Assembly (NCBI GenBank): GCA_020852515.1
Contig: JADZAS010000015.1
Coordinates: forward strand, 124,001 to 188,000
DNA length: 64,000 nucleotides
Reading direction: 5' to 3'
Source of the DNA: Phycisphaerales bacterium
GTDB lineage: Bacteria; Planctomycetota; Phycisphaerae; Phycisphaerales; UBA5793
Every line of letters begins with the position of its first letter. Position 1 is the stretch's first letter. The notes below the pieces were generated by a model. It was not told the origin of the DNA, did no database searches, and saw nothing but the letters and a program-made list of their open reading frames with translations. A program made the position numbers and the translations under genes. This document shows positions 1-64,000 of the stretch, one piece after another.

Positions 1-141
1 AAGGTGCAGGCGCTCGACGCCTACTACCTCACGCGCGGCAAGACCATCGGCAGCCCGCAAGGCACGCTCTACATCAACCAGCCCCTGCTCACCCAGGACC
101 GCCAGGTCCGCCTGACCGACCCAGGCGAAGAGCCGGGGTGA
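1..141 (+). CDS. C-terminal end of an unidentified protein (partial)
   Basis: An open frame runs in from the window edge and stops with TGA at 139-141, giving 46 residues that end in DPGEEPG. The stretch is hydrophilic with a Tyr-Tyr pair and no motif I recognise. Codon use fits the GC-rich coding style of the window, so it is probably the real 3' end of a gene. No function can be assigned from this fragment. Confidence 0.5.
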   Translation, partial: KVQALDAYYLTRGKTIGSPQGTLYINQPLLTQDRQVRLTDPGEEPG

Positions 142-234
142 ACGGCGGCGAAGCGCCGAGAGAGGTGAGAGGAGACAGGAGAAAGGAGAGCGGGCCTCGA
201 TGCCTTGGCGCCTTGCTGCCTCTCCCCTAATGCC

Positions 235-324
235 CAGTGCCTAGTGCCTAGTGCCCGGCGCTTCGCCGCCCTGTCGACGATCCTGAGCCCAGTCGAAGGG
301 AGCGAGGCTTTGCGAGTCGAAGGG
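235..324. repeat. Short direct repeats in the intergenic region
   Basis: The 7-mer agtgcct/ctagtgc is repeated in tandem at about 235-256. The 10-mer AGTCGAAGGG occurs at 291-300 and again at 315-324, directly abutting the stop codon of the HAF-repeat gene on the minus strand. These look like low-complexity or dispersed intergenic repeats. No function is evident. Confidence 0.4.
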
Positions 325-1689
325 TCACTCAAACTCATGCACGACGAGCTGGCTGATGGTGCACTCGTTCTGGACCACAGCCTGGAAGAGGATGGTCTGG
401 CCGCGGGCGATGAGGGGGACGGGGCGCGTGATCGATGCGACGCCATCCTGGTCCGCAATGGCGCTGCCGATCACCGTCGGCTGATCGAGTTGCAGGGCGT
501 TCTGCTGCAGGTCGCAGCCGGGGATGCGAGTGCCGCCGCTGTGGAGGGCGTAGAGGAACACGACCTCCGCGCCCGGCGTGGCGCCGGTGAGCGTAAGCGT
601 GTTCGGACCGGGTGCGGCGCCAGGCACTGGCGAACTGAGTTCCATCGTCGGATTCACGGGATTGATCAGGAACGGATACAGCGTCAGCGGCTGGCCGGCC
701 ACGTATCCCTCGGCTGCAATCTGCCCAGCATCATTGACGTCCCGCGCCATGCTGATGCGCCAGTTCCTGCGGGGCTTGGGAGGCACGAGGTCGTCGAGGC
801 GGCGCATGCCGTTGGTCTGGTCCCAGAGGAAGCCGTACACGTTAGTGGGCTGGCGGCCGACCCATCCGACGACTTGGCCGAGGTTGTTGATGCCCCAGGC
901 GGAACTGCCGATACCAAGTTCTGAGTTGTGCAGATCGACAATCTGCCCATCCACCCAAGCGACGGCGTGAGCATTATCGTTGGGGCCATCCGATTGACCA
1001 ACGATCTGGCCGAGTTCATTGATGGCAATTGCCGTGCTCGGGTCTGATCTCAAGGTGGGCAGAGCAATGACATCACCGTTCTCCCAAAGGACTGCCTTGC
1101 CGTTTCCGTCGGGGTCAACAGACCTGCCCACAAGCTGGCTCGCATTGTTGATGTCGTAGGCTGTTCCACCGCTCCGCCCGAGCGTTGGCAGGGTAGCCAT
1201 CTTCCCGTTTTCCCAGAAGAATCCTCCTCCACTACCGCCCTCATAATCTGAGTACCCAGCAACTTGAGAGAGGTCGTTAATGGCATGTGCTACGCTCTCT
1301 TCACCACCCAGCGTTCCAAGGTCGATCATCTGACCATCGCGCCACAGAAATGCATGTTGATCGCCAAAGACTGATTCGCCGCCCCAGCCCACGACTTCAC
1401 CGAGTTCATTGATATCTTGCGCCGAGCTCAGATGACCTCGAAACGAACCTAGGTCGGCGAAGTCGCCATTCGCTTCCCACATTGTCGCGTGGTAGTAGGT
1501 TCCCGACTCGAAATCCGAGACTCCCGCGAGGCGCCCTGTTTGTGTGAGCGACGCCGCCGCGCCTCCAATGCCATCCACGGCAGGCAATTGGAATAGCGCA
1601 TACCGATAGTCCTGCGCGGCCGCGCTGTGAATGCAGCCAACGGCGCTCACGATTGCAGTCAGACTCATCAGACTGCTTCTAAGTGTCAT
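325..1689 (-). CDS. Secreted HAF-repeat protein, copy 1
   Basis: The 454-residue product begins with a signal peptide of about 26 residues ending AAAQ. Six or so HAF-type repeats follow, of the form DLGTLGG...AxAINDLxQVxGxS (about residues 40-320), which in the family form a beta-propeller-like extracellular domain. The last 105 residues are a beta-rich module with GATPGAEVVFLYALHSGG and an ECxIS motif near the end. The start is chosen at 1689 because GGAG lies nine bases upstream; the ATG 15 bases earlier overlaps that site. The same arrangement occurs in copy 2. The repeats and module are nearly identical to copy 2 over the C-terminal half, so this is a recent tandem duplicate. Cell-surface or exported structural role is inferred only. 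Confidence 0.85.
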   Translation of the reverse strand: MTLRSSLMSLTAIVSAVGCIHSAAAQDYRYALFQLPAVDGIGGAAASLTQTGRLAGVSDFESGTYYHATMWEANGDFADLGSFRGHLSSAQDINELGEVVGWGGESVFGDQHAFLWRDGQMIDLGTLGGEESVAHAINDLSQVAGYSDYEGGSGGGFFWENGKMATLPTLGRSGGTAYDINNASQLVGRSVDPDGNGKAVLWENGDVIALPTLRSDPSTAIAINELGQIVGQSDGPNDNAHAVAWVDGQIVDLHNSELGIGSSAWGINNLGQVVGWVGRQPTNVYGFLWDQTNGMRRLDDLVPPKPRRNWRISMARDVNDAGQIAAEGYVAGQPLTLYPFLINPVNPTMELSSPVPGAAPGPNTLTLTGATPGAEVVFLYALHSGGTRIPGCDLQQNALQLDQPTVIGSAIADQDGVASITRPVPLIARGQTILFQAVVQNECTISQLVVHEFE

Positions 1690-1720
1690 CTCAATGATCT
1701 CCATTCTCGCAAATCCGCGC

Positions 1721-1770
1721 AAGAGTTTTCACTCTTCCGCTGATGAGTGAGTCGCCTAGTTGCAATCCGG
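1721..1770. repeat. Duplicated flank upstream of HAF copy 1 (partner 3530-3578)
   Basis: The segment aligns with 3530-3578: aagag-t/c-tttcactcttccgctga, a variable stretch, then ctagttgca-a/t-tccgg. It lies just upstream of each HAF gene and marks one side of the tandem duplication unit. After this segment copy 1 carries about 300 extra bases (1771-2070) that are missing in copy 2. Confidence 0.7.
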
Positions 1771-2040
1771 ACAGACGTCTTCAACGTCGCACCCTTCACC
1801 GTGCGGCACGAAGTTGCTGATGTTGTACTTCGCGGCGGCGTCCACGTAGGCCGTCTTCAGCGGGGTATACCGCGCCGTGTTCGTTTGCTCGAAGAAGCTG
1901 GCACTTCGCACCTGGTTGCCGATCAGGCCCTCAATCAGGAACGGGCTCTGCGTGTCCCAACTTGAGCCCGTCTGCCATTGGCGCGCCGACCAGCACGCTG
2001 CGGCGAAGCGAGCCTGTACGAATGTGCTTGAGTCCATCAT
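1756..2040 (-). CDS. Small unidentified protein encoded between the HAF copies
   Basis: A 94-residue frame starts at a double ATG (2040) with AAAGGAG 11 bases upstream and ends CPDCN. It contains five cysteines, two of them in the closing CPDC, and aromatic-rich segments such as FFEQTNTARYTPLK, which look like real protein. It has no signal peptide or membrane segment. It coincides with the 300-base block that is present upstream of HAF copy 1 but absent upstream of copy 2. It could be a genuine small gene, a fragment of a larger lost gene, or chance coding. I do not recognise it. Confidence 0.4.
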   Translation of the reverse strand: MMDSSTFVQARFAAACWSARQWQTGSSWDTQSPFLIEGLIGNQVRSASFFEQTNTARYTPLKTAYVDAAAKYNISNFVPHGEGCDVEDVCPDCN

Positions 2041-2070
2041 CAGTGCTTCAACTCCTTTACTCAAATTGGG

Positions 2071-2136
2071 GCAGGAAAACGGGACTGGTACGATTGTTTG
2101 GCATGTTCTTCTCTGCGGTGTCACTCGGGCTCGCTC
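2071..2136. repeat. Duplicated 3' flank of HAF genes (partner 3580-3645)
   Basis: The sequence just downstream of HAF copy 2 (minus strand) aligns with the sequence downstream of the HAF remnant at 3580-3645. Both share ggaaaacggg-a/g-ctggtacgattgt and the following 40 bases with scattered differences. It shows that non-coding flanks were duplicated together with the genes. Confidence 0.7.
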
Positions 2137-3498
2137 CTACTGAAACTCATGCACGACGAGTTGGCTGATGGCGCACTCGCTCTGGACCACGGCCTGGAAG
2201 AGGATGGTCTGGCCGCGGGCGATGAGGGGGACGGGCCGGGTGATGGTGGCGACTCCGTTGGCGTCGGCAATGGCGCTACCGATGATGGTCGGCTGATCGA
2301 GTTGCAGCGCGTTCTGCTGCAGGTCGCACCCGGGGATGCGCGTGCCGCCGCTGTGGAGGGCGTAGAGAAACACGACTTCTGCGCCAGGCGTGGCTCCGGT
2401 GAGCGTCAGTGTGTTTGGACCCGGCGCGGCGCCCGGCACGGGAGAACTGAGTTGCATCGTCGGATAGACAGGACTCATGATGAATGCGTGCGTCGTGAGA
2501 GGGCTGCCTGATACATACCCATTCGCTGCGATCTGACCGGCGTCGTTAATGTCGAAGGACATATCGATGCGCCAGTTTCTGCGGGGCTTGGGTGGCACGA
2601 GGTCATCGAGCCGGCGCATCCCATTGTTCTGGTCCCAGAGGAACCCGTACACGTTGGTCGGCTGTCGGCCGACCCAGCCCACGACTTGACCGACGTTGTT
2701 GATGCCCCATGCGGAACTGCCGATGCCAAGTTCTGAATTGTGGAGATCGAGAATCTGCCCATTCACCCATGCTACCGCGTGAGCATTATCGTTGGGTCCA
2801 TCGGATTGACCCACAATCTCACCGAGTTCGTTGATGGCGATCGCGATGCTCGGGTCTGATCTGAGAGTCGGCAACTCGACCACATCACCGTTTTCCCACA
2901 ATACCGCTTTTTCAGATCCATCTACGGTCCATGAGGAACCGACGATCTGCCCCAGATTATTGATGTCGTAAGCTGCCCCGCCGGATTGACCGAGGCTTGG
3001 CAGCGCTGACATCTCCCCGTTCTCCCACAGAAACCCGCCGCCACCCTCAAGCGCTTCGGCGACACCTACGATTTGAGTCAGATCATTGATGGCGAATGCT
3101 TCACTTTCTTTGCCACCAAGTGTGCCCAAGTCGATTATTTGTCCGTTTCGCCAGAGCACAGCGTGCTCATCGCTGCTCCTTGGCAGATTGCTCCAGCCGA
3201 CGGCCTCGCCGAGGCTGTTGAGATCCTTCGTTTCGCTGCGCGTACCCCCGAGCGTGCCCAAATCGAAGAGCTCGAGCGACATCCACCCAACCCCATGGAA
3301 CCCGACGGCGTCCGTGCTGGAGGCGCCTACGACATTGCCGGCTTCATCGATCGCACGCGTCCACGTGTGCGGTTCCTCTTGATTCAGTACGTGAAGTTCG
3401 AAGAGCGCGTAGTGAGAGTCTTGCGCCGCCGCGCCTTGAATGCAGCACAGTGCGCTCAATACTGCCGTCAGACCTGAAACACCATTGCTGAATGCCAT
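2137..3498 (-). CDS. Secreted HAF-repeat protein, copy 2
   Basis: The 453-residue product has the layout of copy 1: signal peptide ending GAAAQ, about six HAF repeats (for example DLGTLGGKESEAFAINDL), and the same C-terminal module with GATPGAEVVFLYALHSGG and GCDLQQNALQLDQPT. The start at 3498 is preceded by GGAGG eight bases upstream; that site lies inside a possible longer start at 3513. From the repeat beginning LPTLRSDPS to the C-terminus it differs from copy 1 at only scattered positions, while the N-terminal repeats are more diverged. This suggests gene conversion or unequal selection. It ends with TAG, followed by the duplicated 3' flank. Confidence 0.85.
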   Translation of the reverse strand: MAFSNGVSGLTAVLSALCCIQGAAAQDSHYALFELHVLNQEEPHTWTRAIDEAGNVVGASSTDAVGFHGVGWMSLELFDLGTLGGTRSETKDLNSLGEAVGWSNLPRSSDEHAVLWRNGQIIDLGTLGGKESEAFAINDLTQIVGVAEALEGGGGFLWENGEMSALPSLGQSGGAAYDINNLGQIVGSSWTVDGSEKAVLWENGDVVELPTLRSDPSIAIAINELGEIVGQSDGPNDNAHAVAWVNGQILDLHNSELGIGSSAWGINNVGQVVGWVGRQPTNVYGFLWDQNNGMRRLDDLVPPKPRRNWRIDMSFDINDAGQIAANGYVSGSPLTTHAFIMSPVYPTMQLSSPVPGAAPGPNTLTLTGATPGAEVVFLYALHSGGTRIPGCDLQQNALQLDQPTIIGSAIADANGVATITRPVPLIARGQTILFQAVVQSECAISQLVVHEFQ

Positions 3499-3529
3499 CT
3501 CGGACACCTCCATCTGTATAAACCAGCGG

Positions 3530-3578
3530 AAGAGCTTTCACTCTTCCGCTGAAGAATGATCTACTAGTTGCATTCCGG
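3530..3578. repeat. Duplicated flank upstream of HAF copy 2 (partner 1721-1770)
   Basis: This is the second copy of the segment described at 1721-1770. Here it joins directly, with one base between, to the 3' flank repeat at 3580. At the other copy 300 bases intervene. Confidence 0.7.
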
Positions 3579-3579
3579 G

Positions 3580-3725
3580 GCCGGAAAACGGGGCTGGTAC
3601 GATTGTCTGACATGTGCTTCTCTGCGACTGCACGCGGACTGGCTCCTGCCGGAACTCCCACACCACCCACTGGCTGATAGCGCCTTCGTTCTGCACGGCG
3701 CGGCAAAAGATGCCTGCTCCCCCGC
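3580..3725 (-). pseudogene. 3' remnant of a third HAF-repeat gene
   Basis: Read on the minus strand the region encodes AGIFCRAVQNEGAISQWVVWEF, which matches the last residues of both HAF proteins (QAVVQNECTISQLVVHEF in copy 1). Where copy 2 has its TAG stop this copy has CAG, and the frame then runs on through the duplicated flank. Upstream of about 3725 the similarity is lost, so only the last 25 or so codons survive. It is the debris of an older third copy of the tandem array. Confidence 0.65.
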
Positions 3726-3839
3726 CTCGGGCGGCGGCAAAGGCGTCATACAACCTACCCGATCCTGCGGACTTGTGCAAGGGCGAATGAGGAATTGCGA
3801 CTCAAAACGGGGAAGATTCCGCGCTGGCGCCCTCGCCGC

Positions 3840-4952
3840 TCAGTACATTCCCGCCGGGCTGGCGGACAAGGTGAGGTCGTCGATCTGGCCGGCTTTGAGT
3901 TTCAGGCAGGCTAGGCCGGCGATCATGGCGGCGTTGTCGAGGCAGTAGGCCATCTGGGGCAGGTGCAGTTGCAGGCCGTGGCGGTCGGCCAGGCTCTGCG
4001 CGTCTTTGCGCAGGCGCGAGTTGGCGCTCACGCCGCCGCCGATGATGATGGACCGCGGCGCCTGGCTGCGCTGGCGCTGCTGCTCGATGGCGCGCTGGAG
4101 TTTGAGCATCACCGCGCCGACGGCTGCGCGCTGGAACGACGCGCACAGGTCGTCGATCTCGCTTGCGGAGAGGTCGGCCGCGTCGCGCTCGAAGGTCGCG
4201 CCCTGGCCGCGGCCCGTCGGCGTGCCGCGCACGGCATAGAGCAGCGCCGTCTTGAGACCGGAAAATGAAAAGTCAAGGCTGTCGGGCTCGAGGCGCGAGA
4301 TGGGGAAGTCATAGACATCTTCGCGGCCGCGGGCGGCGCGGGCATCGACGCGCGGCCCGCCGGGATAGCCCAGGGCCATGATCGTCGCCGCCTTGTCATA
4401 CGCCTCGCCGACGGCGTCGTCGATGGTGCGGCCGATGCACTGCACATCGAGTGCGCTGCGCATGTCAAACAGGCTCGTGTGCCCGCCGGAGACGACCAGG
4501 CCGATGGCGGGAAACTCGGGGCAGCGCTGCGCATCGAGGCACGCCGCGTGCAGGTGCGCGATGATGTGATCGACGCCGATGAGCGGCTTGTCCCACGCCC
4601 ACGCGAGCGCCTTGGCCGCCGCCACGCCGACCAGCAGCGAGCCGATGAGCCCCGGGCGATGGCCGACGGCCACCGCGCTGAGGTCATCAGGCCCGACGCC
4701 GGCCTGGTCGATGGCGCGCGCGATGACGGGGTAGATGCGTTCGAGATGGGCGCGGCTGGCGATCTCGGGCACCACGCCGCCGAACTCTTCGTGCAGATCT
4801 TCCTGCGTGGCGACGATGCTTGAGAGCACCTCGCCGCCGCCGCGCACCACGGCCGCGGCGGTTTCATCGCAGCTCGACTCGATGCCGAGCACCATGCTAG
4901 GGTCGGGTTCGTCCGGCTGATCCGGACCTTCTGTATCGTCTGGCATCATCAC
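3840..4952 (-). CDS. tsaD: tRNA N6-adenosine threonylcarbamoyltransferase TsaD
   Basis: TsaD (Gcp/Kae1) transfers the threonylcarbamoyl group from TC-AMP to A37 of ANN-decoding tRNAs, with TsaB and TsaE as partners in the cytoplasm. The 370-residue product shows GIESSCDETAAAVV at 23-36, the metal-binding HIIAH (H129, H133), VSGGHTS, a GGGVSANSRLR segment and the closing DNAAMIAG. Length is slightly above the family norm because of an acidic N-terminal extension; a start at codon 20 (MVLGIESS) would give the usual length. The preceding S41 protease gene on the same strand ends 24 bases upstream, so both may be cotranscribed. Confidence 0.95.
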   Translation of the reverse strand: MMMPDDTEGPDQPDEPDPSMVLGIESSCDETAAAVVRGGGEVLSSIVATQEDLHEEFGGVVPEIASRAHLERIYPVIARAIDQAGVGPDDLSAVAVGHRPGLIGSLLVGVAAAKALAWAWDKPLIGVDHIIAHLHAACLDAQRCPEFPAIGLVVSGGHTSLFDMRSALDVQCIGRTIDDAVGEAYDKAATIMALGYPGGPRVDARAARGREDVYDFPISRLEPDSLDFSFSGLKTALLYAVRGTPTGRGQGATFERDAADLSASEIDDLCASFQRAAVGAVMLKLQRAIEQQRQRSQAPRSIIIGGGVSANSRLRKDAQSLADRHGLQLHLPQMAYCLDNAAMIAGLACLKLKAGQIDDLTLSASPAGMY

Positions 4953-4976
4953 ACCCCGCGCCCGCGAAGCGGCGCG

Positions 4977-6629
4977 TCAATTTTCCTGTTCGTTCTCTTT
5001 GGTGACGGGTTCGACGCCGGCCTGGCGAAGCGCCGGTTCGAGCGAACCGCTTTCTTTGATGCGCAGCACGGCGACGACGTTGCCCGCCGCGTCATGCACC
5101 TCGACCGTGCCGCCGGCGACGTCGAGTTCATCGGGGATCAGGTCAACCGGCTGCCGTTCTTCTGCGGGGATGAACGAAGTGAGGTTGTTGAGCCGCTCGT
5201 CGATCTCTTCGAGTTGCTCGATGAAGAACTCGCGCTGACGCTCGACGAGGTGGAGTTCTTCGATGAGGGCATCGGAGGGTTTCATTTCCGAGCCGGTGGG
5301 GATCCACTCGTTCTTTTCCAGGCGCAGGCGCAGGGCCTCGATGGCGGCGCTGAGCTGCTTGTCCTTGAGCGTCTCCTCCACCCACTGCGGGTCGGCCCAC
5401 TCGCCCTTGCCGTTGTCTTCGCGGATGACGCTGAGTTCGTTGCGCACGTCGAACATGGCGCGGTATTCGTCGTTGGTCATGGGGACAAAGAAGCCCGGAT
5501 CGGGATCGACGCCCCAGGTCTTGGAGTCGGGCCACTTGTGCAGGTTGCGGCCGCTGGGCAGGTAGTACGCGGCGGTGGTGATCTTCAATTGTCCGGCGCC
5601 CGAGTGCAGTGTTCGCACATCCTGCACGAGGCCTTTGCCAAAGGAGCGCGTGCCAAGCACAATGGCGCGGTGATCGTCCTGGAGAGCGCCGCTGACGATT
5701 TCGCTGGCGGAGGCGGACTGGCTGTTGACGAGCACGACGATCGGGAAGTCGGGCAGCGTGCCATCCGCGTGCGCGCTGTAGGAGCGATCGACTTCGCGGC
5801 CCTTGACGGAGACGATCACGCCTTCGGAAATGAGCATGTCGGAGATTTCGATCGCCGCCTGGAGCGAGCCGCCGGGGTTGAAGCGGAGGTCGAGCACGAG
5901 GCCGCTGAGTCCCTGCTTGACCAGCCCCATTGCCGCCTGGTAGAGATCGAACGAAGTTGTTTCGGTGAACTGGCGGATGCGGATGTAGGCGAGTTTCTGA
6001 TTGGGATCGAGCCAGTAATCCCAGTCCTCGCCGACGCGATGGACGCCTTCGACGGTGGAGACCTGGATCTGGCCGCGCGTGACGACGACGTCTTCGGTTT
6101 CACCTTCGGGCGCGCCTTCGCGGTGCACCGTCACGATGACTTCGGTGTTGGGCGTGCCCATGAGGCGGTTGATGGACTCGTCGATCGGCTCGTCCCGGGT
6201 GGTTTCGCCGTCGATGGCGCGGACCTGGTCGCCGGCGCGAATGCCCGCCTGGATCGCGGGGGAGCCGGCCATGGGGCTGACGATGGTGAGCCAGCCGTCG
6301 CGCATTTCGACCGAAGCGCCGATTCCGACGTAGCGGCCGCGCACGTTTTTGTCGAAGTCGCCCTGCTCCTGCGTGGGGATGTAGTTGGTGTAGGGGTCGC
6401 CGAGTTCCTTGAGCATGCCGTCGATCGCGGCCCGCTGGAGGTCTTTGTACTTTGTGTCGTCGAGTTCATCGACGTAGTTCTTGCGGACTTCGAGCAGCAC
6501 ATCCTGAATCGGATCAAACCAGGCCAGCGCGTCGAAGCGGTCCCCGGCGGCGGCAGCCAGTTGGACGATGATCACCATCAGCAGGCCGAGCATGCATGTG
6601 GGGGCCAGCACTCGCTTCATCGAACGCAT
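4977..6629 (-). CDS. Carboxy-terminal processing protease (S41 family, CtpA-like)
   Basis: This is a periplasmic or membrane-anchored serine protease with a Ser-Lys dyad. The 550-residue product has an N-terminal hydrophobic segment (about 8-29), a CTP-type N-terminal helix region, a PDZ domain around 95-180 (GIRAGDQVRAIDG), and the S41 core with LDLRFNPGGSL. The catalytic Ser is in NSQSASASE (S307) and the Lys in SFGKG (K332), spaced 25 residues as in E. coli Prc. After about 420 a long charged coiled-coil-like stretch follows, including LHLVERQREFFIEQLEEID. ATG at 6629 is preceded by AGGAG. TsaD follows 24 bases downstream. Confidence 0.93.
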   Translation of the reverse strand: MRSMKRVLAPTCMLGLLMVIIVQLAAAAGDRFDALAWFDPIQDVLLEVRKNYVDELDDTKYKDLQRAAIDGMLKELGDPYTNYIPTQEQGDFDKNVRGRYVGIGASVEMRDGWLTIVSPMAGSPAIQAGIRAGDQVRAIDGETTRDEPIDESINRLMGTPNTEVIVTVHREGAPEGETEDVVVTRGQIQVSTVEGVHRVGEDWDYWLDPNQKLAYIRIRQFTETTSFDLYQAAMGLVKQGLSGLVLDLRFNPGGSLQAAIEISDMLISEGVIVSVKGREVDRSYSAHADGTLPDFPIVVLVNSQSASASEIVSGALQDDHRAIVLGTRSFGKGLVQDVRTLHSGAGQLKITTAAYYLPSGRNLHKWPDSKTWGVDPDPGFFVPMTNDEYRAMFDVRNELSVIREDNGKGEWADPQWVEETLKDKQLSAAIEALRLRLEKNEWIPTGSEMKPSDALIEELHLVERQREFFIEQLEEIDERLNNLTSFIPAEERQPVDLIPDELDVAGGTVEVHDAAGNVVAVLRIKESGSLEPALRQAGVEPVTKENEQEN

Positions 6630-6776
6630 CAAAAACTCCTCTCAGGCTCAGGGCAATGCGGCAGCAGGCGGGTCGCGCGCCGCTCATCAGTGATCGGCTC
6701 GCGCGGCATGCGGATGATAGCAGAAACGATTCCGAGGCATCCGGCGTTCGATTTCGTCTCCAGCCGGCACCAAACA

Positions 6777-6803
6777 GCGTCCCGGCTTGTACAGCCGGGA
6801 CGC
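6777..6803 (-). terminator. Perfect 11-bp hairpin, likely terminator for the minus strand
   Basis: Arms 6777-6787 (GCGTCCCGGCT) and 6793-6803 are perfectly complementary around a 5-base loop. On the minus strand the hairpin is followed by TGTTTGG, a weak T tract. It lies 46 bases past the stop codon of the short minus-strand frame at 6850-7050, which supports that frame being the end of a former gene. Confidence 0.5.
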
Positions 6804-6849
6804 CGTTGCGTTGTCTGAATTTCACGGCGCCGGGCGGCACCGGCTGCCA

Positions 6850-7050
6850 TTACTGGATAACGCGATCTTCAACGTCGGTCGTGTGGCCCTGTTCGCAGCC
6901 CTGGAACCAGACTGCGTTGAAGTTCCACGTCCATTCGAAGTACGGCCAACCGCTGCCGCCGGAGTCGGCGCTGTTGCTGGCGGCGGTGCCGTGGACGCCA
7001 CGTCTCTGACTTCGGGTCAGTTGGATTTGTTGGTGGCGTAGCCCGCCGCA
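6850..7050 (-). pseudogene. Possible 3' remnant of a lost gene
   Basis: The 480-base gap between the protease gene and pdxA holds this 66-codon open frame with no ATG, GTG or TTG near its 5' end. Its C-terminal part (GGSGWPYFEWTWNFNAVWF, then QGCEQGHTTDVEDRVIQ) is rich in Trp and Phe and looks like real protein rather than random GC-rich coding. A hairpin follows 46 bases later. A stop codon at 7051-7053 closes the frame upstream. It is probably a decayed gene end, but it is too short to identify. Confidence 0.35.
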
Positions 7051-7112
7051 TCAGCCGCCAGTTAGAATCAGGTGCATTTCGGAAATCACCCTGAGAGGCT
7101 CCGCACAGACGC

Positions 7113-8162
7113 ATGGCCGAGCGACCGGACCAACTCGTGATCGGCGTGACCATGGGCGATCCGTGCGGCATCGGGCCGGAGGTCGCGGTCAAGGCGCTTG
7201 CTGATGCGCGCATCCGTAACTCCGCCGGATTCCGCATCTTCGGCGATGCTCCGACGCTCGCCCGCGCCGCCGAACAGGCCGGGATCGAACCCGCGTGGTG
7301 GATCGAGACCCCGCAGCAGCGCAGCGGGGTGCGGCCGGTGCCCGGGCAGGTGGTGGTGGTCGATCACCCGGCCTTCGCCCCCGCGGTCGCCGAGGCGCGC
7401 ACACGGCGCATCGCCGAACCTTCGCGCGCCGGCGGGGAGGCGTCGCTGGCGTATCTCAACGCCGCCATCGACGCGGCGCTGCTCAATCGCGGCGATCCAC
7501 AGCTCATCGATGCGATCGTGACCGCGCCGATCTCCAAGTCATCCTGGCATCTCGCGGGCCTGCGCCGCTTCCCGGGCCACACCGAACTGCTTGCCGAGCG
7601 CACGCGGGCCCGGCAGCACGCGATGATGTTCGTCGCGCCTCAACTGCGCGTCGTCCTTGCGACCATCCACCTGCCGCTGATGGAAGTGCGCCACCGGCTG
7701 ACCATCGGCCGCGTGCTCGAACCGATCCTGCTTGGCGAGCGGGCCTGCCGCGACCTTCTGGGGATCGAGCATCCGCGCATCGCCGTGTGCGGCCTCAACC
7801 CGCACGCCTCGGAAGGCGGCCTCTTTGGCGATGAAGAGCATCGCATCATTGAGCCGGCGATCCGCCAGGCCGTCGAGCACGGCGTGAATGCGACGGGGCC
7901 ATATCCCGCAGACACCGTCTTCAACGCCGCCGTCGATGGCCGCTTCGATCTGGTCGTGGCGATGTATCACGATCAGGGGCTGATCCCGGTGAAGTTGCTG
8001 GCGCGCGATGAAGCGGTGAACGTGACGATCGGTCTGCCCATCATCCGAACGAGCCCGGACCACGGCACGGCGTTCGACATCGCCGGGCGCAACCTCGCCC
8101 GCCCCGGCTCGATGGTTGCTGCGATCGGCCTGGCGTGCACCTTCGCGCGCCGCCGCGCGTGA
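7113..8162 (+). CDS. pdxA: 4-hydroxythreonine-4-phosphate dehydrogenase PdxA
   Basis: PdxA oxidises 4-phosphohydroxy-L-threonine in the DXP-dependent pyridoxal 5'-phosphate pathway; the enzyme is cytoplasmic and uses NAD and a divalent metal. The 349 residues are of family length. They begin GVTMGDPCGIGPEVAVKAL, include VTAPISKSSW and FPGHTELLAE, and carry the metal-binding region GLNPHASEGGLFGDEE and the late YHDQGLIPVK and RTSPDHGTAFDIAG. A -10-like TAGAAT lies at 7063-7068. The next gene follows after 132 bases. Confidence 0.95.
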   Translation: MAERPDQLVIGVTMGDPCGIGPEVAVKALADARIRNSAGFRIFGDAPTLARAAEQAGIEPAWWIETPQQRSGVRPVPGQVVVVDHPAFAPAVAEARTRRIAEPSRAGGEASLAYLNAAIDAALLNRGDPQLIDAIVTAPISKSSWHLAGLRRFPGHTELLAERTRARQHAMMFVAPQLRVVLATIHLPLMEVRHRLTIGRVLEPILLGERACRDLLGIEHPRIAVCGLNPHASEGGLFGDEEHRIIEPAIRQAVEHGVNATGPYPADTVFNAAVDGRFDLVVAMYHDQGLIPVKLLARDEAVNVTIGLPIIRTSPDHGTAFDIAGRNLARPGSMVAAIGLACTFARRRA

Positions 8163-8294
8163 GGGCGGTTTTGCGGCGAAGCAGCACCCGAGGGCGGCCG
8201 CAGCTCGCCGTAGTGTTTGCACGGCAAGGCGCGCGGCGCTACGCTCGCGCCGCGGCCCGCCGGGGCGGCCCGCGGCCGCTGAAGGATCGATTGC

Positions 8295-8888
8295 ATGAGG
8301 CATCGTCGTCGCCGATTCACGCGCCTGCGGGCGATCTGGATCCGTGCCCGCCGTGGCTCGCGCGAAGGGTGGCGGCGAATGCTGCGCCTCGAAGGCTCGC
8401 CGCGGGCCATCGCGCTGGGACTGGCGATCGGCATCGTCGTTGCATTCTCGCCGACCATCGGTTTTCAGATGATCATTGCGGCGTTTCTCGCCTCGATGGT
8501 GCGGGCCAATCCGGCGCCGGCGATGATGGCGGTGTGGATCACCAATCCGCTCACCATTCCGCCCATCTATACCGCGACTTATTACCTCGGCCGCCACTTC
8601 TGGCCGGGCCGGCCCGTGGACATCAAACTGACGCTCTCGCGTTTCGTGCGCGAACTGGGCCGCTTCGAGTTCTACGAGGTGTACAGCCAGTTCCGCGAAC
8701 TGCTCGAACTGGGCGTCGATGTGCTCGCGCCGATGTTCATCGGCGGCGCGATCATCGGCATCGCACTGGGCGCGATCAGTTATCCCATCGCCCTCATCGC
8801 CGTCAACCGGGCGAGGCGGCTGCTTGAGGCCGGCCGGCACCGGCTGGCTGAGCGCCGGGCGCGGGCCGGACACGAACACCGCCCGTGA
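8295..8888 (+). CDS. DUF2062 membrane protein
   Basis: The 197-residue protein has a very basic N-terminus, then GSPRAIALGLAIGIVVAFSP and NPLTIPPIYTATYYLGR, which are typical of DUF2062 proteins. Two to three membrane segments are visible (about 38-60, 68-95, 145-170). AAGGA lies upstream of the ATG. Family function is not established; some members sit next to glycosyltransferases, but no such neighbour exists here. Confidence 0.85.
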   Translation: MRHRRRRFTRLRAIWIRARRGSREGWRRMLRLEGSPRAIALGLAIGIVVAFSPTIGFQMIIAAFLASMVRANPAPAMMAVWITNPLTIPPIYTATYYLGRHFWPGRPVDIKLTLSRFVRELGRFEFYEVYSQFRELLELGVDVLAPMFIGGAIIGIALGAISYPIALIAVNRARRLLEAGRHRLAERRARAGHEHRP

Positions 8889-8993
8889 GCATTGGCGGCC
8901 GGCGGCCTTGACGCAGCGCTTCTCCTCTCCGATACTCTCACAGCGCCGCTCCGCCTCTCCAATCCCGCCCATTGCTCAGCGGCGCACCCGCCA

Positions 8994-9000
8994 AAGGAGG
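8994..9000 (+). promoter_or_regulatory. Ribosome binding site AAGGAGG
   Basis: AAGGAGG ends six bases before the ATG at 9007. It fixes that start against longer in-frame possibilities that would overlap the DUF2062 gene. Confidence 0.8.
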
Positions 9001-9006
9001 CGCACC

Positions 9007-9534
9007 ATGACCACGCGCACGCATCGGGGCATCAGCGCCGTGGCGATCGTCATCCTCCTCGCGCTCGTGGTGATCATCGGCCTGGTCGTGATGAAATCCG
9101 GCGTCGGGGTGGACGGCCTGATGATGCACGTCGATGACTACATCGGCATGCTCGACAACCGGCCCACCGGCGCGCCCGGCGGCACAGCCGTCAGCCCGGC
9201 AGTGGTCGTCGATTCGGAAATGAAGCGCATCGACGAACTGCACGACCGGCTGCCCGGCTCGCTCCGCGCGGCCAACCACTCCGATGTCAACACGGTCATC
9301 GTCCTCGTGCGCACGGGGACGGGCATCGGCGCCGGAGTGGCCACGGGGCTGGGCATCGTGAGCAGCAACGAAGGCTCGTACTCGATCAGCGCGTTTATGT
9401 ACGACAAGTCCGGCAATCCGATCGGCTCGCACACGGTCACCCACAAGACCGCCATGAGCGGCGCGGGAGCAGAGAGCGAAGCCAAGGCCAAGTGCGACGA
9501 GGAAATGCTCGCCTGGCTGCAATTGCAGTTCTGA
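9007..9534 (+). CDS. Small membrane-anchored protein of unknown function
   Basis: The 175-residue product has one N-terminal membrane segment (about 10-29, VAIVILLALVVIIGLVVM) and then a soluble, probably extracytoplasmic domain with a Gly-rich stretch (TGTGIGAGVATGLGIVSSNEG). It begins MTTRTHRGIS, and the start is fixed by a strong Shine-Dalgarno sequence. The hydrophobic N-terminus recalls a pilin-like anchor but lacks the G-FTLxE processing motif. No family recognised. Confidence 0.75.
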   Translation: MTTRTHRGISAVAIVILLALVVIIGLVVMKSGVGVDGLMMHVDDYIGMLDNRPTGAPGGTAVSPAVVVDSEMKRIDELHDRLPGSLRAANHSDVNTVIVLVRTGTGIGAGVATGLGIVSSNEGSYSISAFMYDKSGNPIGSHTVTHKTAMSGAGAESEAKAKCDEEMLAWLQLQF

Positions 9535-9697
9535 TGCCGGCACCCGACACTGAGGCTGACCTGCATTGAGCACAGGATTCCCGGGGGCCCGCGCAGAGGA
9601 GGCTTCGCCGCCGCTTGCGAGATGGAACCGCGTTTCCCTGAGTCACCTGGAGAGGTCCCCGGATCATCGATGCGACAGCGGAGGCTGGCTACTGGAC

Positions 9698-10216
9698 TCA
9701 GATCATCCCCGCGGCGCGGAGCAGCGAGCGGAAGTTGTCGGTGAACACGAAGTTCTCTTCGGGAAACTCCGTGCCGGCCATGTTCTGGTCGATGTGCGAG
9801 AAGATCAGTTCGACGTTCGCGACGTGTTCGTGGCGCCCGGTCTTGTGATCGAGAACCGTGATCGTGCCCGTGGTGTTGGCGCCGCTCGGATCCATGCGTT
9901 CGAGATGCGCTTCGAAGCGCACCGTCTGGCCTGGCGTGACTTCGCGCTCGAACGTCGCCTTGACGATCTTGCCGAGGATGACTTTCTCTTCGAAGTCGCC
10001 GGTGTAGCCCACGAGCAGGCCCGCGGTCTGGGCCATGCCCTCGATGAGCAGCGAAGCGGGCATGACCGGCGCGGGGTCAAGCCTTTCGCCGCCTGGCCCG
10101 ACCTGCGCTGCAAAGTGATCGTGCAGCACATCCTCGGCCATCGAGACGTTCTTGATCGCGACGAGCCGCTGGCCCTTCTCGACGTGCGTGATGATGTCGA
10201 TCCACGACCAGCGCAT
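9698..10216 (-). CDS. FabZ-like hot-dog protein (3-hydroxyacyl-ACP dehydratase family)
   Basis: Hot-dog fold proteins of this family dehydrate 3-hydroxyacyl-ACP during fatty acid synthesis. The 172-residue product has the helix-borne Glu in MPASLLIEGMAQTAGLL and a His in HDHFAAQ, but the usual short HFPGxPxxPG link is expanded by about eight residues (VGPGGERLDPAP). This could change substrate range. It is the last of three same-strand genes; the acyl carrier protein gene ends 33 bases upstream. Activity is inferred; a thioesterase-like or specialised dehydratase role remains possible. Confidence 0.8.
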   Translation of the reverse strand: MRWSWIDIITHVEKGQRLVAIKNVSMAEDVLHDHFAAQVGPGGERLDPAPVMPASLLIEGMAQTAGLLVGYTGDFEEKVILGKIVKATFEREVTPGQTVRFEAHLERMDPSGANTTGTITVLDHKTGRHEHVANVELIFSHIDQNMAGTEFPEENFVFTDNFRSLLRAAGMI

Positions 10217-10249
10217 GATGCACCCGTAGCGACGCGTGCCGCGCGCGGC

Positions 10250-10633
10250 TTATCTGTTGAGCTTCTTCTCGACGAACTTGACGATCGCCTCGACGGTGAA
10301 CACCTCGCCCACGTTCTCGACCGACGGATCGGATTCGAGGCTCGAGAAATCGGCGTGCGGCAGTTTCGCCTTGAGTTCGGCGATGCCCTTGGGCGTGACC
10401 TGGCCGTTCTCGACGTAGTCGGGGTTCTGGGCGACATTGTCGGGGAAGAGTTCGCCCTGGTCGATCTTGATGCCGAAGGTCTTCTCGAGGCGGAAGACGA
10501 TGTCGAGAAAGTCGATCGACTCGGCGCCGAGATCGCCGGTGAGCGTGGCGTTGGGGCTGACTTCATCGTCATCGACGCCCAGCGCCTCGACGAGCACTTC
10601 AGTCACCTTGGCGTAGATTTCATCGCGATCCAT
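10250..10633 (-). CDS. Acyl carrier protein, extended form
   Basis: The 127-residue protein carries the phosphopantetheine attachment region LTGDLGAESIDFLDIVFRLE with Ser39. Ordinary ACPs have about 78 residues. Here an additional 45 or so residues lie between helix III and the final helix (GQVTPKGIAELKAKLPHADF onwards), ending with EAIVKFVEKKLNR. The extended layout and its position between two FabZ-like genes suggest a dedicated acyl pathway rather than the general ACP. Cytoplasmic carrier. Confidence 0.88.
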   Translation of the reverse strand: MDRDEIYAKVTEVLVEALGVDDDEVSPNATLTGDLGAESIDFLDIVFRLEKTFGIKIDQGELFPDNVAQNPDYVENGQVTPKGIAELKAKLPHADFSSLESDPSVENVGEVFTVEAIVKFVEKKLNR

Positions 10634-10685
10634 GGGGCTATTGCTCCGTTGTCTCTCACTCGTGTTTTCTTGCGCCTGTCTCTAA

Positions 10686-11099
10686 TCAGGACGCAGCGCG
10701 GATCGGCCGCAGGCTGAATCGCCCGCTTACGGCGGTGGGCGGCTCGCCGGCCGGGCTCTCTTCGCCCGGCCGCAGGACGTAGCCGACGCCCTTGCAGTTG
10801 TACCGTCCGTCTTCCTGGCTGACCAGCGACACCTCTACCTTAAGCGCCTCGCCCGGCCGTACGAAACTCCCGTACCGCAACGCCCTGACCTCACCGAGCA
10901 CCAGCCGAGGATTGCCGCTCACCGGCGTGAGCATCTGCCGCGCCGCCTGCACGAGGGCTTCGATCATCAGGACGCCGGGCAGGACGGGATAGGTCGGAAA
11001 GTGGTCCTGGAGGTATTCCTCGGCGATGGTAACAGCCTTGATGGTGACGATGCGCTGCTCGGTCTGCTCGATCACCTTGTCCACGAGGTTGAATTTCAT
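10686..11099 (-). CDS. FabZ-like hot-dog dehydratase
   Basis: The 137-residue protein has the FabZ active-site pattern: His in LQDHFPTYPVLPGVLMIEAL and the catalytic Glu in the same segment. It is the first gene of the three-gene set hot-dog/ACP/hot-dog on the minus strand (52 bases to the ACP gene). No ketosynthase or acyltransferase is present next door, so the product of the pathway cannot be read from context. Confidence 0.85.
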   Translation of the reverse strand: MKFNLVDKVIEQTEQRIVTIKAVTIAEEYLQDHFPTYPVLPGVLMIEALVQAARQMLTPVSGNPRLVLGEVRALRYGSFVRPGEALKVEVSLVSQEDGRYNCKGVGYVLRPGEESPAGEPPTAVSGRFSLRPIRAAS

Positions 11100-11263
11100 G
11101 CGCAGGGCTCAACCGAAGCCGGACAGGCGGCCGAGCGGCCGAAAAACCCCGCCGCAGCCACACGCCGCGTCGGGCCGCAAGGGTAGGCGTTTTGGGCTGC
11201 CCATGCCACCGCCGAGGGGTCGGGCCGCACGCCGCGCCGAACCATCACCCGCCGATGGTGCGC

Positions 11264-11269
11264 TATCCT
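11264..11269 (+). promoter_or_regulatory. -10-like TATCCT immediately before purM
   Basis: TATCCT ends seven bases before the purM ATG at 11277 and no Shine-Dalgarno sequence is visible, which is the spacing expected for a leaderless transcript. No convincing -35 box is seen. Confidence 0.35.
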
Positions 11270-11276
11270 TGTGCCC

Positions 11277-12392
11277 ATGACCAGCAGCACCATGCCGCCC
11301 AGAGCATCCGCATCCAATCCCGGCGACAAACCCCTCACCTACGCGGACAGCGGGGTCGATATCGCCGCCGGCGACACCATGGTCGGCATGATCCAGTCGC
11401 TCATGCGACGCACCCACGGCCCGCGCGTCATCGACCGCCCGGGCGGCTTTGCCGGCCTCGTGCGCCTCGACTTCAACGAAAAACTCTTCCGCCGCAACTA
11501 CAAAGAGCCCGTCCTCGTCGCCTGCACCGACGGCGTGGGCACCAAGGTCAAACTCGCCAGCCAACTGGGCGTCTACGACACCGTCGGCATCGACTGCGTG
11601 GCCATGTGCGTCAACGACATGATCGTCGAAGGCGCTGAGCCGCTCATGTTCCTCGACTACCTCGCCGTCAACCGCCTCGACCCGCAGGTGGGCACGGCGA
11701 TCGTCAAGGGCGTGGCCGACGGGTGCCGGCTCGCGGGCTGCGCGCTCATCGGCGGCGAGACGGCCGAGATGCCCGACGTCTACAGCGAAGGCGACTTCGA
11801 CATCGCCGGCTTTGCCGTGGGCGTGGTCGAACTCGACCGCGCCATCGACAACTCGCGCGTCGAAGCGGGGGACATCATCATCGGCCTGCCATCATCAGGC
11901 GTGCACAGCAACGGCTTCTCGCTCGTGCGCAAGATCGTCAAGGTCGCGGGGCTCGATCTCGGCAGGATCTATCCCGAACTCGATGCGACGCAGACGCTCG
12001 GCCAGGTGCTGCTCACACCCACGCGCATCTACACGCGATCCATCGTCCGGCTGCTGCGGCGCTACACGGTGAAGAAGGTCGTTTCGGGCATGGCGCACAT
12101 CACCGGCGGGGGCCTGCCGGGCAACGTCTGCCGGGCGCTGCCGGGCGATCTCGATGCGGTGATCGACAGCAAGTCGTGGGAGATGCCGCCCGTGTTCCAC
12201 TTCCTCCAGAAGCACGGCCGCATTGAGCGCGGCGAGATGCTCGACGTCTTCAACACCGGAATCGGCTACGTGCTGATTGTGCGGCCGTCGTTCGCCAACT
12301 CCGTGGTCAAACACCTGACGAAACTGCGCGAAGAACCGATCGTCATCGGCCAGATCGTCAAGGGCGGCAGCGGGGTGGTGCGGGTGGAGTAG
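11277..12392 (+). CDS. purM: Phosphoribosylformylglycinamidine cyclo-ligase PurM
   Basis: PurM (AIR synthetase) closes the imidazole ring of FGAM with ATP, the fifth step of purine synthesis, in the cytoplasm. The 371-residue product shows LTYADSGVDIAAGD, ACTDGVGTKVKLA, CVAMCVNDMIVEGAEPLMFLDYLA, GGETAEMPDVY, LPSSGVHSNGFSLVRK and GMAHITGGGLPGN. A GTG at 11271 is an alternative start. It stands alone, divergent from the hot-dog/ACP genes. Confidence 0.96.
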   Translation: MTSSTMPPRASASNPGDKPLTYADSGVDIAAGDTMVGMIQSLMRRTHGPRVIDRPGGFAGLVRLDFNEKLFRRNYKEPVLVACTDGVGTKVKLASQLGVYDTVGIDCVAMCVNDMIVEGAEPLMFLDYLAVNRLDPQVGTAIVKGVADGCRLAGCALIGGETAEMPDVYSEGDFDIAGFAVGVVELDRAIDNSRVEAGDIIIGLPSSGVHSNGFSLVRKIVKVAGLDLGRIYPELDATQTLGQVLLTPTRIYTRSIVRLLRRYTVKKVVSGMAHITGGGLPGNVCRALPGDLDAVIDSKSWEMPPVFHFLQKHGRIERGEMLDVFNTGIGYVLIVRPSFANSVVKHLTKLREEPIVIGQIVKGGSGVVRVE

Positions 12393-12551
12393 CAGCGGAT
12401 TCGCGCAGTGCGACGACGGCGGATGCCGTCATTCCTGTGCAGGCAGAAGCCCACGAACGTGCGGCGACGCGCAGCGCCATGACCCGCACGAACGCCTCTG
12501 GATGCCTGCCTGCGCAACCATAACGAAGGACCACTCCGCGGGAACCTGAAT

Positions 12552-14072
12552 CTACGGCCCATCCGCTCCGCGCCGTGTCGTTCCGCGTTCAAATGTGCCG
12601 GGCAGTGGACCACCACCCTGCGGCTGAGTCAGAATGGGCCGCAAATCGGCCGGCACTTCAGGATCGTCGGCCGTGTCATACCAGGTTACAGGAATGTCGC
12701 TGAATTCGATGGGCTGGCCGTACCAAGTCTGGTCTGAGCGCTGCTGAGGAAACATTCGACCGTTGGCGTCGTTGACATCGGCTGTGAACTGAGCGGTTAT
12801 GTACTGCGGCTCGTCCTCGGGGCGAGGATGGATGAACAGCCGCACCTGCATTGACGAGCCGCGCTGGAGGTTCAAAGGCATCTGTCCGCTCCCAGACGGC
12901 ATTCCGGAATGCCGCGTCACGAGTTGCAGTTGAGCCGCGATCGGCACGTCCCGCCAGGTAACGAGCACCACGATGCGCCCGCCGACGAGTTGGCCGCTCG
13001 GCGTACCCATCACCTGTGGCGGCACGCGCAAACCGATCGCCTGCACCTCAATGCTCTCTCGAAGCGCCGCGGTCACTGCTTCATCGGTCACGAGTTCTGT
13101 GGCGCCCTCCGCGGGCGGCAGCACGGTGATTGTCGTCGCCAGCGGCACATCCCATGTCGCTGGCGACGCCACCGTGCGGGGCTTGACCATGGATGACTGG
13201 GTGCGCGGTGCGAGCGTCGCGCTCCAGGTAATGTTCAATTCGCGCTCGCCCGGCTCGGGCAGCACGGCGAATGTTTTGGTCATCAGCGCATTGGTATTCG
13301 CGCGCAGTGTGGTGAACATCGCGCCTTCACCGGGATTGGCGCGAAGTTCGATGCCGCCAAACGACTGATCCACAATCGACAATTGAAGTGTCAGGTCGCC
13401 GCTACCCGCGCGGAGCAGCGTCGGCTGCGGCCCGGCGCGAGCGATCTCCCATCGCCGCACCTTCGGCGCTTCGGCGACCATCTGGATGTCCACCGCATGC
13501 TGCGCGTACTTGAGAATCTGTTCAGGTGAAAGTGAACCATTCTTCCACGCGGCTTCGATTACATCCCCCCAGCCGGCGCGCCATGCGGCACTCTCATCCG
13601 CCTGCAGTTCCAGCCCGTCGGCGGCAAGGGCGACCAGTCGCGCGCTGCTGAGTCCACCGGCGTCGATGCGCTTGACCAGTTCAGCCAGCGCGCCGTCGGC
13701 CGTCTCACCATCCGACGAGTGTGCATTCCGCACGATCCACCAGTCCGGCTTGTATTGCATCCAATCCACCGGGCCCAGCGTTTGGACGATGCTTCGGCTC
13801 AACCAGACGCCGCAGCCGATAACGACCAGCAGGCCGATGGCGGAAAGCGCCCAGCGCCGCCGGCGCTGTCCGATCTCGACGGCGCCAACCGTTTCCAGCG
13901 AGGCGCCGCATTCGGGACAGCGGTTCGCCCCCGGCCAGCGACCCTGAAGGTCAAAGCGGCATGCGCGGCACCACGGGTGGTTATCCAGTCGTCGGCCCCG
14001 CCAGCCGCGCGCGAAAAGCGTCAGGCCGAGCAGCGTCAGGAAAACAAACAGGATGGTCAGGAGATCAAGCAT
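12552..14072 (-). CDS. Tandem zinc-ribbon/two-membrane-segment family, member 7
   Basis: This 506-residue protein is last in a run of seven paralogues. Order: membrane segment (about 4-22); GRRLDNHPWCRACRFDLQGR and RCPECG zinc ribbon with C35, C38, C52, C55; second membrane segment (about 73-92); VDWMQYKPDWWIVR motif; helical stretch (ALAELVKRIDAGGLS); then a beta-rich region with EPGERELNITW and VTDEAV...LRESI; and the C-terminal signature VTWYDTADDPEVPADLR. Basic residues flank the ribbon on both sides, so it is probably cytoplasmic and the large C-terminal domain outside. Function unknown. It lies 137 bases after member 6, the largest gap in the array. Confidence 0.82.
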   Translation of the reverse strand: MLDLLTILFVFLTLLGLTLFARGWRGRRLDNHPWCRACRFDLQGRWPGANRCPECGASLETVGAVEIGQRRRRWALSAIGLLVVIGCGVWLSRSIVQTLGPVDWMQYKPDWWIVRNAHSSDGETADGALAELVKRIDAGGLSSARLVALAADGLELQADESAAWRAGWGDVIEAAWKNGSLSPEQILKYAQHAVDIQMVAEAPKVRRWEIARAGPQPTLLRAGSGDLTLQLSIVDQSFGGIELRANPGEGAMFTTLRANTNALMTKTFAVLPEPGERELNITWSATLAPRTQSSMVKPRTVASPATWDVPLATTITVLPPAEGATELVTDEAVTAALRESIEVQAIGLRVPPQVMGTPSGQLVGGRIVVLVTWRDVPIAAQLQLVTRHSGMPSGSGQMPLNLQRGSSMQVRLFIHPRPEDEPQYITAQFTADVNDANGRMFPQQRSDQTWYGQPIEFSDIPVTWYDTADDPEVPADLRPILTQPQGGGPLPGTFERGTTRRGADGP

Positions 14073-14209
14073 GATTTCGCGCCGGTCGCGAGACCCGTCT
14101 CGATCCTATCGCCGCCGTGCCGCCGGAGCGGCGAAGTGGAGCGATTCCGTCGTTCGCCATTCCTCCGCGAGCGGGTGTCCACTCGAGTGTGCGCGAGAAT
14201 AGCGCCCTG

Positions 14210-15655
14210 TCACATCTCATTTCGCTCGCGCTGCCAGCGTGACTTGTCGCGGATCGCGCGCTCGCGGAGTTCGTCATCGAGGCCGGGCGAATCAACATCA
14301 TCAAACCATTGCACCGGCGCCCGAAGGGTGAACGGGTCGCCGAACCACACCGGCTTGTCGTTGAGGGCGCCGGTGTCTCCGCGGCCGAAGATGTCCGGCG
14401 CCTGGCTCGGAAACACCATGAGATCGAGCGACTCGATCTCCGTGCCGGCGGGGAGCGCGAAGTGAAAATGGGCGCGGCGGCCGAACCCCTCCGCGAGTCC
14501 GGTCTGGTCCATGACCTCATCTCCGACCATGATGTCGATGCCCAGGCCCGGTCGCCACTGCTGCGGCTCCATCGTCACGATTCCCACCACGTCGCCGAGG
14601 CCATCGTGCAGCGCATTGCGCAGCCCGGCGACGTCGATCCGAAGCGCCTCGCGAACGTGCTGGGTGCTCTGCTCGTCGGTCAGGTACGTCACTGCATCAG
14701 GCCCCGCCGGTTCGATCATCAGTGACTCGTCAAGCGTCTCACGCCACGACAGAACGCGCTGTTTGTCGTCGCCGAGTCTGCAATCGATTTGCCAGACGGT
14801 GTGCAGCGTGGCTTCGCCAGGCTGGGCGAGAATGGGGATCGCATACCCCGAGCCGCCGCCGCCATAGCCGCCGCCCCTGGAGAGTCCGAAACTTGTGACG
14901 GACCTCTGCAGCCTGAAGGACTCTTCGGCCAGAGCGACTTCGACCGGCCAGGCTTCGATCCGCATGCGCTCGGTCCGACCGCGAAAGGGCGGCTGAAGGC
15001 GGATCTTGAACGTGAGCAGGCCGCCGCGCCGGATCGGTTGCCTGCGGGAGATGTCCAGTTGGATGGATGCGGCGGTGCGGGCGAACTCCAGCCGCCGCTG
15101 CTCGCTGAGCAAATCATCCATCCAGGCTCGCTCGACCAGCGGCACCCACTGCACCTTGGTCGTCTGCAGTTGAGAGACGAGTGATTCAAAGACGTGGTCG
15201 AGCAGCGCGGCGCGATGATGCGGCGCGAGATCGCCCGCCTCGTCGCGCTCGACCAGTTCCGCCAGCGCCGCTTCGACGCGCTCGCCCTTGGTCGAATGCA
15301 GATCGCGCACCAGCCACGCGGCGGGCTTGTACGAGTTCCAGTCGATCGGCGCGATGCGCTGGTAGCCGGCACGGATGCCGATGGTCATCGCGAGAATCAA
15401 TATGAACACGCCGGCGCCGAACACCACCGGCTGCGCAGCGCGCTGGCCGTGCGCGACGGCGCGTTTTGCAGAGAGATCTGAGCCGCACTCGGGGCACGTC
15501 GAAGCGGGCCACGAGCCGACGAGATCGAAGCGGCACCTGCGGCACCACGGATGGCCGTCGATGCGCCGCCACCGCCGGCCGAGAACCACCGCCCACGCGC
15601 CGAGGAGGGCCAGCGCGCCAACGAGGTGCCAGACGGTGGTGAATGACTGACTCAT
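14210..15655 (-). CDS. Tandem zinc-ribbon/two-membrane-segment family, member 6
   Basis: The 481-residue product starts at MSQSFTTVWH (an in-frame start 12 codons upstream is less likely because the membrane segment then begins late). Zinc ribbon: HPWCRRCRFDLVG and TCPECG with C38, C41, C54, C57; second membrane segment about 73-95; IDWNSYKPAAWLVRDLHSTKG; helical ALAELVERDEAGDL; Gly-rich GGGYGGGGSGYAIPI; then QPGEATLHTVWQI; TDEQSTQHVREALRIDVAG; and the C-terminal APVQWFDDVDSPGLDDELR. It follows member 5 by 58 bases on the same strand. Function unknown. Confidence 0.82.
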   Translation of the reverse strand: MSQSFTTVWHLVGALALLGAWAVVLGRRWRRIDGHPWCRRCRFDLVGSWPASTCPECGSDLSAKRAVAHGQRAAQPVVFGAGVFILILAMTIGIRAGYQRIAPIDWNSYKPAAWLVRDLHSTKGERVEAALAELVERDEAGDLAPHHRAALLDHVFESLVSQLQTTKVQWVPLVERAWMDDLLSEQRRLEFARTAASIQLDISRRQPIRRGGLLTFKIRLQPPFRGRTERMRIEAWPVEVALAEESFRLQRSVTSFGLSRGGGYGGGGSGYAIPILAQPGEATLHTVWQIDCRLGDDKQRVLSWRETLDESLMIEPAGPDAVTYLTDEQSTQHVREALRIDVAGLRNALHDGLGDVVGIVTMEPQQWRPGLGIDIMVGDEVMDQTGLAEGFGRRAHFHFALPAGTEIESLDLMVFPSQAPDIFGRGDTGALNDKPVWFGDPFTLRAPVQWFDDVDSPGLDDELRERAIRDKSRWQRERNEM

Positions 15656-15713
15656 AAGCCGGCGGCGTCCGTTTCTCCCTCTCCTGTGCAAAGGCGCCAG
15701 GCGCCTCTTTGGT

Positions 15714-17147
15714 TCATTGGCTCGGCTCGGTGGGGTCTGGCGTCACCGGCTTCCAGTCGCCTTCGAGGCAGCGCCGGCGAAGGTCCTCGGGCAGATTGGG
15801 ATCATCAATCGAGTCGTACCACGTTACTGCGATCGATCCGGTCGAGAGCGGTGGGCCATACCACAACTGCTGAAGTTGCCAGGCGTCTCCTCCGCGTCCG
15901 ATGGTCGGCGCGATCGACAACTCAACGTGTTCTATTTCGTCGGAGAGGCGGGGGACGACGATCACGCCGCGATACGACTGGCCGATCATGAATCTCATGT
16001 TCGATGCGCGCTGAACCATGGGTCGGGGGCCGGTGATCGCCACTTCGGCGCTGAACGGAAAGACGCTCGTCTGGCCGAGCACTGCCACTTCGGACCGGGC
16101 GCGTCCCTCGCTGAATGGACTGAGCCGAAAGCCGATGGCCTGGAGACTGAAGCATTCAAGAAGTCGCTCATCCGCATCCGGGCCGATGACCAGCGCCGGC
16201 GCATCGGCATCGGGCGGAAGCACTTTGATCGGCGCTGTGAACTCGATGTCCCACGTTGCCGCAGCGCCTGATGCCTTGCCAGGTTGCGCCGTCACGCGCC
16301 ACGTGCTGCGCAGCTCGTATTCGCCGGGCGCCACCGCAATGGGCAGCAGCAGCGAGCGACCCACGCGTCCGGCTCGAGGCGACAAGTTCATCTCCTCGCT
16401 CTCGCTCGGGTCGAATGGAACTTCGACTTCTCCGATCGACAGCGATGAAGGGGAGACGGTGTACATGAGTTCGCGTGCGCCGGCGCCCGTGTCGCGGTAA
16501 TCGAGTCGGACTGTACTCACGTCCCACTGCCGCACCAGGTCCGACGCGGGCGCGAACGCGAACGAGGCGCTGCGCTGGGCGAACGCCAGGCATTGCTCGG
16601 GCGTGAGCGTACCGTCGATCCAGGCGCCCTCGATCAATCCGCCGAGGAAAGGAGTCCAATCCGCCGAGTCGTCCGCCTGCATCTGCAATGCATGTTGCAC
16701 GAGGCGGGTGATGTTGGCCTCGCTCAGTTCGTCCTTCGCGATGCGCGCATTGAGAGCATCGAGCGCGGCGGCGGCCGTCTCTGTGTCGCTCGAATGCACC
16801 TCGCGCATGAGCCACCAGTCGGGTTTGTGATCCGACCAGTTGACGGTCCTGGCGGATCGCCAGAGGCCCACGCCAAGCCAGCCGGCCCAGCCAAGCAGGA
16901 TGAGCGCCCCGAGCACCGCCAGCACCGGCCGACGCGCCCGCTGGCCGAGTTCGACGGCGTCGATTCGTTCGAGATCGACGCCGCATTCCGGGCATTTCGC
17001 CGCACCGGGCCAGAGGCCCTGCAGATCGCGGCGGCACTTGCGGCACCACGGATGGTTATCCACCCGCCTGCCGCGCCACCCGACCGTGAGCAGCCAGCCC
17101 CCCGCCGCGGCCAGGCCGATGAAGAGGATGGTGAGGAAGTCGGGCAT
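15714..17147 (-). CDS. Tandem zinc-ribbon/two-membrane-segment family, member 5
   Basis: The 477-residue product is closest to member 7 in its N-terminus (MPDFLTILFI against MLDLLTILFV). Zinc ribbon HPWCRKCRRDLQGLWP and KCPECG uses C35, C38, C52, C55; a second membrane segment follows at about 74-95; then NWSDHKPDWWLMREVHSS, ALNARIAKDELSEANI, LPIAVAPGEYELRSTWRV, and the C-terminal VTWYDSIDDPNLPEDLRRR. It is 54 bases downstream of member 4. Membrane-anchored, function unknown. Confidence 0.82.
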   Translation of the reverse strand: MPDFLTILFIGLAAAGGWLLTVGWRGRRVDNHPWCRKCRRDLQGLWPGAAKCPECGVDLERIDAVELGQRARRPVLAVLGALILLGWAGWLGVGLWRSARTVNWSDHKPDWWLMREVHSSDTETAAAALDALNARIAKDELSEANITRLVQHALQMQADDSADWTPFLGGLIEGAWIDGTLTPEQCLAFAQRSASFAFAPASDLVRQWDVSTVRLDYRDTGAGARELMYTVSPSSLSIGEVEVPFDPSESEEMNLSPRAGRVGRSLLLPIAVAPGEYELRSTWRVTAQPGKASGAAATWDIEFTAPIKVLPPDADAPALVIGPDADERLLECFSLQAIGFRLSPFSEGRARSEVAVLGQTSVFPFSAEVAITGPRPMVQRASNMRFMIGQSYRGVIVVPRLSDEIEHVELSIAPTIGRGGDAWQLQQLWYGPPLSTGSIAVTWYDSIDDPNLPEDLRRRCLEGDWKPVTPDPTEPSQ

Positions 17148-17201
17148 GGTGTCTGTTCCACGGAAGAGAATGCGCTGGTCGGATCGCCTGAGACCCGCAC
17201 C

Positions 17202-18755
17202 TTAGAACGGTTCCACACGCTGTATCGATTCGAGTTCGTCTTCGCTCAGATCCACCTCTTCGATCGTATCAAACCAGGTGATGGGCACGTCAGGGATGTC
17301 GAAGGGCGGGCCCATCCAGAATGGCTGTGGTATCTGTTGCGGAGGGCCGAAGCCAGGTCCCGTGCCGACGATCAATGATCTGCCCGTTCTGCTGTAGTGG
17401 ACCCTGACGTCGACCGACTTCAACTGGTCATCATCCACGATGAACGGCACCCACCCCGCCGGCAGATCCGCTCCGACTCGGCGCAACTCTTCGCCGCGGC
17501 TGGAGATCTCCACGTCGATTGACCCATTGAACGGAGCGAGAGGACCTTCGGCCTTCAGCCGTTGGTGGGGCCCGCAGTCAAACCTGAAGTAGACGATCGT
17601 CACAGTGTCCTTGCGATGCTGCGTGAGTTGGTATGAACGAAAGCCCAGTGCGCTTGCGGCGAAGGCGCTGCGAAGCACCTCGGTCGCGGCGGCGTCCGTC
17701 TCGATCGGGACCGACCCTTCACGTGGGCGGCTCACAACCACGGCGTCGTGCAACTCGAGAACCTCCGTAACCGCGGTCTCCGGCGGCTCATCTTCAAGCC
17801 GCACGTTGACTTCCCAACGAAGTGACACTTCGTAGCGGCCCGGTGCGACCGCGATTGGAATCCAGAACATCCGCCTCGCTCGCACGGGACTGCGGAATAT
17901 CGAACTGCTCACGACTGAAGATGAAGCGCGCTGCACCGGGAAGTCGGGACATGCCCAGTCGCCGATGGTCGCGCTCAGGCAACGCACGTCAAGAGCCAGC
18001 CGCGATCCCTGGGCGAAGCGCTCGGGGCTCACGATGAACTCGACATCCATGAGGTCATACTTCGCCACGGCGAGCGGCTCACGGCTGCGCCGTCGCGCTT
18101 CGATTTCTCCGTCGGTCTGAGGGCCACCGGAGAAGCTCTGGCTGTATCGCGGGTGTTGCAGAGCCATTGAATATTCCAGACACCGCCGAAGGTAATCCCG
18201 GCGTTCGTCTTCGGTCAGCAGGCCGCGGCCGATGGCCTCCTCAACGAGCGTGCCCCAGAGCGGTTGCCACGGGGCGGCTGCGTCCTCCTGGTGAGCCAGC
18301 CCGCGACGCGCCAGTTCGGTCAGGTCCGCATCGCTGACGCCGCCGCTATCTGCTCGGCGGATCAGTTCCTTGAGGGCCGACTCTGCCACCGTGGTTCGCG
18401 CCGACCCAGCGCGGAACGCCAGCCATGCAACGGGCTTGTGAGCGGTCCAGTTGATGCGATCAAAGCGCTGGACGAGGCGCACACCCAGCGTGATGGCGGT
18501 GAGCGCGAACACTGCGAGGCCCAGCCCGAGCAGGCGCGGCTGAGCCGCGCGACGGCGACAGGCCACTGCTTCGTACGCGCCGAGACCTGATCCGCATTCG
18601 GGGCAGTGCAGCGAATCCACGGCGGCGCCGTCGAGGCTGTAGAGGCAGCGAGCGCACCATTTCCGTCCGGGCGTCCTGCCGCCGCGCATCGCCGCCGCAA
18701 TCAGCAGCCCAGAAGCCGCCGCGCCGCCCAGAATGAACTGCGCCTCGCTGATCAT
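17202..18755 (-). CDS. Tandem zinc-ribbon/two-membrane-segment family, member 4
   Basis: The 517-residue protein retains the ribbon (RKWCARCLYSLDG, HCPECG; C34, C37, C51, C54) but lacks the HPWC histidine-proline pair. The second membrane segment is about 74-92, followed by INWTAHKPVAWLAFR, ALKELIRRADSGGVS, WIPIAVAPGRYEVSLRWEV and the C-terminal VPITWFDTIEEVDLSEDELE, where IDDP is replaced by IEEV. Its ATG overlaps the stop of member 3 by four bases (ATGA), showing tight translational coupling. Function unknown. Confidence 0.82.
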   Translation of the reverse strand: MISEAQFILGGAAASGLLIAAAMRGGRTPGRKWCARCLYSLDGAAVDSLHCPECGSGLGAYEAVACRRRAAQPRLLGLGLAVFALTAITLGVRLVQRFDRINWTAHKPVAWLAFRAGSARTTVAESALKELIRRADSGGVSDADLTELARRGLAHQEDAAAPWQPLWGTLVEEAIGRGLLTEDERRDYLRRCLEYSMALQHPRYSQSFSGGPQTDGEIEARRRSREPLAVAKYDLMDVEFIVSPERFAQGSRLALDVRCLSATIGDWACPDFPVQRASSSVVSSSIFRSPVRARRMFWIPIAVAPGRYEVSLRWEVNVRLEDEPPETAVTEVLELHDAVVVSRPREGSVPIETDAAATEVLRSAFAASALGFRSYQLTQHRKDTVTIVYFRFDCGPHQRLKAEGPLAPFNGSIDVEISSRGEELRRVGADLPAGWVPFIVDDDQLKSVDVRVHYSRTGRSLIVGTGPGFGPPQQIPQPFWMGPPFDIPDVPITWFDTIEEVDLSEDELESIQRVEPF

Positions 18756-20236
18756 CGGTCACTCCAACCTTGCGGATCGGCCCAGTGGCTGCCCCTGCGT
18801 TCGACAACGACGGGCGGCTCAAGCCGGCGGAGAACCGACTCCCAGCGCCGCCTGCGAATCGTCTCGGCGATGCGCGGGTCGTCAATCGAGTCGAACCATT
18901 CCACCGGCTCCGGCTCGATCAGGACGGCCGGGCCGTACCAGATCGCCCGCCGGTCGTGCTTGATCCGAGACGACCCAAAGTCCGGTACGCGCAAAGCGCG
19001 CGATCGCATGATGATGCGGAGAGCCGCATCACGAGGCCGATTGCCGAGCGGAATGCACACGAAGAGCAGCTGACCCTGCGTGGAGCTCTGCACGAGTTCG
19101 GCGCCGAGCCACACCTCGTAGTCCGGGCTGAACTGCATATCGTCGGGTTGAGGCTCGATGACGCCGATAATGACGTCTTCGCCGGTCTCCGGGTGCAGCC
19201 CGCGCACGCCGACCAGATCGACTCGCGTCGCGGTGCGCATGGCCTGCGACGATTCGCCGTCGATGCGGATTTCTCTTGACCGATCGTCCGGCGGCTCAAC
19301 GGTGATCACTTGCGAATGCGTCTCCGTCCAGGCTAAGGCGGTCTCAGGCTGATCGCTGATCTGGAATTGCACTTTCCACTTTGAGTCCAGTGTGTGATCG
19401 CCCGGGGCGACCAGGATCGGAAACTGGATGCGCATGCCGCCCCCTTGCTGCATCCCCGGGGCGATGACTGCCGGGCCATTGGAGTCGTCGATTTCAGTAG
19501 CGACCGGCTCTCCATCGAGAGTAACTTCAAGCGGCTCGGTGTGCACGATGACGGACGATTTCGCCAGGCGCTCGCGCGGCTGCGGACTGAGTGCGAAGCG
19601 CATGAACGTTCCCTGGCGCGGGGCATCGCGACTTGGAATGGAACCTATCAGTCCGGTGACGCGCTTGGCCAGTGCCAGAGAGTGCTCCCGGCTGAGCCGG
19701 CCCGCGAGCCACTCTGGTTCGACCAGCGGAAACCATCGAGTCGCCGTCTCATGATCGCTGGGCATCACTCGATCAAGCAGCAGACCGACCAGTTCGCTGC
19801 GCCGATCATTCGAGAGCGACCCTGCCTGCTCGCGACGAAGCAGCTCATTGATAGCCGCAAGCGAAGTGGCGATGTCGTCAGATTCTGCCTGGCGAAACAA
19901 CAGAAACTGTGGCTTGTGCGCCGGCCAGTCCACCGCATTAAACCAGTCAATGCCGCGAGCCAGCACGACCGACAGCGCCGCCCAGAGCAGAAGCGAACCC
20001 AGCGCGATCAGCCCCGGTCGCCGTCTTCGCCTTCCGACTCCAACCGCGACAACTGCCGAAACGTCGCCGCCGCAGCACCCGCACTTCGCCTCGGCGAGGC
20101 GTTCCGCAGGGAGAATGCTCCGACACGCCCGGCACCACCGGTCGCCGAGGCGTTGCCGCGTGCGCCGGCCGTGAACGATGAGCAGAGCGCCGACGGCCGC
20201 AAGCGAAAAGCAGAGGTTAATCACAGAAGCAAACAT
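18752..20236 (-). CDS. Tandem zinc-ribbon/two-membrane-segment family, member 3
   Basis: The 494-residue protein has a divergent ribbon: DRWCRACRSILP then KCGCCGGD, so C35, C38, C52, C55 remain but an extra Cys54 appears and PE is lost. The second membrane segment is about 74-93. Then come VDWPAHKPQFLLFRQAES, AINELLRREQAGSLS, FPILVAPGDHTLDSKWKV, DGESSQAMRTATRVDLVGVR and the C-terminal PVEWFDSIDDPRIAETIRR. It lies six bases after member 2 and overlaps member 4 by four bases. Function unknown. Confidence 0.82.
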   Translation of the reverse strand: MFASVINLCFSLAAVGALLIVHGRRTRQRLGDRWCRACRSILPAERLAEAKCGCCGGDVSAVVAVGVGRRRRRPGLIALGSLLLWAALSVVLARGIDWFNAVDWPAHKPQFLLFRQAESDDIATSLAAINELLRREQAGSLSNDRRSELVGLLLDRVMPSDHETATRWFPLVEPEWLAGRLSREHSLALAKRVTGLIGSIPSRDAPRQGTFMRFALSPQPRERLAKSSVIVHTEPLEVTLDGEPVATEIDDSNGPAVIAPGMQQGGGMRIQFPILVAPGDHTLDSKWKVQFQISDQPETALAWTETHSQVITVEPPDDRSREIRIDGESSQAMRTATRVDLVGVRGLHPETGEDVIIGVIEPQPDDMQFSPDYEVWLGAELVQSSTQGQLLFVCIPLGNRPRDAALRIIMRSRALRVPDFGSSRIKHDRRAIWYGPAVLIEPEPVEWFDSIDDPRIAETIRRRRWESVLRRLEPPVVVERRGSHWADPQGWSDR

Positions 20237-20242
20237 GCGCGG

Positions 20243-21703
20243 TCAGCGACCTCCTGCTGCCTTTGGCTCCGGCCGAGTGCGCGGGACGCCGAGGTTAGCG
20301 CGGATCGCGTCCGCGACGAGCGGTGTGTCGCGGTCCACCCACTGCACCGGAAAATCGCACCAGCGGATCTCGCCGCACCACATGCGGATCGGCGAGACCT
20401 TCGGCCCGGACATCTCCGGATAATCGAGACAGCCGGTGGCCAGCACGATGTCCACGCTGGGAATCATCAAGCCGGCAGCGCCGTAGTAGAAGCCCGTCCC
20501 GCCGCGATACGGAGTCTCAGATGTATCGCGTACGTGGGTCTTGACGTGGGTCGAATGGACCACGCGTCCATCGGGAGATTCCAATCGGACAGCTGCATCA
20601 ACGGCAACCGGGAGATTGTCCAGCGAGAGATGCATGTACATCGTCGGAGTCTCCCGGCCGTGGCCGCGCGCTGCATACAGCTCGATCGACGTCGCCTCCA
20701 CGATCGCCGCCCGCGTCTGGCTGTCTGAGAGCAACACGAGCGGCGCCACGGTGGGATTCGCGGCGGGCTCGGTGAAGGTGCAGCGCTGCGAATACGTCAG
20801 CCGGCCCGGCGGATTGCTGGACGACCTGAACTCGTCGGCGGTGTGCGTCGCCAGCGTCCACTGCACCGTCGCCTCGACGCAATGCGGCCGGTGCGGCGAG
20901 AAGTCGATCGCGGGCGAGAGCAGATGAGGCCGCTGGCTATCGAGGCTTTCGACGATGGTTCGCTTGGGCGGCAGTTCGATGCTCACGCCGTCAACGCTCA
21001 ACTCGACGAGTTCGCAGACGTAAAAGCCGCTGGAGAAACGCCGCGCCGGCACGACGCGGGCGCCCACGACCCCGGCCGGCTGACCATCCAGCGTGGCAGC
21101 TTCCAGGTACACCTCCGGCTGAAACGCCTTCACCGCATATTGCCACGCCGTCGCGTCATCCAGATAACCTCCGGCCCAGGCGCCGGTCACGAAACGATCC
21201 CAATGGCGCGAAAGTTCAGCCGGCGGCGAATCGAAGAGCGAAGTGGCTGTGGCAACGAGACCGTCGATGCGCCGCTGGCTCAGTTCCTTGTCACCAAGGC
21301 GAACCACCAGTTCGCGCAGCGCCGCATCAGACTTGGCCATATCAGCCGACTGCGCTTCGATCGCCAGCCACCATGCCGGCTTGTAGTGGTTCCAATCGAC
21401 CTTGGACAATGTGCCGCTGGCGCTCAGCGCGACCCAGGCGCTGCAGGCCAGCAGCAGCACAGCGCCCAGCGCCGCGATGATCGGCCGGCGCCGGCGCAGG
21501 CCGCGAACCACCGCGCGCGGGCCAGCCAGGTCGGCCCCGCACTCCGGGCAGCGCGCTGCCGCCGCGCCGAGCCCGAAAAGATCGAACCGGCAGCGCCGAC
21601 AGTGCGGGTGATCATCCACGCGCCTGCCGCGCAGTCCGAGCAGCAGTGCAGCGAGCCCGGCGAAGCCGAGCAGGATCAGGAGGATGGTGGTTGGAGCGTT
21701 CAT
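20243..21703 (-). CDS. Tandem zinc-ribbon/two-membrane-segment family, member 2
   Basis: The 486-residue protein keeps a canonical ribbon (GRRVDDHPHCRRCRFDLFG, RCPECGADL; C35, C38, C52, C55) and the second membrane segment (about 74-92), followed by VDWNHYKPAWWLAIEAQS. The extracytoplasmic part is the most divergent of the seven: APG-Y is replaced by SPHRPHCVEATVQW, and the C-terminal motif is FPVQWVDRDTPLVADAIR without the usual aromatic-Asp-Ser. It lies 21 bases after member 1. Function unknown. Confidence 0.8.
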   Translation of the reverse strand: MNAPTTILLILLGFAGLAALLLGLRGRRVDDHPHCRRCRFDLFGLGAAAARCPECGADLAGPRAVVRGLRRRRPIIAALGAVLLLACSAWVALSASGTLSKVDWNHYKPAWWLAIEAQSADMAKSDAALRELVVRLGDKELSQRRIDGLVATATSLFDSPPAELSRHWDRFVTGAWAGGYLDDATAWQYAVKAFQPEVYLEAATLDGQPAGVVGARVVPARRFSSGFYVCELVELSVDGVSIELPPKRTIVESLDSQRPHLLSPAIDFSPHRPHCVEATVQWTLATHTADEFRSSSNPPGRLTYSQRCTFTEPAANPTVAPLVLLSDSQTRAAIVEATSIELYAARGHGRETPTMYMHLSLDNLPVAVDAAVRLESPDGRVVHSTHVKTHVRDTSETPYRGGTGFYYGAAGLMIPSVDIVLATGCLDYPEMSGPKVSPIRMWCGEIRWCDFPVQWVDRDTPLVADAIRANLGVPRTRPEPKAAGGR

Positions 21704-21724
21704 GGCAAGGAGTCAGGTTCGCGG

Positions 21725-23290
21725 CTAGCGGTCCGGCCCGGTGGATCTGTCCATGCGTTCCCACATTTCGACGAAGCTTTGAATCATCTCGCGATGCTCA
21801 GGGGGGCAGGCCGGATCGTCGATCGAGTCGTACCACTGCACGTCATCGATGTGCAGGGTGAATTCAGGGCCCATCCACCTGGGCTTGGGCTTGCGGGTCT
21901 TGCGGTCGAGAACGCCGGAGGAGCGGCTGTTCGTGCTGGGACGCACGACCAGGTCGAGTGAGGTGAGATCCGGTGCGCTGACGTGGTTGAAGGTCGATGA
22001 GTTGGGAAGGCTGACCGACATCGTGTCAACGTACACGCCTCCGGCAAACAAACTGATGTCCAGATTAGCATTCAGGGGGCAGTCCGCACCTGCATCTCCG
22101 AATCCGAACCAGCCGCCGCCCCCACTCGAAACCGAGCAGATCATCCCCGGCGACGTAACCTGCGGCTCAAGGTCCGTCGGCAGGCGCCGGAAGCCGACCA
22201 ACGTGATGCGCGCCGCTTCGCGCACGAGTTGTGACGATTCATCGTCGATCACAATCTCCTCGGCATCAGGCGCAGCGGGTGCCACGATCACCGGCGCGCT
22301 CAGTTCCAGATCCAGCGTGCGCAGAGGGGCGCTGTCGGTCGCATGCGCGAAAATCTCGACATGGACGCTCGCGCGAACTTCGTATTCGCCTGGCGGGACG
22401 ACCACAGGGATCAATGGCGCGATCGATTCGGCGTAGCCGTAACCCGAGCCGAGCGTGATCGAGTTCGGATGCTCCGGATCGCGATAGAGGGAGTCAGGCA
22501 GCGCCACATCGCCGAGCGCCACGCTTGATACCTCGCACTTGCCTTCGTAATACCGGCGCTCCGATGCGACCCGATTCCACTGAGCGATCAGATTCAATTC
22601 GATCGAGTCCCACTGGCTGGATCTGAAAGTCGCCGTCGGCGCAGCGCCCGCTCCGGGAGAACTTCCACGGAGGGGCCATCGTTCTTGCGTTGAGAAGCGT
22701 CCAGGCGAGAGCATGAGTTCAAACGTGAGCGCGTTGTCGAAGTAGGCGCCGATCTGCTCAGCGCTGAGCAGTTCGCGATCGATCGCTGCATCGATCATCG
22801 AGCCCCAGAGCGGCTCCCATTCGATGCTCTCGTCGCTCTGGTGTGCAAGGCCCATCTCCGCCAGTTGGAGCATCTCGTCAGCGCTGACTTCGTCATGCAC
22901 GGTGCGGCGCAGCAACTCCTCCAGCGCCGATCGGCGAGTCTCTGGCGCATCGGCGCGGACCGAGCGCATCAGCCACCACATCGGTTTATGCTGCTCCCAT
23001 TTGACCGCCCGCGCCCAGCCCCATGTCTCGCCGGCAGCCAGCACCGCACAAGCCACCAGCAAGAGCGCACCGAGGGCCATGAGCGGCCGCCGCTTGCGCC
23101 AGTGCCCGCGTCGCGTGGCCCGCCGCGGCGTCAGATCGGCGCCGCACTCGGCGCAGCGCGTCGAATCGGATCCGAACAGGTCGTGGCCGCACTTGACGCA
23201 CCACGGGTGATCGTCGAGGCGTCGGCCAAACCAGCCGGCCGCCACGAGCAGTCCGCCGGCGCCGAAGAGAAGAAACATCACCGCCGCCAT
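21725..23290 (-). CDS. Tandem zinc-ribbon/two-membrane-segment family, member 1
   Basis: This is the promoter-proximal gene of the array; 521 residues from ATG 23290, chosen because GGAGGT lies nine bases upstream and the membrane segment then starts at residue 1 as in the paralogues. The other possible ATG is 23311. Ribbon: FGRRLDDHPWCVKCGHDLFG and RCAECG (C31, C34, C46, C49); second membrane segment about 68-88; VKWEQHKPMWWLMRSVRA; ALEELLRRTVHDEVS; PVVVPPGEYEVRASVHV; DDESSQLVREAARITLVGFR; and C-terminal DVQWYDSIDDPACPPEHRE. A Gly/Phe-rich insert (SSGGGGWFGFGDAG) sits late in the protein. Function unknown. Confidence 0.82.
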   Translation of the reverse strand: MAAVMFLLFGAGGLLVAAGWFGRRLDDHPWCVKCGHDLFGSDSTRCAECGADLTPRRATRRGHWRKRRPLMALGALLLVACAVLAAGETWGWARAVKWEQHKPMWWLMRSVRADAPETRRSALEELLRRTVHDEVSADEMLQLAEMGLAHQSDESIEWEPLWGSMIDAAIDRELLSAEQIGAYFDNALTFELMLSPGRFSTQERWPLRGSSPGAGAAPTATFRSSQWDSIELNLIAQWNRVASERRYYEGKCEVSSVALGDVALPDSLYRDPEHPNSITLGSGYGYAESIAPLIPVVVPPGEYEVRASVHVEIFAHATDSAPLRTLDLELSAPVIVAPAAPDAEEIVIDDESSQLVREAARITLVGFRRLPTDLEPQVTSPGMICSVSSGGGGWFGFGDAGADCPLNANLDISLFAGGVYVDTMSVSLPNSSTFNHVSAPDLTSLDLVVRPSTNSRSSGVLDRKTRKPKPRWMGPEFTLHIDDVQWYDSIDDPACPPEHREMIQSFVEMWERMDRSTGPDR

Positions 23291-23311
23291 CGCTCCGCGA
23301 CCTCCGCTCAT

Positions 23312-23629
23312 CCGGGAATGCCGCCCGGGTCAGTCGCTGCCCTGTGCTTCTCTCAGTCTACCCGATCTGGATGCGCGGCGGGAGCGAAATGGGTACCGAT
23401 TTCAAACTTATCTCGCCGCTCGTGCGGCCCGGTCGCGCCTTGCCCTGCGGCCGCGGCGGTCGGGTGAACGCTTGATTCCCGCCGCCCGATCCTGCCGATA
23501 TGCAGGCGCTGCATACGATCATGCTTCGCGCTTCGCGGGTGTTCGCGGAGGCGAGTTGCGCGGGCGGCGGCTGCACCGTCCGACTCCGCGGCCAGGCCGC
23601 GCAGCCTGCTGAGGCGTCCGCCACCGCCC
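23312..23629. other. 318-base divergent intergenic region
   Basis: It separates the start of the seven-gene array (minus strand) from the SulP gene (plus strand), so promoters for both must lie here or close by. A TAGACT hexamer on the minus strand at about 23355 could be a -10 box for the array, but no matching -35 box is clear. I see no gene, RNA or strong hairpin. Confidence 0.4.
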
Positions 23630-25417
23630 ATGCACTTTCTGACTCCCAAGTGGGTCGTCTGCCTCCGCGAGGGCTACACCGCGCACAAGTTCGCCGGCGA
23701 CCTCCTCGCCGGCATTACCGTCGGCGTGATCGCGCTGCCGCTGGCGATGGCCTTTGGCATCAGCAGCATTCCCGAAGACGTCGCCGCCGAGCTCGCCGCG
23801 ACGCACCCCTGGCTCACGCCGCCGGCGATGGGCCTGTTCACCGCCGTCGTCGCCGGGTTTCTCATGTCTTTCTTCGGCGGGTCGCGCGTGCTCATCGGCG
23901 GCCCGACGGGCGCATTCATCGTCATCATCTATGGCATCGCAGCGCGCCACGGCTATGAGGGCCTGGCCACCGCCACGCTCATGGCCGCCGTCATCCTTAT
24001 CCTCATGGGGCTGTTTCGCTTCGGCTCGATGATTAAGTTCATCCCATACCCGGTCACCACCGGCTTCACCACCGGCATTGCCGTAATCATCGCCTCGCAG
24101 CAGATCAAGGAGTTTCTCGGCGTGGCGCCGCACGACGCCGCGGGCCAGCCGCTGCCGCTGCCGCCTGAGTTCGTGCACAAACTGCAGGTCATCGCCGCGT
24201 CGATCGACACCATCGACTGGCCCACGGTGGCGGTCTCGCTGGGCTCGATGGCGGTGCTCATCATCATGCGCCGCTTGTGGCCGCGCGTGCCCGGCGCCAT
24301 CGTCGCCGTCATCCTCGCGTCGGTCGTCGTGCACTTTGCGGGTTTGGACAAGACCCTCGGCGGCAGCGTGGAGACGATCGGCTCGCGCTTTACGCAGGGC
24401 ATCCCCAAGATGCTGCCCATGCCGCATTTGCCGAGTTTCAACTGGTCGATGGTGCGCGACCTCATTCCCGACGCCACGACCATCGCCGTGCTCGCGGGCA
24501 TCGAGTCGCTGCTCGCCGCCGTCGTCGCCGACGGCATGCTGGGCACGCGGCACAAGTCCGACTGCGAACTCGTCGCCCAGGGGCTGGCGAACATCGGCTC
24601 GGTGCTCTTCTTTGGCATCCCGGCCACCGGCGCCATCGCCCGCACCGCGGCGAACGTCAAATCAGGCGGCCGCACGCCGTTTGCCGGCATGATCCACGCC
24701 GCCACGCTGCTGGCGTTCATGCTCTTTCTCGCGCCGCTGGCCAAGCTCATTCCCCTGCCCACGCTTGCGGCGGTGCTCATCATGGTCGCGTGGAACATGA
24801 GCGAACTCGACCACTTCCGCTTCATCCTCCGCGCGCCGCGCAGCGACATCCTCGTGCTGCTCACGACCTTCGGCCTGACCGTCTTTGCCGATCTGACGAT
24901 CGCCGTGGGCGTGGGCATGGTGCTCGCCAGCATGCTCTTCATGAAGCGCATGAGCACCGTCTCGAACGTGAGCGAGATCACCGATGAGATGCTCGCCAAC
25001 CACATCGACGAGCGCGAACTGGCCGACGAGCGCGACCCGATGGCGCTGGCCAACCGCACCATTCCGTACGATGTCGAGGTCTTCGAGATCGACGGCCCGT
25101 TCTTCTTTGGCGTGGCGGACCGGCTCAAGGACACGCTCAGAGGCCTCGAGCCGCCGCCGCGGGCTTTTATCCTCCGCATGCGCCGCGTCCCGGCCATCGA
25201 CGCGACGGGCCTGCACGCACTCGAAGAGTTCTACCACAAATGCCACCGCCAGGGCACGACGCTGATCGTCTCGGGCATTCGCACGCAGCCTCGCGACGTG
25301 ATGGCCAAAGCCGGCCTGGATCGCGTCATCGGCTCTGACAACATCGTCGCGGATCTCGACGCCGCGCTGGCCAGGGCGCAGCAAATCCCGCCGCGCGCTG
25401 CACACGGTGCGTCTTAG
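23630..25417 (+). CDS. SulP/SLC26 family anion transporter with STAS domain
   Basis: SulP proteins move sulfate, bicarbonate or other anions across the inner membrane. The 595-residue product has the conserved LLAGITVGVIALPLAMAFGI in the first membrane region, GGPTGAFIVIIYGI, about 10-12 membrane segments up to residue 440, and a C-terminal STAS domain (about 475-585) with FFFGVADRLKDTL and VPAIDATGLHALEEF. Length fits the family. Substrate cannot be read from sequence; no sulfate-assimilation or carbonic-anhydrase gene is adjacent. No Shine-Dalgarno sequence is obvious. Confidence 0.92.
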   Translation: MHFLTPKWVVCLREGYTAHKFAGDLLAGITVGVIALPLAMAFGISSIPEDVAAELAATHPWLTPPAMGLFTAVVAGFLMSFFGGSRVLIGGPTGAFIVIIYGIAARHGYEGLATATLMAAVILILMGLFRFGSMIKFIPYPVTTGFTTGIAVIIASQQIKEFLGVAPHDAAGQPLPLPPEFVHKLQVIAASIDTIDWPTVAVSLGSMAVLIIMRRLWPRVPGAIVAVILASVVVHFAGLDKTLGGSVETIGSRFTQGIPKMLPMPHLPSFNWSMVRDLIPDATTIAVLAGIESLLAAVVADGMLGTRHKSDCELVAQGLANIGSVLFFGIPATGAIARTAANVKSGGRTPFAGMIHAATLLAFMLFLAPLAKLIPLPTLAAVLIMVAWNMSELDHFRFILRAPRSDILVLLTTFGLTVFADLTIAVGVGMVLASMLFMKRMSTVSNVSEITDEMLANHIDERELADERDPMALANRTIPYDVEVFEIDGPFFFGVADRLKDTLRGLEPPPRAFILRMRRVPAIDATGLHALEEFYHKCHRQGTTLIVSGIRTQPRDVMAKAGLDRVIGSDNIVADLDAALARAQQIPPRAAHGAS

Positions 25418-25477
25418 CGGTTCGACTGGTTTCCAACCTTCGCCGGCGCGACGGCATGAGTGCTGTGCGCTGGACAG

Positions 25478-26329
25478 TCAACCGCGCTCGCCGAGGAACC
25501 ATCGCTTCTTCACGGGTTCTTCGTAGGAGAGCCCGAATCGATCCATGGCGCACTGGCGGATTTCGTGCGCCGCCTCTTCCGGGTCGTCGGTGAGAATGAT
25601 GCGCGTGGCGTCTTCGGGGTTGATCGTCTTCTCGGGGATCATGCGCGTGCGGACGAACGCGATGAGCGGCTGCCAGTAGTCCAGACCCATGAGCACGAGG
25701 GGGAAGTCGAGGATCTTGCCGGTCTGAATGAGCGTGGCGGTTTCAAAGATCTCATCCATGGTGCCGAAACCGCCGGGCAGCGCGACAAACGCGTAGGAAT
25801 ACTTCACGAGCATGACCTTGCGCACGAAGAAGTAGCGGAAGGTGATGAATTCATCGACGTAGGGATTGGGCTCCTGCTCGACGGGCAGGACGATGTTGCA
25901 GCCGATGGATCTGCCGCCGACGTCTTTGGCGCCGCGGTTGGCGGCTTCCATGATGCCCGGCCCGCCGCCGGTGAGGACGGTAAAGCCGTGCCGGGCGATG
26001 TTGGCCGAGACTTCGCGCGCGAGTTTGTAGTAGCGGTGATCTTCCTCGAACCGGGCCGAGCCGAAGACGGTGACGCACGGACCGACGAAGTGCAGGCGAC
26101 GGAAGCCGCGCACGAACTCAGCCATGATGCGCAGGAGGCGGAAGAACTCGGTCGTGCGTCCCTGCGGGCCGTGGAGGAAGCGGATCTGCTCTTCGGACCC
26201 GGGCGCGTGTCCCCAGATGGGTCCCTCCGGAGACTGCGTGGGCGGCGGCTTGGTCGAAGTCTTCGGTTCGGCGGGCTCGACGGTGTGCAGCGACTCGGGC
26301 ATGGAGCACGTTAGCCGCAGCGGGCTCAT
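25478..26329 (-). CDS. LOG-family protein (TIGR00730-type, Rossmann-like)
   Basis: LOG proteins cleave nucleoside 5'-monophosphates to base plus ribose 5-phosphate; cytokinin-activating enzymes belong here, and many bacterial members act as general nucleotide phosphoribohydrolases. The 283-residue product contains TGGGPGIMEAANRGAK and the hallmark LPGGFGTMDEIFE. An N-terminal extension of about 70 residues, Pro/Lys-rich then helical, precedes the core. A start at codon 10 is also possible. It is divergent from hutG. Confidence 0.85.
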   Translation of the reverse strand: MSPLRLTCSMPESLHTVEPAEPKTSTKPPPTQSPEGPIWGHAPGSEEQIRFLHGPQGRTTEFFRLLRIMAEFVRGFRRLHFVGPCVTVFGSARFEEDHRYYKLAREVSANIARHGFTVLTGGGPGIMEAANRGAKDVGGRSIGCNIVLPVEQEPNPYVDEFITFRYFFVRKVMLVKYSYAFVALPGGFGTMDEIFETATLIQTGKILDFPLVLMGLDYWQPLIAFVRTRMIPEKTINPEDATRIILTDDPEEAAHEIRQCAMDRFGLSYEEPVKKRWFLGERG

Positions 26330-26347
26330 TCTTCCGCGCGCTTCGCC

Positions 26348-26376
26348 TTGACCGCCGCGCAGCGCGTCGTCAAGAT
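26348..26376 (+). promoter_or_regulatory. Candidate promoter of hutG-hutI
   Basis: TTGACC (26348-26353), a 17-base spacer and CAAGAT (26371-26376) lie just upstream of the hutG ATG at 26383. Transcription would begin at or next to the ATG, implying a leaderless mRNA; no Shine-Dalgarno sequence is present. Confidence 0.4.
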
Positions 26377-26382
26377 AACAGC

Positions 26383-27333
26383 ATGGTCGTCCCGCACACG
26401 ACGGCGTTCGACTGGTCGAGCCTGCACCCGGCCGAGGGTCGATTGGCGCGGTCGATCCGCACCTCGCCCGAGAGCTGCCGCATCGCGCTGCTGGGGCTGC
26501 CGGATGACACGGGCGTGTCGCTCAACGGCGGCCGGATCGGCGCCCGGCAGGGGCCGCGCGCGTTTCGCGAGGCGATGGCTCGCTACGGCACGGCGCATGA
26601 CGCCATCTCCGGCCGCGACCTCGCGGCCCTGGGCGTTTTCGACGCGGGCGATGTCGAACCGGCCGGCGACGAAATCCACCGCACGCACATGCGGGTGAGC
26701 GAAGCCGTGGATGCGATCCTGCAGATGGGCCTGCTTCCCGTGTGCATCGGCGGCGGACACGATCTCACGTTTCCTGGCGTCACGGCCCTCACGAAGCGCC
26801 TGCGCGAGCGAAACGAGAAGCTCGGCGGCCTGAACATCGACCCGCACCTGGACGTGCGCGAGCGCGTCGGCTCGGGCATGTCGTTTCGACGCATCATCGA
26901 AGACGGTCAGGGCGTCGTCGAGCCGCGGTCCTTTGCCACCGTCAGCGTCGGCGCCTTCAGCAACGAGTTGCGGCACATCGACTGGCTGCGTGAGCGCGGC
27001 TCGAGCCTGCTCGTCTTCGACGGCGATCAGCACCAGTTGCTCGAACGCTTTCTCGATCTGCTCGAGCAGATGAGCAGCGCTGCGAACCTCTTTGCGAGTT
27101 TCGATCTGGATGTGCTCGACGCGTCGGTGGCGCCGGGCGTGAGCGCGCTCAATCCAATGGGGCTTACGCCTGTTACGGCATCACTGATCTGCCGCTCGCT
27201 GGGGCGCCTGAGGAACCTGCGCTACTTCGATCTCATGGAACTCAGTCCGCCGCACGACGTGCAGGGGCGCACGGCGAGGCTGGCGGTGCACCTGCTGCTC
27301 CACTTCCTCGCCGGCGTGGCGGAGCGGTCATGA
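26383..27333 (+). CDS. hutG: Formimidoylglutamase-like protein of the arginase superfamily
   Basis: HutG hydrolyses N-formimidoyl-L-glutamate to glutamate and formamide, the last step of the four-step histidine degradation route. The 316-residue product shows the metal-binding segments GGGHDLTF, NIDPHLDVR and SFDLDVLDASVAPG. The usual DAHxD is DPHLD and DP is DA in the third motif, although the metal ligands His and Asp are kept. It overlaps hutI by four bases (ATGA), which strongly supports the histidine-pathway assignment over arginase or agmatinase. Confidence 0.82.
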   Translation: MVVPHTTAFDWSSLHPAEGRLARSIRTSPESCRIALLGLPDDTGVSLNGGRIGARQGPRAFREAMARYGTAHDAISGRDLAALGVFDAGDVEPAGDEIHRTHMRVSEAVDAILQMGLLPVCIGGGHDLTFPGVTALTKRLRERNEKLGGLNIDPHLDVRERVGSGMSFRRIIEDGQGVVEPRSFATVSVGAFSNELRHIDWLRERGSSLLVFDGDQHQLLERFLDLLEQMSSAANLFASFDLDVLDASVAPGVSALNPMGLTPVTASLICRSLGRLRNLRYFDLMELSPPHDVQGRTARLAVHLLLHFLAGVAERS

Positions 27334-28568
27334 CCAGCCGCGGCGATCTGCTCATTCGCGATGCGCGGCTCGTGACACTTGCGGCCGGCGATGTGCCGCG
27401 CCGGCGCTCGGCCATGCGGCAACTGAGCATCATCGAGCGCGGCGACGTGCTGGTGCGAGGCGACATGATTGCCGCGGCCGGGCCGAATCTCGATGCGTCG
27501 ACACAAAACGAAGTCGATGCTCGCGGGCGCGTGCTGCTGCCGGGCTTTGTCGATTGCCATACGCACGCCTGCTGGGCAGGGGACCGGTTCGACGAGTTTG
27601 AGCGCCGCCTCGCGGGTGAGGACTATCTCAGCATCCTCAAATCCGGCGGTGGAATCATGTCCACCGTCCGCGCCACGCGCAGCGCCTCCGTCGAAGAACT
27701 GCGCGCCCTGACGATCTCGCACCTCAACCGGATGCTCGCGCTCGGCACGACCACGGCAGAAGTGAAGACGGGCTATGGCCTGAACACCGATGCCGAGTGC
27801 CGCATGCTCGAAGCGATCCGCGGAGCGACGCAGGGAGAAGGCGCGAGCGCTATGCGCGTCATTCCCACGTTCCTGGGCGCGCACGCGATCGACCGCGAGC
27901 AGAGCGACTTTGTGCAGCGCACCATTGATGAGACCCTGCCGCGGATCGTGGAGATGCAGCCGGGCATCGCCTGCGACGCCTACTGCGAGGATGGCGCGTG
28001 GTCGCTGGATCAGACGCGGCGGCTCTTCGAGCGGGCGCAGGCGCTGGGCTGCCCTGTGCGGATTCACACGGACCAGTTCAATTCGCTCGGCGCCACGCGC
28101 CTGGCCGTCGAGATGGGGGCGATCAGCGTCGATCATCTCGAAGCCATCGCCGAGCCGGATATTGCGCTCGTGGCCGCTTCAGACACGACGGCGGTGTTGC
28201 TGCCGATCTCGGGCTTGTGCACGGACGGGCGCTACGCGCCGGGGCGGCGGCTCATCGACGCCGGGGCCGCGGTGGCGATCGCGAGCAATTACAACCCTGG
28301 TTCGGCGCCGTCGTCTTCGTTGCCGCTGGCCATGGCGCTGGCCTGCCGCATGATGAAACTGCTGCCGGCCGAGGCGATCGCCGCGTGCACGGTGAACGCA
28401 GCGCACGTGCTCGGGCTGGCCGGCCGCGTGGGACGCATCGCACCGGGCATGGCGGCGGATCTCGTGCTCTGGGACGAGCGCGATGAGCGGGCTCTGTGCT
28501 ATGAGCTGGCGGGCCCGCCGGCCGCGCTGGTGGTGACAGGCGGCACCGTGGTGCGCTGTGAAATCTAA
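27330..28568 (+). CDS. hutI: Imidazolonepropionase HutI
   Basis: HutI hydrolyses 4-imidazolone-5-propionate to N-formimidoyl-glutamate. The 412-residue amidohydrolase has FVDCHTHACWAGDRFDEFE, the HutI-specific LAGEDYLSILKSGGGIMSTV, EVKTGYGL, TFLGAHA, IHTDQFNSLGATRLAVEMGA, DHLE and ASNYNPGSAPSSSLPLAMAL. Metal ligands are the first HTH pair and later His and Asp. It is translationally coupled to hutG. hutH and hutU are not in the window. Confidence 0.94.
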   Translation: MTSRGDLLIRDARLVTLAAGDVPRRRSAMRQLSIIERGDVLVRGDMIAAAGPNLDASTQNEVDARGRVLLPGFVDCHTHACWAGDRFDEFERRLAGEDYLSILKSGGGIMSTVRATRSASVEELRALTISHLNRMLALGTTTAEVKTGYGLNTDAECRMLEAIRGATQGEGASAMRVIPTFLGAHAIDREQSDFVQRTIDETLPRIVEMQPGIACDAYCEDGAWSLDQTRRLFERAQALGCPVRIHTDQFNSLGATRLAVEMGAISVDHLEAIAEPDIALVAASDTTAVLLPISGLCTDGRYAPGRRLIDAGAAVAIASNYNPGSAPSSSLPLAMALACRMMKLLPAEAIAACTVNAAHVLGLAGRVGRIAPGMAADLVLWDERDERALCYELAGPPAALVVTGGTVVRCEI

Positions 28569-28640
28569 GTTGAGGCGGTGGCGCAAGCGGTTCCGGCTGG
28601 CGAGTGCGGACGACAACGCGTGCGGTACTGAAAAAACAAG

Positions 28641-28664
28641 CCCCCCGCGGGTTGACGCGGGGGG
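28641..28664 (-). terminator. Rho-independent terminator
   Basis: Nine-base arms CCCCCCGCG (28641-28649) and CGCGGGGGG (28656-28664) enclose a six-base loop. On the minus strand the hairpin is followed by CTTGTTTTTT. It lies 59 bases past the stop of the coiled-coil gene at 28724 and may also slow plus-strand transcription leaving hutI. Confidence 0.8.
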
Positions 28665-28723
28665 TTGCTGGAAGGGAGTGAAACACCGATGCCGTCAGCG
28701 GGGTCCGTCGCTGGTTCAGTTGA

Positions 28724-29035
28724 TCATGCTTCGTCGTCATCCACGTCGTCGTCATCCTCGCCGTCTTCGACGCGGCCTTCGGTCAGCGTCTCGAGCATTT
28801 CGCGCAGGTACTTGTTCTCGCGGCGGGTGGCTTCGAGATCGAAGACGAGGTACTTCACGCTCAGGCGGAGGTAGTCGAGACTCTCGGTCAGTTGCGAGAT
28901 GGTCTCGCGCATCTTGTCCTGGCGCGCCCGGGTTTCGGCGGCGAGGTCGCGGATGCGGGCCTGCTCATCGAGGGGCAGGTCCTTGATCTCGTCCATGAGT
29001 TGGGCGAGTTTCTCGTTGAGATGCTGGGGGTCCAT
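28724..29035 (-). CDS. Small coiled-coil protein with an acidic tail
   Basis: The 103-residue product begins MDPQHLNEKLAQLMDEIKDL. The start is set by AGGAAGG five bases upstream; an ATG directly before it is the alternative. Heptad-like leucines run through about residues 5-85, and the tail is almost entirely Asp/Glu (EDGEDDDDVDDDEA). It resembles a small oligomerising cytoplasmic protein. No family recognised. A clear terminator follows. Confidence 0.75.
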   Translation of the reverse strand: MDPQHLNEKLAQLMDEIKDLPLDEQARIRDLAAETRARQDKMRETISQLTESLDYLRLSVKYLVFDLEATRRENKYLREMLETLTEGRVEDGEDDDDVDDDEA

Positions 29036-29250
29036 CATCGCCTTCCTGTCTTCGGTTGTGGGTGCGTGCGGGCCGGAGCAAGCATGCACCACAATCGTCG
29101 CAGGGGAAGCAAATCAGCCCCTTCGAGAGGCTCGCGCGGTCAGTCTGTGCGGGCAGGCGCGATAATTCCGCGAGTGTTCGTGCGAACAGCCGCCGGCGGA
29201 AGCCGATGGGTTGAGGGGCTTGGATTCGGCGGCGGACTGTGCCTGAAAAC

Positions 29251-29856
29251 CTAGCGCCGCGCGTGCGGGCGGCGGAGGACCTGGCGGACCTCCGGCTGGG
29301 CGGCGGCGAGCAGTTGATCCACCTGCCGCTGGTCGGTGCGGCTGGCTTCGCGAACGAGTTCGACGAGGTGGGCGTCGCGGTTGCGGGCCCAGCGATCGAA
29401 GAAGGTCTCCAACTCATGGCGCGAGAAGCGGGTGAGCGGATCCGTCAGGCCCGACTGCGCCACGGCCCAGTCGGTCAGCGCCCTTGGCTCGCGCGAGAAA
29501 CGGTAGAGGCCGATGGTGAATTGCAGCCGCTGCCAGAGCGACTTGAACGGATCGGACGCGTCGGCCGGCAGGCGGACCATGATGTCGGCCGGCTTGTTGC
29601 CTTCGAGTTCGGCGATCCAGCCGCTGCGCTGGGCGACGCTCTGGGCGGCGGAGTTCTCATCGGCGGGGACGAGATCGACGGCGCCGGTATGGAGCGTCTT
29701 GAGGCCGACGGTCGGGAAGCGGACATTGAGCCGCTGCGCGACCTGGCCTTCGTGCACGACGCGCTCGGCGCGTGTGACGGTGCCGGGGCCCCACTCTGGA
29801 CGGGCGGTGTTGAGGACACTGTCCCCGAACTTGAACGTTCTTTTTTCAGTCAGCAT
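29251..29856 (-). CDS. DUF3553 domain protein
   Basis: The 201-residue product starts MLTEKRTFKFGDSVLNTARP and carries a DUF3553-type N-terminal domain (about 6-60: WGPGTVTRAERVVHEGQ...RLNVRFPTVGLKTLHTG). This small beta domain also occurs at the end of some UvrD-like helicases and CarD-type proteins. The rest is helical, with WQRLQFTIGLYRFSREP and FFDRWARNRDAHLVELVREA. Nucleic-acid binding is plausible but only inferred. Confidence 0.75.
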   Translation of the reverse strand: MLTEKRTFKFGDSVLNTARPEWGPGTVTRAERVVHEGQVAQRLNVRFPTVGLKTLHTGAVDLVPADENSAAQSVAQRSGWIAELEGNKPADIMVRLPADASDPFKSLWQRLQFTIGLYRFSREPRALTDWAVAQSGLTDPLTRFSRHELETFFDRWARNRDAHLVELVREASRTDQRQVDQLLAAAQPEVRQVLRRPHARR

Positions 29857-30019
29857 TTTTGAGATGTCACCTGTCGTATCACACACCTGTGGCACACAAG
29901 CGCCAGCCGAGGTCGGCCTGCAGGACGGAGCAGATGTGGAACTGAAAGGAACCGGAGGCGGGCAACGCGGCCTTCGCCATCACCGGGTCGATCAATGATA
30001 TCGTCCAAAAGGCGTCAAG

Positions 30020-30550
30020 TCATTCGGATTTCTCGGAGCGGCCATCTTTTTGCGCCAGGGCCACGGAGGACGGCGTCGGCCGCACGTCGCAAGGATACGG
30101 CTCTTCGAACGGGCGGCGGTTGAGCCACTGCCCGCATTCGGGGCACTGGAACACGCTGCGACCGGACTGCAACTGGCTCGCCATGCAGAACCCGCACTCC
30201 GGGCACGACTGTCGGCAGCGGACATTTACCCGCCGCAGATGCGGCCGCATGATCTCGCCGCCCCAGGTGAGCGAGAGCGCCGCGGCGGCGCCGACGGTCA
30301 CGAAAACGCACAGCAGATTCGCTGCAACGGTCGCCTGGTCGCTCCGCGAGCCGATCAGTTCGCGCACATCGACGAGTAGATTGAGCGCCCCGCCGAGGCA
30401 GGCAAGCGAAAACGAGACGCAGAGAAAGCCCCACATCTTCGGATCGTTCAGCGACGAGCCGAACGCTTTCCACCAGGTGCGGTGGCGCTCCCAGAACGAC
30501 TCGATGGCGCGCATCTCGGGATATGAATCGTTGCTCAGGTACCAGCGCAT
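30020..30550 (-). CDS. Two-membrane-segment protein with C-terminal zinc ribbon
   Basis: The 176-residue product has two membrane segments (about 40-62 and 75-98) and a C-terminal ribbon with RCRQSCPECGFCM and FQCPECGQW. The ribbon is on the opposite side of the membrane helices from that of the seven-gene array, and there is no large extra domain. It is 29 bases downstream of alanine dehydrogenase on the same strand. Function unknown. Confidence 0.75.
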   Translation of the reverse strand: MRWYLSNDSYPEMRAIESFWERHRTWWKAFGSSLNDPKMWGFLCVSFSLACLGGALNLLVDVRELIGSRSDQATVAANLLCVFVTVGAAAALSLTWGGEIMRPHLRRVNVRCRQSCPECGFCMASQLQSGRSVFQCPECGQWLNRRPFEEPYPCDVRPTPSSVALAQKDGRSEKSE

Positions 30551-30579
30551 GGGCGCCTCGCTGGATGAACATCGGCCGA

Positions 30580-31683
30580 TCAGAGCAGCGGCTCGAACGC
30601 CAGGCCGTGCGCATCGGCGACGGGCTTGTTGGTGAGCCGGCCGCGATCGACGTTGATGGCGTCGGCAAAGCCCTTGCTCTGCCGGGCCAGGGCCATTGGC
30701 CCTTCGTTGGCCAGCCGCAGCGTCCAGGGCATGGTGGCGTTGTTGAGGCCGATGGTGCTCGTGCGCGCCACGGCGCCGGGCATGTTGGCCACACAGTAGT
30801 GCACGACCCCATCGACTTCGAAGACCGGATCGTTGTGCGTCGTTGGGTGCGTCGTCTCCACGCAGCCGCCCTGGTCCACGGCGACGTCCACGATCACGCT
30901 GCCCGGGCGCATGAGTTTGAGATCATCGCGGCGGACGAGTTTGGGCGCGGCAGCGCCGGGGATGAGCACGGCGCCGACGACGAGGTCGGCCCAGGCGAGG
31001 TACTCGCGCACGGTGTGGGCGTCGGAGTAGCGCAGCGTCACGTTGGCGGGCATCCACTCATCGAGTTCGCGCAGGCGGTCGAGGTTGATGTCCAGCAGCG
31101 TGACCTTTGCGCCCAGGCCCGCGGCCATTCGCGCGGCGCAGGTGCCCACGACGCCGCCGCCCAGGACAAGCACGTGGCCGGGTTCGACGCCGGGCACGCC
31201 GCCCAGCAGCACGCCGCGCCCGCCGAAGGGGCGCTCGAGGTACTTGGCGCCTTCCTGAATCGACATCTTCCCGGCGACTTCGGACATGGGCGTGAGCAGC
31301 GGCAGCCGGCCGCGCGCATCGGTCAGGGTCTCGTAGGCCACGCCGATGCACTTGCTTCGCAGGCAGCCTTCGGTGAGCGCCTTGTCGGCGGCGAGGTGGA
31401 GGTAGGTGAAGAGGATCTGCCCTTCGCGGAGCATGGCCAGTTCGCCCTTTTGCGGCTCCTTGACCTTGACGATCATGTCGGCCTTGGCGAAGACCTCGGC
31501 GGCGGAGTCGCACAGCACCGCGCCTGCGTCGGTGTAGAGGTCATCCGGAAAGCCGCTGCCAAGCCCGGCGCCGCGCTCGATGAGCACCTTGTGGCCGGCT
31601 CGAGCGAGCATCTCCGCGACAACCGGCAACATGCCCACGCGGTATTCCTGGGTTTTGATCTCTTTGGGGCAGCCGACGATCAT
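30580..31683 (-). CDS. ald: Alanine dehydrogenase
   Basis: Ald interconverts L-alanine and pyruvate plus ammonium with NAD. The 367-residue product begins [17 protein letters not shown] and has the substrate-binding Lys in VKVKEPQ (K75) and His in FTYLHLA (H96). The NAD fold carries [21 protein letters not shown], and the late [19 protein letters not shown] segment holds the catalytic Asp. ATG 31683 has GGAG upstream and gives the family's usual length. Pairs with a small zinc-ribbon membrane protein gene downstream. Confidence 0.96.
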
Positions 31684-31900
31684 CGCAATTCTCCGGAATG
31701 CAGGAACAGAACCTGATTCGACTCGACCTCGGCGCGGCGCCGGAAGATTGTCGGCGCGCGGCGGGTTTAGACGGGTCATCACGGCCCGGCGCGGTGTCGC
31801 GCCGCCCGAAACGGTTGACTATGCTAGGATGACAATCCACGCAACTTGAGGCCCGGCGAGGTGCTTTGGACCGGATCGGGCCTTTCCCGGAGCGCCGCCC

Positions 31901-33490
31901 ATGCCTGATCGCCTCGCACTGAACTCGACTCCACGACGCCGCCTGCCCATTCGATCGCGGGTGGGCTTGGCGTGGATTCTCTCCCCCGCGATGCTCGCCG
32001 GAAGCCTCCCTGCGATCGGCCTGGCACAGGACAAGGACCAGCGCCGCTTCGTCGATGAACTCAACGCACCCATTCTGGCGGTCTCCGAGGACGAGCGGGC
32101 GTACAAGATCTACTTTGAAGCTCACGAACTCATCGACGTCGCCGACGAACGGCTTGCAGCGGCGATGACGAGCCTCGATCCCGGGTCGAGCACGTTTCAG
32201 GACGCCATTGGCTGGGCGGGCGAACCCGGCCAGCAGGAGGCGGTGAACCTCATCCTCGAAAAGAACCGCCGCGGCTCCAACGCGACGCAGCGCAAGATCT
32301 TCGGCCTGCCGTACGGCACGCACAACGTCGATGACGACCTGATCATCAGCGACTTTGTGGTGTACCTGCGCGACGACCTGCTTTTTGACCGCGAAGAGGC
32401 CTACCTGCCGCGCTACCGCGAACTCGTCGCGCTGATGCGCGCCGAGGCGTTCCGGCGGGCTGAGAATGGCGACACGAGCGGCGCCTGCGAGGCGATCCTC
32501 GCTATGACGCGCATGACCCGGCAGTTGTGCGACCGGCGCTTCTACGACGAGAAGCACCTGGGCATGAAAATGCTGCTTGACGCGTTCATCGAGATCCGCG
32601 ACTTCATGTGGTACTACCGCGACAAACTGACCATCGCGGACTTCAGCGGAATCGCCCTCGAACTCGAGCGCCTCGGCCTCGAGCGCATCCAGCTCCCCAC
32701 CGGCGAGGAACTCATCGGCCAGCAGTTGATCGAACAGATCTACGGGGCGGACAACCGCGTGGACAAAAATAAGTTCCCCGAGGTCATGGCCACGTTCGAC
32801 TCGCTCGATTCGCCGCTGCGCCGCTTCCAGGCGGAAGCATACTGGCAGCAGGTCGTAGACAAGCACCGCTCCAAGCGCGAAGTCGAAGTCGCGCTCCGCG
32901 AAGCCGTGGACAACTGGAAACTCCGCTGGCGCCTGCCGCTGCACGTTTCGCTCGCGCCCGATTCCGAATTCGAGCAGCTTGACGATCTCGAATACGCCGC
33001 GGTCAAGCGGCCCATTCGCGACCTGCAGAATCTCTTTGACCTGCGCATCCCGCTGGCGACGCAACTCAACGGCACGGCGACGGCGGCAGGGATCCACGCC
33101 TATATCACGCGCGAGCGGGCCAAACTCGTGCCCGGCGAAGCGATGACCGAGGGCGAAGTGCCGGCCCGCCTCGCCCAGGTGCAGCCGTCGTTCGTGAGCT
33201 ACGAAACCACCCTGCTGGATCTCTATCAATCGGGCGACGTGAAACTGCACTACGCCGTGATCCGCAACACCGACCCCCGCTTCTCGCACGAGGGCTATCC
33301 GATCGACACGCCCGAGGGGCGGGTGACGCTTGAGGAATTCTGGCCGCTGCTGTATTCCTTCGGCCCGGACCAGTCCGAGGACCTCGGCAAGGCGCTGGTG
33401 CACAAGCCGCAGCCGCAAAAGGGCGACCAGTGCGACATTGTCTTCTTTCCCAACGTGGATGTGATGGCGCGGCAGGCCCGTCGCCGCTGA
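31901..33490 (+). CDS. Secreted protein of unknown function
   Basis: The 529-residue product has a basic N-terminus and a signal-peptide-like segment ending SLPAIGLAQD (about 22-43). The mature part is largely helical and charged, with DERAYKIYFEAHELIDVADE, MLLDAFIEIRDFMWYYRDKL and LRWRLPLHVSLAPDSEF. It resembles the group of exported helical hypothetical proteins common in planctomycetes, but no catalytic motif is visible. trxB follows 46 bases later on the same strand, from its own -10-like site. Confidence 0.8.
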   Translation: MPDRLALNSTPRRRLPIRSRVGLAWILSPAMLAGSLPAIGLAQDKDQRRFVDELNAPILAVSEDERAYKIYFEAHELIDVADERLAAAMTSLDPGSSTFQDAIGWAGEPGQQEAVNLILEKNRRGSNATQRKIFGLPYGTHNVDDDLIISDFVVYLRDDLLFDREEAYLPRYRELVALMRAEAFRRAENGDTSGACEAILAMTRMTRQLCDRRFYDEKHLGMKMLLDAFIEIRDFMWYYRDKLTIADFSGIALELERLGLERIQLPTGEELIGQQLIEQIYGADNRVDKNKFPEVMATFDSLDSPLRRFQAEAYWQQVVDKHRSKREVEVALREAVDNWKLRWRLPLHVSLAPDSEFEQLDDLEYAAVKRPIRDLQNLFDLRIPLATQLNGTATAAGIHAYITRERAKLVPGEAMTEGEVPARLAQVQPSFVSYETTLLDLYQSGDVKLHYAVIRNTDPRFSHEGYPIDTPEGRVTLEEFWPLLYSFGPDQSEDLGKALVHKPQPQKGDQCDIVFFPNVDVMARQARRR

Positions 33491-33522
33491 TGGCTCTCCG
33501 AACTCCGCACCCGCTGCAGCCG

Positions 33523-33528
33523 TATCCT
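33523..33528 (+). promoter_or_regulatory. -10-like TATCCT just before trxB
   Basis: TATCCT ends eight bases before the ATG at 33537, the same hexamer and nearly the same spacing as before purM. GAGGA overlaps the spacer, so either leaderless or weak Shine-Dalgarno initiation is possible. No clear -35 box. Confidence 0.3.
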
Positions 33529-33536
33529 GAGGACTC

Positions 33537-34529
33537 ATGAACCAGCACGCGTCAGACGCCGTCGAAAAGGTCGTCATCATCGGATCAGGGCCGGCGGGGT
33601 GGACGGCCGCCATCTACGCCGCCCGCGCCAATCTCAACCCCATCTGCTACGTCGGCGTGCCCAAGACCGACCCGAGCCCCATCCTCCCGGGCGGGCAGCT
33701 CATGCTCACCACCGAGGTCGAGAACTACCCCGGGTTTCCCGAGGGAGTCACTGGCCCGGAGATGATGGACAAGTTCCAGAAGCAGGCCGAACGCTTCGGC
33801 ACGCGAGTCGTCGGCGAAGATATCGAATCGTGCGATTTCTCCCGGCGGCCCTTCACCCTGACCACTTCGTCGGGCGCGACCGTCAAGGCCCACAGCGTGA
33901 TCCTCGCCACCGGGGCCGTGGCCAACTGGCTTGGCCTCGAAAATGAGATGCGCCTGGCCCGCAGCGGCGGCGGCGTGTCGGCCTGCGCCGTGTGCGACGG
34001 CGCCCTGCCCGCGTTCCGCGACCAGGTGCTCGCCGTGGTCGGCGGCGGCGACACGGCCATGGAGGAAACCTCGTATCTCACCAAGTTCGCCAGCAAGGTG
34101 CACGTCATCCACCGCCGCGGCGAGTTCCGCGCCAGCAAGACCATGCAGCAGCGCGTGCTCGAGAGCCCCAAGGTGGAGGTGCAGTGGCACTCGCAGGTCG
34201 TCGATGTGCTCGGCGACGGCGTGATCAGCGGCATCGTCCTGCGCGACACGCGCACCGGCGCCAAGCGCGAACTTGACGTCAAGGGCTTGTTCATCGCCAT
34301 CGGCCACACGCCGGCGACGAAGTTCCTCAAAGGCTCGGGCATCGCGCTCGATGACAAGGGCTACGTGCAGATGCCCGTTGCGCACCGCTCGAACACCAAC
34401 ATCGAGGGCGTGTTCGTGGCCGGCGACGTGGCGGACGCGGTGTACCGGCAGGCAATCACGGCGGCGGGCATGGGCTGCCGCGCCGCCATCGACGCCGAAC
34501 GCTGGCTCGCCGACCAGGGCGTGCACTGA
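33537..34529 (+). CDS. trxB: Thioredoxin reductase
   Basis: TrxB is a cytoplasmic FAD protein passing electrons from NADPH to thioredoxin. The 330-residue product has the FAD motif VVIIGSGPAGWTAAIYAARA, PGGQLMLTTEVENYPGF, the redox pair C150-A-V-C153, the NADPH motif VVGGGDTAMEE with HRRGEFRASK, and the closing GVFVAGDVADAVYRQAITAAGMG. Length is normal. A second gene for a peroxiredoxin that could use this system lies at 55380-55865. Confidence 0.96.
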   Translation: MNQHASDAVEKVVIIGSGPAGWTAAIYAARANLNPICYVGVPKTDPSPILPGGQLMLTTEVENYPGFPEGVTGPEMMDKFQKQAERFGTRVVGEDIESCDFSRRPFTLTTSSGATVKAHSVILATGAVANWLGLENEMRLARSGGGVSACAVCDGALPAFRDQVLAVVGGGDTAMEETSYLTKFASKVHVIHRRGEFRASKTMQQRVLESPKVEVQWHSQVVDVLGDGVISGIVLRDTRTGAKRELDVKGLFIAIGHTPATKFLKGSGIALDDKGYVQMPVAHRSNTNIEGVFVAGDVADAVYRQAITAAGMGCRAAIDAERWLADQGVH

Positions 34530-34569
34530 CGCGCTCGGGCGACAACTGCTTCAATTCGAAACTCTGCAA

Positions 34570-35772
34570 TCAGATCCCGCGCAGAAGGGCGATGCTCGCC
34601 GTGTGCCCATGCAGGAATGTCGAGTTGCCCACGGGGCCGATTTCGCCGGCCGCGGAGAAGCCCGCAATCGGCAGGCCCGGCATGGCGCGGCGAATCGTTG
34701 TTACATCGTGATCGGCCTCATTAAAGAGATGCGTGCCGCGACCGTTGCACGTGAACAGGATTCCAGCCAGCGGCGCTTCATCAAACTGCTGCGCTGCGAG
34801 GAGCATCTCCAGGTCTTCGTGCGCCGTCTGGGCGTCGCGCACGTGGAACTGCACCGTCTGCCCGACGCGGACGAGATCGCTCACCGCGAGCAAGCCGTGA
34901 TCGCGATCGACGCCGATGACGTTGCGCACGAGAAAGTCGCCGCGGCCGAAGTGCTCGCGGTATTCGCTCACGACCCGGCCGACGAAGAGGCCCTTGTCCT
35001 GGATGAGTTCGCGCTCCTGGTCGGAGAGTTCGACGGCGAGTTCCTGGAACGCGGCCATGGCCGACTTGCCGCCGAGCGACTCGATGACGTTGCGCTTGGC
35101 GCCGGTGATGACCATCGGCCGGCCGATGGGCCGGCAGCCCTGGCTGACCAGGGTCTCGATGCGCACGGCCCCGGTGAAACTCAGGCCGATGAGCCCGCCG
35201 TTGCGGATCTCATCATTGCGCAGCAGGCGGTTATCGCCCGCCTGGCGCCCGGCCGACGCCACCCCGCCGAACATCGGAACGGCCGGCTCATCGAGCGAGC
35301 GCTCGAGCACGCTCGAAAGCGCCGGCAGCAGGCCCATGATGGGCGTGAACGGATCGGCCAGGAGCATCACGCCGCGCAGATCGGGATGATCCGCCTTCAT
35401 CGCGGCCTTGAGGCGCTCGGGATCGTCCTTCGAACGCGGCCAGTCGATGTCGCTGTCGCTGAAGGTGTGCAGTTCGACGCCCGGCAGCGAGAGCGCGAGC
35501 ACGACCAGGCCCGGCTGGTTTTCAAGTTCGCGCTCGTTGCCGGCGATGCTCACGCCGGTGCAGCCGATGACGGTGGAGGGCGCGAGCAGGTCGTAGACGG
35601 TGGAAGTAATGGTGTCGATGCGATTGACGTGATGGCCGCTGGCAAAGACGACGGCCAGATCGGTGGAGCCGCGCATCTGTGACGCGACGTTCGTTACGGC
35701 GTCGTGCGCGGCCGTGTCGGTGTCGGCCAGGTCGCTGACGTGGCAGGCGGCCTTGTAGGAGGTCGTGGGCAT
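34570..35772 (-). CDS. FIST-domain protein
   Basis: FIST_N and FIST_C domains are predicted ligand-binding sensor modules, often for small molecules such as amino acids. The 400-residue product starts MPTTSYKAACHVSDLADT and shows DLAVVFASGHHV, STVIGCTGVSIAGNERE, the FIST_C-type GILFTCNGRGTHLFNEADHD and PIAGFSAAGEIGPVG near the end. No kinase, GGDEF or methyl-acceptor domain is fused. It is divergent from the zinc-ribbon gene at 35872. Confidence 0.88.
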   Translation of the reverse strand: MPTTSYKAACHVSDLADTDTAAHDAVTNVASQMRGSTDLAVVFASGHHVNRIDTITSTVYDLLAPSTVIGCTGVSIAGNERELENQPGLVVLALSLPGVELHTFSDSDIDWPRSKDDPERLKAAMKADHPDLRGVMLLADPFTPIMGLLPALSSVLERSLDEPAVPMFGGVASAGRQAGDNRLLRNDEIRNGGLIGLSFTGAVRIETLVSQGCRPIGRPMVITGAKRNVIESLGGKSAMAAFQELAVELSDQERELIQDKGLFVGRVVSEYREHFGRGDFLVRNVIGVDRDHGLLAVSDLVRVGQTVQFHVRDAQTAHEDLEMLLAAQQFDEAPLAGILFTCNGRGTHLFNEADHDVTTIRRAMPGLPIAGFSAAGEIGPVGNSTFLHGHTASIALLRGI

Positions 35773-35871
35773 AACTCGATGGATGGTAGCCGTTTGAGAG
35801 CGGCGCGAGGGCCTACGCTTGGCGCGGCGAAGATGAAGATCACATGAGACCGATGCCGATGGTGGTGAGTC

Positions 35872-36369
35872 ATGGCTGAACTGCAAGCGCCGCCGGACCC
35901 GACTCGCTCTGGCGACGCATCCGACCGCAATGACCGCCTGCTGCTCGAGTACCTCTCGAGCAACGATGCGCCCTGCCCGGTGTGCGGCTACAACGTGCGC
36001 GGCCTGACCCGCCCGGTGTGCCCCGAGTGCCGGCACCGGCTGCGGCTGACGGTTGGCGCCAGCGACGTGAGTCTGAAGTGGTTCCTCGCGGCGATCGTGC
36101 CGGGCGTGTTCTCGGGGATCGCGGCGATGTTCCTGGCCATCCCCATCATTGTCTCGCCGCTGACCGGCAACGGCGGCGCGCCGGGCTTCATCATCGCCAC
36201 GGACACGTTCGGCTTTCTCAGCGGGGGCTTTGCCCTGCTCATGATGGCTCGTCGCAAGCGCATCGTCGCGATGCCGGCCAGGTCGCAGGCGTGGCTGGCG
36301 GCGATCGTTTGGATGATCCACGTGCTGGCGTTCGTCGCCCTGCTGGGCGTGGCGTTCGGGTGGTACTGA
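35872..36369 (+). CDS. Zinc-ribbon membrane protein
   Basis: The 165-residue product has an N-terminal ribbon (CPVCGYNVRGL, CPECRHRL) and then three or four membrane segments (about 68-92, 100-125, 138-162). The ribbon is of the same style as the seven-gene family at 12.5-23.3 kb but the rest is unrelated. Such short ribbon-plus-membrane proteins seem common in this genome. Function unknown. Confidence 0.78.
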   Translation: MAELQAPPDPTRSGDASDRNDRLLLEYLSSNDAPCPVCGYNVRGLTRPVCPECRHRLRLTVGASDVSLKWFLAAIVPGVFSGIAAMFLAIPIIVSPLTGNGGAPGFIIATDTFGFLSGGFALLMMARRKRIVAMPARSQAWLAAIVWMIHVLAFVALLGVAFGWY

Positions 36370-36410
36370 TCGCGGGACAGCGAGGCAGCGCGGCGCGGCT
36401 CGACCCGACT

Positions 36411-36497
36411 TACCGCAGAGATCGCGAAGCACGCGGAGGGATTCAGAGTTGCTTTGATCCAGAATCGCCGCCGCCATTCTCTGCGATCTCTGCGGTA
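36411..36497. repeat. Inverted repeat with perfect 15-base arms
   Basis: TACCGCAGAGATCGC (36411-36425) and its complement GCGATCTCTGCGGTA (36483-36497) flank 57 bases between the convergent zinc-ribbon and arfB-like genes. The CCGCAGAGA core resembles dispersed intergenic repeats seen in many bacterial genomes. It could act as a bidirectional terminator or be a mobile repeat relic. Confidence 0.6.
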
Positions 36498-36520
36498 GAT
36501 GGTCTTCGGCGACGGGCGTA

Positions 36521-36994
36521 CTACTCTTCGCGCGAAGGTCTCTTTCGCCGCTGCTTGATTTCGCCGCGGATCTTCTTTTCGCGCAGGCGCTTCTGCACGG
36601 CGCCGCGGCCGGGCTTGGTCGCCTTGCGCGGCTTGGGCGGCACGCGGGCGGTGATGATCAGTTCGCGAAGCAGATCGAGGCACGCCTGGCGATTTCGTGC
36701 CTGCGAACGGAACCGGCCTGAGGCGAGGATGAGTTCGTCTTCCTTGGTGATGCGGCCGGCGGCGAGGCGGCGGAAGCGATCGAGCGCGGCCTGCGACAGC
36801 CGGCCCGGGCCGCCCAGCGCCGCCACGGGCAGGCGCAGTTCCATGCGAGTGTTGACCTTGTTGACGTTCTGCCCGCCGGGCCCGCTCGACCGGCTCGCGG
36901 CGAAGGCCACCTCCGAGTCATGCACGTGCAGACCCGGGGCGAGTTCGAGCGAGCCGCCCAATGGAGGTGATGGATCAGCGCCGACGCCGGCCAT
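36521..36994 (-). CDS. arfB: ArfB/YaeJ-like peptidyl-tRNA hydrolase (ribosome rescue)
   Basis: ArfB enters stalled ribosomes and releases the nascent chain with a GGQ loop. The 157-residue product has SSGPGGQNVNKVNT with GGQ at 40-42, the flanking PVAALGGPGRLSQ region and LILASGRFRSQARNRQACLD. The lysine/arginine-rich tail (VQKRLREKKIRGEIKQRRKR) is the part that sits in the mRNA channel in known ArfB. GGGAG lies eight bases before the ATG. It is too short for a class I release factor. Confidence 0.9.
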   Translation of the reverse strand: MAGVGADPSPPLGGSLELAPGLHVHDSEVAFAASRSSGPGGQNVNKVNTRMELRLPVAALGGPGRLSQAALDRFRRLAAGRITKEDELILASGRFRSQARNRQACLDLLRELIITARVPPKPRKATKPGRGAVQKRLREKKIRGEIKQRRKRPSREE

Positions 36995-37089
36995 GACGAA
37001 TCTCCCGCGATGTGCCGCGCGCGATGGTCGCGGCGCACGGCAGACTCTACTCTTGTCGAACTCGATGGGCCGGGTGTGTGGAGCAGCGC

Positions 37090-37983
37090 ATGAACAAGGC
37101 AGCACTGTGGATGGGTTGGGCGGCAGCGATGTGCAGCGCCGCACAGGTTCAGATCGCGCAGGCGCAGGACGAGCCGTCCGCCGACGCGTCGCTTGAGACG
37201 CTCGCCGACGAGGCGCGCACGCGCGTTCGCGCCGCGGCCGGGGTGTGGTACGCCGCCCTGAGCGGCGACGTGCGCTTCGGCCCCGAATCGAACTCGGGCA
37301 CGCAGCGCCTCGACACGTTCTTCGGCCTTGAAGACGACGAAGCCGCGTTCGCCGGAGACGTGGAGATCTTCATCGATGAGCGCTGGTTTGTCTGGCTCAA
37401 CGCCTTTGACTTCTCAACCAGCGCCGACCAGACCACGGGCCAGAGCATTCTCATCAACGGCGTGTCCTACGGAGCGGGAACCGAACTCACCAGCGACTTC
37501 GGCCTGACCAGCCTCGCCGCAACTGCCGGCTACGACTTCTTCGGCAACCTCTATCCAATGCGCACGCCGGACAACACCGGCGAGCCGGTGGACATCCGCG
37601 TGCACGCGCTCGCCGGCGTGCGCGGCATCAACGTCGATCACCGCACGGCCATTGGGGGCGGGCCGACGGTCGCCTTCGACGAATGGGGTGCGATCGCCTG
37701 CGCCGGCGGGCGCCTGGCCATAGGCATCGGGCCGGACATCGCGACGCGCGGCCGGTGGGACGTGGGCGTAACGATCACTTACGGCATCGGCGCTTCGGCC
37801 CACGGCGATCTGAGCGCGTTCGACCTGCAGTTCAGCATTCACTACACCGTGCTGAACAACTTCGGCCTGCAACTGGGCTACCGGCACATGGATGTGGATA
37901 TCGAAGCCGACGACGGCAGCCAGCCGTACAGATGGGACGGCCGCATCGCCGGTCTGTTCTTCGGCGGGGAATTGGTGTTCTGA
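37090..37983 (+). CDS. Outer-membrane beta-barrel-like protein
   Basis: The 297-residue product has a signal peptide ending AQVQIAQAQD and alternating beta-strand patterns throughout, for example WDVGVTITYGIGASAHGD and HYTVLNNFGLQLGYRHMDVD. It ends in GLFFGGELVF with a terminal Phe, typical of outer-membrane barrels. No enzymatic motif. ATG 37090 is the first start directly before the signal peptide. Confidence 0.75.
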   Translation: MNKAALWMGWAAAMCSAAQVQIAQAQDEPSADASLETLADEARTRVRAAAGVWYAALSGDVRFGPESNSGTQRLDTFFGLEDDEAAFAGDVEIFIDERWFVWLNAFDFSTSADQTTGQSILINGVSYGAGTELTSDFGLTSLAATAGYDFFGNLYPMRTPDNTGEPVDIRVHALAGVRGINVDHRTAIGGGPTVAFDEWGAIACAGGRLAIGIGPDIATRGRWDVGVTITYGIGASAHGDLSAFDLQFSIHYTVLNNFGLQLGYRHMDVDIEADDGSQPYRWDGRIAGLFFGGELVF

Positions 37984-38038
37984 GGCGCAGCGGCCAAAGC
38001 GCGAGTATGGAAGCGACCCGAGGTCATGCCGTCGTCAG

Positions 38039-38068
38039 TTTGGATCGGTCCTCTGAGCGCGTTAGACT
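38039..38068 (+). promoter_or_regulatory. Candidate promoter TTGGAT-N18-TAGACT
   Basis: TTGGAT (38039-38044) and TAGACT (38063-38068) are separated by 18 bases, and the -10 hexamer ends seven bases before the ATG at 38076. No Shine-Dalgarno sequence is visible. This is the clearest case in the window for a leaderless transcript. Confidence 0.5.
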
Positions 38069-38075
38069 CCCCGAC

Positions 38076-38921
38076 ATGTTTGACGCCTTGAAACAGTGGG
38101 TGGCGGTGATTACGGGCGCGGTCATTGCCTGGCCCGCCGCCACGTGGGTGCTCCACGGCATGCACACGAGCGACGGGTGGATCGGCGCGCCGCTGTCGGT
38201 TGCGAGCCCGCTCGGCGGGGCGCTGCTCTCAGCGGTGCTGGGCATGATCGCCTTTGGCGTGATCTCGCTGGTCGTCGGCCGGGTCACCAACCGCTACACC
38301 GGCATGCTCATGTACGGCCTGTGCTGGGTTATCGTCGCGCGGCGCGGCACGGCGATCGACGACATCCTGCGCCACATGGATGAGTTCGGCGGCGGCTTCG
38401 GCTCCATGTATTTCAAGTTCGCGATCGAAACGTGCTTCTGGGCCGCCCCCGTTGCGGTGCTCATGGCCCTGCACGTGAAGGTGAGCCCGAACCAGTATCC
38501 AAATCAGGAGAACCGTTTCAGCCCGACGAGCATCAAGGCGCTGGCGGTCAACATCGTGCTCGGCCTGGCGCTGGCGTGGGTGTTTCTGCGCACCGAGGCC
38601 AAGGGCCAGACCGTGTTCGGCTTCGCGGCGGGCAGCGCGCTGGCGACGATGGTGACGCGGCTCATCTGGCCGCGCTGCAACGCCTCGATTCTCTTCGTCG
38701 TGCCGGCGGTGGTCGGCGCGGCGTCGGCGCTGCTGACGATGATGATCAGCGCCGACGACGCCGTGGCCCGGCTGGCAGTGGGCAACTTCCTGGCGCTGGG
38801 CCGGCTCATGCCGCTCGACGCCATCGGCGCGGGTACGTTCGGCACCGCGCTGGGCATCGGCCTGGCGCGAAGTTTCGGAGCCGAGCATCATCCGGCGACC
38901 GAGCCCGCGCCGCGGGGCTGA
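38076..38921 (+). CDS. Polytopic membrane protein of unknown function
   Basis: The 281-residue product has about seven membrane segments (for example 8-28, 46-68, 72-90, 113-132, 152-172, 180-200, 208-228). Short charged loops include LRHMDEFGGGFGSMYFKF and PNQYPNQENRFSPTSIK. No transporter signature is recognised. It begins right after a promoter-like element. Confidence 0.75.
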   Translation: MFDALKQWVAVITGAVIAWPAATWVLHGMHTSDGWIGAPLSVASPLGGALLSAVLGMIAFGVISLVVGRVTNRYTGMLMYGLCWVIVARRGTAIDDILRHMDEFGGGFGSMYFKFAIETCFWAAPVAVLMALHVKVSPNQYPNQENRFSPTSIKALAVNIVLGLALAWVFLRTEAKGQTVFGFAAGSALATMVTRLIWPRCNASILFVVPAVVGAASALLTMMISADDAVARLAVGNFLALGRLMPLDAIGAGTFGTALGIGLARSFGAEHHPATEPAPRG

Positions 38922-39095
38922 CGGCCGCGTCGAATGGCGGCTGATTTTCACGGGGAAGGGCCTGAAAGCGGCCGCCCGAGCGCGGCCCAAGCGGCATTGC
39001 ATGGATGGTTTTGCCGCTTTCGACTAACATCCACTGAATCCGCGCGGTGGGACCGAGTGACTCGGGGCGGTGCGCGGCCACATCAGGAGCCGTAC

Positions 39096-39926
39096 ATGAA
39101 CGCACCAACGACTCGCGGCAGCGCCGCCGCGGCGACCCTCGACAAGCCCATGGTCGATGTCCAGAGCCTCGCCGATTCGCGCCGCCTGGCCATCGACAAG
39201 GTGGGCGTCAAGAACGTCGTCTATCCCATCACCCTGCGCATGCCCTGCGGCAAGTCGCAGACCACCGTCGCCACCATCGACATGTACGTCTCGCTGCCCC
39301 ACGATCGCAAGGGCACGCACATGAGCCGCTTTCTCGAGTCGCTCAACGAACATCGCGACTGCATCCGCCCCGAGCAGATCATCTCGATGTGCCAGGACCT
39401 GCGGCAGCGGCTGGATGCCAAGGACGCGCACATTCGCGTCGAGTTCACCTACTTCATCGAAAAGCTCGCCCCGGTCTCGAAGCAGCCGGGGCTGATGGAC
39501 TACCGCGTGACGTTCGAATGCGCCAGCAACGGGTCCGACGACTTCGTCATGAAGGTGGCGGCGCCGGCGGCGAGCCTGTGCCCGTGCAGCAAGGAAATCA
39601 GCCGCTACGGAGCGCACAACCAGCGCTGCGAGATCACCGCCGAGGTGCGCTTCGAGGGCGAGGTGTGGATCGAGGACGTCGTGAGTATTCTCGAGAAATC
39701 TGCCAGCGCGGAGGTCTACTCCGTGCTCAAGCGGCCCGATGAGAAGTTCGTCACCGAGGCGGCGTACGACTCACCCAAGTTCGTCGAAGACATCGTGCGC
39801 GACGCGGCGACGGCGTTGAACGCCGACAATCGCATCATCTGGTATCGTGTGCGCAGTGAGAACTTCGAGTCGATCCACAACCACAACGCCTACGCCGAAC
39901 TCACGCGCGACAAGCGAGCGTCCTGA
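39096..39926 (+). CDS. folE2: GTP cyclohydrolase FolE2 (type IB)
   Basis: FolE2 converts GTP to 7,8-dihydroneopterin triphosphate, the first step of folate and queuosine/tetrahydropterin synthesis. The 276-residue product matches this family rather than FolE: DMYVSLPHDRKGTHMSRFLE, LCPCSKEISRYGAHNQRC with the conserved cysteines, and the late FESIHNHNAYA. AGGAG precedes the ATG. FolE2 can work with metals other than zinc, useful under zinc limitation. The next gene begins seven bases after the stop. Confidence 0.93.
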   Translation: MNAPTTRGSAAAATLDKPMVDVQSLADSRRLAIDKVGVKNVVYPITLRMPCGKSQTTVATIDMYVSLPHDRKGTHMSRFLESLNEHRDCIRPEQIISMCQDLRQRLDAKDAHIRVEFTYFIEKLAPVSKQPGLMDYRVTFECASNGSDDFVMKVAAPAASLCPCSKEISRYGAHNQRCEITAEVRFEGEVWIEDVVSILEKSASAEVYSVLKRPDEKFVTEAAYDSPKFVEDIVRDAATALNADNRIIWYRVRSENFESIHNHNAYAELTRDKRAS

Positions 39927-39932
39927 CGTGCG

Positions 39933-41132
39933 ATGCCCGCCGTCGAACCGATTCTCGCCATCCTGATTCCCGCCGCAGCTGCCGTGCTGCTGACGCTGCT
40001 GCTGCGCGCTGCAGGTCTGGCGCGGGCGGCGATCGTCGGTGGGCTTGTCGCCGGCGTGCTCGTCGGCGCGACGGTGCTCGGCCGCGCGGCGCCCGATGTT
40101 CATGAACGCTGGTTCGTCGGCGGCGCGGCCGAGCGCCAGGCGCTGGAGAAGTTGCGCAGCCGCCAGGGCGCGGACGTCGAAGCGCTTCAGGCCACGGACG
40201 TTTCCGAAATCGCCATCGACGAACTGCTTGCACAGCACCGCACCGAGCGCAAGGAGGCGGCAGCCGCGCACGAAGCGGCCATGCGGCAGCACCAGCGGTG
40301 GCGCATGCAGACGCTGGCCATTGCAGCGCTGACGCTGCTGGTGGCCTGCTCGCCGCGCTCGCGCCGGCCGGCCTCGTGGTCGGAGAGCCTCTTTGCCGCG
40401 CTGTGGATGATCACGATCACCTGCGGCATCATCGGCCTGGCGGTGGTGTTCGCATTCGAGGGCACTCGCTCGCAGGCGATCGCACTGGGGCTGACATTTT
40501 CGGTGGTAGGAGCGGCCGCGACTCTCCCGCTGCCGCGCGAGGATGGATCGACAGCCATCGCCGTGCTGGCGCCGGTCGGAGCGCGCAACCGCCTGGTCAA
40601 CATCGCCTTCGTCGTGTGGTTTATCTGCTTTGTCGCGGCGGTGACGGCGGTGCTCGCCGACGCTCCGTCGAGCGCCCTGGCGCCGGGCGAAGCGCAAATC
40701 GCGCTGCTGGTCGGCGCGGCGCTGGGCGTGGCGATGAAACTTCTGCCGTCGCGGGCGCGGCGGGCGCTGCTTGGCCTGGCGCTTCCCGCGATACTGGCGG
40801 CGCTGCTGGTCGTGAACGTCGACCTGCTCGCCTTCTCCATGATCGGCCCGCTCGTGCTCGGCGTCCTCGTCGGCGGCGATGCGCGATGGTTTGGCCTGGC
40901 CAGCGCGCTGCGCTGGCTCGGCTGGCCGTGGCGCAGCGCGTGGGTCGGCACGATGCCGCTCATCGACGCGGCGGCGGCGCAGGCCGCCCTTGCCGGGGTC
41001 TTCTTCGTCTCGGGCTGGCTCAACGAGCCGCTGCTGGCCAGCGCCATCGTTGCCGCCCTCGCGTGCGATCTCGCGCACCCGCTTCGGCCGCGGCTGCTGA
41101 CTATGCTCAACGGGCAGTCAGAAAAGCAGTAG
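39933..41132 (+). CDS. Polytopic membrane protein of unknown function
   Basis: The 399-residue product has one membrane hairpin at the N-terminus, a soluble Ala/Glu-rich helix (about 65-125, including HRTERKEAAAAHEAAMRQHQ) and then eight or so membrane segments. The layout faintly recalls cation/proton antiporters, but I see no decisive motif. It directly follows folE2 (six bases) and probably shares its transcript. Confidence 0.72.
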   Translation: MPAVEPILAILIPAAAAVLLTLLLRAAGLARAAIVGGLVAGVLVGATVLGRAAPDVHERWFVGGAAERQALEKLRSRQGADVEALQATDVSEIAIDELLAQHRTERKEAAAAHEAAMRQHQRWRMQTLAIAALTLLVACSPRSRRPASWSESLFAALWMITITCGIIGLAVVFAFEGTRSQAIALGLTFSVVGAAATLPLPREDGSTAIAVLAPVGARNRLVNIAFVVWFICFVAAVTAVLADAPSSALAPGEAQIALLVGAALGVAMKLLPSRARRALLGLALPAILAALLVVNVDLLAFSMIGPLVLGVLVGGDARWFGLASALRWLGWPWRSAWVGTMPLIDAAAAQAALAGVFFVSGWLNEPLLASAIVAALACDLAHPLRPRLLTMLNGQSEKQ

Positions 41133-41163
41133 CGCTGCACGCGGTGGACACTGAGGTGGAAAG

Positions 41164-42315
41164 ATGAACAGGGCCATCATTCTCGGCGGCGGCATGGTGG
41201 GCAGCGTCATGGCCATCGACCTCGCTGCCGACAGCCGCTTTGACGTCACCGTCGCCGACCAGCGCGAGCCGGCGCTGCAGCGCCTCGCCCGGCGCGTGCC
41301 CGACGTCCGCACGCTGCAGGCGGATCTCTCCAGCGCCGCGGCCGTGCGCGAACTGGTGGGCGGCTACGACATCGTGCTGGGCGCGCTGTCGAGCGCCATC
41401 GGATTTCAGACCCTGCGCGCCGTCATCGAAGCCGGCAGGAACTACTGCGACATCTCGTTCATGCCCGAGGATGCGATCGAACTCGATCAACTCGCGAGGG
41501 AGCGAGGCGTGACGGCGGTGGTGGACAACGGCGTGGCGCCGGGCATGTCCAATATGTTCGTCGGCTGGGCCCAGTCCCAACTCGACGACATCGAGTCGGT
41601 GAAGATCTACGTCGGCGGCCTGCCGCGCGAGCGGCGCTGGCCCTTCGAATACAAGGCCGGTTTCTCGCCTGCCGACGTGATCGAAGAATACACCCGGCCC
41701 AGCCGCATCGTCGAGAACGGGCAGGTGGTTGTGCGTGACGCACTCAGCGAGCCGGAGCTGCTCGACTTCGACGGCATCGGCACACTCGAAGCATTCAACA
41801 CCGACGGCTTGCGCAGCCTGGCCCATACCATCGGCGCGCCGAACATGGTCGAGAAGACGCTGCGCTACCCGGGCCACATTGAGCTCATGCGCGTGCTGCG
41901 CCACCTCGGGCTCTTCAGCCACGAGCCGATTGAAGTCGGCGCCCAGCGCACCAGGATCAAGCCGATTGACGTGACAACCGCCCTGCTCTTTCCCAAGTGG
42001 ACCTATGAGCCGGGCGAGGAGGACCTGACCGTCATGCGCGTGATCGTCGAGGGCTTGCGCGGCACACGGCGCGTGCGGCACACGCTGGATCTGTTCGATG
42101 TGTTCGACCGCACCAGCGGGTGCACGTCGATGTCGCGCACCACCGCGCTGCCCAATACGATCATCGCGAGGCGGGTGGCGGAGGGCGCGTTCAAGAGGCC
42201 GGGGGTCAATCCGCCGGAGTTCCTCGGGCGCGAACCGGGGCTCTTCGAGTTCGTCATTGAGCAGTTGCGCCAGCGCGGCGTGACGTATCACCTCGACTCG
42301 GTTGAGGTCGGCTGA
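41164..42315 (+). CDS. Saccharopine dehydrogenase family protein
   Basis: The 383-residue product begins with a Rossmann motif AIILGGGMVGSVMAIDLA and continues ALSSAIGFQTLRAVIEAG, CDISF, VVDNGVAPGMSNM and the later KTLRYPGHIELMRVLRHLGL, all typical of saccharopine dehydrogenase/carboxynorspermidine synthase-type enzymes. Substrate is uncertain: lysine metabolism and polyamine synthesis are both possible. Its TGA overlaps the ATG of the DUF58 gene by one base. Confidence 0.85.
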   Translation: MNRAIILGGGMVGSVMAIDLAADSRFDVTVADQREPALQRLARRVPDVRTLQADLSSAAAVRELVGGYDIVLGALSSAIGFQTLRAVIEAGRNYCDISFMPEDAIELDQLARERGVTAVVDNGVAPGMSNMFVGWAQSQLDDIESVKIYVGGLPRERRWPFEYKAGFSPADVIEEYTRPSRIVENGQVVVRDALSEPELLDFDGIGTLEAFNTDGLRSLAHTIGAPNMVEKTLRYPGHIELMRVLRHLGLFSHEPIEVGAQRTRIKPIDVTTALLFPKWTYEPGEEDLTVMRVIVEGLRGTRRVRHTLDLFDVFDRTSGCTSMSRTTALPNTIIARRVAEGAFKRPGVNPPEFLGREPGLFEFVIEQLRQRGVTYHLDSVEVG

Positions 42316-43244
42316 TGGCAGCGCTGGCCCAGAAGCGCGAACAGCCGCGACGCGATGACGTGCGGCACTTTCTCGAGACGATCGATCGTCTCGGAGATCT
42401 GCACGTGATCGCTCGCACTCTCGTCGATGGGCTGCGCCAGGGTCGCCACGCCACGCCGCAGCGCGGCGGCTCGACGGAGTTCTTCGACTATCGCATGTAC
42501 GTACCGGGCGACGACGCGCGCCGCGTGGACTGGAAGCTCTACGGGCGAACCGACCGGCTCTACGTGCGGCGGCACCGGCGCTTCGCCGACCTGACGGTGC
42601 AACTCATCGTGGATTGTTCGGCGTCGATGGGTTTCGTCGGCGCCGCCTCGCCGCTGAGCAAATACCGATACGCGGCGATGCTGGCGGCGGCGCTGGCGAT
42701 GGTGACCGTGCGCCAGGGCGACCGCGCTGCGCTGGCGCTCGCGGGCGAATCCATCGTCAGTGCGATGCCCGCGGGCGGCACCATGGAGCACCTGCATCGA
42801 ATCATTCACGAGCTGGAGGGCACGGCGCCGGCCGGCCTGACCCGTCTGCCCGACTGCCTGCTGGCGGCGCAGCGGCTGCTGCCGCAGCGCCGCGTAGTGG
42901 TGATCCTGAGTGACTTTCTTGTCGAGCGCGACGAATTGCGACCAAGCCTGCACCCGATGGCGCACGCCGGCTGCGACGTCGTCGCCTTGCAGGTGCTCAC
43001 GGCAGAGGAGATGGACCTGCGCGGCCTGGGGGGCGGGCGATTCGTCGATGACGAGACCGGTCTGGCCGTGCGCTCGCACGCGCCCAGCGTGCTGCGCGAC
43101 TACCAGCGCCTCGTGCGCGAGCATACTAATTCGCTGCGGCGCGACTTTCACGCGCGGGGCATGGGCTTCCACCAGGCGCGGACCACTGATGACCCGGTGG
43201 ACACCCTGCGGTGCATGCTGCGGCTGGGCGGTCTGAGAATGTAA
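42315..43244 (+). CDS. DUF58 domain protein
   Basis: The 309-residue product has the DUF58 core FFDYRMYVPGDDARRVDWKLYGRTDRLYVRRHRRF and a vWA-like metal-binding DCSASMG. In many bacteria DUF58 proteins are encoded with MoxR ATPases and vWA membrane proteins, but none is adjacent here. The neighbour rarA is also an AAA+ ATPase, yet of a different clade. Probably cytoplasmic; no membrane segment is visible. Confidence 0.88.
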   Translation: MAALAQKREQPRRDDVRHFLETIDRLGDLHVIARTLVDGLRQGRHATPQRGGSTEFFDYRMYVPGDDARRVDWKLYGRTDRLYVRRHRRFADLTVQLIVDCSASMGFVGAASPLSKYRYAAMLAAALAMVTVRQGDRAALALAGESIVSAMPAGGTMEHLHRIIHELEGTAPAGLTRLPDCLLAAQRLLPQRRVVVILSDFLVERDELRPSLHPMAHAGCDVVALQVLTAEEMDLRGLGGGRFVDDETGLAVRSHAPSVLRDYQRLVREHTNSLRRDFHARGMGFHQARTTDDPVDTLRCMLRLGGLRM

Positions 43245-43278
43245 TGACGCGGCAGGCTCTTTCGCATCCGCCTGCTCG

Positions 43279-43284
43279 TACAAT
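43279..43284 (+). promoter_or_regulatory. -10-like TACAAT just before rarA
   Basis: TACAAT ends five bases before the rarA ATG at 43290, with no Shine-Dalgarno sequence between. It fits a leaderless start; the -35 region is unclear. Confidence 0.35.
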
Positions 43285-43289
43285 CGTGC

Positions 43290-44645
43290 ATGGCGGATCT
43301 CTGGGAGTCGCGGCGGCGGGAGGCGCATCGGAAGGTCGAGCCGCTGGCGGTCCGCATGCGGCCGCGCACGCTCGATGAATTCGTCGGTCAGCAGCACTTT
43401 CTGGGTCCGGGCAAACTGCTGCGGCGCATGCTCGATGCCGACCGGCTCACGTCGCTGATTCTGCACGGCCCGCCGGGCACGGGCAAGACGACGCTGGCCG
43501 AGGTTCTGGCGAAGACGACGCGCAGCCGCTTCGAACGGGCCAACGCCGCGATGGTGGGCGTGAAGGAAGTGCGGCGCGTCATCGATGAGGCGGCGCGCGC
43601 CATCGAACTCAACGGCCAGCGCACGGTCTTCTTTCTCGATGAGATCCACCGCTTCAACCGCGCCCAGCAGGATGTGCTGCTCAATGACGTCGAGCGCGGC
43701 ATCATCATCCTCATCGGCGCCACCACCGAGAATCCCTACTTCGCGGTCAACTCGGCGCTCGTCAGCCGCAGTACGGTCTTCCGCTTCGAACCGCTCACGA
43801 TCGAAGACGTCGAGTCGGTGGTCCGGCGCGCCATCCAAGACCGCGAGCGCGGCTACGGGGTGCTCGATCTGCAGGTGAGCGACGAGGCAATCCACCACTG
43901 GGCCCTGATGTCCGACGGCGATGCGCGGCGGGCGCTGGGGGCACTCGAAGTGGCGGTGCTGTCCACGGCGAGTGAGGAGAATCGCGAAGCCGCCAGCGGA
44001 TCACTGGTGATCGACCTGCGCGTCGCCGAGGAGTCGATCCAGCGCAAGGCGATCGTCTACGACGCGACGGGCGATGAGCACTACGACATCATCAGCGCGT
44101 TCATCAAGTCGATGCGCGGCAGCGATCCCGATGCGGCGGTGTACTGGCTGGCGCGGATGGTGGTCGCAGGCGAAGATCCGCTGTTCATCGCCCGGCGCAT
44201 CGCGATCCTGGCGAGCGAAGACATCGGCAATGCCGATCCGCGGGCCCTGCAGGTCGCGGCGGCGGCGTACGACATTGTCGAGCGCATCGGCTGGCCCGAG
44301 GCGCAGCTCACGCTGTCGCAGGCGGCCATCTACATGGCCGTGGCGCCCAAGAGCAACGCTTCGGCCATGGCGATCTGGAGCGCCTGCAGCGATGTGAAGA
44401 AGGGCCGCACGATCGAAGTGCCGCTGCACCTGCGCGACACGCACTACAAGGGCAGCGCCAAACTCGGGCACGGCGAGGGCTACGAATACGCGCACGACCA
44501 CGAAGGGGGCATCGTCGCGGGCCAGCACCTGGGTGTAGATAAGGTCTATTACGAGCCGACCATGAGCGGCTTTGAGGCACGCCTGAGCGAACGCCTCGCA
44601 GAGATCCGTCGGGCCCATCGCCGGCAACCGGGCGCCGGGGACTGA
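43290..44645 (+). CDS. rarA: Replication-associated recombination protein RarA (MgsA)
   Basis: RarA is a cytoplasmic AAA+ ATPase acting at stalled replication forks. The 451-residue product shows PLAVRMRPRTLDEFVGQQHF, Walker A GPPGTGKTTLAEVLA, Walker B VFFLDEIHRFNRAQQD, sensor GATTENPYFAVNSAL, arginine finger SRS, and the C-terminal SDPDAAVYWLARMVVAGEDP and HYKGSAKLGHGEGYEYAHD. Its TGA directly abuts the stop of the convergent GGDEF gene. Confidence 0.95.
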   Translation: MADLWESRRREAHRKVEPLAVRMRPRTLDEFVGQQHFLGPGKLLRRMLDADRLTSLILHGPPGTGKTTLAEVLAKTTRSRFERANAAMVGVKEVRRVIDEAARAIELNGQRTVFFLDEIHRFNRAQQDVLLNDVERGIIILIGATTENPYFAVNSALVSRSTVFRFEPLTIEDVESVVRRAIQDRERGYGVLDLQVSDEAIHHWALMSDGDARRALGALEVAVLSTASEENREAASGSLVIDLRVAEESIQRKAIVYDATGDEHYDIISAFIKSMRGSDPDAAVYWLARMVVAGEDPLFIARRIAILASEDIGNADPRALQVAAAAYDIVERIGWPEAQLTLSQAAIYMAVAPKSNASAMAIWSACSDVKKGRTIEVPLHLRDTHYKGSAKLGHGEGYEYAHDHEGGIVAGQHLGVDKVYYEPTMSGFEARLSERLAEIRRAHRRQPGAGD

Positions 44646-45593
44646 TCACGCCGAGCGCGAGTGCGGCGCGTTGAGGCGCACCTTTTCCTGCGGCCCGGCG
44701 ACGACGACGTGGTTGCGGCCGGTGCGCTTGGCTTCATAGAGGGCCGTGTCCGTCGAGTTGAGCAGCGCCTCGGGCGACTTGATCGTGAGCAGCGAAAGAC
44801 TGGACACGCCGAACGAAGCCGTGACGCGCAGCTGCTCATGCTCCTGCCAGATGGCGCCTTCGATTCGGCTGCGGAATCGCTCCGCAACGCCTCGCGCTTC
44901 GACATGGTCCGTCTCGCAGAGGATGACCGCGAACTCTTCCCCGCCGTACCTGCACACGATGTCTTCCGATCGCGCGATCTCCTCAAGCATGTTCGCCATT
45001 TCCTGCAGGACGTGATCGCCGAAGGGATGGCCGTAGGTGTCGTTGAGTTCCTTGAAGTGATCGATGTCCGCCATCACCAGCGAGAGGTGGCGGCCGTGGC
45101 GGCGCGCGGCATCGACACACTCGCTCAGGCGCACGTCGAGATGGGCGCGGTTCCACAGCCCCGTCAGCCCGTCGAGGTGGGCCCGCTGGGCCAGCATCCG
45201 CACCAGGCGCTGCGTGCGCAGCGCGGAGCGCACGCGGGCTCGGAGTTCCGCCATGTCGAAGGGCTTGGTGACATAATCGACTGCGCCCAAGTCGAAGCCG
45301 CGCACCTTGTCCTGGCTGTCCACCGAGCCGGAAACGAAGATGACGGCAAGGTCGTGGGTCGCCGGGTCGGACTTGATATCGCCGAGCACTTCAAAGCCGG
45401 ATTTGTCAGGCAGGTCGATGTCGAGCAGCACCAGTTCAGGCAGCACTTCCCGCGCCAGGCGAAGCCCTTCGGCCGCGGTCGAAGCGGTGATAATGTCGAG
45501 GTTTTGATCGCGCAGCCTGATCTTGAGCAGTCGATGGATGTCGACGGAGTCGTCCACAATGAGCACGCGTGATCGTTCGTTGTTGCCGGTCAT
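44646..45593 (-). CDS. Response regulator with GGDEF output (diguanylate cyclase)
   Basis: The 315-residue product has a receiver domain (acidic pair D14-D15, phosphoacceptor D58 in LVLLDIDLPDKSG, K110) and a GGDEF domain with active site RYGGEEF (GGEEF 217-221), predicted to make cyclic di-GMP from two GTP. The inhibitory site RxxD (R208-D211) is present nine residues upstream of GGEEF, so product inhibition is likely. The HPt gene lies 34 bases upstream on the same strand and may pass phosphate to this receiver. Confidence 0.92.
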   Translation of the reverse strand: MTGNNERSRVLIVDDSVDIHRLLKIRLRDQNLDIITASTAAEGLRLAREVLPELVLLDIDLPDKSGFEVLGDIKSDPATHDLAVIFVSGSVDSQDKVRGFDLGAVDYVTKPFDMAELRARVRSALRTQRLVRMLAQRAHLDGLTGLWNRAHLDVRLSECVDAARRHGRHLSLVMADIDHFKELNDTYGHPFGDHVLQEMANMLEEIARSEDIVCRYGGEEFAVILCETDHVEARGVAERFRSRIEGAIWQEHEQLRVTASFGVSSLSLLTIKSPEALLNSTDTALYEAKRTGRNHVVVAGPQEKVRLNAPHSRSA

Positions 45594-45627
45594 CTTTGGC
45601 GAGGATCCTGCGGGCCGTGGGATTGAT

Positions 45628-45945
45628 TCACGTCGAGGCGGCGCGATTGCACAGTTCGGACAGTTCATCGACGCAGCGGCGGATCTGGTCGAGGGCGGCG
45701 CCGGTCTTCACAGCAGCCTCGACGCGGGCGGCGCAGTCGCCGATGAGCGGAAAGCCGTAGCCGCCGCTGGCGCCCTTGAGTTGGTGCGCGATGCGCTGCA
45801 CCTGTTCGAGCGCGTTGGACTCGAGACCCGTGCGGAGCACGGCGAGGCGCTCGGGCAGTTCGCTCACGAACAGTTCAACGAGTTCGGCCATGTCCGGATC
45901 GTCGGCGAACTCGCTGAGCAGGATTTCTGTTGGCTTTCCGGCCAT
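45628..45945 (-). CDS. Histidine phosphotransfer (HPt) domain protein
   Basis: The 105-residue single-domain product carries the HPt motif RIAHQLKGASGGYGF, with H54 as the phosphoaccepting histidine. Amphipathic helices surround it. HPt proteins relay phosphate between hybrid sensor kinases and response regulators. Cotranscription with the receiver-GGDEF gene 34 bases downstream is likely. The kinase that feeds it is not in the window. Confidence 0.88.
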   Translation of the reverse strand: MAGKPTEILLSEFADDPDMAELVELFVSELPERLAVLRTGLESNALEQVQRIAHQLKGASGGYGFPLIGDCAARVEAAVKTGAALDQIRRCVDELSELCNRAAST

Positions 45946-46121
45946 GATTCCACCCCCGAAGCAGATGGCGGAGGCAGCCACGGCCGCATCGCCACGGCAT
46001 TCCATCGGCATGATCGGCGGGGGTGTTTGGTACAAACAGGAGTGGAAAGGCGCGAAAGGCATCCACTTTGCGCCAGTCGGCCAGCGCCCGCCGCAACGCG
46101 CGATAACTCCGGCGCAAACGA

Positions 46122-47645
46122 TCAGAAGCGGCCCGCAAGGGCCGGGTAGAGCCCGCGGTAGCGCTCGAGGATCGGCGCGTACGCCGCCGCGGCCGGCCCC
46201 GGCGCGGTGCACTGGGCGTGGAGGCGGAGCAGGCTCGACGCGGCGGGCACGCTCTCGAAGCAGCCGGCGGCGACGCCCGCGAGCAGCGCCGCGCCCATCG
46301 CCGCTCCGTGGGGCGATTCGCACGCCGTCACCGGCGCATCAAAGACGTCGGCGATCATCTGCCGCCACATCGCGCTCCGCGCGCCGCCGCCCGACACGCG
46401 GATCTCGCGGGGCTGCACGCCTGACTGAACCAGCAGATCAAGACTGTCGCGCAGGCCGAAGGTGATGCCCTCAAGCACCGCCCGCGCCAGGTGCGGCCGG
46501 CGGTGATGCAGCGACAGGCCGCAGAACACGCCGCGCGCATTGGGATCGTTGTGCGGCGTGCGCTCGCCGGTGAGGTACGGCAGAAAGATCAACCCGTCGG
46601 CGCCGGGCGCGATGTGGCTCGCTTCTTCGGTGAGCAGATCGTACGGGTCCTTGCCGAGGTAGCACGAGTGCTCGTTGAACTCGTCGCCGAGCAGATCGCG
46701 AAACCAGCGGAGACTGCCGCCGGCGCTGAGCATGACGCCCATGAGGTGCCACATGCCGGGCACCGCGTGGCAGAAGGCGTGCAAACGGCCGCGCGGCTCG
46801 GGTCGATAGGCCGCCGTCGGCGCGAAGACGACGCCGGAAGTGCCGATGGTAACGCACACCATTCCCTCTTCGACGATGCCCGAGCCCACGGCCTGTGCCG
46901 CCTGGTCGCCGCCTCCAGCGGCAATGGGCGTGCCTGCGAGCAGGCCCAGTTCGCGCGCCGCTTCGGCGCCCAGCCGCGTCGAGGCTACGTCGCTCTCGGT
47001 CACCGTCGGCAGCCAGGCGCGCGGCACCTGCAGCGCGTCGAGCATCTCGCTCGACCACGCGCGGTGCGCCACGTCGAGCAGCAGCGTGCCGGATGCGTCG
47101 GCGACGTCGGTGAAGCGCTCTCCGCTCATCCGGTAGCGGATGTAATCCTTGGGCAGCATGATCGAGGCGATGCGGCCGTGCGCCTCGGGCTCATGGCGCT
47201 GCATCCAGATGATCTTGGGCGCGGTGAAGCCGGTCAGCGCGATGTTGCCGGTGAGTTGAATGAGGCGCTGCTCGCCGAGCCGCTGCGTGATGATGTCGCA
47301 TTCGGCGGCGGTGCGCTGATCGTTCCAGAGAATCGCCGGCCGGATCACCTCGCCCGCGGCATCGAGCGCGACCAGGCCGTGCATCTGCCCGCTCAGGCCG
47401 ATGCCGGCGATGCGGGCCGGATCGAGGCGCTCGCTCTCCATCACCTGGCGCACGGCCGTTGCCGTAGCGCGCCACCAGTCGTGCGGATCCTGCTCGCACC
47501 AGTTGGGCCTTGGCATGTGCAGCGGATACTCGACGGTGCGGTGCGCGATGGCGTTCGCGTCGCGCGCATCGACGAGCAGCACCTTCGCGCCCGTCGTGCC
47601 GATGTCGATGCCGAGGAGAAGCGGTGCGTGATTCGATTCGATCAC
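46122..47645 (-). CDS. xylB: Xylulokinase
   Basis: XylB phosphorylates D-xylulose with ATP to xylulose 5-phosphate. The 507-residue FGGY-family product starts at GTG (GGAGG eight bases upstream) with LLGIDIGTTGAKVLLVDARD and shows GLSGQMHGLVALD, IIWMQRHEPE, CVTIGTSGVVFAP, FLPYLTGERTPH and the late GGGARSAMWRQMIADVFDAPV. Length is normal. It is transcribed in the same direction as the propeller and xylose-isomerase-like genes upstream, forming a pentose-utilisation cluster. Confidence 0.92.
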   Translation of the reverse strand: MIESNHAPLLLGIDIGTTGAKVLLVDARDANAIAHRTVEYPLHMPRPNWCEQDPHDWWRATATAVRQVMESERLDPARIAGIGLSGQMHGLVALDAAGEVIRPAILWNDQRTAAECDIITQRLGEQRLIQLTGNIALTGFTAPKIIWMQRHEPEAHGRIASIMLPKDYIRYRMSGERFTDVADASGTLLLDVAHRAWSSEMLDALQVPRAWLPTVTESDVASTRLGAEAARELGLLAGTPIAAGGGDQAAQAVGSGIVEEGMVCVTIGTSGVVFAPTAAYRPEPRGRLHAFCHAVPGMWHLMGVMLSAGGSLRWFRDLLGDEFNEHSCYLGKDPYDLLTEEASHIAPGADGLIFLPYLTGERTPHNDPNARGVFCGLSLHHRRPHLARAVLEGITFGLRDSLDLLVQSGVQPREIRVSGGGARSAMWRQMIADVFDAPVTACESPHGAAMGAALLAGVAAGCFESVPAASSLLRLHAQCTAPGPAAAAYAPILERYRGLYPALAGRF

Positions 47646-47761
47646 CAGGCGGACCTCCGGCGACGTGATGCGCTTGCAGGCAGCCGGCGACCCATGACGG
47701 CTGCCTCACATCGTACCGGAATCGCGGCGCGAAACACCTGCGCGCCATGAGCAGAACGAAA

Positions 47762-47785
47762 GCGACCCGCCGGGCGGCGGGTCGC
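47762..47785 (-). terminator. Hairpin downstream of the secreted propeller gene
   Basis: Ten-base arms GCGACCCGCC (47762-47771) and 47776-47785 enclose a four-base loop. On the minus strand TTTCGTT follows. It lies 37 bases past the propeller stop codon and probably separates that transcript from xylB. Confidence 0.6.
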
Positions 47786-47822
47786 GTTAAAAAGTGCATT
47801 CGGTTGTGGCACTGGTCGAAGG

Positions 47823-48914
47823 TCAGCGGGCCTCGAGTCCGACGTACAGGTGCCGCGGATCGGGTCGGTAGTACTCGACGGTTCGCGCGATGAACCCGGC
47901 CTTGTACGCGCTCTTGAGGCGGTTGAGCACCGCGTCGTACTGGTAGACGTACATGCCGTCGAAGCGCGAGCCCCACGCCCACGCGAGCGCCGTCTTGCGC
48001 GTCGGGTGGCAGGTCATCTCCGGACCGTTGGTGATCGTCACGCCCGGGCCGTTGTCCACCTTCGGTTCAAACGTGACGCCGCCGTCGGTGGAGAGATAGA
48101 AGTGCCGCCCGCCGGACGGGTGGCCGGCGTCCGCCTGGTCGAGATCGAGCGCCATGACCCAGACGTAATCGGAATCGACCGAAGAGATGACCGCGTTGAA
48201 GAGGTTCACGGGGCCGTTGGTTTCGGAGAGTCCCAGGCAAGGCGTCCAGTTCTGACCGCCGTCGAACGTGACCCAGCCGCCGCTGGTCGCGCCGCCGAAC
48301 AGGGCGTGATCCAGGTCGTTGGGATCGAAGGCCATGCGATAGGTCAGGTTGCCCGCGGGCGGCGTCACGCCAACGGGGTTCCACGAAACGCCGCCGTCGA
48401 TCGAGTCGTAGATCTGCCCGCGGTCGGAAGAAAGGCGGACGTGGCTGGGATTGAACGGATCGGCGCCGAGGCCGAGGATGCTGCCGGTCGGCGAGCGGAG
48501 CGGCGTGGCGCTGAAGTCCTGGCCATCGTAGTCGACGCGATACAGCGTGCTGCGATTCACGCCGAAGGCGTACGCCCCGCCGCCTGGCGTGGGAGCAATG
48601 TTGAGTGGCCACTGGTCGATTCCCAGCGTGGCCACGAGCGACCACGAGCAGCCTTCGTCCTTTGAGGCGATGAGGTTGCCGCCGCTTTCCATGAGCATGA
48701 AGCCCGGGATGTCGAGGTTCTTGAGCCCCATCGTCACGAAGTAGTTCGGGTATGGCGTTCCGCGCCAGGTGAGCAGGCGACTGCCGTCGAGCGCGAAGGC
48801 GAGAAATGGATTACCGCCCTCGGGGCCGCACGGAGGCAGGGCGGCCAGAGTGCCAGTGGCGCCGGCGAGCGCGATGACACCGGCGGCGACGAGGGACAGA
48901 TTCTTCAATGGCAT
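47823..48914 (-). CDS. Secreted BNR/sialidase-type beta-propeller protein
   Basis: The 363-residue product has a signal peptide (LVAAGVIALAGATGTLAALP) and repeated SxDxGxSW elements: SKDEGCSWSLV, DSIDGGVSWNPV, TFDGGQNWTPC, LSTDGGVTFEPK. These are BNR/Asp-box turns of sialidase-like propellers. Catalytic sialidase arginines are not evident, so a binding or structural role is more likely. It sits between the xylose-isomerase-like and xylulokinase genes, so it may help handle pentose-rich polysaccharide. Confidence 0.78.
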   Translation of the reverse strand: MPLKNLSLVAAGVIALAGATGTLAALPPCGPEGGNPFLAFALDGSRLLTWRGTPYPNYFVTMGLKNLDIPGFMLMESGGNLIASKDEGCSWSLVATLGIDQWPLNIAPTPGGGAYAFGVNRSTLYRVDYDGQDFSATPLRSPTGSILGLGADPFNPSHVRLSSDRGQIYDSIDGGVSWNPVGVTPPAGNLTYRMAFDPNDLDHALFGGATSGGWVTFDGGQNWTPCLGLSETNGPVNLFNAVISSVDSDYVWVMALDLDQADAGHPSGGRHFYLSTDGGVTFEPKVDNGPGVTITNGPEMTCHPTRKTALAWAWGSRFDGMYVYQYDAVLNRLKSAYKAGFIARTVEYYRPDPRHLYVGLEAR

Positions 48915-49124
48915 ATCAGGGGTTCTCCCATCAGAAGGTTGATCGAATGGTGTTCTGGAGGCCCGCCGCAAGCGGACCGGCTCGACGGCGCCGGGCGCTG
49001 TCGAACGCTCTTCATTCGCATTTGATGGGAGATGCGCTGCAGATGTCTCGGCGGTTTCGTGGTTTTGGAAGATGTACAGGGATTCACCCTATGCCATCGC
49101 CGCGCGACGATGCAGCCGCGCGTC

Positions 49125-50270
49125 TCATAATGGCCGCTTCACCGGCCGCAGTGACGCGGCGTGGCCCGCCCGCGCGCGGATCAGGTGCGCCTCCAGCCAG
49201 CCGCGCGACTCATCCGGGTGCTCGTGCGAGAAGAGAATCGCCTCATGATCCAGCCCGTTGATGCGATCATTGGCGGCCCGCAAGGCATCCATCGAGTTGC
49301 GCAGACCGATTTCGACCGGCATGCGCTCCGGGTTGATGTCGATGCCGAAATACCCGGTATAGCCGTACATCTTCATCGTGTACAGCAATGCCTCGGTCTG
49401 CTCGGGTGAAAGCACACTGACGTTGAGATCCTGGTCGTAGTTGCCAAGCGGCTGGCTGTTCCAGTGACTGTGCGCGAGCCTACCTTCGCTGAGCGGCCAG
49501 CTGAACGCATACGCGAGGTCTTCAAAGCCCATGAGCACGTGGCCGACTTCGGGATTCATGCAGACGAGTTTGTGGCCATCATCGAGCAGGCGGCGATTCT
49601 CTTTCGCCTTGAGCATCAACTCAACCTGTTGGCCGAGCAGCACGCCCTCGGGCGTCGTGCCATAGAGAATCCGGCCGCGCGGCTCGTAGGGTTTGGGCTC
49701 GAACGCAATGCGCACGCCCGGCTCGGCGTCCATCGCCTCGGCCAGACCTTCGGCAAACCGATCGCGCATCGCCGCAAAGTCCACGCCGAACGGATTCTCA
49801 TACCCGTCGATGCCCGGCCACACCACGGCAAAGTCCGTGTCAAGTTGACGATTCATCCGCAGCGCACCCTTGGTGCGCTCGATCGCATTGCGCCGCGGCT
49901 CTTTGAGCGGGCTCGAAAGCGAACCCCACTCGAACTGCTCATCCCAGAAGAGCAGCGGAATGACGGTCAGCAATCGAATGCCCGTGTCGCGGCTGAACGC
50001 CTTCCACAGTTCGACGTTGTCTTCGTTGATCTCGTTGGGGTAATGCGCTTCGAGCGCGCCCAGGCCGTGGTCCGCGAGCGTCGCCGCGATGTCCAGTCGC
50101 TCCTCGATGGTGCGATCCGGCTGGTACTTCGCGTGAAAGCGGCTATGTGCCGGCGAGAAAAACCAGATCCCCGCGGAGAACTTGAGATCGAGATTGAACG
50201 ACTGAAGATGCCTGAGCATCGCCGCCGGGTCCCGACGAACAGCCTGCGAACGCAAATCGAGCATGGGCAT
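49125..50270 (-). CDS. Xylose-isomerase-like TIM-barrel protein
   Basis: Xylose isomerase converts D-xylose to D-xylulose. The 381-residue product resembles the family in VVWPGIDGYENPFGVDF (compare WGGREGYE), FEPKPYEPRGR, MNPEVGHVLMGFEDLAYAF and SQPLGNYDQDLNVSV; acidic and His metal ligands are retained. The start at 50270 has AGGAGG seven bases upstream. Placed upstream of xylulokinase on the same strand, it would supply D-xylulose. A related sugar isomerase (for example for another aldose) is possible. Confidence 0.78.
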   Translation of the reverse strand: MPMLDLRSQAVRRDPAAMLRHLQSFNLDLKFSAGIWFFSPAHSRFHAKYQPDRTIEERLDIAATLADHGLGALEAHYPNEINEDNVELWKAFSRDTGIRLLTVIPLLFWDEQFEWGSLSSPLKEPRRNAIERTKGALRMNRQLDTDFAVVWPGIDGYENPFGVDFAAMRDRFAEGLAEAMDAEPGVRIAFEPKPYEPRGRILYGTTPEGVLLGQQVELMLKAKENRRLLDDGHKLVCMNPEVGHVLMGFEDLAYAFSWPLSEGRLAHSHWNSQPLGNYDQDLNVSVLSPEQTEALLYTMKMYGYTGYFGIDINPERMPVEIGLRNSMDALRAANDRINGLDHEAILFSHEHPDESRGWLEAHLIRARAGHAASLRPVKRPL

Positions 50271-50277
50271 GGCGCTT

Positions 50278-50283
50278 CCTCCT
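50278..50283 (-). promoter_or_regulatory. Ribosome binding site AGGAGG
   Basis: AGGAGG on the minus strand ends seven bases before the ATG at 50270. It decides between three in-frame starts in favour of 50270. Confidence 0.8.
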
Positions 50284-50457
50284 GCCGGCGGCGTCGTGCC
50301 GCAAGGGGCGCAGTATACTGGCTGCGGCTGGGCGATTCCGGCGGACGTTTCCGCCCAATCTGACACTCACGTGGAACCGCGCCGCCGCGCGCGGGCGAAT
50401 GGGAGTTCGTGGCGGGGCCGAATTCTCGAGCCCCGGCCGTGGGGGTCCGCTTTTCTC

Positions 50458-50486
50458 TTGCGGTTTTTGCGACAATCCAGTATCAT
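50458..50486 (+). promoter_or_regulatory. Candidate promoter TTGCGG-N17-TATCAT of the FG-GAP cluster
   Basis: TTGCGG (50458-50463), a 17-base spacer and TATCAT (50481-50486) form a sigma-70-like site about 77 bases before the first FG-GAP start codon. The first three FG-GAP genes follow with short gaps, so this may drive all three. Confidence 0.45.
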
Positions 50487-50562
50487 GGCCAGGAGCCGGC
50501 GGGGCGCGCTTTGCCTCGATGGCGCCTGGCAGGCAAATTCAATCGGAAAGAAGGAGTCGGTC

Positions 50563-52143
50563 ATGGCGGCGACCCTGCAGTCTCATGCGGCCAAGCGAAT
50601 CGGCAACAGCATGGCGGCGCTGGTCTTCGGTGCCGTGATCGCCGGGCCGGCCCTCGGCCAGGGCGGTCTGCCGTACACGATCGAGCCGCCCCAGGATTCC
50701 GTGGACTTCGGCCGCTCCGTCGCGAGCGGCGGCGATATTGATGGCGACGGGCTACCTGATATCTTCGTGAGCGATCCGGCGTACGCGAATCAGAACGGAG
50801 TTGTCGGCCGGTGGTTCGTCTTCAGCGGCGCGGATGGGTCGATGATCTGGAGCGTGACGGGCGAGCGGCCGTGCGAGAGCTTTCAGGAGTACAACATCGT
50901 GGGCGCGTTCATCGATGATCTCGATGGAGATGAGCGCGCCGAACTGATCGTCGGGGTGCCAACGGCCGACTCGCGCGCCGGCGTCGCGTACGTCTTGTCC
51001 GGACGCACCGGCGATCGGATCTTCGAATACGCCGGCGCGGGGCCTGAGCACAAATTCGGAAAAGACGTCACCGGCCTGAGCGATCTCAATGGCGATCGGG
51101 TTCCCGAATTCGCCATCATCACTGATGCGCAGACGCCGGGGTCGGTCGTCGTCTACAACGGCGCCACCGGCGTGCCGCTGCTGCAAAGCCCGGCCAGTCG
51201 ATACCCGGCCAGTCAGGTTCGCGACGGCGGCGACCTCGATGGCGACACGATTTCGGACATCGTGGTCGGTACGCGAAAAATCCCAAGCGGCAATGCGATG
51301 GCGGGAGAGGTGTTCGCCTTTTCGGGTCGAACCGGCGAACTGCTGTGGAACAACGTTCAGGCGGACTGGGGGTTCGGATTCAACATCACTACCGGAACCG
51401 ACTTCACCGGCGACAACGTTCCCGACGTGCTTTCGCGTCGGTGGCCCGACGAGAAGATCGTCGTCATCAGCGGCGCCAGCGGCCACATCGTCGCATCACA
51501 TATCCCACCGAGCATCGGCAACAAGTGGGGTTCCAACATGGCCCTCGCCGACGTCAACGCCGACGGCAAACTCGACCTCGTTGGCATGCGACTGTCGGAC
51601 GGGCGATTCGGCCTGGATGTCGTCAATCCGCGCACGGCCCGCATTCTCCACTGGGCGGAGGGATTGAATCCGAGTCATTGGTTCTCCTACTACTTCGGCA
51701 ACGAGATGGCTGTGGCCGATGTGAACGGCGACGGTTCCGCCGACTTCGTCATCGGCTCAGTCGGAAGCGGCGTGCAGGTGTTCGGCGGCAGCCCCCTGCT
51801 GCTCAACCTGGTCAGCCGCATCACGAACTACGACCTTACTCGCGGCGAGCCCTACGGCTTCACCGTCGGCGGGGGCACGCCGGGGCGCACGATGCACCTG
51901 CTTGGCTCGATTAGCGGCAACGGGTGCACGTTCATCCCGCAACTGGGCATCTGCATCGATCTCGATCAGTGCATCTACCGACTCGGCGCGGCGGTCACCG
52001 ACCCCGAGCGCGTGGCCCACTTTTCGGTGCAGGTGCCGCTCAACATTCCACTCGGCCCTGTCTGGCTCCAGACCGTGGATCCCGCCGACCCGAGTCGCGG
52101 CCCGATCACCAGCAACGTGATGCGGCTCGAAGTCGTCGACTGA
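50563..52143 (+). CDS. Secreted FG-GAP/integrin-type propeller protein, copy 1
   Basis: The 526-residue product has a signal peptide ending PALGQ, then GLPYTIEPP and about seven calcium-binding-like repeats of the form DxDGDxxPDxxV (DIDGDGLPDIFVSDP, DLDGDERAELIVGVP, DLNGDRVPEFAI, DLDGDTISDIVVG, DFTGDNVPDVL, DVNADGKLDLVG, DVNGDGSADFVIG), expected to form one seven-bladed propeller. The last 100 or so residues are a module with FTVGGGTPGRTMHLLGSISG and CTFIPQLGICIDLDQ. AAGGAG precedes the ATG. Extracellular role inferred. Confidence 0.87.
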   Translation: MAATLQSHAAKRIGNSMAALVFGAVIAGPALGQGGLPYTIEPPQDSVDFGRSVASGGDIDGDGLPDIFVSDPAYANQNGVVGRWFVFSGADGSMIWSVTGERPCESFQEYNIVGAFIDDLDGDERAELIVGVPTADSRAGVAYVLSGRTGDRIFEYAGAGPEHKFGKDVTGLSDLNGDRVPEFAIITDAQTPGSVVVYNGATGVPLLQSPASRYPASQVRDGGDLDGDTISDIVVGTRKIPSGNAMAGEVFAFSGRTGELLWNNVQADWGFGFNITTGTDFTGDNVPDVLSRRWPDEKIVVISGASGHIVASHIPPSIGNKWGSNMALADVNADGKLDLVGMRLSDGRFGLDVVNPRTARILHWAEGLNPSHWFSYYFGNEMAVADVNGDGSADFVIGSVGSGVQVFGGSPLLLNLVSRITNYDLTRGEPYGFTVGGGTPGRTMHLLGSISGNGCTFIPQLGICIDLDQCIYRLGAAVTDPERVAHFSVQVPLNIPLGPVWLQTVDPADPSRGPITSNVMRLEVVD

Positions 52144-52167
52144 AATTAACTCTTGACGGAGACAACC

Positions 52168-53760
52168 ATGAAGAGCAGACTTCAGCGCACGGCATGGCAT
52201 GATGGACTGGTGTCCAGCCTTCTTGTTCTCATTGGATCGTCCGCAACGGCAATGGCGCAGGACGGCCTGCCGTACACCATTACGCCACCCGAAGGCGCAG
52301 TCAGTTTCGGACGCGTGGTTGCCAGCGGCGGCGATGCGGACGGAGACCAACGGCCCGACATATTCGTCGGCGATCCCGGCGTAATGGAAAACGGCCTTTG
52401 GATCGGCCGCTGGGCGATGTACAGCGGCCGCGACGGATCGCTCCTCTGGTCCGCGGCGGGCAATCGGCCGCAGGCTCAGCAGGATGAACCGTACACCCGC
52501 GCCGATTTCATCGGCGACATCGACGGCGACGATCGCGATGACGTGATCATCGGCCTGCGCCAGGCGAATGAATCGCGCGGTCTCGTGCAGATCTACTCCG
52601 GCGCGACGGGAGTCCTGTTAGCCGAGTACATGGGCGCTGAACCACTCGACCAGATGGGCCGCGATGTCGCGGGCGTGGGTGACATCGATGGAGATCGCGT
52701 ACCCGACTACGCCTACGTCGCTCGCGCGGAAGATGCGGGTTTTGTCATCGTGCGCAGCGGCGCCACGCGCGAGGTGATTCGACAGATCACCCCACCACCG
52801 CCATGGAAACCGCGGCGCATCGTCGATGGCGGCGATATGGACGGAGACGACGTGTCGGACCTCGTCATCGGCACGTTCATTGGAGGCTATCCGGGGGCCC
52901 CGACCTACGGCGGGCTGTTCGCCGTCTCCGGCCGCACCGGGCGATACCTCGTCAAGCAGCTCAATCCGCGCGCCGTGAGCAGTTTCGGCTGGTCGATGGC
53001 GGCCGGACGAGATCTGAGTGGCGATGGAATACCTGACATTGCCACCTGGCAGCAGTTCTACGAGATCGGCGTCGCCGTGTTTTCGGGAGCGGACGGAGAG
53101 CGTCTTGGGCTTATTCCCCTTCCCGACAACGAATACTCGCATTACTGGGGCAGCACGCTTGCGTTGGCGGATGTGAATGGAGACGGGCGAAGCGAAGTCG
53201 TTGGCATGTCTCTCGGCATCACGTATTTTGCCGTCGATGCCCTGATCCCATCGACAGCAAGGGTCATCCACTCGGGAGTCGGCGTTTGGGCAAGAGTGAT
53301 CAACTTGTGGGCGGGAAACGAGATGACGGTCGCCGACGTGAATGGCGACGGGGCGGATGAGTTCATTATCGGCTCGCGCGGCGGCGGCGTGCGCGTCATC
53401 GGCGGCAGTCCGCTGCTGCTCGACTTCGCCCAGCGCGTCTTCACCTACGACATCACCCCCGGCCAGTACTACGACTTCACCGTCGGCGGCGGAAAACCGG
53501 GCCGCGTGATTCACCTGCTCGGCTCCATCACCGGCAACGGCTGCACCTTCATCCAGCAACTGGGCATCTGCATCGATCTTGATCAACGCATCTACAACCT
53601 CGGTCATGCAACGACTGATTCCGATCGCGTCGCACACTTCACCGTCGACATTCCGACCCGCATCCCCCGCGGCCCCATCTGGCTCCAGGCCGTCGATCCC
53701 GCCGACCCGACGCGCGGCCCCATCACCAGCAACGTGATGCAGCTCGAAGTAACGGACTGA
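52168..53760 (+). CDS. Secreted FG-GAP/integrin-type propeller protein, copy 2
   Basis: The 530-residue product repeats the layout of copy 1: signal peptide ending SATAMAQ, GLPYTITPPEGAVSFGR, seven DxDGD repeats and the C-terminal module (FTVGGGKPGRVIHLLGSITG, CTFIQQLGICIDLDQ). ATG 52168 is preceded by ACGGAGACAACC, repeated almost exactly before copy 3, so flanks were duplicated too. It starts 24 bases after copy 1. Confidence 0.87.
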   Translation: MKSRLQRTAWHDGLVSSLLVLIGSSATAMAQDGLPYTITPPEGAVSFGRVVASGGDADGDQRPDIFVGDPGVMENGLWIGRWAMYSGRDGSLLWSAAGNRPQAQQDEPYTRADFIGDIDGDDRDDVIIGLRQANESRGLVQIYSGATGVLLAEYMGAEPLDQMGRDVAGVGDIDGDRVPDYAYVARAEDAGFVIVRSGATREVIRQITPPPPWKPRRIVDGGDMDGDDVSDLVIGTFIGGYPGAPTYGGLFAVSGRTGRYLVKQLNPRAVSSFGWSMAAGRDLSGDGIPDIATWQQFYEIGVAVFSGADGERLGLIPLPDNEYSHYWGSTLALADVNGDGRSEVVGMSLGITYFAVDALIPSTARVIHSGVGVWARVINLWAGNEMTVADVNGDGADEFIIGSRGGGVRVIGGSPLLLDFAQRVFTYDITPGQYYDFTVGGGKPGRVIHLLGSITGNGCTFIQQLGICIDLDQRIYNLGHATTDSDRVAHFTVDIPTRIPRGPIWLQAVDPADPTRGPITSNVMQLEVTD

Positions 53761-53784
53761 CCAGCACCGCTGACGGAGACAATC

Positions 53785-55350
53785 ATGAAGTACACGCTTC
53801 GGCGCTCTGTTTCGCTTGCCGTGTTTACATACGGGGTTCTGGTTCTCATCGGATCCTCCGCATCCGCACTGGCGCAGGACGGACTGCCATACACCATTAC
53901 GCCACCCGAAGGCGCAGTCAGCTTCGGGCGCGTACTTGCCAGCGGTAGCGATGCCGATGGCGATGACCTCCCCGACATCTTTGTTGGCGATCCGGGCGTC
54001 AAACGGGATGGCGAGTGGGTCGGCCGCTGGTCCATGTACAGCGGCCGCGACGGCTCGCTGCTCTGGAGCGTGCTCGGTTCGGAGCCCCATGGCGGGGTAT
54101 TCGAGCCCGACGCCAGTGTGACCTTCATTGCCGATCTCGATGGCGATGGTCGCGACGATGTGCTTCTCGGCCTGCACGAAGCAAGGCAATTCGCTGGCGT
54201 CGTGCAGATTTATTCGGGGCGGACGGGTGAGTTGATTCGCCAGTACGTCGGCGAGCGTGGGGAAGACCTCGGTTACGACGTGGCGCGAATCGGCGATCTC
54301 GACGGCGATCACGTTGATGACTTCGCCTATACCGGCAAGCTCGAATCGCGTGGACTGACCTACGTGCGCAGCGGCGCCACAGCTGATCTGCTGCTTGCCA
54401 TCGACCCGCCGGGCGACTGGTCGACGCGCCGATTGGCTGGAACCGGCGATCTCAATGGCGATCACGTACCCGATCTCATCCTCGCGACCTACCAGGGAGG
54501 CTTTGGCAACTTTCTCACAAGCCGGCAGTTTGCCGTCTCCGGCGCCAACGGCAAGGCGCTGTGGCAGGTCATTCAGCCTGTCGGGCTGGTCGCTGGCGCG
54601 GGGCTTGCAGCCGGGGTCGACCTCACCGGAGATGATGTGCCCGATGTGGCTTTGTGGGTGTCGAGTCGTGACACGATCATGATCCTTTCCGGCGCAACGG
54701 GTGAAACGGTCGTCTCGTATCTGGCACCTCTCCCTGGAACGGACTGGGGACGGACTTTGCTGTTCTGCGATGTGAACGCCGATGGTCGCCCGGACCTCGC
54801 CGCCGCACGATACGGCAGCAGCTTCGGCATCGATGTGGTCAACCCGCTCACCGGCCGCGTGCTGCACTCGATCGTCGGAACGGGCGGTGACCTCAACTCG
54901 GCGGATCAGATTGCGATGGCCGACGTGAACGGCGACGGAGCGGACGATCTCATCATCGGTTCGGGTGGAAATGGAGTGCCCGTCTTCGGCGGCAGCCCCC
55001 TGCTGCTCAACTTTGAGCGGCGCCGCGACAACTACGAAGTTTCCGTCGGTGAGCCCTACGACTTCACCGTCGGCGGGGGCACGCCGGGGCGCACGGTGCA
55101 CCTGCTCGGCTCCATCACCGGTAACGGGTGCACGTTCGTGCCGCAACTGGGCATCTGCATCGATCTCGATCAGCGCATCTACCGCCTCGGCGCGGCCATC
55201 ACCGACCCTAAGCGCGTGGCGCACTTTACGGTGCAGGTGCCGCTCAACATGCCACTCGGCCCCGTCTGGCTCCAGGCGCTGGACGTCAACGACCCCGGCC
55301 GCGGGCCCATCACGAGCAACGTGATGCAGCTGCAAGTTGTGCAGCCTTAG
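53785..55350 (+). CDS. Secreted FG-GAP/integrin-type propeller protein, copy 3
   Basis: The 521-residue product is most like copy 2 at its start (SALAQDGLPYTITPPEGAVS) and most like copy 1 at its end (FTVGGGTPGRTVHLLGSITG, CTFVPQLGICIDLDQ). This mosaic suggests recombination between copies. Seven DxDGD/DxNGD repeats are present. It ends convergent with the peroxiredoxin gene 29 bases away. Confidence 0.87.
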   Translation: MKYTLRRSVSLAVFTYGVLVLIGSSASALAQDGLPYTITPPEGAVSFGRVLASGSDADGDDLPDIFVGDPGVKRDGEWVGRWSMYSGRDGSLLWSVLGSEPHGGVFEPDASVTFIADLDGDGRDDVLLGLHEARQFAGVVQIYSGRTGELIRQYVGERGEDLGYDVARIGDLDGDHVDDFAYTGKLESRGLTYVRSGATADLLLAIDPPGDWSTRRLAGTGDLNGDHVPDLILATYQGGFGNFLTSRQFAVSGANGKALWQVIQPVGLVAGAGLAAGVDLTGDDVPDVALWVSSRDTIMILSGATGETVVSYLAPLPGTDWGRTLLFCDVNADGRPDLAAARYGSSFGIDVVNPLTGRVLHSIVGTGGDLNSADQIAMADVNGDGADDLIIGSGGNGVPVFGGSPLLLNFERRRDNYEVSVGEPYDFTVGGGTPGRTVHLLGSITGNGCTFVPQLGICIDLDQRIYRLGAAITDPKRVAHFTVQVPLNMPLGPVWLQALDVNDPGRGPITSNVMQLQVVQP

Positions 55351-55379
55351 GAGCGCATCACATGTGCCGCGAGCTCAAT

Positions 55380-55865
55380 TCACTCCGGTCGCGCCTCATC
55401 GTTGAGTTGCCTCACGAGGCGCAGCGCTTCTTCAACGTGCGCCGTCGGGCGGAACTGTGAATCGAAGATGTGCCGCACGACGCCGCGGCGGTCGATGATG
55501 TACGTCGTCCGGCCGGGCAGCAGGCCGAAGGTGCGCGGCACGCCGAACAGGCGGCGCACCTTGCCGCCGCGATCGCTCAACAGCGTGAAGGGCAGGTGGT
55601 GGCGCTGGGCGAAGCTCTCGTGCGACTGGCTCGTGTCGCTGCTGATGCCGATCACCGTCGCGCCGGCGTCGGCGAAGGCTTCGTGCCCGTCGCGAAACGA
55701 GCAGGCCTGCCGCGTGCAGCCCATCGAGCCGTCCCTTGGATAGAAAAAGAGCACCACGCAGCCCGAGTCGAGGTAATCGTGCAGGCGCACGGCCCGTCCC
55801 TGCGCATCGGGCAGGGTGAAGTCCGGAGCCGGATCGCCGACTTTGATGCGCGGCCGATTGGACAT
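55380..55865 (-). CDS. Peroxiredoxin (Bcp/PrxQ-like)
   Basis: Thiol peroxidases of this group reduce hydrogen and organic peroxides using thioredoxin. The 161-residue product has VGDPAPDFTLPDAQGR, VVLFFYPRDGSMGCTRQACSF with peroxidatic C50 and resolving C55 in a C-x4-C arrangement, and GISSDTSQSHESFAQRHHLP. AAGGA precedes the ATG. The usual PG before the active Cys is SM. It interrupts the FG-GAP cluster on the opposite strand. Confidence 0.92.
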   Translation of the reverse strand: MSNRPRIKVGDPAPDFTLPDAQGRAVRLHDYLDSGCVVLFFYPRDGSMGCTRQACSFRDGHEAFADAGATVIGISSDTSQSHESFAQRHHLPFTLLSDRGGKVRRLFGVPRTFGLLPGRTTYIIDRRGVVRHIFDSQFRPTAHVEEALRLVRQLNDEARPE

Positions 55866-56078
55866 GATGAATTCCTTGTCATCTCGAAGCCCGGGGCGTC
55901 CAGTTTCTGACCGGAACGTGCTACCGTGAACTTGCTCGGCCGAGGCATTCAGGATAGGCTCCGGACGAGCGCGGCCTTTCGTCCGGCACCCCCTGCCGGC
56001 AACACCGCCCGGGCTGAGCTTTCGGCCCCAACCAATGCGGAACCACCACAGACCTGGCCGCGCAGAAGGAGCCATCTC

Positions 56079-57638
56079 ATGTTTTTGCGCAGGCTGTTCC
56101 AATCGTTGTCGCATCTGATGGTGTCTGTTGTGTTGGCGGCGCTGGTCGCGCCCGCGCTGGCTCAGTCCGGCATGCCGCTGGTCATCGAGCCGCCGGGCGG
56201 GTCGGTTCAGTTCGGCGTGAGCGTGGCCACGGGCGACGCCGACGGCGACGGCTGGGCGGATCTGTTCATCGGCGACCCCGGCTTTGTCGCCGACGGCGCC
56301 ACGGTCGGAAGGTGGTTCATTTATTCTGGACGCGAGCGGACCACGTTGTGGAGTCGCGCCGGCGAAGATGTGTTTGACGGGGGCACGGCCTATGCGTCAA
56401 GTCTGATGGGAGTGTTCATCGACGACATCAACGGTGACGGCGCGGATGATCTTCTGATTGGTCGCCCCGATGTGAACGGCGCCACCGGAGTGGTTGAAGT
56501 GTTCTCCGGCCGAACGGGCGATCAAATCTACCGCTTCCAAGGTGCTTCAGCCGGGGATCTGCTGGGCATCGATGCAACCGGACTGGACGACGTAGACCAG
56601 GATGACGTGCCGGACTTCGCGTACGTCGCACGCCACGCCCAGAGCGGGTCGATCGCGGTGCGCAGCGGCCGAACCGGCGAACTGATCGGCGAAGCAGCGC
56701 TGCCCTGGCCGCGCCGAATTCGAAACGCCGGTGACGTGAATGGAGACACCGTCGGCGACATCGTCGTCGGCCAGCGCGAGGCGCAGCCCACGTCATACGG
56801 TCTGACCATGCTCTCGGGCGCAACACTGGACGAACTCTGGCACTCGGATGCGCCGGGTTGGGGCAATGAAGGAGATTTCGGCTACGCGCTCGCCACTGGT
56901 GTCGATCTCACAGGTGATCTGGTGCCCGATGTGATCACGCCGTCAGACGTCCATGGCGAGTTCGTCTACGTCTGCTCGGGCGTCAACGGGCAGGCCGTAG
57001 ATCAGCTACGGGTGATCCAGGGTTCGACCTCGTTTGTCATCCCCGGCACATTTGCCGACGTGGATGGCGACGGCCGTCCGGAGCTGCTCTTCGAGACCTA
57101 CAGCGACTTCGAACGGACGGGGATTGATGTCCTCGATCCGATTTCGGACCGCATGATTCACTGGGTGCAGTCCAGCAGCGCGGTCTGGCCATCGTACGGC
57201 AACGAAATCGCTGCAGGCGATATCAACAACGACGGTCGCGACGACCTGGTCGTCGGTTCGCCGGCGGGCGTGACCGTGCACGGAGGCAACGACCTGCTGC
57301 TGCACCTGTCCGTTCCGAGACGACTCTATGAAGTTGCTCGCGGCTCCGTCGCCGGCCTGCAGGTGTATGTCCGCGAGACGGACCGCCGCGTCCATCTGCT
57401 CGGCTCGATCACCGGAAATGGCTGCACGTATGTCCAGCAACTGGGCATCTGCATCGACCTCAATCGCCGCATCCACCATCTTGGCGCTGCGGTCTCTAAC
57501 GCGCAGGGTGTGGCGGAGTTCGCCGTCGAGATACCGCAGGAAATCCGTCCGGGACCGTTGTGGCTGCAGGCGGTGGATGTAAGCAATGCATCAGGGCCGG
57601 CTGCTTCCAACGTGGTTGAACTCGTGATCATGCCGTAA
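56079..57638 (+). CDS. Secreted FG-GAP/integrin-type propeller protein, copy 4
   Basis: The 519-residue product has a signal peptide ending PALAQ, MPLVIEPPGGSVQFG, and seven repeats (DADGDGWADLFIGDP, DINGDGADDLLIG, DVDQDDVPDFAY and others) plus the shared C-terminal module (VHLLGSITGNGCTYVQQLGI). It is the most diverged copy: the repeat before the module and the segment RRLYEVARGSVAGLQVYVRE differ. AAGGAG precedes the ATG. It is separated from copies 1-3 by the peroxiredoxin gene. Confidence 0.87.
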   Translation: MFLRRLFQSLSHLMVSVVLAALVAPALAQSGMPLVIEPPGGSVQFGVSVATGDADGDGWADLFIGDPGFVADGATVGRWFIYSGRERTTLWSRAGEDVFDGGTAYASSLMGVFIDDINGDGADDLLIGRPDVNGATGVVEVFSGRTGDQIYRFQGASAGDLLGIDATGLDDVDQDDVPDFAYVARHAQSGSIAVRSGRTGELIGEAALPWPRRIRNAGDVNGDTVGDIVVGQREAQPTSYGLTMLSGATLDELWHSDAPGWGNEGDFGYALATGVDLTGDLVPDVITPSDVHGEFVYVCSGVNGQAVDQLRVIQGSTSFVIPGTFADVDGDGRPELLFETYSDFERTGIDVLDPISDRMIHWVQSSSAVWPSYGNEIAAGDINNDGRDDLVVGSPAGVTVHGGNDLLLHLSVPRRLYEVARGSVAGLQVYVRETDRRVHLLGSITGNGCTYVQQLGICIDLNRRIHHLGAAVSNAQGVAEFAVEIPQEIRPGPLWLQAVDVSNASGPAASNVVELVIMP

Positions 57639-57745
57639 CCGCCCCGCGCCTGGCACTTGCGGCCACTGCGCTCGATGGCTACGGTCAGACTGGGTGATGA
57701 GCGTGGCTGCATACATCATCGGATCGTTTGTCCACGGAGAGCGCC

Positions 57746-60313
57746 GTGGCCGCTGATGCCGCGCTCTCGGCGCCGGCGGAGGCGAGCGCGGTGAAGGTGT
57801 CGCGGCGGCCGGTGGTGGTGCTGGCGCTGCTCGCGGCCGGGGTGCTCATCGCCAATGTCTTCGAGATCCGCTCGCTCTGGCTTTGGCTCACGCCTGCCGC
57901 CGCCGCGGCGGGGATGGTCCTGAGCGCCTTCTGGCGCCGGCGCGAGCCGATTCTCCCCGCGCCGCTGCTGCTGGGCGCGGCCCTGATCGCGCTGAGCGCG
58001 TGCTGGGCGACGCTGCTCGAGCATCGCGCGAGCCCGTCATCCATCGCCGCGATGGTGACGGACCGCGATCATCTCTGGCACATCGAAGGGCGCATCGCCA
58101 GCCCGCCGACCGTCAAGACGCCCGGGCGGGGCTCGCTGGGTCGCTACGGCTTTCAGGAGCCCATCACGGTTTTCCGATTCGATGTGCAGCAGGCCATCCG
58201 CAGCGATGGTACGAGCCAACCCATGGGCGGCGTGGTGCTCGTGCGCGTAAGCGGGCCGGGCTATCACTGGAACATCGGCGACCGGCTGCGCCTCATCGGC
58301 ATGGTGCGAGCCTTTCCCCCGGCGATGAACCCGGGTGAGACGAATCTCGCCGAAATTGCCCGGGCCCAGGGCCTGGCGGGCCTCTTCGACGTCGCCACGG
58401 AAGAGAGCGTGGTCGAACTCGGCGTGGAAAGCGAGTGGGTGTGGCGCCTGCGCCGCTGGCAGAGCGACCTGCGGCAGCGCGCCGCGGGATGGATTCGCCA
58501 GGACCTGCCCGAGACCGACGAAACCCAGCGCGATGCGCTGCTGGCGGCGCTGATGCTCGGCGAGCGCGGCCCGGGCCTCGACGGGCTCGACAAGTCGTTT
58601 ACGCGCGTGGGCCTGGCGCACCTGCTGGCGATCTCGGGCATGCACCTGGCGATCCTCGTGCTGACCGGGCTCATGCTCGTGCGGCTCTTCTCCTGGCCGC
58701 CGGCGGTCGAGCGGCTGGTGATCGCGCTGCTGGTGGTGGCGTACCTTTCGATCGTGCCCGCGCGCGTTCCGGCGTGGCGCGCGGGTGTGATGTCGCTGGC
58801 GTTTCTGGGCGCGGGCGTGGCGGGCCGGCGGCTGGATCACCTCAACCTCTGGGCCATCAGCGCCATCGTCGTGCTGCTCTGGAAGCCCAGCGAGATCGCG
58901 GCGCCTGGCGCGCAGTTAAGTTTCGGCGTGGTGCTGGCGTTCATCACGCTCACGCCGCACCTGCGCCGGCATTTCTTCGGCGAAACGCGCGACACCGAAC
59001 TGCTCAGCCCCGCCGATGAACTGTTGGAGCAGGGCAAGACCATCGTAACGGCCACCGTGGTCGCCTGGCTCGTGGCCACGCCGCTGGCGGCGCATCACTT
59101 CGGCGTCATCTGCCCGCTGGCGCCGCTGGCCACTTTGCCCGCCATGCTGCTCACGCACATCGCGCTGACCGCAGGCTATCTCAAGGCGCTCACGGCCGTG
59201 CTGCTGCCCAGCGTCGGCGTACTGATTGCGCCGGTGCTGGCCATCGCGACCGACGGGCTCATCGGGCTGGTTGATCGCGTCGATCGCCTGCCGCTCTCGA
59301 CCATTCCCGTCCAGCCGCCGGGCGTGCTGTGGACCGTTGCGGTGACGGCGGCTCTGGTGTGCTGGATCCGCTTCCCGGCCGGGGCGTTTGCCAGCCGGTG
59401 GCGGCGCTGGGCCATGCCGTGCCTGGTGCTCGCGTTCACGGCGTGGCTGCTGCGGGCCGAGTTGCCGCAGTGGTTCAATCCGATGCGCCAGCGAGACCGA
59501 ATCATCATGCTCGCGGTCGGCAACGGCTCATGTTACATCGTCGAGAGCGGCGGCGAGGCGGTGATGTTTGACGCCGGCTCGGGCAACTACCTCGGCATCG
59601 GCGACTCGACCATCATCCCCGCGGTGCGGCGGCTGGGCATCCTCGAAGTGCAGACGCTCGCGCTGAGCCACGGCGACGTCGATCATTTCGCCGCGGCGAT
59701 CGAAGTCATGAGCGAACTGCACACGAGGCGGCTGCTCATCACCTCCGACATGATGAACCAGGCCGCGAGCGATCCGCTCGGCCCGATCGCGCTGGTGGTG
59801 AATGAGGCCGAGCGGCTGGGAGTGCAACTCATCATCGCCGACGCCGGCTATCAGGCCGACTTCGGCCAGTCGCACTGGACGTGGATGCACCCGCCGGCGG
59901 ACGGCGTGTACCGCGCGAGCAACGAAGCCTCGATGGTCGTGCGCGTCGAATGCGGCGCGCACCGCCTGCTGCTCACCGGCGACATCCAGGGCGCGGGGCT
60001 CGTCGAACTCATGCACAGCCGCGACGCCGGCGAACTGAAGGCGACGATCATGGAACTGCCGCACCACGGCAGCTGGTCGGAGATGAGCGCCGAATTCGTC
60101 CGCATGGTCGATCCGCAGATCGTGCTGCAGAGCACGGCCGACGGCCGGCTCATCGGCGACCGCTGGGTGGATGAACTTGCCTCTCGGCAGCGCTACATCA
60201 CCGCCGTGCACGGCGCGACGGTCATCGAACTGGATCGCGGCCAGCCGCCTCGCGTGCACACCCACCTTGCTCCATCGGAATCTTCCGAGCCGGGTCAGTC
60301 GCCTTCGCGGTAG
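57746..60313 (+). CDS. comEC: ComEC/Rec2 DNA-uptake channel protein
   Basis: ComEC forms the inner-membrane channel for single-stranded DNA in natural competence. The 855-residue product starts at GTG 57746 (GGAG seven bases upstream) and has two N-terminal membrane segments, an extracellular DUF4131-like domain, a Competence domain with the diagnostic LLAISGMHLAILVLTGL, about ten membrane segments in all, and a C-terminal metallo-beta-lactamase domain with LSHGDVDHFAA and LPHHGSWSEMS. It overlaps rpiB tail to tail by 19 bases. Confidence 0.94.
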   Translation: MAADAALSAPAEASAVKVSRRPVVVLALLAAGVLIANVFEIRSLWLWLTPAAAAAGMVLSAFWRRREPILPAPLLLGAALIALSACWATLLEHRASPSSIAAMVTDRDHLWHIEGRIASPPTVKTPGRGSLGRYGFQEPITVFRFDVQQAIRSDGTSQPMGGVVLVRVSGPGYHWNIGDRLRLIGMVRAFPPAMNPGETNLAEIARAQGLAGLFDVATEESVVELGVESEWVWRLRRWQSDLRQRAAGWIRQDLPETDETQRDALLAALMLGERGPGLDGLDKSFTRVGLAHLLAISGMHLAILVLTGLMLVRLFSWPPAVERLVIALLVVAYLSIVPARVPAWRAGVMSLAFLGAGVAGRRLDHLNLWAISAIVVLLWKPSEIAAPGAQLSFGVVLAFITLTPHLRRHFFGETRDTELLSPADELLEQGKTIVTATVVAWLVATPLAAHHFGVICPLAPLATLPAMLLTHIALTAGYLKALTAVLLPSVGVLIAPVLAIATDGLIGLVDRVDRLPLSTIPVQPPGVLWTVAVTAALVCWIRFPAGAFASRWRRWAMPCLVLAFTAWLLRAELPQWFNPMRQRDRIIMLAVGNGSCYIVESGGEAVMFDAGSGNYLGIGDSTIIPAVRRLGILEVQTLALSHGDVDHFAAAIEVMSELHTRRLLITSDMMNQAASDPLGPIALVVNEAERLGVQLIIADAGYQADFGQSHWTWMHPPADGVYRASNEASMVVRVECGAHRLLLTGDIQGAGLVELMHSRDAGELKATIMELPHHGSWSEMSAEFVRMVDPQIVLQSTADGRLIGDRWVDELASRQRYITAVHGATVIELDRGQPPRVHTHLAPSESSEPGQSPSR

Positions 60314-60765
60314 TCGGCAGGGTCTTTGCCCTCTTCGACCAGGCGGACCTTGCGCAGGCGGCGCTCGTGCCGGCCGGCTTCGAACTCGGTCTCGATCCAC
60401 TTGATGACGATCTTGCGCAGGTCATTGGGACCGACGAGATCGGCGGGGATGCAGAGGACGTTGCAGTCATGATGGGCGCGGCTGATTTCGGCGGCCCAAG
60501 AGTCGTAGCCCACGACGGCGCGGATGCCCTTGATCTTGTTGCAGGTGATGCAGGTGCCGATTCCGCTGCCGGTGAGCAGCACGCCGCGGTCGGCCCGGCC
60601 GGAGGCGACGGCCAGAGCCACCAGGTAAGCCTGCTCGGGGTAGTCCACGCTCGTCTGGTCGAGGTGGCCAATGTACTGCACTTCGTGGCGCAGCGAGCGC
60701 AGGATCTCGACAACCTCCAGCGCGCCCTTAACGCCTCGATGATCGGCACCGACGAATATCTTCAC
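60295..60765 (-). CDS. rpiB: Ribose 5-phosphate isomerase B
   Basis: RpiB interconverts ribose 5-phosphate and ribulose 5-phosphate. The 156-residue product starts at GTG with KIFVGADHRGVKGALEVVE and shows VDYPEQAYLVALAVASG, GVLLTGSGIGTCITCNKIKGIRA with the catalytic Cys, and SRAHHDCNVLCIPADLVG. It overlaps the upstream phosphatase gene by four bases (GTGA), so both are translationally coupled. Confidence 0.92.
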   Translation of the reverse strand: MKIFVGADHRGVKGALEVVEILRSLRHEVQYIGHLDQTSVDYPEQAYLVALAVASGRADRGVLLTGSGIGTCITCNKIKGIRAVVGYDSWAAEISRAHHDCNVLCIPADLVGPNDLRKIVIKWIETEFEAGRHERRLRKVRLVEEGKDPADYREGD

Positions 60766-61214
60766 CGCGCCAGTTCCTTCAATCTCGCCTGCAGCAGCCG
60801 CTTGATCTCTCGCGCGGTCTGATCGTAGACCTCCTGCGTCTGGCCGATGGGATCCTGGATGTCCTGGTCGGGGTTGAGGCGCCGCAGCTTGGGCGCCGCC
60901 GCGGGATCGATTTCGAGCACCTGGTCCAGGTGCGACTGCGACATGCCGATGATGACCGACGCCCACTCGATGAGGTCGCGCGTGAGCGGCTGTGAGCGGT
61001 GGGTGGAGATGTCTACTCCGATGTGCTGCATGGCGGCAATGGCCTCGGGCGTGGCGGGGCTGCCCAGCGACGCCCACGCCCCGGCGGACTGAATCTGCCA
61101 GTGGCGATCGCCTTCGAGCAGCCCGTGCGCAAGGAGATGCCGGGCCAGACCCTCGGCCATGGGCGAGCGGCAGGTGTTGCCGGTGCAGACAAAAAGGAGG
61201 GTCCGGCCTTTCAT
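60762..61214 (-). CDS. Low-molecular-weight phosphatase, probable protein-arginine phosphatase
   Basis: The 150-residue product has the LMW-PTP P-loop FVCTGNTCRSPMAEG: nucleophile C10, R16, and Thr14 at the position where YwlE of Bacillus has Thr11, the residue linked to phospho-arginine specificity, whereas tyrosine phosphatases have Ile. The general acid is in DPIGQTQEVYDQ. The downstream neighbour rpiB reproduces the ywlE-ywlF order of Bacillus. It ends LKELAR and overlaps rpiB by four bases. Whether an McsB-type arginine kinase exists in this genome is unknown. Confidence 0.88.
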   Translation of the reverse strand: MKGRTLLFVCTGNTCRSPMAEGLARHLLAHGLLEGDRHWQIQSAGAWASLGSPATPEAIAAMQHIGVDISTHRSQPLTRDLIEWASVIIGMSQSHLDQVLEIDPAAAPKLRRLNPDQDIQDPIGQTQEVYDQTAREIKRLLQARLKELAR

Positions 61215-61310
61215 CGACGTAGCTCCAGCGCCTGGGACTTCCCTGCGACCTTGAACGATATGGCCAGAGGCGGGGTCTTGCGCATCCTGTCTGACGAAGT
61301 GAAATGACTG

Positions 61311-61339
61311 TTGGCTCCGGGCGCGGGCCACGATAGACT
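61311..61339 (+). promoter_or_regulatory. Candidate promoter TTGGCT-N17-TAGACT
   Basis: TTGGCT (61311-61316) and TAGACT (61334-61339) are 17 bases apart, and transcription would start about 60 bases before the GTG at 61407. It lies divergent from the phosphatase gene. Confidence 0.45.
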
Positions 61340-61406
61340 GTCTGTAATCGGCCGGCGCGCCGTCGGCCGCAGACGCGCAAAAGACCTGTGTTGCGGAGAT
61401 TGCCTG

Positions 61407-61976
61407 GTGGAGTTCGTCCAGTACCGTGAGGTTCTGCCCGGTCTTCAGGAACATGGACTCATCGAGGCCACGGACGAGGCGGGCCTGACGCGCCTTGAGA
61501 TCGAACCGCAGCCTCGCCTCAAGACGCTGCACGTGCGCGATGCCGCCAGCAAGGTGCAGCCGTATCCCGATGCCGTCGTGGTCGAGCATCCCAAGGCAGA
61601 ACTGGCCGAGTTCCTCGAGCAGGCGCTCGATCGCATTCACCTGAGCGAAGTGCTGGTGATTCCGGTCGGCCAGTGGCGCGCCGTGATCGATTGCGTCGCC
61701 TTCGATCTCGCCGCGGATGAAGAATGGCGGGAAATCGACGCTCTGGCCGCACTGAACCAGAACACCCGCAACGCCCTGGCCGTGACGCGCGGCGAGACGC
61801 GGCTGCTCATCGACATGGTCCGCTCGCTGTTCAATAACGGCAGCGAGCCGAGCCAGGATATCGCCATCACTTCGGATGTCGCGCCGCTGCTGGTCGAGGT
61901 GTTTCACGACGGCGCCATCAGCCTCACCTGGGATGGCGCGATCATCGATGCCCTGCTCAAGCATCTGAGGGAATAG
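61407..61976 (+). CDS. Protein of unknown function
   Basis: The 189-residue product starts at GTG 61407 (GGAG nine bases upstream; longer frames lack such a site). It has neither signal peptide nor membrane segment. Visible features are ELAEFLEQALDRIHLSEVLVIP, AVIDCVAFDLAADEEWREID and a C-terminal TLTW-like SLTWDGAIIDALLKHLRE. I do not recognise a family. Confidence 0.75.
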   Translation: MEFVQYREVLPGLQEHGLIEATDEAGLTRLEIEPQPRLKTLHVRDAASKVQPYPDAVVVEHPKAELAEFLEQALDRIHLSEVLVIPVGQWRAVIDCVAFDLAADEEWREIDALAALNQNTRNALAVTRGETRLLIDMVRSLFNNGSEPSQDIAITSDVAPLLVEVFHDGAISLTWDGAIIDALLKHLRE

Positions 61977-62204
61977 GCACCGAGGCATCGAATCAGAGGC
62001 GTGCCCAGTCAGCCTCCCTTCGGTCATGAGAATCTGGGGTCGAATGACGACGCGAAGGCTCCCGCAGAACCTCAGCCCCGTGGAAGGCTGCGCCGCGGAG
62101 CGCTTGGCCCGCGACGCGTACCATCCCCTGGTTCGGCTGCCGACGCAACATCCGGGCGACCCGTTGGTTAAAGAGGCAGCCGACTGCTGAAGGGGACCGA
62201 GTCG
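61977..62204 (+). other. Structured region before the prepilin gene
   Basis: The 228 bases carry several potential hairpins: CAGCC...GGCTG near 62080-62095 and CGGCTGCC (62134-62141) with GGCAGCCG (62175-62182). GACGCGAAGGCTCCC near 62050 faintly recalls the GACGCAAAGCC core of cyclic di-GMP-I riboswitches, but the CAAACC/GAAA and tetraloop-receptor parts are missing. It may be an untranslated leader; no known RNA family fits. Confidence 0.3.
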
Positions 62205-62777
62205 ATGCGCCACGCGCGGGGTTTCACGCTGCTCGAACTGCTGGTGGTGATGGGCTTGATCAGCCTGCTCATCGCCATGCTCATGCCCAGTCTCTCCTGG
62301 GCCCGCAAGAGCGCCCGGCGCACCGCCTGCGCCTCCAATCTCCACCAGATCGCCATCGGCCTGACGAACTACCTCGGCGACAGCGACGGGATCCTGCCCT
62401 ACTTCATCCCGCTCTCGAAACAGAATGGCGAGGAAGACCAGTCGGACATGCTCAAGGCGCTGCGGCGCTACATCGACGGCGATCCGGTCTGGACGTGCCC
62501 TGACGACAATACTGGTGTGGCCGAGCAGCTCGGCTCAAGTTACGACTACTGGCCGGGCTGGATCATGTGGGCGCGCGAGTTGTTTAAGGGCGATCCGCCG
62601 CGATCCGTGGCCCGGGTGGTGACGAAGTTCTATGAGTTCTCGCCGGAGAAGTATCCGGTGATGGCCGATGCCGAAGGCTGGCACGTGCCGCTGGATGAAA
62701 CGGGTAAGAACGCGTCGTGGTGGGATGGATCGGTCTCGTCGCTGCGCGACTGGACGAATCCGCGCTGGCGCCAGTGA
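62205..62777 (+). CDS. Prepilin-type N-terminal methylation protein (type II secretion/type IV pilin-like)
   Basis: The 190-residue product has MRHARG followed by FTLLELLVVMGLISLLIAML, the prepilin peptidase site with Glu at +5 after cleavage before Phe7. A planctomycete-style segment ARRTACASNLHQIAIGLTNY follows, and a C-terminal WWDGSVSSLRD, close to the GHVHFxDGSV-type endings of such pseudopilins. AAGGGG precedes the ATG. ComEC lies 2 kb upstream; both would serve a pilus-like system. Confidence 0.92.
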   Translation: MRHARGFTLLELLVVMGLISLLIAMLMPSLSWARKSARRTACASNLHQIAIGLTNYLGDSDGILPYFIPLSKQNGEEDQSDMLKALRRYIDGDPVWTCPDDNTGVAEQLGSSYDYWPGWIMWARELFKGDPPRSVARVVTKFYEFSPEKYPVMADAEGWHVPLDETGKNASWWDGSVSSLRDWTNPRWRQ

Positions 62778-62805
62778 TGATCGAATCTTCGCATGCAGGT
62801 GATCG

Positions 62806-63549
62806 ATGAGTTGGCGTGATGCAATCTCCGGCTGGGGCGAGGCGCTGCGAAAGCAGGGCCGCTTTCTGCGCGAGCCGCGCGCCATCTGGGCGATGAGCAT
62901 CAGCGGCGGCCTCGTGCTTGCGGGCGGGGCCGTGCTGGGCATTCTCGCGATGCTCCCCCTGCCCGAGCCGGATGTGATGGGCGACGATCTGCACGAGGTC
63001 GCGACGTTCGCGATGGCGGAAGACTTCAACCGCCTCACGCCTCGGGAGCGGATCAGTTACCTCCAGAAGTTCTTCGATCGATTCCGCGACTTCGACGAAG
63101 AGGACGCGGCCGAACTTTCGGAACTGATCGCCGATCTGAACTTCAAACTGCGCGAGCAGATCGAAGAGAACATGCGGCGACTGGCCGTCGATTTCCTCGC
63201 CGAGTCGGCGATGGAGTACACGAACGTGCCCGCCGACGAGCGCGAGGCCTTTCTGCGCAACCTGCTGCTGGAGTTGGACAAGATCGGCGACGGCTTCTCC
63301 GGCCGGGAGCGCGACATCAGCGACGCCGAGCGCATGGCCGCGATGGAGCGCCAAGGCAAGCGCGAGCAGGAGCACGCCAGCGAAGAGATCGGCTCGACCG
63401 TCGATCCGCGCGGGGTGAACATGATCTTCAACCTCTACGAGACCGAGGTCTCGGGCAAGGTGCCCGCCGTGCAGCGCGGCGCCATCGCCCGGCTCATGCT
63501 CGATCTCACGAAGATCCGCCGCGGTCAGTCGATCAATCCTCGCAACTGA
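62806..63549 (+). CDS. Membrane-anchored helical protein of unknown function
   Basis: The 247-residue product has one membrane segment (about 27-50, AIWAMSISGGLVLAGGAVLG) and then a highly charged, mostly helical domain, with ERISYLQKFFDRFRDFDEED, REQIEENMRRLAVDFLAESA and MFN-like repeats later. AGGTG precedes the ATG. It follows the prepilin by 28 bases and is probably cotranscribed. No family recognised. Confidence 0.78.
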   Translation: MSWRDAISGWGEALRKQGRFLREPRAIWAMSISGGLVLAGGAVLGILAMLPLPEPDVMGDDLHEVATFAMAEDFNRLTPRERISYLQKFFDRFRDFDEEDAAELSELIADLNFKLREQIEENMRRLAVDFLAESAMEYTNVPADEREAFLRNLLLELDKIGDGFSGRERDISDAERMAAMERQGKREQEHASEEIGSTVDPRGVNMIFNLYETEVSGKVPAVQRGAIARLMLDLTKIRRGQSINPRN

Positions 63550-63579
63550 AGACGGCACGTGCGGCGCTGATTGAGCGCC

Positions 63580-64000
63580 CTACTGCTCGGTCAGCGCTTT
63601 GCTCAGATCGCTGATCGACTTCTTGGCATCGCCGAAGAACATGAGCGTGTTGGGCGCGAGGAAGAGTTCGTTTTCGACGCCCGCGTAGCCTGCGGCGAGC
63701 GATCGCTTGCAGACGATGACGGTCTGCGCCTTATCGACGTTGAGAATCGGCATGCCGTAGATCGGGCTCGACTTGTCGTGGCGCGCTGCAGGATTGACGA
63801 CGTCGTTGGCGCCGATGACCATCGCAATCTCGGCCGTCTCGAACTCGGGATTGCACTGATCGAGATCGAGCAGCCGGTCGTAAGGAATGTCCACCTCGGC
63901 CAGCAGCACGTTCATGTGTCCGGGCATGCGGCCGGCGACGGGATGGATGCCGAAATAGACCTCAGTACCAGCCTTCTGGAGCAAGTGGTACAGATCGCGC
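63580..64000 (-). CDS. pntB: NAD(P) transhydrogenase beta subunit, C-terminal part
   Basis: PntB, with PntA, couples proton flow across the inner membrane to hydride transfer between NADH and NADP. The visible C-terminal 139 residues belong to the NADP-binding domain III: GIHPVAGRMPGHMNVLLAE, AMVIGANDVVNPAA, GMPILNVDKAQTVIVCKRS and AGVENELFLAPNTLMFFGDAK. The gene continues beyond the right edge of the window. Confidence 0.93.
   Translation of the reverse strand, partial: RDLYHLLQKAGTEVYFGIHPVAGRMPGHMNVLLAEVDIPYDRLLDLDQCNPEFETAEIAMVIGANDVVNPAARHDKSSPIYGMPILNVDKAQTVIVCKRSLAAGYAGVENELFLAPNTLMFFGDAKKSISDLSKALTEQ

Follow-up and report, generated by a model that had tools for sequence, protein, structure and literature searches.

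What does a row of seven similar, unannotated genes encode in a Phycisphaerales bacterium, and what might their products do for the cell? The array occupies positions 12552-23290 of the window, the 64,000-nucleotide stretch of contig JADZAS010000015.1 that was analyzed, and appears in its ORF listing as seven minus-strand reading frames in one row: g1 (21725..23290, 521 aa), g2 (20243..21703, 486 aa), g3 (18752..20236, 494 aa), g4 (17202..18755, 517 aa, overlapping g3 by 4 bases), g5 (15714..17147, 477 aa), g6 (14210..15691, 493 aa from a TTG start, or 481 aa with the ATG at 15655) and g7 (12552..14072, 506 aa), the last gene and the closest to purM. All seven frames are intact, and from g1 to g7 they are spaced by 21, 6, -4, 54, 22 and 137 bases. 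These positions bear out the first-pass annotation, which had described seven consecutive same-strand genes with gaps of -4 to 137 bases; its length range of 477-521 residues also stands overall, with g1, whose longest ORF starts at 23311, fitting only if the later ATG at 23290 is used. A convergent plus-strand gene at 11271..12392, which we take from its sequence to be purM, adjoins a family copy or array in four other genomes (BLASTP identity at the syntenic site 97% in G004, 95% in G001, 89% in G003 and 70% in G005). On the other side, a divergent plus-strand sulP-type permease with a STAS domain (23630..25417; PF00916, E 6e-81, and PF01740) is kept in G004, G001 and G002. The seven genes probably form an operon. 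Counts of sigma-70 promoter-like sites (0 found, 1.4 expected) and terminator-like sites (4 found, 6.0 expected) at the array argue neither for nor against a single transcript.

The seven proteins are paralogues. BLASTP detects each of the 21 pairwise relationships at E 2e-14 or better, with 24-43% identity over the aligned part, which indicates homology rather than chance. The earlier description of colinear paralogues is confirmed by these matches and by an end-to-end alignment with 23 invariant columns, four of which are the ribbon cysteines. A profile built from the seven proteins and run against the whole genome (G000, 4.72 Mb) recovered all seven at E <= 1e-146 (g1 at 1.2e-178) and no other full-length match; about 80 far weaker matches, mostly N-terminal, lie in the rest of the genome. 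A genome-contig scan with a single array protein as query gave four loci. Of the seven, g5 lies nearest the family consensus. The motifs said to be shared by all copies held up in part. All seven carry CxxC...CxxC and W-x-x-[YH]-K-P, and the former is invariant across all 17 aligned family proteins, identifying it by sequence as a C4 zinc ribbon. The C-terminal motifs are looser, occurring in most but not all copies: g2 has WVD in place of W[YF]D at its end and no PIxVAPG segment, the strict string APGxYx[LV] is found in g4 and g5 only, and [DE]S-x4-R is clear at the expected place in g1 and g3 only.

No described family accounts for these proteins. Searches of Pfam and NCBIfam with the seven array proteins, and of Pfam and PADLOC with 17 family members, returned nothing above the (for the former, curated) cut-offs, and no Pfam enzyme domain was matched in either set. 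The best sub-threshold matches were zinc ribbons (for example L37e, E 0.0026, 18.2 of 27.6 bits). Consistent with this, a PDB sequence search with the profile yielded matches at the ribbon only, to zinc fingers and ribosomal L37, bar a methyltransferase at E 0.5, a weak chance match. A role in anti-phage defense was considered and dropped, as PADLOC assigned the 17 members to 0 families. A literature search for the ribbon in Planctomycetes or Phycisphaerae found nothing relevant. The original claim that no described family has this layout therefore survives in Pfam, NCBIfam and PADLOC, where a match to a characterized family would have contradicted it.

What architecture do the proteins share? 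AlphaFold models were made from an input of 17 sequences. Those of g5 (m50425c62b108; pLDDT 82, pTM 0.64) and g3 (m4ab905635500; pLDDT 78, pTM 0.62) have the same order of parts: a transmembrane (TM) helix, the ribbon, a second TM helix, a helical domain of about 95 residues (~104-194) and two beta-sandwiches (~194-314 and ~333-448). The sandwiches are modeled as two successive Ig-like domains in g5, with the matched parts at residues ~194-310 and ~333-444, and the layout is the same in g3. Since these two divergent members share a predicted fold order, the possibility that the seven C-terminal domains are unrelated folds, which would have undone the family, is not borne out. TM helices are predicted on both sides of the ribbon in all seven proteins, and lysine and arginine crowd the ribbon side of both helices in all seven; twelve further TM-ribbon-TM proteins from this genome show the same pattern. 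The first-pass annotation had placed the ribbon in the cytoplasm from its basic flanks, in keeping with the positive-inside rule; by that rule the ribbon would be cytosolic and about 380 residues would be extracytoplasmic, in the periplasm. The architecture is well supported, and function can be proposed more tentatively.

Structural matches cover the sandwiches and not the helical domain, and they are to Ig-like or FN3-like folds, including transglutaminase barrels, RbmA and pilus chaperones. The first sandwich matches transglutaminase beta-barrels with Z 8.0-8.5 (rmsd 2.8-4.0 over about 104-113 residues). With Z at most 8.8, such matches identify a common fold and no function; they are middling, and an Ig-like fold in these models is a generic binding or structural one. 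RbmA, a biofilm scaffold protein of Vibrio cholerae, resembles the g5 model in having two tandem Ig/FN3-like domains and gave the best Foldseek matches to the sandwich pair (E 6e-7). Identity is only 10-12%, however, and the placement of the domains differs (low TM-score). To our knowledge RbmA has neither a TM helix nor a ribbon. The nearest described layout is that of TcaA of Staphylococcus aureus, a membrane-bound, mostly extracellular protein with an intracellular zinc finger that affects wall teichoic acid and peptidoglycan (PMC10328498) and is described as zinc ribbon domain-containing (PMC10611510). TcaA has one predicted membrane span, whereas the array proteins have a TM helix before and after the ribbon. 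The ectodomains of the array proteins matched no Pfam family, so the resemblance can be judged by layout only and would be a likeness rather than kinship or membership.

How widespread is the family, and how did seven copies come to stand together? A profile of the helical domain, with at most 20 candidates scored per genome, matched 78 of 251 Phycisphaerales genomes, with one or two matches in 58 of the 78 and a maximum of 13. Among 392 genomes drawn from the phylum, none outside the order matched. In fetched loci read by eye, a CxxC...CxxC ribbon lies upstream in 40 of 51 helical-domain ORFs; eight of the remaining 11 are cut by the locus end and three carry a CxxxxC variant. The usual complement of a positive genome is one or two copies. 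This is a real, undescribed family restricted, in the genomes sampled, to the order Phycisphaerales, with repeated tandem expansion.

The purM locus records one such expansion. In the source genome and its relatives within one family, the locus holds 1, 1, 3, 6 and 7 copies, collinear where there are several, which shows tandem growth. Between sulP and purM, G004 has six collinear orthologues (of g1, g2, g3, g4, g5 and g7; 79-91% identity, with 81% for g1 and 84% for g2), and G001 has three copies related to g2, g5 and g6 (55% for g2). Beside purM, G003 has a single copy, and so does G005, of another genus, where the copy is diverged. In a phylogenetic tree, the G004 orthologues pair with the array genes with full support, and the arrays of G046 (taken without its first, long-branched gene), G049 and G030 (both three-gene arrays) form their own groups with varying support. 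The G046 (eight genes, L063/L064) and G049 (L065) arrays lie at a different locus, between an amidase and a metallo-beta-lactamase-like gene. Tandem growth therefore took place more than once. The first-pass annotation had seen an old array held together rather than a recent duplication. That it is not recent agrees with the conserved order and identity in the sister genome G004; that it is a fixed old unit does not agree with one to seven copies within one family and separate expansions elsewhere. We sought a shared neighbor gene across families and found none. The flanks differ, purM and sulfate permease here and amidase and metallo-beta-lactamase-like genes in the f2 arrays, and give no guilt by association. 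The G046 array locus also contains a citrate/sulfate-type transporter, as the array in the window likewise has a sulfate permease. G004 probably lost g6: its array is collinear apart from that gene, and a relative of g6 is in G001. At locus L082 (WYBR01000043.1), titled Vicinamibacteraceae, a purM 89% identical to that of the window accompanies a g5-like family gene; these sequences make it probable that the MAG is misnamed.

The seven proteins could be subunits of one obligate heteromeric complex, a reading that their single strand, tight spacing and gene order kept in the sister genome would fit. We consider it highly improbable, since same-genus relatives have three copies or one at the purM locus, so the full set is not required in general; copies elsewhere in the genomes of those relatives could partly substitute.

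Relative to G004, dN/dS is 0.18-0.30 for the six genes with an orthologue there (g1-g5 and g7; g6, which has none, was left out), and these six are under purifying selection. The corresponding values for the flanking genes are 0.05 for purM and 0.07 for sulP, about 2.5 to 6 times lower. This difference, together with the loss of copies in relatives, could reflect a near-neutral build-up of duplicates with little distinct function, but that explanation is very improbable given seven intact frames and dN/dS far below 1 in six genes. Selection is uneven along the proteins. Four genes, g1, g2, g5 and g7, have their strongest or nearly strongest constraint in the ribbon (dN/dS 0.04-0.08) and a less constrained first Ig domain (0.27-0.40). 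The genes g3 and g4 depart from this pattern, and the g4 ribbon, the least constrained of the array (0.59), is no tighter than the rest of its protein.

The ribbon is not specific to the array family. A 52-position ribbon profile matched 132 sites in G000 at E <= 0.01. With the cut-off at E <= 1e-5, three congeners gave 105, 98 and 56 matching sites. Seven genomes from other genera, of which one belongs to the same family and six to others, gave 19-101 each; three genomes of family f5, which is also in this order, gave none. Outside the order, four sampled genomes of the phylum had one match each. Among 89 sampled ribbon ORFs of G000, 87 have a predicted TM helix, although single TM calls are rough because they come from a plain hydropathy window. 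By layout, 47 of these 87 carry the ribbon after the last TM helix, 19 are TM-ribbon-TM, 19 have the ribbon before one to six TM helices and two have it in between. A Pfam scan of 70 ribbon proteins found HEAT repeats in three (E down to 2e-27) and scattered other domains in a few; the three are TM-ribbon-TM proteins in which HEAT repeats replace the array-type ectodomain. The C-terminal parts of the TM-ribbon-TM proteins L009, L010, L012 and L015 look beta-propeller-like by eye, and no beta-propeller family was matched in the scan of 70. Ribbon sites are clustered, with 60 of 125 having another within 2 kb, compared to 12 by chance. A second tandem array (G000:C5:170000-186000, L077, 942-7934) has nine ribbon ORFs in succession, each about 220-330 aa long; two overlap, so the gene count may be eight. 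Most consist of a TM helix, an ectodomain, a TM helix and, at the C-terminus, a ribbon of the type CPACNYDLRATTTGVCPECG. The roughly 130 copies are mostly on unrelated membrane proteins. The seven-gene array is less exceptional than it was first held to be, and the genome-wide spread of the ribbon is more surprising.

That the ribbon also occurs on well over 100 further membrane proteins suggests a shared role. One interpretation is that it is a lineage-specific docking or sorting tag, read by a single cytosolic system on more than 100 unrelated membrane proteins, with the array as the largest TM-ribbon-TM group here. The number of copies, their N-terminal, C-terminal or internal position on proteins that nearly all have a TM helix, and the range from 98-105 copies in two congeners to none in the f5 genomes would all be expected of such a tag. 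As far as the cited description goes, PEP-CTERM type tags offer a parallel, being short homologous domains on many otherwise unrelated proteins per genome that are read as the sign of a sorting system (PMC1569441). The ribbon similarly recurs on many unrelated proteins of one genome but, unlike the tags so described, has no known processing enzyme or co-occurring partner and is not always C-terminal. We regard the tag interpretation as quite unlikely: no partner gene has been identified so far, a stable mini-domain beside the membrane could spread as a plain anchor, and the spread could reflect lineage-specific duplication only.

Alternatively, the proteins may signal across the membrane, with ectodomains that sense the state of the envelope and a ribbon that recruits a cytosolic effector or regulator, like membrane-bound anti-sigma factors. 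A conserved cytosolic ribbon beneath divergent ectodomains, and one anchor carrying different ectodomains, would suit this role. It is nonetheless unlikely. ZAS proteins have an H-x3-C-x2-C motif, which is absent from all seven array proteins, and an adjacent ECF sigma gene, whereas in three genomes the array lies between the purM-like gene and the sulfate permease. Neither an ECF sigma nor a kinase gene lies beside the array or in the scanned flanks of relatives, and the cytosolic part spans just some 50 residues.

The reading we favor, and to which we give an even chance of being right, is that the array genes encode paralogous double-pass inner-membrane proteins, each with a TM helix, a C4 ribbon between basic stretches, a second TM helix, a helical domain and two Ig-like sandwiches. 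The fast-evolving Ig-like ectodomains would bind envelope components or extracellular ligands, or serve as a scaffold for them, rather than act as enzymes, and the paralogues may differ in binding partner. The ribbon would serve as a stable cytosolic anchor or docking knob. At the purM locus, within this one family of Phycisphaerales, the array expanded through tandem duplication.

None of the searched libraries describes the family, and experiments on the order that hosts it are few. Should the shared ribbon have a single partner, this would give a first clue to the function of more than 100 unannotated membrane proteins per genome and make the organization of the envelope in Phycisphaerales open to testing.
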